Numbered from the stretch's first letter, positions 1-40,377 are shown. The stretch: DNA of 40,377 bases from Candidatus Saccharibacteria bacterium HGW-Saccharibacteria-1 (GCA_002839415.1 PGXZ01000010.1:1-40377), one strand, 5' to 3'. The notes: generated from the sequence alone by a model not told the origin. A program made the numbers and translations.

Positions 1-1
1 C

Positions 2-667
2 ACTAAAAACAACCTAACCTTCACAGTAAGCCAAAGCGGTACAATTGCAGCTGGAACCCCAGCTCCAGCCGAACCAACCCTTCCTGAATCCGATTGGATA
101 ACTATTGGTACGCAGCGGTGGGCTAGGAAGAATTTGAATGTTGGGACTATGATAACTGGCTTAACCACCCAGGCCAATAATGCTACGATTGAAAAATATT
201 GTTACAACAATGACGAAGCTAACTGTTCGGCATACGGTGGACTGTATCAGTGGAATGAGGCCATGAATTGGACTACGACTGAAGGGTCTCGGGGTATTTG
301 CCCGTCTGGATCGCGTATACCAAGTGATAATGACTGGAAAGTGCTGGAGATGCAGCTTGGAATGACTCAGTCCGAGGCCGATGCTGAACAAAGATTTCGG
401 GGAACCGATCAAGCAATTCAACTTAGGGATGGGGGTGGATCGGGAATGAATGTACTTCTCGCCGGTAATGCTAATTTATTTGGAGCATTTGATCATCTTG
501 ATAATATCGGCTTGACTTACGTAGATACATGGTATTGGTCAAGCTCAGAGTATACAACCAACACTACTAACGTGTGGACGCGCTCCCTAGACAAGAGTAG
601 AACGGACGTGTTAAGGGCTGTATATGAGAAAGCCTACGGTTTTTCTGTTCGTTGTCTAGGGAGTTGA
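2..667 (+). CDS. FISUMP-domain surface protein, C-terminal part (5' end outside window)
   Basis: The reading frame is open from base 2, so the gene begins upstream of the window; the TTG at 134 is only an internal codon. The visible 221 residues start with a Pro/Ala-rich linker and then hold a complete Fibrobacter succinogenes major paralogous (FISUMP) domain. Signs of that domain are an early G-x-Q-x-W-x-x-x-N-L segment, EKYCY, YGGLYQWNEAM, a CPSG/IPSDNDW stretch, LLAG, YWSSSE and the terminal GFSVRCL. The four cysteines are typical of the family. FISUMP proteins are usually secreted or surface proteins built from several domains; their biochemical role is not established. The linker suggests further repeats or domains upstream. 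Domain assignment is firm, function is not. Confidence 0.85.
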   Translation, partial: TKNNLTFTVSQSGTIAAGTPAPAEPTLPESDWITIGTQRWARKNLNVGTMITGLTTQANNATIEKYCYNNDEANCSAYGGLYQWNEAMNWTTTEGSRGICPSGSRIPSDNDWKVLEMQLGMTQSEADAEQRFRGTDQAIQLRDGGGSGMNVLLAGNANLFGAFDHLDNIGLTYVDTWYWSSSEYTTNTTNVWTRSLDKSRTDVLRAVYEKAYGFSVRCLGS

Positions 668-720
668 CATATTTCTACGCTGAATTGTTTTCTAATAGTT
701 TAGTATAATAATAATTATTA

Positions 721-1437
721 GTGCATAATACTATCATGACTGAAAATTATCGTAAGCGTCGGTTGGTTTTGGTGGTAATTTTATTTGTGATAATGATTGT
801 TGTTTTAGTTATCAATATTCCTAAACAAAATATAGTAAATGCGCCGGTTGAAGGTGATAAAAACCAAACAGCTTCCAGTCCAGCAATTAGTGCATTAGAA
901 AAACTGGTTATCAAAGGCCGAGCGCCAAAAACAGGTTATGATAGGGCTAAATTTGGTAATGGCTGGGTGTCGGTTAATGGCTGTGATACTCGCAATATTA
1001 TCTTGCATCGTGATTTAAAAGACGCAAAAGTTGATTATGAATGTAATGTTACTAGTGGCGTTTTGAATGATCCATATACGGGCAAAATAATTAATTTTAT
1101 TAGAGGTGCAAATACCAGTAGCGCAGTTCAGATTGATCACGTCGTGGCGCTATCTGACGCTTGGCAAAAGGGTGCGCAGCAATTTACAGCGGAAAAGCGA
1201 GCAAGGCTAGCCAATGACCCGCTTGAGCTGCTAGCGGTTGACGGACCGGCTAATAACCAAAAAAGTGACGGCGATGCGGCGACTTGGTTGCCGCCGAATA
1301 AATCTTTTAGATGCGAATATGTAGCCAGGCAAATCGCAGTTAAGTTAAATTATGGATTATGGGTAACGCGGGCCGAGCATGACGCTATGTCGGATATTTT
1401 GGGTAAATGCCCTAATCAATTATTGCCAACTCCATAG
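721..1437 (+). CDS. Membrane-anchored HNH endonuclease (DUF1524/GmrSD C-terminal type)
   Basis: A single hydrophobic segment at about residues 14-30 follows a basic N-terminus, so the protein is probably anchored with its catalytic part outside. The C-terminal half carries the HNH signature of the DUF1524 group: QIDHVVAL (residues about 138-145), then a conserved NDP and NNQKSD spaced as in secreted HNH nucleases, ending with a WLPPN segment. Extracellular nucleases of this kind may serve nucleotide salvage or DNA processing during uptake, which would suit a host-dependent bacterium; that role is inference. A TATAAT lies at 704-709. GTG at 721 is the first codon and ATG at 736 (MTENYRK) is an equally possible start; neither has a Shine-Dalgarno sequence. 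Confidence 0.8.
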   Translation: MHNTIMTENYRKRRLVLVVILFVIMIVVLVINIPKQNIVNAPVEGDKNQTASSPAISALEKLVIKGRAPKTGYDRAKFGNGWVSVNGCDTRNIILHRDLKDAKVDYECNVTSGVLNDPYTGKIINFIRGANTSSAVQIDHVVALSDAWQKGAQQFTAEKRARLANDPLELLAVDGPANNQKSDGDAATWLPPNKSFRCEYVARQIAVKLNYGLWVTRAEHDAMSDILGKCPNQLLPTP

Positions 1438-1451
1438 GTTTGATGTATAAT
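1423..1451 (+). promoter_or_regulatory. Sigma-70-type promoter for nusA
   Basis: TTGCCA at 1423-1428 and TATAAT at 1446-1451 are separated by 17 bases. The -35 box lies inside the 3' end of the upstream HNH gene. Transcription would begin near 1458, leaving a leader of about 65 bases that contains the hairpin at 1479-1498. Confidence 0.7.
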
Positions 1452-1478
1452 TATAGGTAGTACATTGCATTTTCGTCG

Positions 1479-1498
1479 GCCGGCAGGTCGGCTTTTTT
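1479..1498 (+). terminator. Intrinsic terminator / possible attenuator in the nusA leader
   Basis: GCCGG and TCGGC form a five-pair stem (one G-U pair) around a four-base loop, followed at once by six T residues (1493-1498). It lies downstream of the nusA promoter and upstream of its start codon, so it can act on nusA itself as well as on read-through from the HNH gene. Confidence 0.6.
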
Positions 1499-1522
1499 AA
1501 ATAAAGAGACAAGGAGAAAATT

Positions 1523-2647
1523 ATGGAAGAAATCAACGTTAAACAACTAGTGCTTGCAGTTCACACGATTGCCGAGGAAAAAAACTTACCCGAAGAGACG
1601 GTTATGTCAGTTATCGAACAAGCTATCGCTGCTGCATGGCGACGAGATAACGGCGAGCGCGACCAAGATGTTCGTAGCGAACTGAATGTTAATGACGGTA
1701 CCGCAAACGTATTCGTTGCTCGTGAAGTCGTAGAAGAGGTTGGTTCTGATGCGCTTGAAATCAGCCTAGAGGACGCCGTTAAGGTAAAGCCTGACGCAGC
1801 TCTTGGTGATTTAATCGAAGAAAAGTTCCCAGTAACGACCTTTGGCCGTGTTGCCGCTCAAACTGCTAAACAGGTTGTTTTACAACGTTTACGCGAAGCT
1901 GAGCGTGAAGTTGTCCTAAGTGAATACGAAGACAAAATCGGTACAGTCGTAAACGGAACTGTGCAACGAGTCGAGCCACGAGTTATCCGAGTAGACCTTG
2001 GTAAAGCTAGCGGTATTATTCCACAAAGCGAGCAAATTCAAGGCGAATTTTACAGCGTTGGAAGCCGAATCAAGGTATACATTAAGGATATCGAGCGAGA
2101 CAATCGCGGCCCACAACTAATCCTTAGCCGTGGTAACGAAGATTTTGTTAAATATCTATTTGGCCAAGAAGTTCCCGAGATTGAAACTGGCGCTGTTGAA
2201 ATCAAAGCCATTGCTCGCGAAGCAGGTCGTCGAACCAAATTGGCAGTTGCTAGTACTGTTCCTGGTGTTGACCCAGTTGGAACGTTCGTTGGCGGACACG
2301 GAACTCGCGTTCAGGCTGTTATGAATGAAATTGGTGATCAGGAAAAAATCGATATTATTGCATTTGACGGTAACCCTGAACAGTTTATTAAAAACGCGCT
2401 TAGCCCAGCCGAGGTAGCTAAAGTCGAAATCAATGACAGCACCAAGCGCGCAACGGTATTCGTAACCGAAGATCAACAATCAATTGCCATTGGACGTGCC
2501 GGACAAAATGTGCGCCTAGCTAGCCGTTTGACAGGTTACGAAATTGATATCGAGCAAACTGCCGAAGTTGTAAAACCTGCCGCTCCTGCGCCTCGTAAAA
2601 ACATCGAAGACAGTCTAATTAATGCTCTTCAAGAATCCGCTGAATAG
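1523..2647 (+). CDS. nusA: Transcription termination/antitermination factor NusA
   Basis: NusA binds RNA polymerase and nascent RNA and modulates pausing, termination and antitermination. The N-terminal polymerase-binding domain covers roughly residues 1-125 (it includes AIAAAWRR), an S1 domain about 135-205, and two KH domains about 225-295 and 300-360; the second carries the IGRAGQNVRLA signature. At 374 residues the protein ends shortly after KH2, so it lacks the acidic AR repeats of proteobacterial NusA, as in many Gram-positive bacteria. AAGGAG lies just before the ATG. The leader contains a promoter and a terminator-like hairpin (see those entries), which suggests the gene controls its own read-through. 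clpC follows after 32 bases with its own -10 box. Confidence 0.95.
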   Translation: MEEINVKQLVLAVHTIAEEKNLPEETVMSVIEQAIAAAWRRDNGERDQDVRSELNVNDGTANVFVAREVVEEVGSDALEISLEDAVKVKPDAALGDLIEEKFPVTTFGRVAAQTAKQVVLQRLREAEREVVLSEYEDKIGTVVNGTVQRVEPRVIRVDLGKASGIIPQSEQIQGEFYSVGSRIKVYIKDIERDNRGPQLILSRGNEDFVKYLFGQEVPEIETGAVEIKAIAREAGRRTKLAVASTVPGVDPVGTFVGGHGTRVQAVMNEIGDQEKIDIIAFDGNPEQFIKNALSPAEVAKVEINDSTKRATVFVTEDQQSIAIGRAGQNVRLASRLTGYEIDIEQTAEVVKPAAPAPRKNIEDSLINALQESAE

Positions 2648-2667
2648 TCTCAAATATCTAAATAAGT

Positions 2668-2673
2668 TATAAT
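2668..2673 (+). promoter_or_regulatory. -10 box for a leaderless clpC transcript
   Basis: TATAAT ends six bases before the ATG at 2680. Transcription starting at the usual distance would begin at or next to the A of the start codon, and there is no Shine-Dalgarno sequence. No convincing -35 box is visible. Confidence 0.55.
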
Positions 2674-2679
2674 AGAAGT

Positions 2680-5157
2680 ATGGCCGATGATTTTGCAGAA
2701 TTCGTATCGCATCTGACCGATAACGCACGAACTAGCCTGCATCATGCCAACCTAATCGCGCAAGGTTATGGCAGTTCGTATATCGGCACGGAGCATTTGT
2801 TACTGGGAATATTAGCCCAAGGTTCTTCGGTTGGCGCTAAATTGCTGGCTGATTCTGGCGTTACATTAGACAGGGCACAGGTAGCACTGAATCTAACTCC
2901 GCTAAAGGTAATTGTCAGTGCCGATGCAAAGGGGCTCAGCGAGACTGCAAAATTAACTCTCAAGATGAGTTGGGATATTGCCCAAGAATTTCATCAAGAC
3001 TATTTAGGGACTGAACATATTTTATACAGCATTTTAAGCCAGCGAAACGCTAGAGCGTCGGTGTTGTTACGCGATATGAATGTTGATTTGCAGGATTTAA
3101 TTGCAGAACTAGAAAACTTTTTTGGTCGTCAAAATGATAGCTTTGGTGGTGATTTTGAATCAGTAGCAACTCACACTCGTGAACGGACTAAAAATAAAGG
3201 CGCGCTTGGAACTTTCGGTACGGATCTGACGGTACTTGCAAAAGCCGGTAAGCTTGATCCGGTTATTGGTCGCGAAAAACAAGAAGAACGGGTAATTACA
3301 ATTCTTAGTCGTCGCACAAAAAATAACCCAGTACTAATTGGTGAACCTGGTGTTGGCAAGACGGCTATTGCTGAGGGCTTGGCGCAGCGCATTGCTCGCG
3401 AGGATGTGCCAGAGCAGTTATTGGATAAGCGTATAATTCAACTCGACCTGGCGGGCATGATCGCGGGAACTAAATATCGCGGAGAGTTTGAAGATCGTTT
3501 GAAAAAAGTAATTGCCGAACTAAATCAGCAAAAAAACATTATTATATTTATTGATGAGTTGCATTTGCTAGTTGGCGCCGGGGCAGCCGAGGGTACTATT
3601 GATGCTGCAAATATGTTAAAGCCAGCTCTTGCGCGCGGCGAGATTAGAATGATTGGCGCTACGACCCTGGGTGAGTATCGTAAATACATTGAAAAAGATA
3701 GCGCGTTAGAGCGTCGATTACAAACCGTGGTTGTGCCCGAGCCAAATACAAAAGATACTGTCGCAATATTAAAAGGCTTGAAGGCTCGTTACGAAAAACA
3801 TCACGGCGTTATGATTAGCGACGAAATAATCGAAGATGCGGTTTATATGTCTAATCGTTATATTAGCGAGCGTTTTATGCCCGACAAGGCGATCGATGTA
3901 ATTGACGAAGCAGCGGCGCTGGTTAGGGTCCGCTCTGGCCAAAAGCCAAGTAAGTTGCGCGATTACGCCAAGCAGCTGAATAATTTAAACGAAAAAATGG
4001 AAGATGCAGTTGCTGCCGAGGATTATGAGCGGGCGGCCCTTTACAAAACACGGATTAGTCAATTATCGGATAAGCTCGAGCAAACTCGCGAAGAACTAGA
4101 GCAGAAAAAGCCGATTACATTAAAAGATGATGATATTGCTTATGCTATTTCGTCGATGACCGGCATACCAGTGCGACGTGTTCAAAAGTCCGAGGCAAAG
4201 ATGCTTCGTAATTTAGAAAAGCATCTGGGCAAATATATTATTGGTCAAGAAGAGGCGGTTGAAAAAGTATCGCGGGCGATTCGTCGTAGTCGAAGTGGCG
4301 TTGCTAGCAGTAATCGTCCAATTGGTTCTTTTATTTTTATGGGTCCAACTGGTGTCGGCAAAACTGAACTTGCCAAGGTGATTGCGCGCGAAGTGTTCGG
4401 CAGTGAAGATTCATTGGTGAAAATCGATATGAGCGAATTTAGTGAAAAGCACACCGCCAGTCGTTTGGTTGGTGCGCCTGCTGGATATATAGGCTATGAT
4501 GACGGTGGCCAATTAACCGACAAGATTCGTCGTCAGCCGTACAGCGTTGTTCTGTTTGATGAAATTGAAAAAGCTCACCCTGAGGTATTTAACTTGCTTC
4601 TTCAAATTCTGGAAGACGGCTCATTAACCGACGCTAGTGGCCACAAAGTCAATTTTAGCAATGCAATTATAATTTTAACTAGTAACTTGGGCTCTGATTT
4701 CATGATGAAAGAGTCTAGCCTTGGCTTTCATGCGACAACCAAAAACGATCAAAAGAAACTTGATCAGATTCACGATGAAAATGCCGAAAACGCTTTGTCG
4801 GCGCTTGGTCGTATTATGCGGCCAGAATTAATCAATCGATTTGATAGTATCGTAACTTTCCGCGCATTGACTAAAAAGCAAATCTCAAAGATTTTTGAAA
4901 ATTTGATTGACGAACTTCAACGGCGACTTGTGCAAAAAGGTATTCATCTGGTTATTAAATTATCCGCAAAGAAGTTAATAATCAAGAAAGGTTATAGCAA
5001 GAAATTTGGGGCAAGACCGCTCAGGCGAACGATACAGGACGAACTAGAACATAGGATTGCTGATGGAATTTTGTCTGGTGAATATGAAAAAGGAAGCGTA
5101 TTAACAATAAGTACACAGGGTGGTGAAATAAAAATCGATGTTACAACAGAGTCATAA
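2680..5157 (+). CDS. clpC: ATP-dependent Clp protease ATP-binding subunit ClpC
   Basis: ClpC is a HSP100 unfoldase that feeds substrates to ClpP. Paired Clp_N repeats span about residues 5-145. The first AAA+ domain has Walker A GEPGVGKT near residue 220. A UVR-type coiled segment lies about 425-460 (a marker of ClpC as opposed to ClpA or ClpB), and the second AAA+ domain has GPTGVGKT near residue 554. A ClpB-D2-small type C-terminal domain follows, with the GARPLRR arginine finger region. The length of 825 residues is normal for ClpC. The start is probably leaderless. The next gene begins inside its last codons (20-base overlap), so the two are likely translated from one mRNA. Confidence 0.95.
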
Positions 5158-6148
5158 AGTATTCAGTGCAATCGTAAGTATAATATTTTGTTTAGGTTTA
5201 CTGGCGGTATCATGGTGGGCTATACTAAATAAACAACTTATATTAGATCAATTAACTGTCTGGCAATATCAGCCAACTAGCGAAGTTATCGGTCTAATCG
5301 ATCGTTCTGGGATGGATGGTTATGGCAAATTCTTATTCTTAGCTAGTCAACCGCTACTTGCCAAGTCAACAGACGAAATCAAGGTTTTCAATAGTGTATG
5401 TAGTGATGTTGAACGCACTACTTCGATTCTTGGTTGTTATAGCAATTACCAGATTTATGTTTACAACGTAACCGACGCCCAGCTTGATGGTGTGCGTGAA
5501 ACTACGGCCGCTCACGAAACTTTACATGCTGCTTATATGCGAATGGGCGCTAGCGAAAAGAATGAGGTTAATATATTATTAGAGGCTGAAGCAAAAAAAC
5601 TTGAAAATAGTACTGAATTTAAACAACGCATGGCCTATTACGACCGTAATGAACCGGGGCAACGTGATAACGAGCTGCATTCTGTGATTGGTACTGAGAT
5701 TGCAAATATCAGCCCCGAGCTAGAGGCTCATTACAAGAAATATTTTTCAGATCGTCAAAAAGTTGTTGATTTGAATGCTAAGTATATTAGTGTTTTTCAG
5801 ATGCTAAATGCCAAGGCGAGTGAGTTATCGGCGCAATTAGTTTCGCTATCAAACAGTATTAAAAATAGTTCGAACCAGTACAATACTGACGTGCAGAATT
5901 TAAATAATGAAATCACCTCGTTTAACAGTCGCGCCAATAGTGGAAATTTTACTTCACAGGCTCAATTTAATGCACAAAGAGCGGCGTTGGCCGACAGAGT
6001 AGCGGCGCTTAGTCAATCTCGAACTAATATTAATAATGACATTACTAAGTATGAGGCTATTTTAGCGGAGTTTAACTCGATTGCATCTCAGTCCAAGAAG
6101 CTGAACAATAGTCTGAATAGCAATCTGATCGCCGCACCGTCGGTGTAG
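5138..6148 (+). CDS. Membrane-anchored protein with HExxH motif, putative zinc metallopeptidase
   Basis: I do not recognise a named family. A hydrophobic segment at about residues 8-30 probably anchors the protein, leaving the rest outside. Residues 126-130 read H-E-T-L-H, the zinc-binding and catalytic pattern of metallopeptidases, in the setting AAHETLHAAY, which fits a helix. Two cysteines in the preceding region (CSD and GCYSN) could form a disulphide. The last third (from about residue 200) is rich in Asn, Ser, Gln and Ala with long helical stretches that look like coiled coil. The start overlaps clpC by 20 bases. Peptidase function is inferred from the motif alone; the third zinc ligand is not identified. 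A structural cell-surface protein is the alternative. Confidence 0.65.
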   Translation: MLQQSHKVFSAIVSIIFCLGLLAVSWWAILNKQLILDQLTVWQYQPTSEVIGLIDRSGMDGYGKFLFLASQPLLAKSTDEIKVFNSVCSDVERTTSILGCYSNYQIYVYNVTDAQLDGVRETTAAHETLHAAYMRMGASEKNEVNILLEAEAKKLENSTEFKQRMAYYDRNEPGQRDNELHSVIGTEIANISPELEAHYKKYFSDRQKVVDLNAKYISVFQMLNAKASELSAQLVSLSNSIKNSSNQYNTDVQNLNNEITSFNSRANSGNFTSQAQFNAQRAALADRVAALSQSRTNINNDITKYEAILAEFNSIASQSKKLNNSLNSNLIAAPSV

Positions 6149-6240
6149 TTATTTTTACTTGTTTAAACATAACAAATGTGGTCTATACTAGAATTAGGTT
6201 TTGCTCAAAAGGTAAAAGAATAAATTGTAACTAACAATAA

Positions 6241-6269
6241 TTGACATTATATGAAAATAGTAGTATAAT
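6241..6269 (+). promoter_or_regulatory. Consensus sigma-70 promoter
   Basis: TTGACA (6241-6246) and TATAAT (6264-6269) match the consensus in all twelve positions with a 17-base spacer. Transcription would begin near 6276, giving a leader of about 46 bases ahead of the gene at 6322. Confidence 0.85.
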
Positions 6270-6321
6270 ATCAAATTAAGCAATCATAATAGTTTCAACT
6301 CACTAGCTAGGAGAACTAATA

Positions 6322-7029
6322 ATGAGTGAATATCTAAACGTAACGGATGCTTTAATGTATAGCAATTATAAGAATATTTTTTCGCTGCGCAATCCCTCTG
6401 GATTGTCTAATGTCGAGCCAGGACCTACGCGTATAAAAATTGAATTACCCGAAGACTATATCAAGGGCGACACGCCTGAAGATATTGATGAGCGCGGTAA
6501 CATCAGGATTGTTAAAGTGCCGTTTAGCGAAGTTGGCCAGCATGCAGTTAGTATGTGTATTGAGGTTACAACAAGGGATGATTTCAAGATTGCCGAAAAA
6601 GCATATAGTGATAACTTGATTATGCCGGATGGTATCGTTCCTATTGGTGGCGATATTGTCGTACCAGATCAAGAACAGATTTCGTTGATTGACCAAGTTA
6701 GAAAAAACACCGAAAGGTTAATGCTGAATAAATTGGGTCTTAAAAATAATCAATACATCGAAAGTTCATCTTATGATTTATTTGCGAAAGACGAAGCTTG
6801 TGAGGATATTATCGTTGGCGTTAGTGTAAAAACTAGACAGAGTTATCCTGAATTGATACGATCCATTGCCAACTCTCGGGTCGAGGCTGATCTATCGCCC
6901 GACAGGATCGTGGTTGTGAACGAAAAAGAAGTTGCTATGATGCGCGAAGAGGAAAATAAGCGTTCAATGGGCGCGTTTGGGTTGTTAAAAGCTGGGCACT
7001 TAAAAGATATTGTTAGTCGTTATATTTAA
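6322..7029 (+). CDS. Conserved-looking hypothetical protein, 235 residues
   Basis: I do not recognise this protein. It has no signal peptide, membrane segment or cysteine-rich motif; the composition is that of a soluble cytosolic protein with mixed alpha/beta character. The middle contains a short Gly/Pro-rich stretch (MPDGIVPIGGDIVVP) and the end is helical (KEVAMMREEENKR). A perfect consensus promoter and AGGAGA seven bases before the ATG predict unusually strong expression compared with its neighbours, most of which lack a Shine-Dalgarno site. It stands alone between a clpC-linked gene and radA; radA has its own -10 box, so this appears to be a single-gene transcript. Confidence 0.8.
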   Translation: MSEYLNVTDALMYSNYKNIFSLRNPSGLSNVEPGPTRIKIELPEDYIKGDTPEDIDERGNIRIVKVPFSEVGQHAVSMCIEVTTRDDFKIAEKAYSDNLIMPDGIVPIGGDIVVPDQEQISLIDQVRKNTERLMLNKLGLKNNQYIESSSYDLFAKDEACEDIIVGVSVKTRQSYPELIRSIANSRVEADLSPDRIVVVNEKEVAMMREEENKRSMGAFGLLKAGHLKDIVSRYI

Positions 7030-7050
7030 CTCATCTAGCTTGAGATGGTT

Positions 7051-7056
7051 TATACT
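7051..7056 (+). promoter_or_regulatory. -10 box for radA (probably leaderless)
   Basis: TATACT ends eight bases before the ATG at 7065. No Shine-Dalgarno sequence is present, so the transcript probably begins at or within a base of the start codon. Confidence 0.5.
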
Positions 7057-7064
7057 AGTTATAG

Positions 7065-8420
7065 ATGGCTAAATCAAAAACCTTATTTATATGCCAAAAT
7101 TGTGGCACAAGTTACCCTAAATGGGTAGGTAAATGCGACAATTGTGGTGAATGGAATACTTTGGTCGAGCAAGAACCAGTTTCGGCTGGAAAATCTGTTG
7201 TTTCCCGCAGTAGTAGCTCGGGTAAAATTTTAAACGTACAGACTATGCGTTCGATTTCGACAGGCGAGAATTCGCGGCGATTAGCGACTGGCTTTACGGA
7301 TTTGGATGATGTTTTGGGTGGCGGTATATTGTTGGGTGGTGTTTTGCTGATGGCAGGGCAGCCTGGAATAGGTAAGAGCACTTTGTTATTGCAAATTACG
7401 GCGCATGTAGCAAAAAGCGAATCGGTGTTGTATGTTAGCGGCGAAGAGTCGGCCAGCCAGGTTAAATTAAGAGCTGAAAGATTGGGTGCTGAAAAAAGCG
7501 AGCAGTTGAGTTTCGCATCCAGTACGAGCGCTGATGATATTGCGGCAACAATTCGTTCGGATGGATATAAATTGGTTATAATTGATTCAATTCAAACTTT
7601 GGCGTTGGACGAAATAACTTCGGCGCCCGGAACGGTCAGTCAAATTACAAATAGTAGTAATGTAATTATTCGGGCGGCCAAGCAATCTGGCGCGGCGGTA
7701 ATATTGGTTGGCCATGTAACAAAAGAAGGTAGTATTGCTGGTCCAAAAGTTTTAGAACATTTAGTTGATGTGGTTTTGCAATTTGAAGGCGATAGATATG
7801 GTGGTTTTAAGATTTTAAGGGCCGTTAAAAACCGTTTTGGCTCGACTAGTGATGCCGCTATATTTGAGATGTACGAACAGGGTCTGAGGGTGGTTGAAAA
7901 TCCGTCGGCAGCGCTACTGGCAGAGCGTCAGAATGCCGATGGTTCGGTAGTTTTGGCGACGATTGAGGGGACTCGACCACTACTAGTTGAAATCCAGGCC
8001 CTTGTAAATCCGACCAGTTTCGGTTATCCTAAACGTACGGCTAGTGGATTTGATTTGAATCGCTTAAACCTTTTGATTGCGGTCTTAGAGCGTCGCACGA
8101 AACTGAATTTATCTGACAAAGACATTTTTATCAATGTCGTGGGTGGTTTAAAGCTCAACGATCAAGCAGCCGATTTAGCAATTTGTATGGCGATTGCTAG
8201 TGCGGCTGCTGGTAGACGAATTGACGATGGGATCGTTGTTTATGGCGAAGTTGGCCTGGGTGGTGAAATTAGGTCGGCTAGATCAGCCGATAGAAGGGTG
8301 GCAGAGGCAAAAAAGCTTGGTTTTACGCAAGCGATTGCCCCAAAGAGTTCTGCAAAGAACTCATTTATTAAAGGTGTAGGTGATTTACGTTCAGCGTTAA
8401 TTGATTACCTACAAAAATAA
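7065..8420 (+). CDS. radA: DNA repair protein RadA
   Basis: RadA is a RecA-like, DnaB-type helicase that promotes branch migration in recombinational repair and transformation. A C4 zinc finger (C-x2-C, 13 residues, C-x2-C) opens the protein. The ATPase domain has Walker A GQPGIGKST near residue 98 and the RadA-specific KNRFG motif near residue 253. The C-terminal part from about residue 280 is the Lon-protease-like domain without a catalytic serine. The length of 451 residues matches the family. The next gene's ATG follows 10 bases after the stop with its own AAGGAA site, so the two are likely cotranscribed. Confidence 0.96.
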   Translation: MAKSKTLFICQNCGTSYPKWVGKCDNCGEWNTLVEQEPVSAGKSVVSRSSSSGKILNVQTMRSISTGENSRRLATGFTDLDDVLGGGILLGGVLLMAGQPGIGKSTLLLQITAHVAKSESVLYVSGEESASQVKLRAERLGAEKSEQLSFASSTSADDIAATIRSDGYKLVIIDSIQTLALDEITSAPGTVSQITNSSNVIIRAAKQSGAAVILVGHVTKEGSIAGPKVLEHLVDVVLQFEGDRYGGFKILRAVKNRFGSTSDAAIFEMYEQGLRVVENPSAALLAERQNADGSVVLATIEGTRPLLVEIQALVNPTSFGYPKRTASGFDLNRLNLLIAVLERRTKLNLSDKDIFINVVGGLKLNDQAADLAICMAIASAAAGRRIDDGIVVYGEVGLGGEIRSARSADRRVAEAKKLGFTQAIAPKSSAKNSFIKGVGDLRSALIDYLQK

Positions 8421-8430
8421 GGAAATTATT

Positions 8431-9411
8431 ATGGAAATTATTATTATATTTATTTTACTGGTTTTAACAGTAGAAGTAACGTATTTGGTGGCAGTAAATA
8501 CAAAGCGCTTATCGCATAAAAAAGAAATTAAACCGATATTCGTCGACACGTCAGTTTTGATGGATGGACGAATTATTGCCGTGGCTCAGTCAGGATTTAT
8601 TTTGGGTCAACTCAGCATTCCCAGGAGCGTGATTGGTGAGTTGCAGTTTTTGGCTGACAATTCTGACAGCGAAAAACGTAGCAGGGCAAGGCATGGGCTA
8701 GATGTGATTACTGAACTTCAGGCGATGCCAGATGTCAAAATTGAAATTTTTCAAGACGGTAGTAAGGCAAAAGAGGGAGTTGATGAGCGTTTGTTAAACC
8801 TTGCCAAGAAATACCAGGGCTCGATCTGTACAATTGATTATAATTTAAACAAAGTTGCCAAAGTAGAAGGTATTGCGATACTTAACGTCAATGATTTGGC
8901 GATGAGTCTACGTATGGCATACTTACCTGGTGAAAAAATGAACCTAGAGCTCACTGCAAAAGGTCAGGACGCGCATCAGGCTGTCGGCCACCTAGTAGAC
9001 GGTACTATGGTTGTTGTTGAGCACGCCAGCTCTTACATTGGCAAGATGGTAGAAATTGAATTTATTCGTAGTTTACAGACAGCGGCCGGCAAAATGATGT
9101 TTGCAAAAGTGGTCGAGGCTAAAAAGACAAATGCCGTAATTAAAAAGGCTGTTAACGGTGTTCGAAAGCCGGTTGATAACCAGAAAAAAATAGAGACTAA
9201 GAATAAGCAAATGGACAACAAGGTTACTGCTAAGGTTAAAAAGCCGGTTCAAAAACTAGCTGCTCAAACACAAGCAGCTGTCTATCATAGCGACAGCAAC
9301 GATCAGCGATTGGCAAATAAGAAAAAGAATAACAAGCCACGTAGGAATAAAAATAAAAACAAATCCGCTCAGCGTGAACAGGATTTTATTGATTTGTTGA
9401 ATAAGCAATAG
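8431..9411 (+). CDS. PIN-TRAM domain protein (YacL-like), membrane-anchored putative RNase
   Basis: After a hydrophobic N-terminal segment (residues 2-22) comes a PIN domain whose first acidic residue is D39 in FVDTSVLMDGRI; further family residues are in IGELQFLAD, DERLLNLA and CTIDYNLN. A TRAM domain follows (about residues 180-240, VGHLVDGTMVVVEHA), then a long Lys/Asn-rich tail that is probably unstructured and could bind nucleic acid or the cell envelope. YacL-type proteins usually carry four membrane helices; this one keeps only one. The frame is open upstream to a TTG at 8401, but ATG 8431 has AAGGAA at the right distance and avoids overlap with radA. Confidence 0.85.
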   Translation: MEIIIIFILLVLTVEVTYLVAVNTKRLSHKKEIKPIFVDTSVLMDGRIIAVAQSGFILGQLSIPRSVIGELQFLADNSDSEKRSRARHGLDVITELQAMPDVKIEIFQDGSKAKEGVDERLLNLAKKYQGSICTIDYNLNKVAKVEGIAILNVNDLAMSLRMAYLPGEKMNLELTAKGQDAHQAVGHLVDGTMVVVEHASSYIGKMVEIEFIRSLQTAAGKMMFAKVVEAKKTNAVIKKAVNGVRKPVDNQKKIETKNKQMDNKVTAKVKKPVQKLAAQTQAAVYHSDSNDQRLANKKKNNKPRRNKNKNKSAQREQDFIDLLNKQ

Positions 9412-9831
9412 GTTCTTGCCGCGTTCAATAGCCAACCGCCCGCATCCCGCCGAGCAGCTTCATACCTGGCCCGCGCCATACCTAACAGCCCACTTAAAAA
9501 TATTCCCAAAATGGCTGCCAACTTAGCTTAAGTTAATTTTACCTAATAATCTATCAATCACATCTTCAAAACGGATTCGCTCCGGGCACTAACAAGGGCC
9601 CCGGCGCCTTGTAGTGCTCGGGCTGTAGATGTTTAGGTAATACATTCGATAGATTGTTAGCTATCGTGATCATGTAATATCAAACGTCTCTTATTTTATT
9701 CGCGTCATTCTCATAAACCCCAGCAGTTTTCCTTCTTTTGATGACAAAAGAAGCTATTGTTATTAACTTTTTGGTTAAAAAGGCTAGGACGGAGTTTTGC
9801 TACACTTACATGTTATGAATGTCTAATAGCT
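9412..9831. other. 420-base intergenic stretch between convergent genes
   Basis: No convincing gene is present. The left part (about 9420-9490) is strikingly GC-rich relative to its surroundings. The centre holds the large foldback described separately (9534-9664). Further right is a perfect nine-pair hairpin with arms CTTCTTTTG and CAAAAGAAG around 9730-9755, and another short inverted repeat (CTTTTT/AAAAAG) near 9765-9785. These could end transcription of the two converging genes, but neither has a proper T-run. Confidence 0.5.
9534..9664. ncRNA. Candidate structured RNA or foldback element (long multi-stem hairpin)
   Basis: Three nested stems can be drawn. The outer arms CTAATAATCTATC and GATAGATTGTTAG pair over 13 positions with one G-U type pair. 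ACATCT pairs with AGATGT further in. The inner arm CCGGGCACTAACAAGG pairs with CCTTGTAGTGCTCGG with one bulge and one wobble. The total span is about 125 bases. TTACCTAA on the left flank can instead pair with TTAGGTAA inside, which competes with the outer stem. It does not match the hallmark motifs I know for RNase P, tmRNA or SRP RNA. A decayed mobile element with inverted ends is the other reading. Strand unknown. Confidence 0.4.
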
Positions 9832-12474
9832 CTAGTCTTTAGTAGAATATGCTGACACTTGCTCGGTTGCAGTTCCGGTTGCCGTGTAGTAGCCATTGTC
9901 GATAGCAACAGCTGATACGGCCTTTGCAACGGTATCGGTCGATGGAACGGTGTAGGTGTATGAGCCAGAGCTGTTTAGGGTTGAAACTACGGTGTCGCCG
10001 ACTTTGATTTGAATATTCGTAAGTGCAAAGGTTCCGGCTGTGACGTTGGCTGTGATCACGTAACTGTTTGCGCTTGCTCCAGCTTTAACATCGATTGATA
10101 CTAGAGGTTTAATGTCAGACTCTTTGTGGACATCGTCGTTTTTTGAGGCGTCGTAGCCGTCAGACGCAATGTAAACTTCTTTTTTGGTTACTGGGTCAAT
10201 TGTTTTAGTGACGCTCAGTTCAATTTTAGCTGCGTCAGGTGTTAGGCTGGTGGCCTTTTTCTTAGAAACTTTATCAAATGTCATTTTAGTCGTTGATGAA
10301 CTTTGAGTCTTACTCCACCACGCCGGGTATAGTTCTGTGCCAACTTTTTGGATGCCAGCTGGTTGGGCATACCAATCGCCTGACTTCCATTTGCCCTCGG
10401 CAGCATAGACTTCTTTGTGTGAATATTCCATAACCTTGGCGATAATTTTGCCTGGGATTGATGAAGTCCCTTGTTTTAGAATAGTAGCGTCAGAGTTGCC
10501 TAGCCAAACCCCCATAGTCAGGGCAGGGCTGTAGCTCATCATCCAAATATCCTTGGCGTTGCCATCTTTGTCAGATGTACCGGTCTTTGTCGAGGTTTTA
10601 ACGCCTGGAATAACCATGCCCACGGCATTTCGACCAGCAAGTGGAGACCTGGCGTTGTCATCTGTTAAAATATCACTGACTATGTAGGCCGATTGAGCGT
10701 CAACTATTTGCTTGGGCGCTGGGTCGGTCCATTTTTTGAGTGTTTCAGCCGAACTGTTCTTAACTTCTAGTACAGTTGCTTGGGGTTTGTATACGCCCAT
10801 GCGCGCAAGCGATGAAAATGCGCTAACTAGGTCGACTTGTTTGATACCGCAACCACCAATTGCCGAGGCCAGTCCAGCTGAAGTTTCTTGGGTGCAGTAG
10901 CTAGGAGCTCCCAGGTCGTGAATGGTGTTCAGGGTAGTCTTGACGCCTGATATATACATTGCTTTGACCGCAGGTACGTTACGTGAGGTTGCAAGGCTGG
11001 TTCGTATTGTTACGTTACCTTTGAACGAACGATCGGCGTTTTGAAGCTTGGCCCCATAAATAGCGTCAATATTTTCGTCTTTTAGAATGCTTCCGCTACC
11101 ATAGTTGGTTTGCCCAGCGGCTTTCTTTTGGAATAATTCGCTATATACTAATGGCTTTATAGTTGAACCAGGTTGGATATACGCAGTCGCTGCGTTATCT
11201 TGGCCGTAACCTGCATAATTGAAGTCGCGACTGCCCATAAGTGCGACAATTTGGCCAGTTTGAGTGTCTTCGACTGTGGCGGCGCCGTTACTAAAGCCGG
11301 CGTAATATGGTACGTTCGAGCTAAACATATCGTTCATAGCTTCTTCTAGTTTAGCCTGAATACGCAAATCCAGGGTTGTTTTAACTGTCAGTCCACCTTT
11401 ACCAACAGTTGCTTTGCCAAGCTCTTTTTCGAGTTGAGCGCGAACCATCTGGACAAAGTGTGGAGCTTTAATGTTGGTGTACTGGCTGGCTTCGGGAGCA
11501 ATGTGGTCGATGATAGGATAGGCTTTTGCTTCATCGGCCTGGGCTTTTGTTACGTAGCCTTGCTCGACCATGTTATTAAGGACTGTGTGTTGTCTGGCAA
11601 TTAATGCCTCGTGGCCAGCGACGTGATACGGGTCGAAGATTGATGGATTTTGAGGAATCGATGCGAGCAGAGCTGACTCGGCAAGGGTTAAATCTTTGGC
11701 TGATTTACCAAAATACGTCTGCGCACCAGACTCTACACCGTTACGACGCCCACCGTAAGGTGATTCGTTGAGATATAGATTTAAAATCTGGTCTTTGTTA
11801 TACATACGCTCAACTTCAATAGACAAGATCATTTCTTTGATTTTACGTGGAACGCCATTGAGTCCGCGTTGTTGAGCTTCGTCAGCAAAAAATACTTGCT
11901 TGACTAGCTGCTGGGTTAGTGTTGATCCACCCTGAGTGCTACCGCCGCTAGCGTTATTAACTACGGCGCGCGTTAAGCCCGTTATACTGACGCCCCCATG
12001 TTTGTAAAAGTCTTTATCTTCGATTGCAACAGTAGCGTCCTTTAGATATTTGCTAATATTGTTGCCGTCGACAACTAGTTTGTAATCTCCATCGCCTTTA
12101 TCTTCCCAAAGAACTTGGCCGTTGCGGTCGAGGTATGTTGTAACTGTGCTTTGAACCCTTTTTGAGAGTTCGCTAGGTCGAATGGAATCAAGGTCTTTTC
12201 TGAAGTATGCAAATAGTGCGCCAAATAATAGACAGATGATTAGAATTGTTACGCCAAGAATCTTGAGGGCTTTGATACCGCCTCGTTTGCTAAACCAAAA
12301 ACCAAAGAAATTACGTGGTTTAAGGCGATAAAAAAAGCGTTTTACTGGATGTTTAGGAAGTGATGCCAAATATTGGGCATATTTTTTAGCCTCGGCGTCT
12401 TTTTTAGTTTTACGCGAGCGTGATAAATTTGAGTACACGCTTAGTTTGCGTGATTTTGATTTTTTCTTAAACAC
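9832..12474 (-). CDS. Class A penicillin-binding protein (PBP1A-like)
   Basis: This bifunctional enzyme polymerises and crosslinks peptidoglycan outside the membrane. A basic cytoplasmic tail is followed by one membrane helix (about residues 70-92). The GT51 transglycosylase domain contains the EDKDFYKHGG motif near residue 150 and TQQLVKQ. The transpeptidase domain has GSTIKPL (catalytic Ser with SxxK) near residue 438, SRN near 491 and KTGTSD near 628. The last 120 residues form Ig/FN3-like beta-rich extensions. The start is GTG (complement of 12472-12474) with GGAGAT about nine bases ahead. It is read divergently from tyrS across about 200 bases. Confidence 0.94.
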   Translation of the reverse strand: MFKKKSKSRKLSVYSNLSRSRKTKKDAEAKKYAQYLASLPKHPVKRFFYRLKPRNFFGFWFSKRGGIKALKILGVTILIICLLFGALFAYFRKDLDSIRPSELSKRVQSTVTTYLDRNGQVLWEDKGDGDYKLVVDGNNISKYLKDATVAIEDKDFYKHGGVSITGLTRAVVNNASGGSTQGGSTLTQQLVKQVFFADEAQQRGLNGVPRKIKEMILSIEVERMYNKDQILNLYLNESPYGGRRNGVESGAQTYFGKSAKDLTLAESALLASIPQNPSIFDPYHVAGHEALIARQHTVLNNMVEQGYVTKAQADEAKAYPIIDHIAPEASQYTNIKAPHFVQMVRAQLEKELGKATVGKGGLTVKTTLDLRIQAKLEEAMNDMFSSNVPYYAGFSNGAATVEDTQTGQIVALMGSRDFNYAGYGQDNAATAYIQPGSTIKPLVYSELFQKKAAGQTNYGSGSILKDENIDAIYGAKLQNADRSFKGNVTIRTSLATSRNVPAVKAMYISGVKTTLNTIHDLGAPSYCTQETSAGLASAIGGCGIKQVDLVSAFSSLARMGVYKPQATVLEVKNSSAETLKKWTDPAPKQIVDAQSAYIVSDILTDDNARSPLAGRNAVGMVIPGVKTSTKTGTSDKDGNAKDIWMMSYSPALTMGVWLGNSDATILKQGTSSIPGKIIAKVMEYSHKEVYAAEGKWKSGDWYAQPAGIQKVGTELYPAWWSKTQSSSTTKMTFDKVSKKKATSLTPDAAKIELSVTKTIDPVTKKEVYIASDGYDASKNDDVHKESDIKPLVSIDVKAGASANSYVITANVTAGTFALTNIQIKVGDTVVSTLNSSGSYTYTVPSTDTVAKAVSAVAIDNGYYTATGTATEQVSAYSTKD

Positions 12475-12635
12475 GTAATTTAATCTCCATAATCAATATC
12501 ATCCCATTATAGCATTATGTTGATATTGCTTCTATAATTTAGGATTTAAGTTGGCAGTCTATTTCACGGTCTCCTGTGTTGGCTGTATTTAAAGCTTGGG
12601 ATAGTGACAGCTTCTATGCACCCCATGTCATAATT

Positions 12636-12644
12636 TGATATACT
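12636..12644 (+). promoter_or_regulatory. Extended -10 promoter for tyrS
   Basis: TGATATACT is an extended -10 (TGn followed by TATACT). A start near 12651 leaves a leader of about 29 bases containing GGAGAT ahead of the ATG. The leader is too short for a T-box, so tyrS appears not to be controlled by uncharged tRNA. Confidence 0.5.
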
Positions 12645-12679
12645 AACAGATAGTATAAATTATAACTTATGGAGATAGA

Positions 12680-13894
12680 ATGAAACTTTCCGAAGAACTT
12701 ACCTGGCGTGGCTTTGTCAATCAAACCACTTACGATGACATATCAATACTTGATGGCGATCCGATTTCATTCTATTGGGGAGTTGACCCCAGCTCTAATA
12801 GCATGACGATTGGCAACTTTGCGGCCGCTATGATGGTTCGACATTTTATTGATCATGGTCACAAGGCATATTTGTTGGTCGGTGGTGCGACTGGTATGAT
12901 TGGCGATCCAGATGGCAAGGCCGACGAGCGTAATCTTAAAACTCTTGATGAGATCGCTAAAAACAAAGCTGGTATTGCCGCGCAATACAACAATATTTTT
13001 GCAGGTAAAAATTTTACAATGGTAGATAATTACGATTGGTTCAAGGATATGAATTATCTTGATTTCTTGCGCATGGTTGGCAAGCGTGTGCCTATGAGCC
13101 AAATGTTGGGTCGTGAATTTATTCAGTCACGATTGGGTGCCGAAGGTAATGGTATTAGTTACGCCGAGTTTAGCTATTCGCTAATCCAGGGCTATGATTT
13201 TGTTCATTTATCACGCGAACACGGTGTTAGTTTGCAGGTTTGCGGTGCTGACCAATGGGGTAATTCAATTACTGGCGTTGATTTGATTCGTCGCATGGAT
13301 GGCAAAGAGGCGCACGTTTACTCGACGCCACTAATCATCAACAAAACTACTGGCGTTAAATTCGGCAAGTCCGAAGGTGGTGCGATTTGGTTGGATGATA
13401 AAAAGACTAGCGTTTACAAGTTTTACCAGTTCTGGCTAAATGCCGACGATGCTGGCGTTACTGACTATTTAAAAGTTTACACTTTGCTTGGTCAGGATGA
13501 AATTGAAGAACTTGGTCGACAAACGATTGAAAATCCCGCAGCTCGCTTGGCGCAAAAAACTCTTGCACGTGAGGTTACAAAACTTGTTCATGGCAACGAG
13601 CGAACCGAGAGCGTCGAGCGTGTGATTGACGTGTTGTTTGGCAAAGCCGAATTTCACATTCTGCACGCTGATGATATTGATGAAATGTCGGGTGAAATTC
13701 CGACAGTCGATATGGGTAAGACGATTGTTGAATGTTTGGTTGAATCAGATATAGCCTCTAGCAACGGCGACGCTCGTCGGTTAATAGCGGGAGGTGCTAT
13801 TCAACTGAATGGCGAAAAAGTTCTTGCCGACCAAAATGTTAATTCGACGTCTTTGATTAAAAAAGGCAAAAATAGTTTTATTTTAGTTAAATAA
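12680..13894 (+). CDS. tyrS: Tyrosyl-tRNA synthetase
   Basis: The enzyme attaches tyrosine to tRNA-Tyr. This class I synthetase shows the HIGH-equivalent in the MTIGNFAA segment near residue 38, a tyrosine/ATP-pocket region around YDFVHL and QVCGADQWGN, and the KMSKS equivalent KFGKS near residue 227. An S4 RNA-binding domain closes the protein (about 345-404, DARRLIAGGAIQLNGEKV). The length of 404 residues is typical of the bacterial TyrRS group with KFGKS-type loops. The hexomutase gene follows after 26 bases. Confidence 0.96.
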   Translation: MKLSEELTWRGFVNQTTYDDISILDGDPISFYWGVDPSSNSMTIGNFAAAMMVRHFIDHGHKAYLLVGGATGMIGDPDGKADERNLKTLDEIAKNKAGIAAQYNNIFAGKNFTMVDNYDWFKDMNYLDFLRMVGKRVPMSQMLGREFIQSRLGAEGNGISYAEFSYSLIQGYDFVHLSREHGVSLQVCGADQWGNSITGVDLIRRMDGKEAHVYSTPLIINKTTGVKFGKSEGGAIWLDDKKTSVYKFYQFWLNADDAGVTDYLKVYTLLGQDEIEELGRQTIENPAARLAQKTLAREVTKLVHGNERTESVERVIDVLFGKAEFHILHADDIDEMSGEIPTVDMGKTIVECLVESDIASSNGDARRLIAGGAIQLNGEKVLADQNVNSTSLIKKGKNSFILVK

Positions 13895-13920
13895 ATTTAA
13901 TAGGAATAAGGGGTTGTTAT

Positions 13921-15690
13921 ATGGAACTATCAACGGATAACTTGTCGCAAAATGCAATAAACAATATCAATAAATGGCTTAACGAACCAAAATATGCTGA
14001 GTACAAGGCCGATATTGAATCTTTAATTCGGTTGGGTGAGTGGGCGCAACTTGAAGATGCTTTTTTCAAAGAAATTGAGTTTGGTACGGGCGGCCGTCGC
14101 GGTAAAACTGGCGTTGGCTCAAACCGAATCAACAAAGTTACGATTGGAGAGTCGGCTCAGGCATTATGTGAATATGCGTTATCTTTTGACAAAAATGCAG
14201 CTGAAAAAGGTATTGTGATCGCTTATGATACCAGATTAACTTCGTTGGAGCTAAGCTGTTTTGCAGCCCAGGTGGTAGCAGCAAACGGATTTAAGACTTA
14301 TTTATTCGACGGTTTTAGGGCGACACCAGAGCTAAGCTTTGCCCTACGTCACCTTGGTTGTGCGGCGGGAATTGTCATCAGCGCCAGTCATAATCCACCA
14401 ACTGATAATGGTTTCAAGGCTTATTGGAGCGACGGTGGTCAATTGGTGGCCCCTCATGATAAGGGTGTTATGGCTACGGCGAACAAGGTAAATGATATTA
14501 AAATTGTTGATTATGACGAAGCGATTTCAGATGGGCGAATTGTGATTGTTGGCAAGGAGATTGATGACGAATATATCAAAGTCGCATCAGCCGAATCGTT
14601 GAATAATTATCGTGATATATCAATTGTTTATTCGCCGCTACATGGCACTGGTCAGGTTAGTGTGTTGCCGGTTCTACGAGCGGTTGGCTTTGAGAATATT
14701 TTATTAGTTGAAGAGCAGATGACGCCTGATGGTAATTTTCCGACAATTCCTAGCGGCAAACCTAACCCAGAAGAGATTTCAGCAAACGACATGGCCGTTG
14801 AAAAAATGATGAACGAAATGGCTGATATTGCAATCACGAATGATCCGGATGCTGATCGAATTGGTGTTATCGTCAGACAAGGTGAAAAGCCAGTCTATCT
14901 TAGCGGTAATCAATCTGCTGTACTGGTCGCTGATTTTACTCTTGGTAAGCTTAGAAATGAAAATCTGCTTTCGTCAAAGAATTATATCGCTAAAACAATC
15001 GTTACAACTGACATGCTGACTGCACTCGCAGATGAATATGGTGTTACGATGTATACGAATATGCTGATTGGTTTTAAATATATCGGCGAGTTGATCTTAA
15101 ATAAAGAAAACACTGATGAAATTTTTGTTGTTGGTGGCGAAGAAAGCTATGGATTATTAAAAGGTACGTACGCTCGTGATAAGGATGGTGTTTCGGGTGC
15201 ATTGCCGCTGGCTGAGTATGCTGCCGAGCTAAAACTTCGGGATATGACACTCTATGACAGATTACTGGAATTATATGCCCAGCATGGTATATATGTTGAG
15301 CGACTGGACAATATGGTTTGCCCTGGCGCATCTGGTTTTGAAAAAATGCAAAAGATTATGGACGGTTTGCGTAAATCCGCGCCTGTTGAAATTTGCGAAC
15401 ACAAGGTGACGGCCGTGCTGGATTACGCCTCGCTTTCAAAACTTGATATTGAAACAGGCAAAACCTCGGACATAGATTGTGCTAGTGGTAACGTAATCGT
15501 ATTAGAATTTGGTGATAGTCGTAGGCGAGTTACGATTCGACCAAGCGGTACCGAGCCAAAGCTAAAGTTCTATGTTCAGTGGTATCAAGATGTTGATAAT
15601 GATAACAATATTGCCGATCAATATGCTGACATTGAAAATCAGCTTAAGCTCTTGGCTATTGAACTTGAAAAGACTTTGCTTAATTTTTAA
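13921..15690 (+). CDS. Phosphoglucomutase/phosphomannomutase (alpha-D-phosphohexomutase)
   Basis: The enzyme interconverts hexose 1- and 6-phosphates. The catalytic phosphoserine lies in SASHNPPTDNGFK near residue 155, the Mg-binding loop is DPDADR near 307, the sugar-binding loop is GGEESYG near 404 and the phosphate-binding loop is RPSGTEPK near 539. The length of about 590 residues fits the PgcA-like subgroup. AAGGGG precedes the ATG. In a genome with a reduced metabolism it probably supplies sugar nucleotides for cell-wall or surface glycans, although the precise substrate cannot be told from sequence. recG starts nine bases after the stop. Confidence 0.92.
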   Translation: MELSTDNLSQNAINNINKWLNEPKYAEYKADIESLIRLGEWAQLEDAFFKEIEFGTGGRRGKTGVGSNRINKVTIGESAQALCEYALSFDKNAAEKGIVIAYDTRLTSLELSCFAAQVVAANGFKTYLFDGFRATPELSFALRHLGCAAGIVISASHNPPTDNGFKAYWSDGGQLVAPHDKGVMATANKVNDIKIVDYDEAISDGRIVIVGKEIDDEYIKVASAESLNNYRDISIVYSPLHGTGQVSVLPVLRAVGFENILLVEEQMTPDGNFPTIPSGKPNPEEISANDMAVEKMMNEMADIAITNDPDADRIGVIVRQGEKPVYLSGNQSAVLVADFTLGKLRNENLLSSKNYIAKTIVTTDMLTALADEYGVTMYTNMLIGFKYIGELILNKENTDEIFVVGGEESYGLLKGTYARDKDGVSGALPLAEYAAELKLRDMTLYDRLLELYAQHGIYVERLDNMVCPGASGFEKMQKIMDGLRKSAPVEICEHKVTAVLDYASLSKLDIETGKTSDIDCASGNVIVLEFGDSRRRVTIRPSGTEPKLKFYVQWYQDVDNDNNIADQYADIENQLKLLAIELEKTLLNF

Positions 15691-15699
15691 TCGTTATAT

Positions 15700-17730
15700 A
15701 TGAATCTTTTAACCCCAATCGATAAAATTAAAGGTGTCGGCAGCAAGATAAATGAACAATTATCTTCGGCTGGCATCAAAACGGTTGGTGATTTGATTAG
15801 TTTTTATCCGCGTGCGCACGAGGACTTCTCGAGAGTTGTTGATATTGCTGATATAAGACCAGGCAAGGCGACGATTAAGGCCAAGTGCGAGAGTATTTCA
15901 ACACGACCAGTCCGAAGGGGCTTGCGTATCACAACGGCAACTTTGGCTGATAAAACCGGAAAGCTACAAGCGGTTTGGTTTAATCAGCCTTATCGCGAAA
16001 AGCAGTTAAAAACAGGCGAGGAGTTTTATTTTTCGGGTGAGTTTGAATTTAATTACAATCGCTATCAATTATCAGGCCCGAGTGCTGAATTGGTTAGTGA
16101 TATGCCAATTCAAACCGACAGAATATTGCCAATTTATCGTTCGGTCAAGGGTTTAAAAACGACTTTGATACGTAAGTTGTTGTCAGAACTCAGGCCGCTA
16201 ATTTCGATATTGCCTGAAACTTTGCCACCAGATATTGTTAAAAGAGAAAATTTAGTTTCGCGCAGCCAGGCAATCATGGCGATGCATTTTCCCGATAGTA
16301 TGGCTGATATTGAAAAGGCACGCGAGCGTTTGGCATTCGAAGAGTTGTTTCAGTTGCTACTAGCCAGTCAACTTAATCGCCAAGAAAATGCCAAACTAAT
16401 TGGTTGGTCAATTCCGTTCGAGCAATCAGTCGTGGCCGATTTTGTCAGCAAGCTTTCATTTAAACTGACTTCGGCTCAACGTGTTGCCGCCTGGGAAATT
16501 ATCCAGGATCTCGAGCAAAAAACGCCAATGAATCGTTTATTACAAGGCGACGTTGGTTCGGGCAAGACAGTTGTTGCTGGGCTGGTGGCTTGCCAAGTTA
16601 CGAGCGCAGGCTTGCAAACGGCTATTATGGCACCAACAGAAATACTGGCAACCCAGCATGCCGAAACTCTATGTAAGTTATTGCAGCCTTTTGGTATTAA
16701 AGTTGGTCTGTTGACGGGTAGCGTCAAAGGTCTGGCGCGCAAAATGCTATATGAACAAATCGAAAAAGGTACGGTTGATGTGGTTATTGGCACGCACGCG
16801 TTATTACAGCCAACTGTAAAGTTTCACAAGCTTGGGTTTGTGGTAATTGACGAGCAACACCGCTTTGGCGTTAAGCAACGCCAGTTACTGCTGGAAAAAT
16901 CGCAGTTTATGCCACATATGCTAGCAATGACCGCCACGCCGATTCCGCGCAGTTTGGCTTTGACAGTTTATGGTGAGCTAGATATTAGTATTTTAAATGA
17001 ACTTCCGGCTGGTCGTAAACCTATTTTGACTAAGATATGGTCACCTAACAGTCGGGCTCAATTGTATGAAAAGATTGATACCGAAATTGATGCAGGCCGT
17101 CAGGTTTATGTAATTTGTAGCCTAATCGAAGACAACCCTGATAATGAAATCAAAAGCGTTCAGTCTGAATTTGTTAAGTTGCAAAATTCAATTTTCAAGC
17201 ATCGTCGAATTGGTTTATTACACGGCAAGATGAAGCCTGATGAAAAAGATGACGTTATGCAACGTTTCGCATCTCATCAGCTAGATATTTTAGTAAGTAC
17301 AACGGTAGTCGAAGTTGGCGTGGATGTACCTAATTCTACTGTAATGCTGATCGAAAACGCTGATAGATTTGGTTTGTCCCAACTTCATCAGTTGCGCGGA
17401 AGGGTTGGTCGCAGTATTCACCAAAGTTATTGTTATTTGGTAAATAGTACTAGCGCTAAACCAACCAAGCGCTTGCTTGAGATTGAAAAAAGCAACGACG
17501 GCTTTTATTTGGCCGAGGTTGACCTAAAACTTCGTGGCCCCGGCGAAATATACGGTCGTGCTCAGCATGGTGCACTTAATCTACAAATTGCAACGTTAGC
17601 GGACACTAAACTTATTTCACGCGCCCAGTCCCAAGCCAAATTATTCGCTTTGGTCAGCAAAAATCTGATACAATATAAGCAATTGGCGGCTGCCGTTCAT
17701 TACTATCAGCGCCTGACAACATTAAACTAA
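15700..17730 (+). CDS. recG: ATP-dependent DNA helicase RecG
   Basis: RecG remodels stalled replication forks and branched recombination intermediates. The N-terminal part contains a helix-hairpin-helix-like start (IKGVGSKINEQL) and the OB-fold wedge domain (about 55-145). Helicase motifs are clear: Walker A GDVGSGKT near residue 283, DEQHRFG near 383, TATPIPRS near 408, and LHQLRGRVGRS near 562. The length of 676 residues is normal. It lies nine bases downstream of the hexomutase with no clear ribosome binding site, so translation is probably coupled. Confidence 0.96.
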   Translation: MNLLTPIDKIKGVGSKINEQLSSAGIKTVGDLISFYPRAHEDFSRVVDIADIRPGKATIKAKCESISTRPVRRGLRITTATLADKTGKLQAVWFNQPYREKQLKTGEEFYFSGEFEFNYNRYQLSGPSAELVSDMPIQTDRILPIYRSVKGLKTTLIRKLLSELRPLISILPETLPPDIVKRENLVSRSQAIMAMHFPDSMADIEKARERLAFEELFQLLLASQLNRQENAKLIGWSIPFEQSVVADFVSKLSFKLTSAQRVAAWEIIQDLEQKTPMNRLLQGDVGSGKTVVAGLVACQVTSAGLQTAIMAPTEILATQHAETLCKLLQPFGIKVGLLTGSVKGLARKMLYEQIEKGTVDVVIGTHALLQPTVKFHKLGFVVIDEQHRFGVKQRQLLLEKSQFMPHMLAMTATPIPRSLALTVYGELDISILNELPAGRKPILTKIWSPNSRAQLYEKIDTEIDAGRQVYVICSLIEDNPDNEIKSVQSEFVKLQNSIFKHRRIGLLHGKMKPDEKDDVMQRFASHQLDILVSTTVVEVGVDVPNSTVMLIENADRFGLSQLHQLRGRVGRSIHQSYCYLVNSTSAKPTKRLLEIEKSNDGFYLAEVDLKLRGPGEIYGRAQHGALNLQIATLADTKLISRAQSQAKLFALVSKNLIQYKQLAAAVHYYQRLTTLN

Positions 17731-17763
17731 ATAATTATAAAAATTAAATAGCTAGGCAAATTC

Positions 17764-18579
17764 ATGTACGCAGGAACAACACTTCGGCGCCATTCTGGCA
17801 AAATCGTCGGAGTTCATCAAAAAATTGATCGTATTGCTCGTCGAGGTCTTAATAAATATTTACCTGATTACGTGATTTTTCCTGGTATCAAACAAATTTT
17901 GTATTTTGAAGGCAAAAACGGTCCTGACGCAATTAGGTATATGAGTCCGGCCATCGACAAGCCGTGGCATTTTATTGACCCTTCAAAACCCGAAGATAGA
18001 ATATTGGTACAGATTATCGAAAGTCATATCATTAACTTGGCTGACGCCATTAAATCAGCTGATAACATCAGGTCTGCTTTTGAATGTTCGTGGTTAGCCC
18101 ATGCGGTTGTAGACGGTCTGACGCCGTCTCATCACTATCCTTTGCATGACAAGATAGAAGAGTTATGGGGCATGCCTCGTCACGAAATTGAAAGCGGCAA
18201 AATAAAAAAGATTATTCATGGTGTTAATCGACGCGATACGCTGTTAAAGACTTGGGAATATTGGGGAGCGGGCGGTGTAATGACGGCGCATATCATGTTC
18301 GAGATGGGCGTAGCGTCGGCGATTTCGTCTGATAATTTCAAAAAAATCGGTGCTACGGTTGATGATATTAAATCATTGCGCCAAAACGGTTTTGAGGCTG
18401 AATTTGTTAAATCGCTTAATTTGATAAATGATATGAAGCTATATGACGAGTTCGGCAAGACTGGTTGGACGCGGCATCTAGCATCGAAAACTAAAAAGTT
18501 CTTAATACCAGAAATCATTAAGGCCGTTACTCTGGCCTGGTATCAAGCTCTGATCATCGCTGAGGCGGTTGAAGCGTGA
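17764..18579 (+). CDS. Hypothetical helical protein with His/Asp-rich segment (possibly zinc phospholipase C/P1-nuclease-like)
   Basis: I do not recognise a defined family with certainty. The 271 residues are mainly helical without a signal peptide. A central segment near residues 112-130 reads HAVVDGLTPSHHYPLHD, with a cluster of His and Asp resembling metal-binding helices of zinc-dependent phospholipase C and S1/P1 nucleases; other His residues occur near the start (RRHSGK) and at PWHFIDP. The gene sits between recG and rsmD, and rsmD starts on its stop codon, so the two are tightly coupled. Metal-dependent hydrolase activity is a guess from the histidine pattern. Confidence 0.6.
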   Translation: MYAGTTLRRHSGKIVGVHQKIDRIARRGLNKYLPDYVIFPGIKQILYFEGKNGPDAIRYMSPAIDKPWHFIDPSKPEDRILVQIIESHIINLADAIKSADNIRSAFECSWLAHAVVDGLTPSHHYPLHDKIEELWGMPRHEIESGKIKKIIHGVNRRDTLLKTWEYWGAGGVMTAHIMFEMGVASAISSDNFKKIGATVDDIKSLRQNGFEAEFVKSLNLINDMKLYDEFGKTGWTRHLASKTKKFLIPEIIKAVTLAWYQALIIAEAVEA

Positions 18580-19115
18580 ATTTGCGTATTATTTCAGGTC
18601 GGTTTGGAGGACGCACTATACAGGCTCCTAGCGGTAAAATCACGCATCCAATGGGCGATAGGGTGCGTGGATCGATGTTTAATATAATTGGCGACGAGAT
18701 TCAGGATGCTGACGTTTTGGATGTATTTGCCGGTACTGGCTCGTTAGGTTTAGAGGCGCTAAGTCGTGGCGCGGCAACGGCGACTTTTGTTGAGCGAGAT
18801 CGAGTGGCCAGTCGTATTCTGGCAGAAAACATTAAAGCGCTAGGCGTAGAAAATATTACAACATCAGTTCAAATTGGGCTTGGTACCTGGATTGATAAGA
18901 ACCAAGACAGATTATATGACGTTATTTTTGCTGATCCACCATATAACAATTTACAGTTATCCACAGCCTCGCGTTTAATAGGGCTATTAAAACCTAATGG
19001 GCTTATGATATTATCGTATCCAGGTAGAGGTGAGGCGCCGTCCATAATGGGAGTTGTTGTGGTGGACAATCGTAGTTACGGAAATGCGGCCCTAACGTTT
19101 TACCGTAAGAAATAG
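18576..19115 (+). CDS. rsmD: 16S rRNA (guanine966-N2)-methyltransferase RsmD
   Basis: RsmD methylates G966 of 16S rRNA using S-adenosylmethionine. The N-terminus (RIISGRFGGR) is a strong family signature, motif I is DVFAGTGSLGLEALSRGA near residue 49, and the catalytic motif IV is ADPPYNN near residue 118. The length of 179 residues is normal. The GTG start at 18576 overlaps the TGA stop of the upstream gene by four bases. An intrinsic terminator follows immediately. Confidence 0.94.
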   Translation: MNLRIISGRFGGRTIQAPSGKITHPMGDRVRGSMFNIIGDEIQDADVLDVFAGTGSLGLEALSRGAATATFVERDRVASRILAENIKALGVENITTSVQIGLGTWIDKNQDRLYDVIFADPPYNNLQLSTASRLIGLLKPNGLMILSYPGRGEAPSIMGVVVVDNRSYGNAALTFYRKK

Positions 19116-19136
19116 CGACCGAGAGGCCGCTATTTT
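19110..19136 (+). terminator. Intrinsic terminator after rsmD
   Basis: AAATAGCG pairs with CGCTATTT over eight positions, with an inner CC/GG pairing closing a GAGA loop, followed by T residues. The first arm includes the rsmD stop codon. Confidence 0.75.
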
Positions 19137-19251
19137 GGTTGGTTGAATTTGTAAAAAACAAAGAGAATTAAAAAAAGTAATTAAAAGTTTAACGCAAAAG
19201 CATGTAGGCTTAATAAAATAGCTGAAACACTACAACCGAGTTGCTCAAAAC
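19137..19251. other. Intergenic stretch without detectable gene
   Basis: AT-rich sequence between two terminators. No ORF, tRNA or repeat was found. Confidence 0.5.
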
Positions 19252-19283
19252 AATAAAATAGACCCCAATGGGTCTATTTTATT
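19252..19283 (-). terminator. Bidirectional intrinsic terminator next to tRNA-Leu(CAG)
   Basis: A perfect 14-pair stem (arms 19252-19265 and 19270-19283) encloses a four-base loop and carries A- and T-rich ends on both sides, so it can work in either direction. On the minus strand it begins directly after the tRNA's CCA end. Confidence 0.85.
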
Positions 19284-19369
19284 TGGTACGCGAGAGAAGA
19301 CTCGAACTTCCACATCTTTACAGACACTAGCACCTGAAGCTAGCGCGTCTACCATTCCGCCACTCGCGC
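19284..19369 (-). tRNA. tRNA-Leu(CAG)
   Basis: Read on the minus strand, the acceptor arms GCGCGAG and CTCGCGT pair, and the anticodon stem CTAGC/GCTAG holds the loop TTCAGGT with anticodon CAG. A long variable arm typical of leucine tRNAs is present, and CCA is encoded. The 5' end lies 12 bases after the stop codon of the FAD oxidase, so it could be processed from that transcript. Confidence 0.93.
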
Positions 19370-19381
19370 ATGAGCTATATA

Positions 19382-21022
19382 TTACCAGCGTGGCGAGTAT
19401 TTTGCAAAGTTCGCTAGGCTGTATTCAGGGTTTAAGTGTGAAATCAAAGTCTTAAGGTCGGATTGTTGCTTAACGCCAGGGTTCATGGTGCCGAATGGGT
19501 CGAATACGGCCCGAATTTGAGCGTACGTTTCTATCAAATCATCATCAAGTTGTTTATATACTGAGGTTGCTTTTAGGCGGCCCTCGCCAGATTTAGCGAT
19601 TAAACAGCCATCAAATTTGTTGACTATTTCGGCGTAATCAGCGATTAACTTGAATACTTTTTGTTTGTCGCCAACGCGGTGTAATTGCATTATTGGTCTG
19701 GTGTCTATTATATTGTCTAGCCATTGAATTTGAAGCGGTAATTTGACGTGATGCTTGGTTGCGAGCTCGTCCAGTGCGGTGATAAAATCTTCGCGTCGAT
19801 TAGCTGGTATTGACGCTCCGTCAATTAGTGACGGCATAGACTCTTCTTTTAATTCGGGCTGCAATAGCACCGAACTAACGTCGCGTACAGCATATAAATC
19901 TTCAATTGGATGATTTGAACTGGCAAAAATTGTGGTTTCCAATTTTGAAAGTTTTTTAGTTGCAGTCTTGATTTTGTGGGTTCTAGCTCGATCGCCATAA
20001 TCATCAAAGCTTACATATAGTACAGCGCCAATTAAATCAACTAACTCATCAGTTTGGAATAAATATTTTTTTCCATGTGTTTTCGCCATATTAAACAATT
20101 CGCCGTCTAGGAATTGAATAGACGATGGTTTAAGGGTGGCTAATATATCGGCCGCATCACGAGCTGCTTCGGCACTTTTGAATGTTGCAACTAGGGCCGA
20201 TTCTTCGTTGCTGTAAAATTCAGTTTTTAGTACTATTTCCGAGATGATACCCAGCGTTCCTTGGCTGCCGATAATTAGCGGTGTCAAATCAAATGAACCA
20301 TCGCGCTGCTTTACCTTGGCAATGCCAGGGTAGCCGACGTTATCGCGCGCGTCTGAATCAATTTTGTCTTTGATTAGCTCTTGGTTGTCCTCGATAATAC
20401 CATCAATTTTGCGGTAAATCTCGCCTTCAAAAGTTTGTAGCCCCTTTTTCTTATTTAGCTCGCGGCGAGTCATGCGGCTAGTTTCGATTAAATCACCATT
20501 AGACAAGACAATTTCCAATCGATTAACCCAATCGCGGATTAGTCCATTACGACCAGATGTTGGTCCGCCAGAATTGTTAGCAACAGCGCCGCCAATGGTA
20601 CTAAATTTAGCCGACGTTGGATAGACGGGGATTGCCATGTCGCGAGAGTTTAAAGTTTCGTTCAGCGTGGCAAAATTCACGCCTGGTTGCACGTGCACAA
20701 ACTGGTCTTTGTTTTTTTGGCTAATATAGATAATTTTGTTCAAATGAGCGAGGTTGTTGATGATTATACCCTTGCCGATTGCTGCACCGGTTAAATCTGA
20801 ACCACCACCGCGAGTAGTCATAGGCATAACGTGGCCTTTTTCGGCAAGTTGCCAGGTAAATCTAGCGACTTTACGAATGTCATTAGTAACCCGTGGGTGA
20901 ACAATCAATTCAGGGGTGATGCTAAGAACGCTTCCGTCGGTTGAAAAGATTTTTCGTGCAGACTCGGCGCTAGTCACTTCGCCCAAAATGTGTTCATTCA
21001 GATATTGTGAAATTTTGCTCAT
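19382..21022 (-). CDS. FAD-linked oxidase (GlcD/D-lactate dehydrogenase-like)
   Basis: This is a flavin-dependent oxidoreductase of the FAD_binding_4 plus FAD-oxidase C-terminal family, which oxidises 2-hydroxy acids such as D-lactate or glycolate. The PP-loop reads TTRGGGSDLTG near residue 68, followed by GKGIIINL. A second nucleotide-contact region is TSGRNGLIRDW, and the C-terminal domain ends with the family's FDPFGTMNPGVK. At 546 residues it is somewhat longer than GlcD. The exact substrate cannot be told. It lies between two tRNA-Leu genes. A GAGGGG sequence is present but 14 bases ahead of the ATG. Confidence 0.85.
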   Translation of the reverse strand: MSKISQYLNEHILGEVTSAESARKIFSTDGSVLSITPELIVHPRVTNDIRKVARFTWQLAEKGHVMPMTTRGGGSDLTGAAIGKGIIINNLAHLNKIIYISQKNKDQFVHVQPGVNFATLNETLNSRDMAIPVYPTSAKFSTIGGAVANNSGGPTSGRNGLIRDWVNRLEIVLSNGDLIETSRMTRRELNKKKGLQTFEGEIYRKIDGIIEDNQELIKDKIDSDARDNVGYPGIAKVKQRDGSFDLTPLIIGSQGTLGIISEIVLKTEFYSNEESALVATFKSAEAARDAADILATLKPSSIQFLDGELFNMAKTHGKKYLFQTDELVDLIGAVLYVSFDDYGDRARTHKIKTATKKLSKLETTIFASSNHPIEDLYAVRDVSSVLLQPELKEESMPSLIDGASIPANRREDFITALDELATKHHVKLPLQIQWLDNIIDTRPIMQLHRVGDKQKVFKLIADYAEIVNKFDGCLIAKSGEGRLKATSVYKQLDDDLIETYAQIRAVFDPFGTMNPGVKQQSDLKTLISHLNPEYSLANFAKYSPRW

Positions 21023-21127
21023 AGCTTTGTTATGTTCCCCTCATCAACAATTACTGTATTTATGATACCACAAGCGGCATGTCATATATAATACAATTTA
21101 GGACTTTATCTGATTAAAAAAGTTTGA

Positions 21128-21133
21128 TATAAT
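21128..21133 (+). promoter_or_regulatory. -10 box for tRNA-Leu(UAG)
   Basis: TATAAT, 21 bases ahead of the mature tRNA 5' end; a TTTATC 17 bases upstream could be a weak -35. Confidence 0.55.
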
Positions 21134-21150
21134 CTTACAGTTACCATAAA

Positions 21151-22920
21151 TTACGCGCGAGTGGTGGAATTGGTAGACACGCTAGCCTTAGGAGCTAGTG
21201 CCTCCGGGCGTGAAGGTTCAAGTCCTTTCTCGCGTACCATAGAAACAATCCCAGAATGTGAGAGCCGAAAAAGCTCATTCACCCCTGGGATTTTTTCTAT
21301 TTCAGCGGATCCACATTCGATTAATGAGTAGTTTGGTACTGTATCGAATATAACCCCAAAATAGCGTGCTCGTAGTATTGGATTACAGTGGTCAATTAGT
21401 AAATCTTTCATGTGTTCCACAAAGTATTTGATGTATGTCAAGATAGTTGGAATATCTATAGTCTTTTTGTTCATTTCTTCTCCTTCTGTATTGTCTATAT
21501 TAGTAATTTGTTGCTCAAGCTCTATTAATTCCTCCTCCATGTACTTAATTGCTGTTGGTGAGCTGATTAGTTTAATTTTATCTACAATCACTCGAATCTG
21601 CGATTCAAGTTCGGTACGTCTATTAGCATGAAGAATATCTTCGTTTTGTAAATTGACGTTGCGCTGCCTCCAAACTTCAGTCACTGCTTCGGCCACTTCA
21701 TCGAAACGTTCTGGACTAATCGTAACCTTGTCGATAAATGAATTAATTGCCGTATCGAATTTGTCCTTTGGTACGCGGAAATAGTGACCGTGATGACTAC
21801 AATGGTAGGCGGGGTAGTATTTGCCCAGACGACCACGTGAGGCGCTTCCTAGTAGCGGATTATTGCAATGTGGGCAGGTGATTAGCTTACGATATGGAAA
21901 CTCCTCATTATAAACGTTTTTCTTAGCAAATTTTTCTTGTTTCTGTGTATGCCCAACGATTGGTTGTTCTGGATTATTTGAATCAAAAGAAATGCTAATT
22001 CTGCCATGATTAGCTTTATTAAATAATTCGACAGAAACCAAACCTTTGAATTTACATTTTACCGGTTTATCACCAGTCCATTTTTCGGTATTGATTCCAG
22101 CGTAAATCGTTTTATTGATATAAGCACGTAATAACTTAGCTGTCATAGGCTTGCCGCCGGTTCGTTTGACGATTTTCGTGCGGTCATTTTTGTCGCGTAT
22201 TACTTTTATAGGCGTACGAAACCCTAGATTATTCAGTTCTATTGCGATTTGCTCGTCGCTGTATATTCCAGCAGCTCGCATTTCAAACATCTTACGAACA
22301 AGAGGTGCTTCATCTGGGTTCTCGATCAAGACAACTCTTTTACCGTTAACTGTTTCGATCTTTTCTGTCAGGTAGCCGTAACGAGCAGCTCGAGACCAAT
22401 AACCGATTTGAGTGTAGCGGATTTCAGAGCCAATCATTCGAGTTAGGATATCTCGAACTTCGTCCTTTGCCCGTTCGGCTTCAAGTAATTCGGTTTTGCG
22501 AGTTGGAGCATGTACGCTCCATTTGTATTTCATACCTAGGTGTTCTAGGGTGTTTATTTTTACGTTGCTGATAACTCCGTGCATATCTTCGAGGTCGACA
22601 TTGTACGGTTCTAGCTGACGCCTTAATAGATCATAGGTAGTTGATCCGCCACGGGTAAATCGATCAATAGACTTAATGAGTACGACATCGATTCCATTTT
22701 TGGGATCAATGGCGTAATCAATAACGTGTTGCATCGGCTGATTATCGCCGGCGGCCGATTCGAGATATGTTAGGATCTTGGTAATATTTATGCCGTGGTT
22801 CGGCGCATAGCGTTTACCTTGCTCTATTTGGGCTTCAGGTGAGTCGCCATCAATACCTTGACCAACTGTCGAGACTCGAACAGCCAATACTCCGTTACGC
22901 GATTGTGTCATATTCTGCAT
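21151..22920 (-). CDS. Large serine recombinase/integrase
   Basis: The N-terminal resolvase domain carries the catalytic serine (S17) in AVRVSTVGQ and the supporting arginines in IDRFTRGG (about residues 80-89). A recombinase DNA-binding domain follows (about 165-300), then a zinc ribbon (CPHC plus CSHHGH, about 345-385) and a coiled coil (about 420-480). At 589 residues it is a typical large serine integrase. The last 28 or so residues, including GLEPSRPEALAPK, are encoded antisense to the tRNA-Leu(UAG) gene; the stop codon lies just beyond the tRNA's 5' end. This is the pattern left by site-specific insertion at a tRNA 3' end. ATG 22920 or the internal ATG three codons later may be used; both lie within the preceding small ORF. 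Confidence 0.93.
   Translation of the reverse strand: MQNMTQSRNGVLAVRVSTVGQGIDGDSPEAQIEQGKRYAPNHGINITKILTYLESAAGDNQPMQHVIDYAIDPKNGIDVVLIKSIDRFTRGGSTTYDLLRRQLEPYNVDLEDMHGVISNVKINTLEHLGMKYKWSVHAPTRKTELLEAERAKDEVRDILTRMIGSEIRYTQIGYWSRAARYGYLTEKIETVNGKRVVLIENPDEAPLVRKMFEMRAAGIYSDEQIAIELNNLGFRTPIKVIRDKNDRTKIVKRTGGKPMTAKLLRAYINKTIYAGINTEKWTGDKPVKCKFKGLVSVELFNKANHGRISISFDSNNPEQPIVGHTQKQEKFAKKNVYNEEFPYRKLITCPHCNNPLLGSASRGRLGKYYPAYHCSHHGHYFRVPKDKFDTAINSFIDKVTISPERFDEVAEAVTEVWRQRNVNLQNEDILHANRRTELESQIRVIVDKIKLISSPTAIKYMEEELIELEQQITNIDNTEGEEMNKKTIDIPTILTYIKYFVEHMKDLLIDHCNPILRARYFGVIFDTVPNYSLIECGSAEIEKIPGVNELFRLSHSGIVSMVREKGLEPSRPEALAPKASVSTNSTTRA
21155..21239 (+). tRNA. tRNA-Leu(UAG), probable integration target
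   Basis: The acceptor arms GCGCGAG/CTCGCGT, the anticodon stem CTAGC/GCTAG with loop CTTAGGA (anticodon TAG), a long variable arm and an encoded CCA all fit. The whole gene is overlapped antisense by the recombinase frame. Its 3' end is the most likely left junction of the element to the right. Confidence 0.94.
21247..21296 (+). terminator. Intrinsic terminator after tRNA-Leu(UAG)
   Basis: AATCCCAG pairs with CTGGGATT, an inner GAATG/CATTC stem extends it, and six T residues follow. It lies inside the recombinase coding sequence (opposite strand), so the presumed element supplies the tRNA's terminator. Confidence 0.8.
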
Positions 22921-23074
22921 CTATCTTTTCGAGTAAAGCGAAATTATCTTTTTCGTCTTGAATGATTCGATCAACGATTAAATTAGCAATAAATTTAATA
23001 CGCTCCTCGGTTGATAACTGAATTGTATCCGGTGTAGCGAGTGCTTGTTTTGTATTCTCTTGATACTGTGACAT
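22895..23074 (-). CDS. Small ORF (59 residues) overlapping the recombinase start
   Basis: An ATG (complement of 23072-23074) is preceded by AAAGGAGGG at a good distance, one of the strongest ribosome binding sites in the window. The product starts MSQYQENTKQALATPD and is mostly helical and charged, with no Cys or membrane segment. It ends 26 bases inside the recombinase gene in another frame, so recombinase translation is probably coupled to it. I do not recognise it. A small accessory to a serine integrase, such as a directionality factor, is one possibility suggested only by position. Confidence 0.6.
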   Translation of the reverse strand: MSQYQENTKQALATPDTIQLSTEERIKFIANLIVDRIIQDEKDNFALLEKIDAEYDTIA

Positions 23075-23117
23075 ATAACCCTCCTTTGAAGGTTGTCACG
23101 TTAAGAACTCAACTGGC

Positions 23118-23321
23118 TTACTTATCCCAGGGTCGGCCTGGTTTTGGTCTTTCTAATAACTCTTTTTCGATTAACTTTTTAAGCTCTTTGTCGCCAGAGC
23201 TTGCAAGTAATTTTAGAACTAGTTCACTAAGTGTGTCGCCACGAGATTTAGCAACTTTTTTAGCACGCTCTCGGACGGCATCAGTTACTCTTATTTGCAT
23301 ATTGACGATCTTTCTAGACAT
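23118..23321 (-). CDS. Ribbon-helix-helix DNA-binding protein
   Basis: The 67-residue protein begins with a short beta-strand-like segment (IVNMQIRVTDAV), followed by two helices (RERAKKVAKSRG and LSELVLKLLASS), the arrangement of MetJ/Arc/CopG regulators and antitoxins. The tail is Lys/Pro-rich. It sits upstream of the recombinase and its small ORF on the same strand, so it may repress the integration genes. No toxin gene is adjacent. A TAAAAT preceded by TG seven bases before the ATG suggests another leaderless start. Confidence 0.75.
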   Translation of the reverse strand: MSRKIVNMQIRVTDAVRERAKKVAKSRGDTLSELVLKLLASSGDKELKKLIEKELLERPKPGRPWDK

Positions 23322-23556
23322 TAGGTCTATTTTACAATAAATATGTTTAGAGTGCTAACATTTAACTTCTTGCCAGTTGAATTATTAACGTACAACCTAT
23401 ATATAAATAGTATTACAAATTAAGATAAAAAGCAATACTTTTTATAACTTATTTATGATAAAATATGCGAAATTACGATATTCCATACATCTAACCTTAA
23501 TTACTACTGTTATCTATTGCTTTTATTCTCTCTTTCTTATATATAAATATATAGAA

Positions 23557-24381
23557 ATGAATAAGAGAGTTGATGTAAATATCAGAGATGGTCGTTCGGC
23601 TATAAAACAAGGTCAGATAGATATACTAGAGGCATTATATAAATATCGTTTTGGTAGTCGGCATTTGATTGCAAAGTTACTTAGTATAAATGAAAATACG
23701 TTATATAAAAAATTAATAGTGTTAGTAAAACATGAGTTAATCGGTAGTAGATTAGATAATAAATCTAAAATTAAAGGTATTCCAGTTGCGTATTATTTGA
23801 CGCCAAAAGGACTTAAATTCCTTCAAGCCCTAGAAAAACATACACATGTCACGGATAAGGTTATAAAGGCTAGCTATCGAGATAAGGTAACCTCAGAAGC
23901 TACTATTCTGCACGCCTTTGATGTGTTATCTCAGGTTTTGAATTTGAAGAATCAGTATTCGCAATTAAAAGCTTACTTACGTCGTGACATGAGCCGATTT
24001 AGCTACTTTCCAAAAACACCGCCCGACGCTTTTTTGTCGATTGCACATGATAATGTGACCAGGCGGTATTTCTTCGATTACATACCTTCAAGTCAAGAAC
24101 GAAAGTTATTGTTTCAAAGAATCTATTCTTATCTTGATTTCTTTGATAATGGAGGCTGGAATATTACTGGAACTGAAATTCCTATCTTATTATTTGTTAC
24201 CGAGAATGCTACTATGGAGCGCCGAATTAGACGCATCGCAAAGGGCGTAATAAATAAAATAGAGATTAATGACGAAATTATCATATACACCACCACTAAA
24301 AAGGCTCTGGAAAATCCAAATAGGGAAGTGATGATATGGTCAGAGCTAAACGATCCAGATGAGCTTGTATCACTAATTTAA
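23557..24381 (+). CDS. Replication-relaxation family-like protein
   Basis: The N-terminal part (from RSAIKQGQIDILEALYKYRFGSRHLIA) is a winged-helix domain. The middle has the LTPKGLKFL turn and SEATILHAFDVL region typical of the replication-relaxation (PF13814) family, which occurs on plasmids and integrative elements. The C-terminal half resembles a nuclease-like alpha/beta fold (FFDYIPSSQERKL). The frame is open upstream to 23455, which would add 34 hydrophobic residues. ATG 23557 is preferred because the family is cytosolic and TATAAA lies nine bases upstream. It is read divergently from the RHH and recombinase genes. Confidence 0.65.
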   Translation: MNKRVDVNIRDGRSAIKQGQIDILEALYKYRFGSRHLIAKLLSINENTLYKKLIVLVKHELIGSRLDNKSKIKGIPVAYYLTPKGLKFLQALEKHTHVTDKVIKASYRDKVTSEATILHAFDVLSQVLNLKNQYSQLKAYLRRDMSRFSYFPKTPPDAFLSIAHDNVTRRYFFDYIPSSQERKLLFQRIYSYLDFFDNGGWNITGTEIPILLFVTENATMERRIRRIAKGVINKIEINDEIIIYTTTKKALENPNREVMIWSELNDPDELVSLI

Positions 24382-24405
24382 TGAAAGTATAGTTGCTAGA
24401 TAAAA

Positions 24406-24813
24406 CTAAAACGGAAGTATTTCAGAAGATTTCACATTAAGTGAATAAGCAATTTGCCCTAAAGCCCACATCCTAAGTATAGACATACCTCGTTCGACGC
24501 TCTTTAGATAGCCCGTGTCTAAGTTTGAACTTTTGGCAAGCTGCGTTAACGTCAAGCCTTTTTGTTGTCGTAGCTTTCTTATCGTCTTACCAATAGTAGC
24601 ATCGATATTTGTATCGTCTTCTGTGTCATTTTCACACTTATGCAATTCAAATGTTTTATTTTGTTTATGGCATTCTGCGACTTGCATTAAGTCACTTAAA
24701 AAAGGTTCAATTGATTCCATATACGCTTGTTCTGGGCGCGAATGCCACAATTCTTGTTCATAATTGAAATCGATTACGTTGATAAATTGTTCTTTGAGTG
24801 TAGACTTGCTCAT
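24406..24813 (-). CDS. XRE-family transcriptional regulator
   Basis: The C-terminal half (about residues 70-130) is a lambda-repressor-like helix-turn-helix: IGKTIRKLRQQKG, then LTLTQLAKSSNLDTGYLKSVERG and an LNV strand. The first 70 residues are acidic and unrecognised; they contain two Cys/His (ECHKQN and HKCEN) and may sense a signal or mediate oligomerisation. AGGAG lies eight bases ahead of the ATG and TATAGT (complement of 24860-24865) is a plausible -10. It probably controls genes of the integrated element. Confidence 0.85.
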   Translation of the reverse strand: MSKSTLKEQFINVIDFNYEQELWHSRPEQAYMESIEPFLSDLMQVAECHKQNKTFELHKCENDTEDDTNIDATIGKTIRKLRQQKGLTLTQLAKSSNLDTGYLKSVERGMSILRMWALGQIAYSLNVKSSEILPF

Positions 24814-24891
24814 AGCAATAACTCCTGTTTAAGAATAATTAATTACCCACTTAAATAAAACTATACTCTATTAATTACTTAATGTAATGCT

Positions 24892-24918
24892 TGAGCCTTT
24901 TAACGTCCTGCTCAGGAC
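24892..24918 (-). repeat. 27-base 3' element, copy A
   Basis: Begins 9 bases after the stop of the 58-residue gene on the minus strand. Arms TGAGC/GCTCA (outer) and GTCCT/AGGAC (inner, tetraloop) can pair alternatively. Compare copies at 25132 and 27846. Confidence 0.7.
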
Positions 24919-24927
24919 ATGATAAAA

Positions 24928-25104
24928 TCACTCCTTAATAACAATATCTTCAATCAAACCGGTGTGAGATACGCTATCTGTGATATTACCAGACTTGTCA
25001 GTCCAAACCTGTACATAGAATGGCTCGACATACCAGCTATTTGCCTTGGCAATCTTAATCCAAAACTCTCGATGCTTTTCAATCTTGATTTGCGATAATT
25101 TCAT
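24928..25104 (-). CDS. Small unknown protein, 58 residues
   Basis: An ATG (complement of 25102-25104) is preceded by AAAGGAG at seven bases. The product, beginning MKLSQIKIEKHREFW and ending IEDIVIKE, has a helical start and beta-rich centre with several aromatics; it has no Cys and no membrane segment. I do not recognise it. It lies directly downstream of the DUF3768 gene on the same strand, 62 bases apart, and the intergenic space holds copy B of the 27-base element; copy A follows its own stop. This looks like a phage or plasmid accessory gene. Confidence 0.65.
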   Translation of the reverse strand: MKLSQIKIEKHREFWIKIAKANSWYVEPFYVQVWTDKSGNITDSVSHTGLIEDIVIKE

Positions 25105-25131
25105 AATTTACTCCTTTATGAATAATTTTGA

Positions 25132-25158
25132 TAAGCCTTTTTACGTCATGCTTAGGAC
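25132..25158 (-). repeat. 27-base 3' element, copy B
   Basis: Begins 8 bases after the DUF3768 stop on the minus strand. Outer arms are TAAGC/GCTTA, a paired change from copy A; the inner arms GTCAT/AGGAC have one mismatch. Confidence 0.7.
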
Positions 25159-25166
25159 GATATGAT

Positions 25167-25490
25167 CTAATATTCCCCAGCCAACAGTACAGTCAAAACT
25201 CGCTCACAACCCGGATCGAGTGGGTCATGCCATTTCTGTGATGCCTGGTCGTAATAATCTATTTTCCAGAACATCTTGTTGTCCATAAATTCGAATGAGC
25301 CAAAATCATGTTCGCCGTACGGATCGTTATTTTCGTTAAAATTGCTATAGTCTTGAACTAACTTTAATATCTCTAAAGTCATATCAAGCGCAATAATTCC
25401 TCGAGTAAATAAATACCCAACTTTTTGCTGACGGAAAGCATCGTTTAAGATTGCTATTTTATTTTCTTGAACTATATCTTCGGTGTTCAT
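25167..25490 (-). CDS. DUF3768 family protein
   Basis: The 107 residues match the DUF3768 pattern: an early AFRQQ plus LFTRGI segment, then NDPYGEHDFGSF (residues 55-66), FWKIDYYD, and the terminal DPLDPGCERVLTVLLAGEY. The family is common on phages, plasmids and integrative elements and has no known function. AGGAGG lies five to six bases before the ATG. The upstream region carries a promoter-like module that recurs upstream of the gene at 27882. The 27-base element follows the stop codon. Confidence 0.88.
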   Translation of the reverse strand: MNTEDIVQENKIAILNDAFRQQKVGYLFTRGIIALDMTLEILKLVQDYSNFNENNDPYGEHDFGSFEFMDNKMFWKIDYYDQASQKWHDPLDPGCERVLTVLLAGEY

Positions 25491-25562
25491 TAGAACCCTC
25501 CTTATTTTCTGGGTGGACTTTCTGCCACTCTGTATATCAGAACCTCGGGCTTAAGCTAAATA

Positions 25563-25615
25563 TGTCAAGGTGGAGACTTGTTACTACCTTGACGTAGTTA
25601 GCTATCCCGTATAAT
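25563..25615 (+). promoter_or_regulatory. Inverted-repeat/promoter module, copy 1
   Basis: TCAAGGT (25565-25571) and ACCTTGA (25586-25592) form a perfect inverted repeat. The right arm overlaps a -35-like TTGACG, and TATAATGAG follows with a 15-base spacer. The left arm read on the minus strand also gives CTTGACA. It lies 75 bases upstream of the DUF3768 start and resembles the module at 28231-28302. Confidence 0.6.
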
Positions 25616-25745
25616 GAGAAGACAGAGGAAGGAAGAACACTTACTGAAGTGGCGTTATTGCAATCTATGTAACTCGGTCTAACTGATTATGTTATAATTA
25701 TTAAGTTACTTTAGGGGTTATTAGTCAAAATAAAATGATTTGTTT

Positions 25746-26090
25746 ATGAAAAATATAATGAAGAAATATGGCATAGTTTCAATCGTGCTAATAATAAGTA
25801 CCCTACTTAGTCTTTGCAATTTTACTACCTTTTTATCACATAACAACCAGACAAACAGTTCTGAATCTAACTGCTATTCTTCGTGTACATCACATAATCA
25901 ACTAGCTACTAAGTTTAGATTAGAAGCTAAAAATGAGAGCAACGTAGAGCCGACACCAAAAAACTTTACCTGGCCAATTATCCAGCCTAATATATTAATA
26001 CTATATACTTGCAGTTATTTATTATTTATAGTGCTTTGGTATTTATATGAACAAAGAAAGATACCGTTAACGTCGTTACTTAGATTTTAA
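25746..26090 (+). CDS. Small membrane protein with two transmembrane segments
   Basis: I do not recognise a family. Hydrophobic segments lie at about residues 6-24 and 86-103, with a polar 60-residue loop between them that should face outside. The loop contains NCYSSCTSH, a C-x3-C pair that might be redox-active or bind metal. The gene is followed after 45 bases by a DsbA-like thioredoxin and then a CDF metal transporter on the same strand, so a shared role in envelope redox or metal handling is possible but unproven. TTG 25740 is in frame but ATG 25746 is the natural start; a TATAAT lies at 25693-25698. Confidence 0.65.
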   Translation: MKNIMKKYGIVSIVLIISTLLSLCNFTTFLSHNNQTNSSESNCYSSCTSHNQLATKFRLEAKNESNVEPTPKNFTWPIIQPNILILYTCSYLLFIVLWYLYEQRKIPLTSLLRF

Positions 26091-26135
26091 AATTAATTGT
26101 TTAGAAAATAACAATTAATTTAAATGGAGTAATTT

Positions 26136-26771
26136 ATGCAAAACAAAAGTATTATTATAATAATCTCGATACTTATACTGTCTTTTATTGGGGCTGTAGT
26201 ATATGGAAAAATTTCTGAGCAACAAGCACCAAAAAGTAGCGGATCAAACCATATATACGGAAAAACTGATAGTAAAGTAACGTTGACTGAGTTTGTAGAT
26301 TTTCAGTGTGAAGCCTGTTATTCGTATTATCCAATAGTAAAAGAAGTAAAGGAAAAGTATAAAGATAAAGTCAAGTTTCAAATAAAGATTTTTCCGATTT
26401 CAAGTTCACACCAATATTCACGAATGGCGACCAAGTACGCAGAAGCGGCTTCAGTGCAAGGTAAATTTATTGAAATGCATGATAAGATATTTGAAGGACA
26501 AAAGGAATGGGAAACAGCAGAAAAGCCTCAGGTCTATTTTGAGACTTATGCAAAAGAACTTAATCTAAATATGGATCAGTTAAAGACCGATATTGCTAAT
26601 AAGTTCGTCGACTCTATAATTGAAGCTGACATGAATGAACTTAGAAGCCTCGGTGGAAAGGGCACCCCAACCTTCGTGCTAAATGGTAAGTTAATAGATA
26701 ACCCAGAGCAGTCAACCGAAGCGTTTTCAAAGATATTAGATGATGCACTTGAGCAAGCTGATACAAAATAA
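26136..26771 (+). CDS. DsbA-family thiol:disulphide oxidoreductase, membrane-anchored
   Basis: An N-terminal hydrophobic segment (about residues 5-23) anchors the protein outside the membrane. The thioredoxin fold carries the redox motif C58-E-A-C61 in FVDFQCEACY, and the cis-proline loop is GTPTF near residue 175. The inserted helical domain (residues about 90-160) is of DsbA/Com1 type. The family introduces or isomerises disulphides in exported proteins. GGAG precedes the ATG. No VKOR or DsbB partner is visible here; the preceding membrane protein has a cysteine pair in its outer loop and could be a partner, which is speculation. Confidence 0.9.
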   Translation: MQNKSIIIIISILILSFIGAVVYGKISEQQAPKSSGSNHIYGKTDSKVTLTEFVDFQCEACYSYYPIVKEVKEKYKDKVKFQIKIFPISSSHQYSRMATKYAEAASVQGKFIEMHDKIFEGQKEWETAEKPQVYFETYAKELNLNMDQLKTDIANKFVDSIIEADMNELRSLGGKGTPTFVLNGKLIDNPEQSTEAFSKILDDALEQADTK

Positions 26772-26821
26772 TATCAAATAAAACTAGCCTGTAATAGGCC
26801 TAAGATAAGGATTAAAGATTA

Positions 26822-27691
26822 ATGAGTCATAACCACGGTAACAATGATGGAAATATAAAATTTGGGATAATACTCAATAGTCTTTATACTGTCGTTGAAT
26901 TTTGTTTTGGTATCTTTACAGGAAGCTTGGCGCTTATAGCAGACGCTACTCATAATTTGACCGATACATTTACTCTGAGCGTCTCTTACTTTGCAAATAA
27001 ACTTGCTAAACGTGATGCGAATAGTCGAAAAACCTATGGCTATGGACGAGTAACGATACTGGCAGCTCTACTGAACTCCAGTGTAATGCTGGCGGTAGCT
27101 ATCTTTATTGCCTACGAGGCGGTTCAACGATTGAATAACCCTCAATCTATCGAAGGTGGTATCGTAGCTTTAGTTGCAACGGCAGGTATCATAGTAAACG
27201 GTTCGATAGCTTTTGTACTATATAAAAGTCGAAAAGACCTAAACATGCGTAGTGCATTTATAGATATGGCATTTGACGCTTTGTCATCATTAGGTGCGGT
27301 TGTGGCGGGCTTGATTATACTACTTACGGGTATTCAATGGGTAGATACTATTGTTGGTTTTATTATTGCAGCCTTGCTAGTTTATAACACTATCAAAATA
27401 CTATACGAAGCTGTGCATATATTACTCGAAGGTACACCAAGTGACGTAGATATCGACGCTATAACTCTTGCGATTGTGAGTAATGATAAAGTGATAAGTG
27501 CAGATGATATGCATATTTGGGCAATACGTTCTGGATATAATGCACTTAGCTGCCATATAGTTGTAGATAAAATTAACATAAAAGATAGTTGTAATATTAT
27601 AAGTACAATAAAGAACTCCTTACGAAAAGATTTTAACATCAATCACGCTACTATCGAGGTTGAATTAGAAAATTGCCAAGTTCATAAGTAA
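26822..27691 (+). CDS. Cation diffusion facilitator (CzcD/ZitB-like) metal transporter
   Basis: The protein has six predicted membrane helices and a C-terminal metal-binding domain (from about residue 205, DDMHIWAIRSGYNALSCHIVV), typical of CDF proton/divalent-metal antiporters that export Zn, Cd, Co or Mn. The transport site in helix 2 is H44-x3-D48 within ADATHNLTD. In helix 5 the usual His is replaced: D148-x3-D152 in FIDMAFDALSS. The N-terminus has a short His-rich stretch. AAGGA precedes the ATG. It is the last gene of a likely three-gene run with the membrane protein and DsbA-like protein. Confidence 0.93.
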   Translation: MSHNHGNNDGNIKFGIILNSLYTVVEFCFGIFTGSLALIADATHNLTDTFTLSVSYFANKLAKRDANSRKTYGYGRVTILAALLNSSVMLAVAIFIAYEAVQRLNNPQSIEGGIVALVATAGIIVNGSIAFVLYKSRKDLNMRSAFIDMAFDALSSLGAVVAGLIILLTGIQWVDTIVGFIIAALLVYNTIKILYEAVHILLEGTPSDVDIDAITLAIVSNDKVISADDMHIWAIRSGYNALSCHIVVDKINIKDSCNIISTIKNSLRKDFNINHATIEVELENCQVHK

Positions 27692-27735
27692 TTTTATTCA
27701 ACCACTCTTTATAATCAGAGAATAACGAAGGTTGA

Positions 27736-27834
27736 ATGATAGGCTTTTATTGGCATAAGTTTGATAAATTAAGCGTTAGCTGGAAAGACGGCCGATCTTT
27801 TATAGTTGTACTCTTGGGTTTAATTAAGAACTAA
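27736..27834 (+). CDS. Possible 32-residue small ORF
   Basis: ATG 27736 follows a TATAAT (27710-27715) and a weak AAGG. The product begins MIGFYWHKFDKLSVSWKDG and ends in a hydrophobic stretch (FIVVLLGLI). An eight-pair inverted repeat (ATTCAACC at 27696-27703 and GGTTGAAT at 27730-27737) brackets the -10 and reaches the start codon, which could be an operator. Coding status is uncertain. Confidence 0.3.
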   Translation: MIGFYWHKFDKLSVSWKDGRSFIVVLLGLIKN

Positions 27835-27845
27835 AGCTAGGTTTT

Positions 27846-27872
27846 TGAGCAGTTTTAAGTCCTACTCAGGAC
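27846..27872 (-). repeat. 27-base 3' element, copy C
   Basis: Begins 9 bases after the stop of the DUF7249-like gene on the minus strand. As minus-strand RNA the outer arms TGAGT/GCTCA pair with one G-U; the inner arms GTCCT/AGGAC are perfect. Confidence 0.7.
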
Positions 27873-27881
27873 TACTCGAAC

Positions 27882-28172
27882 TCAGTCGAGATTGTTCTGG
27901 ATTATCTCAATCCAGTCGATTCGACTGAACGCCTGGTTGAGTAGGTCTTGCCAAAGACTAGCTTCGTCGATAATGTCTTCGAGTTGCCAACTCAGGCTTC
28001 GTTTAAGCCACTCGGCTTTGTCGGACACTTCAGCTTCAAGCTCCAAGGCTTCGCACAGGATAGAGTAGTTGTACTCGTCATTTGTAAGCCAGAGATGTCC
28101 TAGCCAGGTCTCGTAGTTACTCCACCCATTGTAGGTAAGGTTAGCTTGTTGTTCTACTGCTGATTCGTTCAT
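27882..28172 (-). CDS. DUF7249-like phage/plasmid protein
   Basis: The 96-residue acidic, Trp-rich protein begins with NGWSNYETWLGHLWLTND (from residue 15), the hallmark of a small family seen in phages and plasmids and now filed under DUF7249; function unknown. The rest is helical. AAAGGAG precedes the ATG. Like the DUF3768 gene it has the inverted-repeat module upstream and the 27-base element after its stop, so both genes appear to belong to the same expression cassette type. Confidence 0.75.
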   Translation of the reverse strand: MNESAVEQQANLTYNGWSNYETWLGHLWLTNDEYNYSILCEALELEAEVSDKAEWLKRSLSWQLEDIIDEASLWQDLLNQAFSRIDWIEIIQNNLD

Positions 28173-28230
28173 TTCTTTACTCCTTTACTTTTATGTAACG
28201 GAGTTAACTGACGGTGCCGCATGGCAAGGC

Positions 28231-28302
28231 TGTCAAGCTGGAGCGCCCCTGACGTTTACCAGAGAACGAACGAGCTTGATAGTTTTGCTCGGTACGTATA
28301 AT
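28231..28302 (+). promoter_or_regulatory. Inverted-repeat/promoter module, copy 2
   Basis: TCAAGCT (28233-28239) and AGCTTGA (28273-28279) form a perfect inverted repeat, with the central base pair changed on both arms relative to copy 1. The right arm overlaps TTGATA, and TATAATGAG follows after 15 bases. TGTCAAG-N-TGGAG at the left is shared with copy 1. Confidence 0.6.
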
Positions 28303-28404
28303 GAGGAGGTATGTAAAGGGAAAGGGGTTGTTTTTGTAGTTTTATGCATTATTCATTTTCAAGATAATTATGTCTTGCGAAATATTTTTTTTATGGCTTT
28401 ATTG

Positions 28405-28434
28405 TTGACACACACAACATATAGCGTCTATACT
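28405..28434 (+). promoter_or_regulatory. Sigma-70 promoter for the nucleotidyltransferase-SLATT operon
   Basis: TTGACA (28405-28410) and TATACT (28429-28434) with an 18-base spacer. Transcription would start near 28441, ahead of the 40-codon ORF at 28475. Confidence 0.75.
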
Positions 28435-28474
28435 GATGCACAGACACAACATATGGGAAATAGGGGAAGAAAAA

Positions 28475-28597
28475 ATGTTAGAAACAAATATAACATACGC
28501 AATAAATACTAAAGATAATGAATATAACATTATCTGTTCATGTCATTCTGTAAAACAGCCAAGCATCGTGACTAATATTAGATTGGTGCTTCAATAA
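28475..28597 (+). CDS. Small leader ORF (40 residues) coupled to the nucleotidyltransferase
   Basis: ATG 28475 is preceded by AGGGGA seven bases upstream and lies about 35 bases after the predicted transcription start. The frame (MLETNITYAINTKDNEYN... ending RLVLQ) stops one base before the nucleotidyltransferase ATG at 28599, which has no ribosome binding site of its own. That arrangement predicts that translation of the large gene depends on this ORF. The peptide has a Cys-x-Cys-His segment (ICSCHS) and no membrane segment. I do not recognise it; it could be a leader peptide, a small sensor or an inhibitor. Confidence 0.6.
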   Translation: MLETNITYAINTKDNEYNIICSCHSVKQPSIVTNIRLVLQ

Positions 28598-28598
28598 A

Positions 28599-29879
28599 AT
28601 GGATGCATACTTTATCGAGATGCTGGGACGATTGAAGTTAAAGAAGGCTCAAAGAGCAGATGCCAAGGCAAAATATAACCGTATAGCCAAAGCATTACAC
28701 GATGAATTTTACACCACAAAGTATGACGGTAAGACAAAACTCCTAATCGGCTCGTATGGAAAAAAGACAAATATACGACCTCCTCAGGACGTGGATTTAC
28801 TGTTTAAGATTCCTGTTGACACATACGAGCAGTATGAGCAGTACAACGGTAACGGTGCTAGTGCGTTGCTTCAAAAAATAAGGAGAATCCTTGACAGTGA
28901 ATATGAGACGAGTGAAACACCTAAAGCGTGGGGTAAAGTAGTGCTGGTTAAATTTCCTGATGGAAAATATGATATTGAACTACTGCCTGCATATGAAGTA
29001 GGTGACGGCGTATATAAGATCCCAAATACGGAAGATGGGGGGTTCTTTGAAGACTTTGACGTAGGTAGTGACCTCGCTGTTGTTTTTGACTCGAATAAAG
29101 AAACGGGGGGCGTAACTCGTCGACTTATCAAAATGGTTAAGAAGTGGAAGCCGCTACATTCCTCGTTGCATACAAAATCTTTTGAGATTGAATCATTTGT
29201 TGCTGATTATTTGAAGTCGGCTAATTACGACAAGATGAGCTGGGCCGAACGCATTGCAGGCTTCTTTGAATGGCTTCAGGTACAACCTAATTTACATCAA
29301 GATGATGTTTCGCTTGTAAAAAATGCGGCAGAACGTGCTCGAAAGGCTGTTAATTACGAAAATGCCGATAAAATTGCTGATGCTTGTGCCGAATGGAAAA
29401 AAGTATTCGATAATGCATTTCCTGCCTACAATAAGAACAAGTGCGCAGTACATAACCTTACACTAAGATGGCAAGTTAATGATGAGATGTATATAGAAGA
29501 CAACTACGATGTAAAAATTAACCCCACGTACAACCTTTCGATAAACGCAGAAGTAGAAGCGAAGAAATTCCGACAGTGGCCGCTCACAGATTTCATTTCG
29601 AAGTACACATACTTACCAAAACATGCCAAGGTGCATTTTAAAGTTAAGTCAGATGTGCCAGAGCCTGTTGAATATCATTGGAAAGTCCGAAATTTTGGTG
29701 CACAAGCGGCAAGTACACAAAATGGATTAAGGGGCGAAATACGGGATAGAGGCGTACGCATAACAGAGTCTACCCTTTATCAAGGTACCCATTATGTTGA
29801 AGTGTACGTAATTAAAGACGATAAGTGTGTAGTGAAGGCGATGCGGTTTGTGCCGATTGGTGATAAGGAGGACTTGTGA
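28599..29879 (+). CDS. SMODS-type (CD-NTase-like) nucleotidyltransferase with AGS-C sensor domain
   Basis: The N-terminal polymerase-beta-like domain has GSYGKKT (residues 51-57), the metal-binding pair D64-x-D66 in PPQDVDLLF, and a third acidic residue D125 in YDIELLPAY, all the residues needed to make a nucleotide second messenger. An OAS/CD-NTase-like helical region follows. The C-terminal domain (from about residue 285) matches AGS-C, the adenylyl/guanylyl and SMODS C-terminal sensor: WKVRNFG, NGLRGEI, and GTHYVEVYVI. The family is known from CBASS-type and related nucleotide-signalling antiphage systems. The next gene encodes a SLATT 2TM effector and starts on its stop codon. The product nucleotide cannot be told from sequence. 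Confidence 0.88.
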   Translation: MDAYFIEMLGRLKLKKAQRADAKAKYNRIAKALHDEFYTTKYDGKTKLLIGSYGKKTNIRPPQDVDLLFKIPVDTYEQYEQYNGNGASALLQKIRRILDSEYETSETPKAWGKVVLVKFPDGKYDIELLPAYEVGDGVYKIPNTEDGGFFEDFDVGSDLAVVFDSNKETGGVTRRLIKMVKKWKPLHSSLHTKSFEIESFVADYLKSANYDKMSWAERIAGFFEWLQVQPNLHQDDVSLVKNAAERARKAVNYENADKIADACAEWKKVFDNAFPAYNKNKCAVHNLTLRWQVNDEMYIEDNYDVKINPTYNLSINAEVEAKKFRQWPLTDFISKYTYLPKHAKVHFKVKSDVPEPVEYHWKVRNFGAQAASTQNGLRGEIRDRGVRITESTLYQGTHYVEVYVIKDDKCVVKAMRFVPIGDKEDL

Positions 29880-30463
29880 TGGATGTAAAAAGTTTAGCAG
29901 TTACGCGCTTTCAATTTGCCCAATCGGTTTTTAATCATAAGATTCAAGAAAAAGCGGCCGATAGAAAGTACGGCTACGCGAAGTGGTTCAAATTTACACA
30001 GCTATTTCTGACTTTGCTGGTGATAACGATACTGGTAGCACAAGCGGCCGGCTTCAATAACAGTATTGTCAATTTAGTTGGAATTATTTCTGTTGGATTC
30101 GAGATTGCTTTTATTATCATCGACCTCACGTATGGATTCGAAAAACAAGCAACGGTACATAAGTCATATGCGCTGAAGTACCTTGAGCTTCGTGTCAAAT
30201 ATCAAGCGCTTATTGCTGACATAATGGCTACGAAAGGATGTTTGCCCATCAATAACGCAAGGAGGGACGCACTAGATGAGGCCTACAATATGCTTTCCGA
30301 TGCGCCACAAACTAGCTCTGCCGACTACGATAAAGCTCAACGTGCATTAGGGACTATTGGAGTAAGTGGGGGTGAACAATATACGTGGTCAGACGAGGAA
30401 ATTAATAAGTTCTTGTCTCCACAATTGAGAATTGTCCCAAAAACAAACACCAAGAAGAAATAG
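29879..30463 (+). CDS. SLATT-domain 2TM effector
   Basis: Two membrane helices (about residues 38-58 and 64-86) are preceded by a helical stretch with a conserved-looking YGYAKWFKF and followed by a long cytosolic helical domain (KSYALKYLELRVKYQ onward), the layout of SLATT (SMODS and SLOG-associating 2TM effector) proteins. These are predicted to form pores when the partner nucleotide is made, damaging the membrane of an infected cell. ATG 29879 overlaps the upstream TGA by one base and has AAGGAGG at seven bases, so it is preferred over GTG 29876. A -10 box for the next gene lies after the stop. Confidence 0.85.
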   Translation: MDVKSLAVTRFQFAQSVFNHKIQEKAADRKYGYAKWFKFTQLFLTLLVITILVAQAAGFNNSIVNLVGIISVGFEIAFIIIDLTYGFEKQATVHKSYALKYLELRVKYQALIADIMATKGCLPINNARRDALDEAYNMLSDAPQTSSADYDKAQRALGTIGVSGGEQYTWSDEEINKFLSPQLRIVPKTNTKKK

Positions 30464-30487
30464 CGTTAATCAATTATTGAAGTAAAG

Positions 30488-30493
30488 TATAAT
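30488..30493 (+). promoter_or_regulatory. -10 box for a leaderless HAD-like gene
   Basis: TATAAT ends seven bases before the ATG at 30501; no Shine-Dalgarno sequence is present. Confidence 0.5.
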
Positions 30494-30500
30494 CAATATC

Positions 30501-30911
30501 ATGAATATATATCTGGACATTGACGGCGTGTTGCTCGCAAATGAAGACAACCTGTCCGAAGGCGCTGCTGAATTTATTAAATTTGCAGTAGATAACTTTG
30601 ATGTATATTGGTTAACCACTCACTGCCGTCATGGCGACCCGAATCGAGCGATTGAATATATTCAAAGAACTACCGACGAAAACTTACGACCATGGCTTGA
30701 GAAAATAAAACCAGTTGTGTGGGATTTCAAGAAAACCGAAGCGATTGATTTTAGTCAGTCGTTTCTTTGGTTTGATGACGATTGTTATGTTGGCGAAAGA
30801 GAAGAATTACATTCTAACGCTGTTTTTGATTCGTGGATTGAAGTTGATTTATATAAACATCCAGATCAATTAAAACATGAAATCAAGTTATTGAAATCAT
30901 TGCTCGATTAG
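30501..30911 (+). CDS. HAD-like hydrolase family protein
   Basis: The N-terminus IYLDIDGVLL carries the DxD nucleophile motif (D6, D8). Motif II is probably the Thr in WLTTHC near residue 40, motif III a Lys of KTEAI, and motif IV the acidic run FDDD near residue 95. At 136 residues it is a minimal Rossmann-like HAD core without a cap domain, so the substrate is likely large (a protein or nucleic acid end). Phosphatase activity is inferred from the motifs. It stands between the SLATT system and the restriction-type genes with its own -10 box. Confidence 0.75.
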   Translation: MNIYLDIDGVLLANEDNLSEGAAEFIKFAVDNFDVYWLTTHCRHGDPNRAIEYIQRTTDENLRPWLEKIKPVVWDFKKTEAIDFSQSFLWFDDDCYVGEREELHSNAVFDSWIEVDLYKHPDQLKHEIKLLKSLLD

Positions 30912-31073
30912 CTCAAATAATTCTATATAGGATCAGATTAATGGACCACTCTTAAGTTGTATAAATAATACTTATGGTCGACTCAATAGCGGTGATTATG
31001 GGATAATATATTCATATAAGTGGGAAGTACCTTTTGCAAGTATCTATTTAAGAATAGTTAAAAGGAGAACTCT

Positions 31074-32267
31074 ATGATTACCCATCTAAAAGATCGTCAA
31101 TATTATATAGATTTATACGACCACAGCACGGTTGATGATGCTCGGCGAAACATTAAATATTACGATAAGTTTTTCGATGAATTCCAAAAGAAACTGCCAA
31201 CAGATGAAACTATCGAAAAGCCCGGCAATGCCCTTATTTTAAACGTCTATTATATGCAATCCGTTGGCATGGAATTACTTAATCGATATGAGAATCGGGA
31301 TGATAGCGTTGACGAATGGATATCAAGCGATGAATTAAGAGATAGGCGTATCTCCAACGCTCGGCTTGCTAAAGAGCCGAACTGTCAGTATTGTGATAAA
31401 AATGGGCTTAGAATTATTAATAAATCATTGACGCATCGCCGAGTGAATGGCGTATACAATAATCACGAAGAAGTCTTGTTCATGCTTCATTGTCCGCATT
31501 GCGACAAAAACAATGCGTTTTGGGAGGATGGTACTGTCTGGAAGCCAAATCCAACACTATGTCCGAAGTGCAACGGGCAGATGGCGCACAAGACGAAAGA
31601 ATACAAGAAATCTGTCGATTTTCTATACACATGCCCTTTATGCCATCATAGCTACAAGGAAAAGTTAGATTTTAAAGATAAGAAAGAGGCTGTTGATCCT
31701 AATTATGGTAAAGATCGTGCGCATTATTGTTTGCTTGATAAAGAATTTCGCGATCATCTTTTTGGAATGCGACAAACAATCAATGACATGGCCGAACTTG
31801 GCAAGGAGTTTGAAGAGAAAGCAGAGAATAAACATATATACGATGCTATCGATGAGATAAAAAAACCTAAAATTGCTGAACTTGTTGAAATACTTCGACC
31901 CGTACTCGAAAAATCAGGATATGTTGATTTTAACCTCGAAAAGCCTGAGATTGGTAAGGATGTTATTGTTGGTTTTAGTTGCCTTGATTCTAAATCTGAC
32001 AGAAATGATTATGATAGCAAGAAGACTCTCCAGAAGCTAATTAGAAAAGAGCTTGACGATACTAATTGGCGCTTAATGAGTGATGGGGTTTCATATCGGC
32101 TGGGGTGTTTAAGTGGACGTTTACGCGCTTATGAGCGCGAGGAAGATTTAAAACGTTTAGTTATGCAAAACAAAAATCTAACAAAAAATTATAAGAATCT
32201 TGATAGTAAAAATAAGAGCACCAACAACATCATAAAAGACAAGGATGGTAACGAGATTATTTTATAA
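31074..32267 (+). CDS. Hypothetical zinc-ribbon protein in the defence island
   Basis: I do not recognise this 397-residue protein. Four CxxC knuckles (about C104/C107, C140/C143, C163/C166, C187/C190) suggest two zinc ribbons in the middle. The region before is helical; the part after contains a charged helix (EFEEKAENKHIYDAIDEIKK) and a second alpha/beta stretch (VIVGFSCLDSKSDRNDYDSKKT). The last 40 residues are Asn/Lys-rich. AAAGGAG precedes the ATG at a good distance. Position between a HAD-like protein and a PD-(D/E)XK-like gene suggests a nucleic-acid-binding defence component, but nothing in the sequence proves it. Confidence 0.75.
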   Translation: MITHLKDRQYYIDLYDHSTVDDARRNIKYYDKFFDEFQKKLPTDETIEKPGNALILNVYYMQSVGMELLNRYENRDDSVDEWISSDELRDRRISNARLAKEPNCQYCDKNGLRIINKSLTHRRVNGVYNNHEEVLFMLHCPHCDKNNAFWEDGTVWKPNPTLCPKCNGQMAHKTKEYKKSVDFLYTCPLCHHSYKEKLDFKDKKEAVDPNYGKDRAHYCLLDKEFRDHLFGMRQTINDMAELGKEFEEKAENKHIYDAIDEIKKPKIAELVEILRPVLEKSGYVDFNLEKPEIGKDVIVGFSCLDSKSDRNDYDSKKTLQKLIRKELDDTNWRLMSDGVSYRLGCLSGRLRAYEREEDLKRLVMQNKNLTKNYKNLDSKNKSTNNIIKDKDGNEIIL

Positions 32268-32315
32268 AATAATCATAATACTATAAGATTCTACGTAAAA
32301 CCAATCGATAATGAG

Positions 32316-32321
32316 TATAAT
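32316..32321 (+). promoter_or_regulatory. -10 box for the DUF5655 gene (probably leaderless)
   Basis: TATAAT ends six bases before the ATG at 32328; no Shine-Dalgarno sequence is visible. Confidence 0.5.
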
Positions 32322-32327
32322 AACCAC

Positions 32328-33251
32328 ATGAGCTTATTTAAACTAAAAGGCAAAGACGCAACACGATTAAACCCGGTAACAATCCGTGAGGGCAAAAAAA
32401 CATTAGAAAGAGATATTCAAAAGATATTCGAGGATAATCTTGAGGAATTGTTAAATGTAGTGTTCTTGGCACATGAATATCCAACCAGTTTTGGCGGTCG
32501 CATGGATACGCTTGGCATCGATACCGAAGGCAATCCTTGTATTATTGAATATAAAAAAGGGCAGAATGATAGTGTCATAAATCAGGGCTTGTCATACCTT
32601 CGTTGGCTACTTGATCATAAAGATAGTTTTGAAAAATTATGTAGCGAAAAGAATATAGTTATGCAAATTCAATGGAGTGCGCCTCGCGTTATTTGCATCG
32701 CCGAAAGTTACAATAAATTCGACGCAGACACAGCAGATCTTTTACCTATAAATATCGAATTACTAAAATATAGACTATACGAAGATGATTTGTTAATTCT
32801 TGATACGGAAAATTATCAAAAGGTGAAGATTTCTGACAAACCCAAGTTTATAAGTGATATTTCAATAAAACAAGAAAAGCTGCAGGAGGTATACACTGTT
32901 GAAGGTCATTTAGTCCTTGCCGACGCCAAAACGCAAGAGCTATTCCGCACCTTAAAAGAGGCTATTCTTTCAATCGACCAAAATATCGTCGAAGAGTCGA
33001 AAAAATTGTACGTTGCCTATAAAATGACACGCAATTTTGTAGATATTGTATTTAAGAAAAATAAACTAAAACTATTCATAAATGTTAAATCTGGCAAGCT
33101 CGATGATCCGCAAGGCATTGCACGTAACCTTGAAACTCCAGTACATATTGGCCACTGGGGTAACGGTGATTACGAGGTGGCACTTGCGAGTCCTGACGAA
33201 ATTGATTACGTCATGGGCTTAATTCGCCAGAGTTATGAGCTGAATCAGTAG
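32328..33251 (+). CDS. DUF5655 protein with PD-(D/E)XK (NucS/DUF91-like) nuclease core
   Basis: The N-terminal half resembles the NucS-like PD-(D/E)XK fold: FGGRMDTLGID (D60 or D65) is followed by CIIEYKKGQ with E74 and K76, the acidic-x-Lys pair of the active site, then a conserved QGLSYLRWL. The C-terminal domain (about 200-307) matches DUF5655: VAYKMTRNFVDIVF, KLKLFINVKSG, and a GHWGNGDYEVAL ending. Such proteins frequently lie beside restriction-modification operons. Nuclease activity is inferred. The hsdM gene starts 48 bases later with its own TATAAT at 33283-33288. Confidence 0.8.
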   Translation: MSLFKLKGKDATRLNPVTIREGKKTLERDIQKIFEDNLEELLNVVFLAHEYPTSFGGRMDTLGIDTEGNPCIIEYKKGQNDSVINQGLSYLRWLLDHKDSFEKLCSEKNIVMQIQWSAPRVICIAESYNKFDADTADLLPINIELLKYRLYEDDLLILDTENYQKVKISDKPKFISDISIKQEKLQEVYTVEGHLVLADAKTQELFRTLKEAILSIDQNIVEESKKLYVAYKMTRNFVDIVFKKNKLKLFINVKSGKLDDPQGIARNLETPVHIGHWGNGDYEVALASPDEIDYVMGLIRQSYELNQ

Positions 33252-33282
33252 ACTTGAGCTACTTTTACGCCTGGCTTTGGGG

Positions 33283-33288
33283 TATAAT
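33283..33288 (+). promoter_or_regulatory. -10 box for the hsd operon
   Basis: TATAAT lies 11 bases ahead of the hsdM ATG, giving a leader of only a few bases. No clear -35 box or Shine-Dalgarno site. Confidence 0.45.
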
Positions 33289-33299
33289 ACACCACAGTT

Positions 33300-34838
33300 A
33301 TGGTAAAACAATTACAAAAAATCGAAGATCAATTATGGAACGCCGCTGATGGGCTTCGTACTAACTCCGAGCTCAGCTCGAACGAATATTCTACCCCCGT
33401 ACTTGGTCTTATTTTCTTGAAGTACGCAGATTATAAATTTGTAACACTTGCTAAAAAGCTTGGTAATGACAATCCAGATAAATTGGACGTGCAAGCTGAG
33501 GGTGTAATGTATCTTCCAAATGAGGCTCGTTTTTCAACACTGCTAAGTTTGTCAGAAGGTTCCGATACTGGCAGGGCAATCAATGAAGCAATGAAAGCAA
33601 TTGAGCGCGAAAATGACGATCTTCGTGATGTATTGCCAAAAAATTATACAACAATTGATAATCAAATTCTTGTTGGTTTATTGAAGAATTTTAACTCGAT
33701 AGATTTTACCGAGGGCGATGTATTCGGCAAAATTTATGAGTATTTCTTGGCGAAATTTGCCCTAGCCGAGGGTCAAGGGGGGGGTGAATTCTTTACGCCA
33801 ACATCTATCGTTAAATTGATCGTGGAAATAATTGAGCCATATAGTGGTAAGATTTTCGATCCAGCTTGTGGTAGTGGCGGTATGTTTGTGCAAAGTGCAA
33901 ATTTCGTTCAGGCACATCACAGATCTGCCAATACTTCGCTGTCTGTTTATGGGCAGGAAAAGGCTGGAGCAACTGTCAAATTAGGCAAGATGAATCTTGC
34001 TGTGCATGGTGTTTACGGTGATATCCGCCAAGGTAATAGTTATTATGATGATATTCATAATTCTGTTAAGAAGTTTGATTTTGTTATGGCAAATCCACCT
34101 TTTAATGCCGATCAAATAGACAAGGATCGTATCAAGAATGATCCACGTTTTCCATTTGGTATGCCTAATGTAGATAACGGTAATTATATTTGGATTCAAT
34201 CTTTTTATAGCGCACTTAATGATAAGGGGCGCGCAGGGTTTGTAATGGCAAATAGCGCTAGCGATGCTAGAAATAGCGAGTTAGAAATTCGTAAGAAGCT
34301 TATCGAAGATAAAGTAGTCGACGTTATGGTCGCCGTCGGACCAAATATGTTTTATACTGTCACTTTGCCGTGTCAGTTGTGGTTCTTCGATAAGGGCAAG
34401 AATAATACTGATCGCGCGAATAAAGTATTATTTCTAGATGTCCGTCACATATTTCATCAGATAGACCGTGCCCACCGAGAATTCACACCGGCGCAGGTTG
34501 AGTTTATCTCAAATATCGTAAACTTGTATCGTGGCGAAGAACCAGAATTTAAGAATGGCAGCGAAGAGTTGTTTAAAGAATACGATCTTAGCATTGAGAA
34601 ATACGAAGACTGTCTCGGATTATGTAAAGTTGCCACTATTAATGAGATAGAGAAACAGGATTGGACTCTTAACCCAGGTCGCTATGTTGGCGTACAGCGA
34701 ATTGAGGTGGATGATTTAGACTTTGTGGCTGAATTCGAAAAATTTACCGAAGACATAGGATTATTAAATACTGAAGCCCACGAGCTAGAAGAGTTGATTG
34801 AAATTAATTCGGGGGAGATCTTAGGTGAAGTTAAGTGA
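33300..34838 (+). CDS. hsdM: Type I restriction-modification DNA methyltransferase subunit HsdM
   Basis: HsdM methylates adenine N6 as part of an M2S1 complex. The N-terminal helical HsdM domain (about residues 5-140) precedes the methyltransferase domain with motif [11 protein letters not shown] near residue 188 and the catalytic motif IV NPPF near 264. The conserved QGGGEFFTP helps bind SAM. The length of 512 residues is normal. hsdS starts 14 bases before its stop codon. Confidence 0.96.
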
Positions 34839-35901
34839 TTTTGTTGACATCAACCCTCGTGTAGTTATACCGAAAGGCACAGAGGCTGAATTTGTACCAA
34901 TGGAGGCAATTGATCCATCACGCCGCTATGTGCAAACTTACCCAAAGAAAAATTATGCCGGTGGTATCAAGTTTGTGAATGGCGATACGCTATTTGCTAG
35001 AATCACGCCTTGTTTAGAAAATGGTAAAATTGCACAGTTCATCTCTAGTTCTGATATTCCAGCTTTTGGCTCAACTGAATATTGGGTTTTTAGAGCAAAA
35101 GAGGGTATATCAGATCCGGGTTACGTATACTATTTAGCTAAGTCCAATTTGTTACGTAAATCAGCTGAAAAAAGTATGATTGGTGCATCTGGTCGCCAAA
35201 GGGCGCAGATAGAGGCGGTGAAAGATATAGACATCGGAAACATTATTTTAGAAGATCAACGGAAGATTGCGGGTATCCTTGGAGCTTATGATGATTTGAT
35301 TGAAAATAATTCAAAACGAATCGAAAAACTTGAATCTATGGCCCGCTTACTGTATCGCCACTATTTTGAAGTTCCTGAAGCTGATAGTTGGGAAGTTGTA
35401 AGAATTGGTGATATTCTCAGTGAAGCTCCTAGATCAAAGAAAATACAAAAGAGTGAATATAAAAAATTCGGGTCCTATCCAATTATAGATCAAGGCAAGG
35501 AACATATCGCAGGCTATACGGATGATATTGAGGCGGTTATTTCAGATAGGCTGCCATTAACTGTCTTTGGTGACCATACGCGTATTATAAAATTAGCACA
35601 AAACCCATTTGCTCGCGGTGCGGATGGAACGCAAATCATTGTAAGTGATATCCTGCCGCCATATTATCTTCATCAAACAATGAAAGGTATATCTATAGTT
35701 AATGAGCATTATGCTAGACACTTCAAATCTTTGAAAATCACTAAAATAAAGAGACCACCAAGTACACTATTGTGTATTTTTGAAGAAAAGGTAGAACCGA
35801 TCTTTAAGCAAATTAACGTGCTTACGAAAAAGAACTATAGTCTTGCTAAGGCTCGAGATCTACTTCTCCCACGTGTGATGATGGGTGATATTGATGTATA
35901 A
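34825..35901 (+). CDS. hsdS: Type I restriction-modification specificity subunit HsdS
   Basis: HsdS sets the DNA target. Two target-recognition domains are visible: the first (about residues 1-135, with [12 protein letters not shown] and STEYWVFR) and the second (about 190-310, with PIIDQGKEH and ADGTQ). Each is followed by a helical conserved region: [20 protein letters not shown] near 150 and the end segment with [17 protein letters not shown]. At 358 residues it is on the short side but complete. The start is GTG 34825 with GGGGGAG seven bases ahead, overlapping hsdM by 14 bases. Confidence 0.95.
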
Positions 35902-36691
35902 ATTGGGTTATATCGATAAACTTGAAGCTTCATTCCAGGAAAGATTGTCGCAAATCTTTAACCTTTCCCATTTACCTCTCAATATCATCAATATCACTAG
36001 CGATTCACTTGGTTCAATTAGTAAAAGTCTAGAAGAGATCAGTGGTTTTAATAGCTCAAAAATAAAAATAAGAAATCAAGTATCTTCAATTAGAAGTATT
36101 GGTAAGAATAAGGATATTCAACGTCAGTTTGAAGTGTTTAATAGCCAAATTGTGGTATTGATGGTTGGCGCGCTTGAGGCTCAATTTTATGACGTGGTGA
36201 AGGCTATTGGTGATCATAATCCTGAGCTCTTTAATTTTGAATCTAATGGTAGTAAACCTAAAGTAATTACTTTTGAGGCTACACTACTTGATGAAAGGAC
36301 ATCCGTTGGGGAAATCATGAGGCATTATTTTAAAGAGCGTGACGGTGACGTTAATTTCCAGGATATTCAAAGTATTGTTCGCTTTTTTTCAGAGCGGCTT
36401 CTTTGTGACTTGGAGATAGATGATTACAGGGATGTGTTGATATTTGCAACTGCTGCACGTAACGTAACGGTTCATAATAATCAGATAATTGATCAGCGTT
36501 TTCTTAATCAGATTAGGGATACGGCCTATGTGGATTTAGAAGTAGAAGATGAAAATGGCTTAAAAAGTAAAAAATATACAACAGGACGGATGTTGAATAT
36601 AAGTAGCAATGATATAGGAGAGATTAAAGAGGCTTTGCTTAGTCTTGTTTCGGAGGTTGGTGTTAAAATAAAGGGAGACTATGAATCGTAA
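35894..36691 (+). CDS. HEPN-motif protein embedded in the type I RM operon (putative RNase)
   Basis: The gene lies between hsdS and hsdR with overlapping ends on both sides: ATG 35894 is eight bases before the hsdS stop, and hsdR begins 11 bases before this stop. The 265-residue protein is helical. A conserved-looking helix (QIVVLMVGALEAQFYDVVKAI, about residues 85-105) is followed near residue 189 by R189-N-V-T-V-H194, the R-N-x3-H active-site pattern of HEPN ribonucleases, within ARNVTVHNNQIID. The arrangement resembles RiboL-PSP/MAE_28990-type HEPN proteins. Its position suggests a toxic back-up enzyme kept in check by the Hsd complex, as PrrC is; that is inference. GTG 35885 is an alternative start. 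Confidence 0.75.
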   Translation: MYKLGYIDKLEASFQERLSQIFNLSHLPLNIINITSDSLGSISKSLEEISGFNSSKIKIRNQVSSIRSIGKNKDIQRQFEVFNSQIVVLMVGALEAQFYDVVKAIGDHNPELFNFESNGSKPKVITFEATLLDERTSVGEIMRHYFKERDGDVNFQDIQSIVRFFSERLLCDLEIDDYRDVLIFATAARNVTVHNNQIIDQRFLNQIRDTAYVDLEVEDENGLKSKKYTTGRMLNISSNDIGEIKEALLSLVSEVGVKIKGDYES

Positions 36692-39600
36692 TTCCGAAGA
36701 CTTAACCACCGAAAAACCAGCTCTAGATCTGCTGGCAAAATTAGATTGGGGAGTGCTGGATGCGTTTGCTGAAAGTGACGGTGCACTACCTGGATTAACC
36801 GGTCGCGAAATGCTTGACGAAGTTGTACTAGTCAAATACCTACGCCCAGCATTAGAGAAGTTTAATCCGTCTGCGCCACGCGATGCCATAGATGCCACTA
36901 TCACTGAACTGCAACGTGATCGTTCTACTATGACGTCTGTTGCTGCTAATCAAGAAATATATAAACTCCTAAAAGATGGCTATAAAACTAGTTTCTTGAA
37001 TGATGCAGGTGAGAATGAGCCGATCACTATTTATATATTAGATATGCTAAATCCGGCAAATAACACTTTCACGGCTATTAGCCAATTTTGGATACTAGGT
37101 AGATTACATAAACGCCGTCCCGATATTATCGGTTTCATTAATGGTCTGCCGTTGGTACACATAGAACTCAAAGCTCCGAGTGAAAAAGCTAGTGATGCAT
37201 ATAATGACAATCTGCGTGATTATCGCGATACCATACCTCAACTTTTTTGGTATAATCAGCTAATTATTATCAGCAATGGTACTGATACCCATGTTGGTAG
37301 TATGACTGCATCACTCGAGCATTTTTCGGAGTGGAAGCGGATTAATGATGAGGGCGAAGTGGGTATTGTAAGTTTAGACACCGCCATTAAGGCGACACTT
37401 GCAAAGGACCGTCTTATCGATATTATAGAGAACTTTATTATATTTACAGTAGGTGATGACGGTAAAACTGCTAAGCTTGTAGCCAAGAACCATCAATATC
37501 TTGGTGTAAATAACGCTGTAGAAAGCCTACGTAGTGGCACTGATGGTAGGTTGGGTGTATTTTGGCATACACAGGGAAGTGGCAAAAGCTATTCTATGGT
37601 GTTTTTTGCTCAAAAAGTAATGCGCAAAGTTCCTGGCAACTGGACATTCGTAGTGATTACTGATCGCTTAGATCTAGATAGACAGATTTATAAAAACTTT
37701 GCTCGAGCTGGTGCGGTAACGGAATTAGAAGAGAATGTCCGTGCTAGTGATAGTGGTGATCTACACCTCAAGCTCCAAGCTGATCATCGCTATGTGTTTA
37801 CCCTTATCCACAAATTCCAGACTATTGACAGTTTAGAAATGTCTGTGGTATCAGGGCGTGACGATGTAATTGTTATGACCGACGAAGCTCATCGTACACA
37901 ATATGCAACGCTTGCACTTAATATGCGGAACGCTTTACCGAATGCTCGATTCATCGGCTTTACTGGTACGCCTCTAATAGCTGGCGAAAATGAAAAGACT
38001 AAGGAAGTATTTGGTGACTATGTTAGTAAGTATAATTTTAAACAAGCAGTTGACGACAAAGCCACTGTACCGTTGTACTACGAAAATCGTATTCCGGAAC
38101 TACAGCTTACCAACGAAAACTTTAGCGAAGAGCTTGATGTTCTACTAGAAGAAGCTGAGCTGGATAAAGAACAAGAAAAACTTTTAGAGCGACAGTTTGC
38201 GCGCCAGTACCATTTGGTGACACGCGATGACAGATTAGAGCGAGTTGCCCAAGACATTGTTGAACATTTTATTAATCGCGGCTTTCAGGGTAAAGCTATG
38301 GTCGTCTCTATTGATAAGATGACGGCCGTTCGTACCTATGACAAAGTTAAGAAATATTGGCAGAAATCGATAAATGCAATTGAGGCTCGCCTCGATAGTG
38401 ATTTATCTAAAAAAGTACGCCAAGATCTTGAAGAACAACTTATTTACATGCGCGAAACTGACATGGCTGTGATTATTAGCCAATCCCAAAATGAAGTTGA
38501 TGACTTTCGAGCTAAGGGCTTAGACATTTGGCCACATCGCGAACGCATAGTTAAAGAAGATCTCGAAGAGTACTTTAAGCAGCCTATGCATAATTTACGG
38601 ATAGTTTTTGTCTGTGCTATGTGGATCACTGGTTTTGATGCTCCTGCTGTAAGCACGATCTACTTAGACAAACCAATGCGCGGACACACTCTTATGCAAA
38701 CAATTGCTAGAGCAAACCGCGTGTTCAAAGGTAAAGAAAACGGTTTGATTGTTGATTATATCGGTGTGTTTCGCGATCTACAGAAAGCACTTTCTGTATA
38801 CGGCCAAGGCACCGATGGCGAAATGCCGGTGCGCAAAAAATCAGAGATGATCACTGAACTTAATACTGTTTTGGCAGATATAGAAAACTTTACCTTGCAA
38901 GTAACAGGTCATAGTCTTGAAATAATAGAGAGACATAAAGGATTTGAGCGTGTTGCTGATATCGAAAGATTCGTTGATGCTATCGTATCGTCTGAAGACA
39001 GCAAGAAAGAATTTAATGGACTAGCAAACGTTTTTACTAAGTTATTTAAGTCCATCCTGCCCGATCCTTTGGCTAACCAGTTCCTACCCATCTATCAGCT
39101 GCTGCGTACCTTGCAAGGCCGGATGTATTCGCTTGTTGGCGATGTATCAATCGATCATATATCAGCTAGTCTTGAAGATTTGCTTGATAAGTCGATCGAG
39201 GCTGGAAGCTATACTATTAAAGAACTACAAGCCGACGAAATTATCGATCTTTCACAGGTAGATTTTGAAAAGCTACAAGAACAGTTCGGCGTCACGAGTA
39301 AGAACATTCAAACTGAAAAGTTGAAGAATGAGATCGACCAGCGCCTAAAGAAGATATTAGAACTTAACAAAACCCGTATGGAATTAGCTGATAAGTTCCA
39401 AAAACTGATCGATGAATACAATGCAGGCTCGAAAAACATTGAAGAATTCTTTAACGAGTTACTAGTCTTTGCTAAAGAATTGGACGAAGAAGATCAGCGA
39501 GCGGTACGCGAAGAAATGAGCGAGGAAGAGCTGGTAATTTTCGACCTGATTGTTCGCCCAGGTCCTGAGCTTTCGATAGCTGAAGTGGGGCAAGTGAAAA

Positions 39601-39836
39601 AAGCCGCGCGTGATTTATTGATGGACTTGAAGCAAAAAAAGCTAGTACTTGATTGGAAGAAGAGCCAGCAAAACCGCGCCATAGTCCAGCGTACAATTCG
39701 TGATGTACTAAATGACGAACTGCCGTCTGGCTACGATAGTGTCTGGCAACGAAAAAAACTTGGCGTCCTCTATGAACACTTTTATGAATCATATGAAGAC
39801 TCACACCTTAATGCTTATCAGAGTGTAGATAAATGA
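36681..39836 (+). CDS. hsdR: Type I restriction endonuclease subunit HsdR
   Basis: HsdR translocates and cuts unmodified DNA. The N-terminal nuclease domain (about 1-250) contains the PD-(D/E)XK region ending HIELKAPSE (E-x-K) near residue 160. The SF2 motor has Walker A HTQGSGKSY near residue 295, DEAHRTQ near 400, FTGTPL near 430, and IARANRVFKGKENG in the motif VI region near 680. The C-terminal 300 residues are helical for complex assembly. GGGAG is six bases ahead of the ATG. The length of 1051 residues is normal, and no frameshift is seen, so the system looks intact. Confidence 0.95.
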   Translation: MNRNSEDLTTEKPALDLLAKLDWGVLDAFAESDGALPGLTGREMLDEVVLVKYLRPALEKFNPSAPRDAIDATITELQRDRSTMTSVAANQEIYKLLKDGYKTSFLNDAGENEPITIYILDMLNPANNTFTAISQFWILGRLHKRRPDIIGFINGLPLVHIELKAPSEKASDAYNDNLRDYRDTIPQLFWYNQLIIISNGTDTHVGSMTASLEHFSEWKRINDEGEVGIVSLDTAIKATLAKDRLIDIIENFIIFTVGDDGKTAKLVAKNHQYLGVNNAVESLRSGTDGRLGVFWHTQGSGKSYSMVFFAQKVMRKVPGNWTFVVITDRLDLDRQIYKNFARAGAVTELEENVRASDSGDLHLKLQADHRYVFTLIHKFQTIDSLEMSVVSGRDDVIVMTDEAHRTQYATLALNMRNALPNARFIGFTGTPLIAGENEKTKEVFGDYVSKYNFKQAVDDKATVPLYYENRIPELQLTNENFSEELDVLLEEAELDKEQEKLLERQFARQYHLVTRDDRLERVAQDIVEHFINRGFQGKAMVVSIDKMTAVRTYDKVKKYWQKSINAIEARLDSDLSKKVRQDLEEQLIYMRETDMAVIISQSQNEVDDFRAKGLDIWPHRERIVKEDLEEYFKQPMHNLRIVFVCAMWITGFDAPAVSTIYLDKPMRGHTLMQTIARANRVFKGKENGLIVDYIGVFRDLQKALSVYGQGTDGEMPVRKKSEMITELNTVLADIENFTLQVTGHSLEIIERHKGFERVADIERFVDAIVSSEDSKKEFNGLANVFTKLFKSILPDPLANQFLPIYQLLRTLQGRMYSLVGDVSIDHISASLEDLLDKSIEAGSYTIKELQADEIIDLSQVDFEKLQEQFGVTSKNIQTEKLKNEIDQRLKKILELNKTRMELADKFQKLIDEYNAGSKNIEEFFNELLVFAKELDEEDQRAVREEMSEEELVIFDLIVRPGPELSIAEVGQVKKAARDLLMDLKQKKLVLDWKKSQQNRAIVQRTIRDVLNDELPSGYDSVWQRKKLGVLYEHFYESYEDSHLNAYQSVDK

Positions 39837-39855
39837 ACGTAAGGCATAACTGACT

Positions 39856-40347
39856 ATGGACCTGTACTTCACTCAGTACTTTGACATAGATTCTATAGTT
39901 CTTGAGGAATACGGTGCGTTAGATATTAGTGTGGTGTCTGACCTGCCTCTTTTTATTGATCCTTTTTTGTTATTTCATAGCGATAAACCGGAATACCAAG
40001 CTCTACATAGGGATATCCTTACGTATTTGCAGTTTTTAAAAGACCGAGCAAGTGGAACCTTAAGTCCTGCACTCATAAAGAATTGGTATACATTTAAAGA
40101 AGTTAAGCAAAACTGGCTAGGATTTACACTACTGGGGAACGGCGGTAGCGGCCTCGGCAGAGGGTTCGCGGACGCGCTTCACTGTTCGCTAGGATCTATC
40201 CTGAATAACTTTGGCTCAGAGACTATTACGCTAGGAAGCCATTTAGAAAAATTGTGTCTTATTTCTTCGGGTGTTGGCTGTCAAGCTCCCACTTTCCTGG
40301 ACACCGTGTCTGTCTTAAACTGTTGTTTCGTGAGCGTAGCGGCGTAA
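39856..40347 (+). CDS. Truncated conserved protein of restriction/defence loci (3' end replaced by an insertion sequence)
   Basis: The first 140 residues look conserved: DLPLFIDPFLLFHSDKPEY, FKEVKQNWLGFTLLGNGG, SGLGRGFADAL, and SHLEKLCLISSGVG. I remember such segments from full-length proteins of several hundred residues that accompany restriction systems; function unknown. After GVG (about base 40278) the sequence no longer fits and the frame runs out in 23 unrelated residues. The break coincides with what looks like an IS3-type end. The gene follows hsdR by 19 bases, so it was probably the last gene of the operon before disruption. Confidence 0.6.
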   Translation: MDLYFTQYFDIDSIVLEEYGALDISVVSDLPLFIDPFLLFHSDKPEYQALHRDILTYLQFLKDRASGTLSPALIKNWYTFKEVKQNWLGFTLLGNGGSGLGRGFADALHCSLGSILNNFGSETITLGSHLEKLCLISSGVGCQAPTFLDTVSVLNCCFVSVAA

Positions 40348-40377
40348 GCCGCTGGGCTCATTTTTAATGCTGTGTGG
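40279..40377 (+). mobile_element. Left end of a probable IS3-family insertion sequence (partial)
   Basis: The sequence from TGTCAAGCTCCCAC with a nearby CCTGGACACC resembles the terminal repeats of IS3-family elements (short TG start, TGGACAC about 20 bases in). It begins exactly where the upstream gene loses its conserved pattern. No transposase is visible because the window ends 99 bases later. Confidence 0.45.
40331..40365 (+). terminator. Intrinsic terminator-like hairpin inside the IS end
   Basis: TGAGC/GCTCA and AGCGGC/GCCGCT form two stacked stems with a four-base GTAA loop, followed by five T residues. It would block transcription entering the element from the hsd operon. Confidence 0.6.

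Follow-up and report, generated by a model that had tools for sequence, protein, structure and literature searches.

The window analysed here, a 40,377-nt stretch of Candidatus Saccharibacteria bacterium HGW-Saccharibacteria-1, carries three copies of a short sequence element, each just behind the stop codon of a different small gene. This raises the question of what the element is, and why unrelated genes should end with it. From its base-pairing patterns, we consider it near certain that the element is an H-type RNA pseudoknot of 26–27 nt located at the 3′ ends of individual cistrons.

Three copies and their host genes

All three copies lie on the minus strand and, as originally predicted, are exactly 27 nt long. 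Copy 1 (24892..24918) reads GTCCTGAGCAGGACGTTAAAAGGCTCA 5′ to 3′ from 24918 to 24892 and fits the family descriptor and core. Copy 2 (25132..25158) reads GTCCTAAGCATGACGTAAAAAGGCTTA from 25158 to 25132, and copy 3 (27846..27872) reads GTCCTGAGTAGGACTTAAAACTGCTCA from 27872 to 27846; both are assigned by pattern and pair counts. In copy 1, stem 1 (S1) pairs 24918-24916 with 24907-24905, loop 1 (L1) is CU at 24915-24914, and stem 2 (S2) pairs 24913-24910 (GAGC) with 24896-24893 (GCUC). A10 falls at 24909, and loop 2 (L2) spans 24904-24897 (GUUAAAAG), with AAA at 24901-24899. In copy 2, S1 pairs 25158-25156 with 25147-25145, S2 pairs 25153-25150 (AAGC) with 25136-25133 (GCUU), and L2 spans 25144-25137 (GUAAAAAG). 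The corresponding parts of copy 3 are 27872-27870 with 27861-27859 for S1, 27867-27864 (GAGU) with 27850-27847 (GCUC) for S2, which includes one G-U pair, and 27858-27851 (UUAAAACU) for L2. For the outer arms, the compensated G-C to A-U exchange and the G-U wobble described earlier are both present.

The 58-aa ORF (24928..25104, minus strand) ends with TGA at 24930-24928, 9 nt 5′ of copy 1. It matches no Pfam family above cut-off, and a relative of it sits before the element in another locus (L064). The DUF3768 gene (25167..25490, minus strand; Pfam E 2.3e-23) ends with TAG at 25169-25167, 8 nt 5′ of copy 2, and the DUF7249 gene (27882..28172, minus strand; Pfam E 8.7e-10) ends with TGA at 27884-27882, 9 nt 5′ of copy 3. 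Both the identity of these genes and the gaps of 8–9 bases agree with the original prediction. The majority of DUF3768 loci in related genomes likewise carry the element, but it also follows unrelated genes, and a specific tie to DUF3768 was rejected. The gene 3′ of copy 3 is convergent (26822-27691, plus strand), so that this copy has no cistron directly after it. Immediately 5′ of copy 3, a short hairpin surrounds the DUF7249 stop codon (27875..27890, minus strand). Hairpins of this type around stop codons are enriched before Saccharibacteria copies (MFE p 0.0018), whereas over all elements an upstream hairpin shows no significant excess; it was dropped as a general part of the element. No T-run follows any of the window copies, in keeping with the earlier view that this is not a normal terminator. 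By the family pattern, the host genome contains nine copies in total.

Fold, covariation and distribution

Across the family, S1 (N1N2C3/G12N13N14) and S2 (positions 6-9/23-26) are both short and both covary. S2 consists of the hairpin "loop" RAGY paired with RCUY; because the tetraloop of a short hairpin is thus complementary to the downstream arm, the arms are predicted to form an H-type pseudoknot. The original prediction instead had an inner GTCCT/AGGAC stem competing with the outer one. No more than three base pairs of this inner stem covary across the family, and in the middle copy (GUCCU/AUGAC) it contains a C-U mismatch. Position 4-11 is unpaired in 47/51 sequences, and the two stems are compatible as one pseudoknot, so competition between them is not required. 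A competing-stem switch was rejected on these grounds.

Bias in the covariation analysis was avoided by searching IMG/VR with each stem in turn left fully free. With S2 free, compensatory pairs dominate the 144 non-redundant matches (GAGC/GCTC, GGAC/GTCC, GGGC/GCCC, AAGC/GCTT, AGGC/GCCT, GGCC/GGCC, CAGC/GCTG, AGTC/GACT and others). When S1 was the stem left free, pairing was full or included a wobble in 121 of 124 matches (GTC/GAC, GAC/GTC, CAC/GTG, ATC/GAT, CTC/GAG, CCC/GGG, GCC/GGC, CGC/GCG, AAC/GTT, TCC/GGA and others). In both stems, then, compensated changes prevail over uncompensated ones. Among 51 distinct sequences, 96.4% of cells are paired and both helices covary, with a covariation of 0.661 (0.248 after shuffling, no more than 0.154 with slid partners); these pair counts lean on rows chosen for diversity, whereas the raw stem-free tallies do not. 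When unpaired positions were freed, the core proved nearly invariant: C4 in 129/130, U5 in 111/113, A10 in 113/113 and A18-A20 in 168/168 matches, with C3-G12 kept in 127/130. Position 11 is variable, mostly U, and A18-A20 are followed by C/A and then U/G, giving the consensus NNCCU-[S2]-A-N-GNN-NNN-AAA-M-K-[S2′], often with A next. Sense-strand wobbles comprise 97 G-U versus 13 A-C (38:11 in distinct sequences), an excess which indicates that selection acts on the mRNA-like strand. These results bear out the notion of an RNA structure under selection on the coding strand. Taken at the level of sequence, they leave very little doubt that the RNA pseudoknot at gene ends is real, widespread and highly constrained.

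Further copies are not hard to find. Among 394 related genomes, 26 contain matches to the family pattern, at 51 places in all, and the reversed-pattern control matches none. In the fetched loci, the first pattern gave 418 matches versus 0 for its reversal, and 751 elements fit versus 1 in reversed sequence; since family patterns had been used to retrieve most of these loci, these counts are not frequencies, and the search of 394 genomes gives the cleaner estimate of chance. The full descriptor is found in 93/104 genome-contig loci, which come from Firmicutes, cyanobacteria, Deltaproteobacteria, Saccharibacteria and a few others. Patescibacteria, the group to which attention was first drawn, are not a special home of the element; most of the copies found belong to contigs of tailed phages and to prophages from many phyla. 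The prophages include those of Firmicutes and cyanobacteria, among others, and mobile elements of Saccharibacteria carry the element as well. Phages with the element include Lactobacillus KC5a, Leuconostoc LLC-1, Streptococcus Javan271, thermophilic D6E, Synechococcus S-EIV1, Arthrobacter Molivia, Nostoc NMeng1 and Staphylococcus phages 80 and B236.

A consensus search of E. coli genomes returned no match, based on one 30-base query that diverged copies could escape. This absence would be unexplained if universal machinery were the target of the element. Blastn matches in Vibrio, an Acinetobacter plasmid and Klebsiella were excluded as partial matches or unconvincing sites. In loci with at least three copies, the copies are all on one strand in 49/49 cases. 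In multi-copy phages, the elements fall in one module, where DNA polymerase and SSB genes are found in several cases. Use after every gene is thereby ruled out, and this clustering in one region of the phage genome sits uneasily with a general barrier at gene ends.

Relation to known RNAs

The closest known RNA is GP20-b (Rfam RF03003), which on sequence is a possible relative rather than the element's own family. GP20-b scores 13.5 bits against copy 1 and 20.5 bits against Lactobacillus phage KC5a, both below the gathering cut-off of 36.2, and 13 Firmicutes-phage loci gave no match at that cut-off. Rfam scans over long stretches returned nothing; the similarity, including that to copy 1, surfaced only when a short stretch was scanned. 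In both copy 1 and KC5a, the GP20-b model and the element align in the same register (GUC ... G-C-GU-AAAA). It is likewise phage-associated, and its matches in a Firmicutes order lie between a minor head gene and the GP20 scaffold gene, as do the Firmicutes copies of the element; the window copies do not precede a GP20-type scaffold gene. The two differ in that Rfam draws GP20-b as a simple hairpin, a second hairpin and a tail (62 nt), the S1 loop is longer and the CCU...A core absent in the genuine members that we examined, and GP20-b is not known after unrelated genes. On the basis of three sequences only, a related pseudoknot whose junction is longer can be drawn for GUC...GAC GUUAAAGAA CAAGA in two loci (L696/L698).

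Compact luteovirus-type frameshift pseudoknots (that of BWYV, for example) offer a structural parallel: they are H-type folds of about 27 nt with a two-base, C-first loop 1, an extruded base between the stems and a loop 2 ending in AAA, all like the element. We treat this resemblance as a lead only. The element differs in lacking a recoding signature and in sitting after the natural stops of phage genes.

A possible functional analogy, implying no homology, can be drawn with structured borders that block exonucleases, namely REP and intercistronic 3′ stabilisers and flavivirus xrRNAs. The xrRNAs are described as blocking these enzymes without protein cofactors (PMC5760640). REPs differ in being palindromic hairpins, and xrRNAs in being larger rings that block 5′-3′ enzymes. 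STAXI is a pseudoknot RNA near phage or antirestriction-type genes (PMC2864571), built of tandem repeats with UUCG loops, whereas the element occurs as separate single copies without UUCG and gave no Rfam match to STAXI. The L17 downstream element is a structured RNA in bacterial 3′ UTRs (PMC2864571), but it follows one ribosomal protein gene only and is not reported as such a pseudoknot. A full-text literature search for the consensus and for phage intercistronic pseudoknots, lying largely outside the subscription literature, turned up no earlier description. We have found no database entry or paper that describes the element in its present form.

Possible roles at gene ends

What might such a pseudoknot do? 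The distance from stop to element is 4 nt or less in 6 cases, 5 nt in 12, 6 nt in 143 and 7–12 nt in 187, which gives a floor at 5–6 nt and falling counts beyond 6 nt. Stops 4–14 nt away belong to genes on the sense side in 152 cases and on the antisense side in 4. Co-directional junctions are enriched (180:22 versus 2968:770), placing the element inside operons rather than at their ends, and the next start codon is rarely nearer than about 18–20 nt. The preceding genes (RNR, Hsp20, portal, terminase and DUF3768, for example) are unrelated, implying a role independent of any particular gene. Nineteen elements lie 2–11 nt 5′ of a same-strand tRNA, versus 0.24 expected and none antisense. Convergent-gene cases without a downstream cistron include copy 3 and four Saccharibacteria loci (L003, L021, L064 and L069).

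The best-supported reading of position and structure, although we hold it at somewhat less than even odds, is that the element may act as an mRNA decay barrier or insulator at gene ends. The element does lie at cistron 3′ ends, as a barrier to 3′ exonucleases should. Like its counterpart in compact luteovirus-type pseudoknots, the A-rich loop 2 would occupy the S1 groove, producing a small, mechanically stiff knot. A ribosome stopped at a stop codon covers about the distance of the spacing floor, which suggests that upstream translation leaves the knot closed: it would sit just past the mRNA entrance of the halted ribosome and never be opened. There, at the boundary between cistrons, it could halt 3′-to-5′ exonucleases and possibly further processive machinery. 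Whether the transcript ended by termination, was cleaved by an endonuclease or was cut by RNase P at a downstream tRNA, the upstream frame would keep a protected 3′ end, and each cistron could then decay independently of its neighbours. The tRNA-adjacent and convergent copies favour such a role at the 3′ end of the upstream cistron, for before a tRNA the sole adjoining mRNA end is that of the upstream gene.

It is also possible that the nearly invariant core is a surface bound by a host or phage protein or ribonuclease, which would cleave, protect or localise the mRNA at gene ends. We regard this as rather unlikely. The core is more constant than a purely mechanical knot would seem to need, and copies cluster on a single strand within phage modules; an intramolecular triplex, however, would fix the same core bases, and hosts spanning Firmicutes, cyanobacteria, Saccharibacteria and others make one phage-encoded partner improbable.

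Slightly less probable still is a function for the gene downstream, with the element as a leader that either keeps RNase J-type decay away from a processed 5′ end or regulates the gene that follows. Such a role is implied by the "Cis-reg" label of GP20-b, which occupies the same site. In Bacillus-type prophages (L009, L081, L195, L202, L214), the element, a leader of about 58 nt and the scaffold gene remain constant, while the upstream gene varies. Against this, the tRNA-adjacent and convergent copies have no downstream ORF, and the spacing floor links the element with the gene upstream. Many Firmicutes phages have it right after an intrinsic terminator and tens of nucleotides before the scaffold gene. 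Prophage copies of this kind, which travel with the scaffold leader, resemble a downstream leader and count against a barrier.

Placement directly behind intrinsic terminators in some Firmicutes phages could also suggest a role in transcription, whether as a terminator of the pseudoknot type or in antitermination, as with put RNA; we think this improbable. U-rich tracts follow some Firmicutes copies, with a T-run behind 31% of the AG type, but the stem is not followed by a U-tract in the window or in most copies elsewhere (18% of CT-type and 4% of Saccharibacteria copies have a T-run), and enrichment inside operons rather than at their ends does not suit a terminator.

Stimulation of stop readthrough or frameshifting is very unlikely, although the fold is like that of frameshift pseudoknots and the 6–9 nt spacing equals that of viral recoding pseudoknots (5–9 nt). 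UAA is enriched (72% at close range versus about 50% background), and spacers of 6, 7, 8 and 9 nt all occur, so that no single frame is kept through the element; with a spacer of 8 nt the zero frame stops within it. This frame and stop usage tells against readthrough and frameshifting, and no ORF continues past the stop or in a shifted frame. Least credible of all is a DNA-level or selfish repeat (a mobile palindrome, recombination boundary or single-stranded-DNA structure): the element is multi-copy, mobile elements carry it, and in some prophages it coincides with a variable-gene boundary, but six compensatory S1 versions within one phage (L374), the one-strand placement and the G-U asymmetry indicate a transcribed RNA.

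Returning to the gene-end barrier, we tentatively propose, at about one chance in three, a broader formulation: the 27-nt pseudoknot may represent a new, gene-independent class of intercistronic RNA. In many bacterial phyla, tailed phages and mobile elements would use it to delimit the cistrons of polycistronic mRNA, exonucleases being blocked without a protein partner, and GP20-b would be one specialised relative. If this is true, a single minimal RNA part serves gene ends in phages and mobile elements whose hosts differ widely, and Rfam GP20-b would be placed inside a far larger family. It would also explain how neighbouring genes in compact phage operons can have independent mRNA levels, and would offer synthetic biology a tiny, portable 3′ insulator.

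Genes and motifs around the element in the window

The presence of genes for a serine recombinase (21151-22920) and a Replic_Relax protein (23455-24381) points to an integrated mobile element. The interval from 19.3 to 21.2 kb is bounded by imperfect inverted copies of a tRNA-like sequence (19278-19313 and 21210-21245), possibly the remnant of an attachment site. At 28599-30463 and 33300-39836, close by the copies of the pseudoknot element, are genes for a SMODS nucleotidyltransferase and a SLATT protein (CBASS-like), as well as type I restriction-modification genes. The sequences upstream of the DUF3768 gene and the DUF7249 gene are dissimilar apart from CTCATTATACG, found at 25608-25618 and 28295-28305 on the minus strand. 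This motif is perhaps a common promoter −10 region.

Element context in Saccharibacteria

In Saccharibacteria loci (for example L420, L428 and L431), the pseudoknot is often closely preceded by a hairpin that contains the stop codon (p 0.0018); no such trend is seen outside Saccharibacteria loci. The window has such a hairpin at 27875-27890, just before the pseudoknot at 27846-27872. A paralogue of the window DUF3768 gene (G000:C8:7999-8235; loci L415 and L003), in which an in-frame TGA replaces a conserved Trp, is probably a pseudogene. It retains the downstream element despite this TGA.

Pseudoknot variation and position in phages

GUC...GAC GUUAAAGAA CAAGA is present in the matches to the phage RNA GP20-b at L696 (1500-1583), L698 (1495-1584) and L697. 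These matches can be drawn as a pseudoknot, which the hairpin model of Rfam does not show. The first stem, S1, differs among copies of a single phage (L374, L389, L593, L622), as if identical copies were avoided; L374 has AAC, ATC, CAC, CTC, TAC and TTC versions.

In the scaffold leaders of Firmicutes loci L009, L063, L071 and L072, a second stem-loop-like motif (GCGTG/CACGC type) lies downstream of the pseudoknot and ahead of the scaffold start codon. The end of an intrinsic terminator directly precedes the pseudoknot in Firmicutes prophages L006, L009, L041, L080, L100 and L235. In these prophages the leader and scaffold gene are constant while the genes 5′ of the pseudoknot vary, and thus the element marks a variable-gene boundary.
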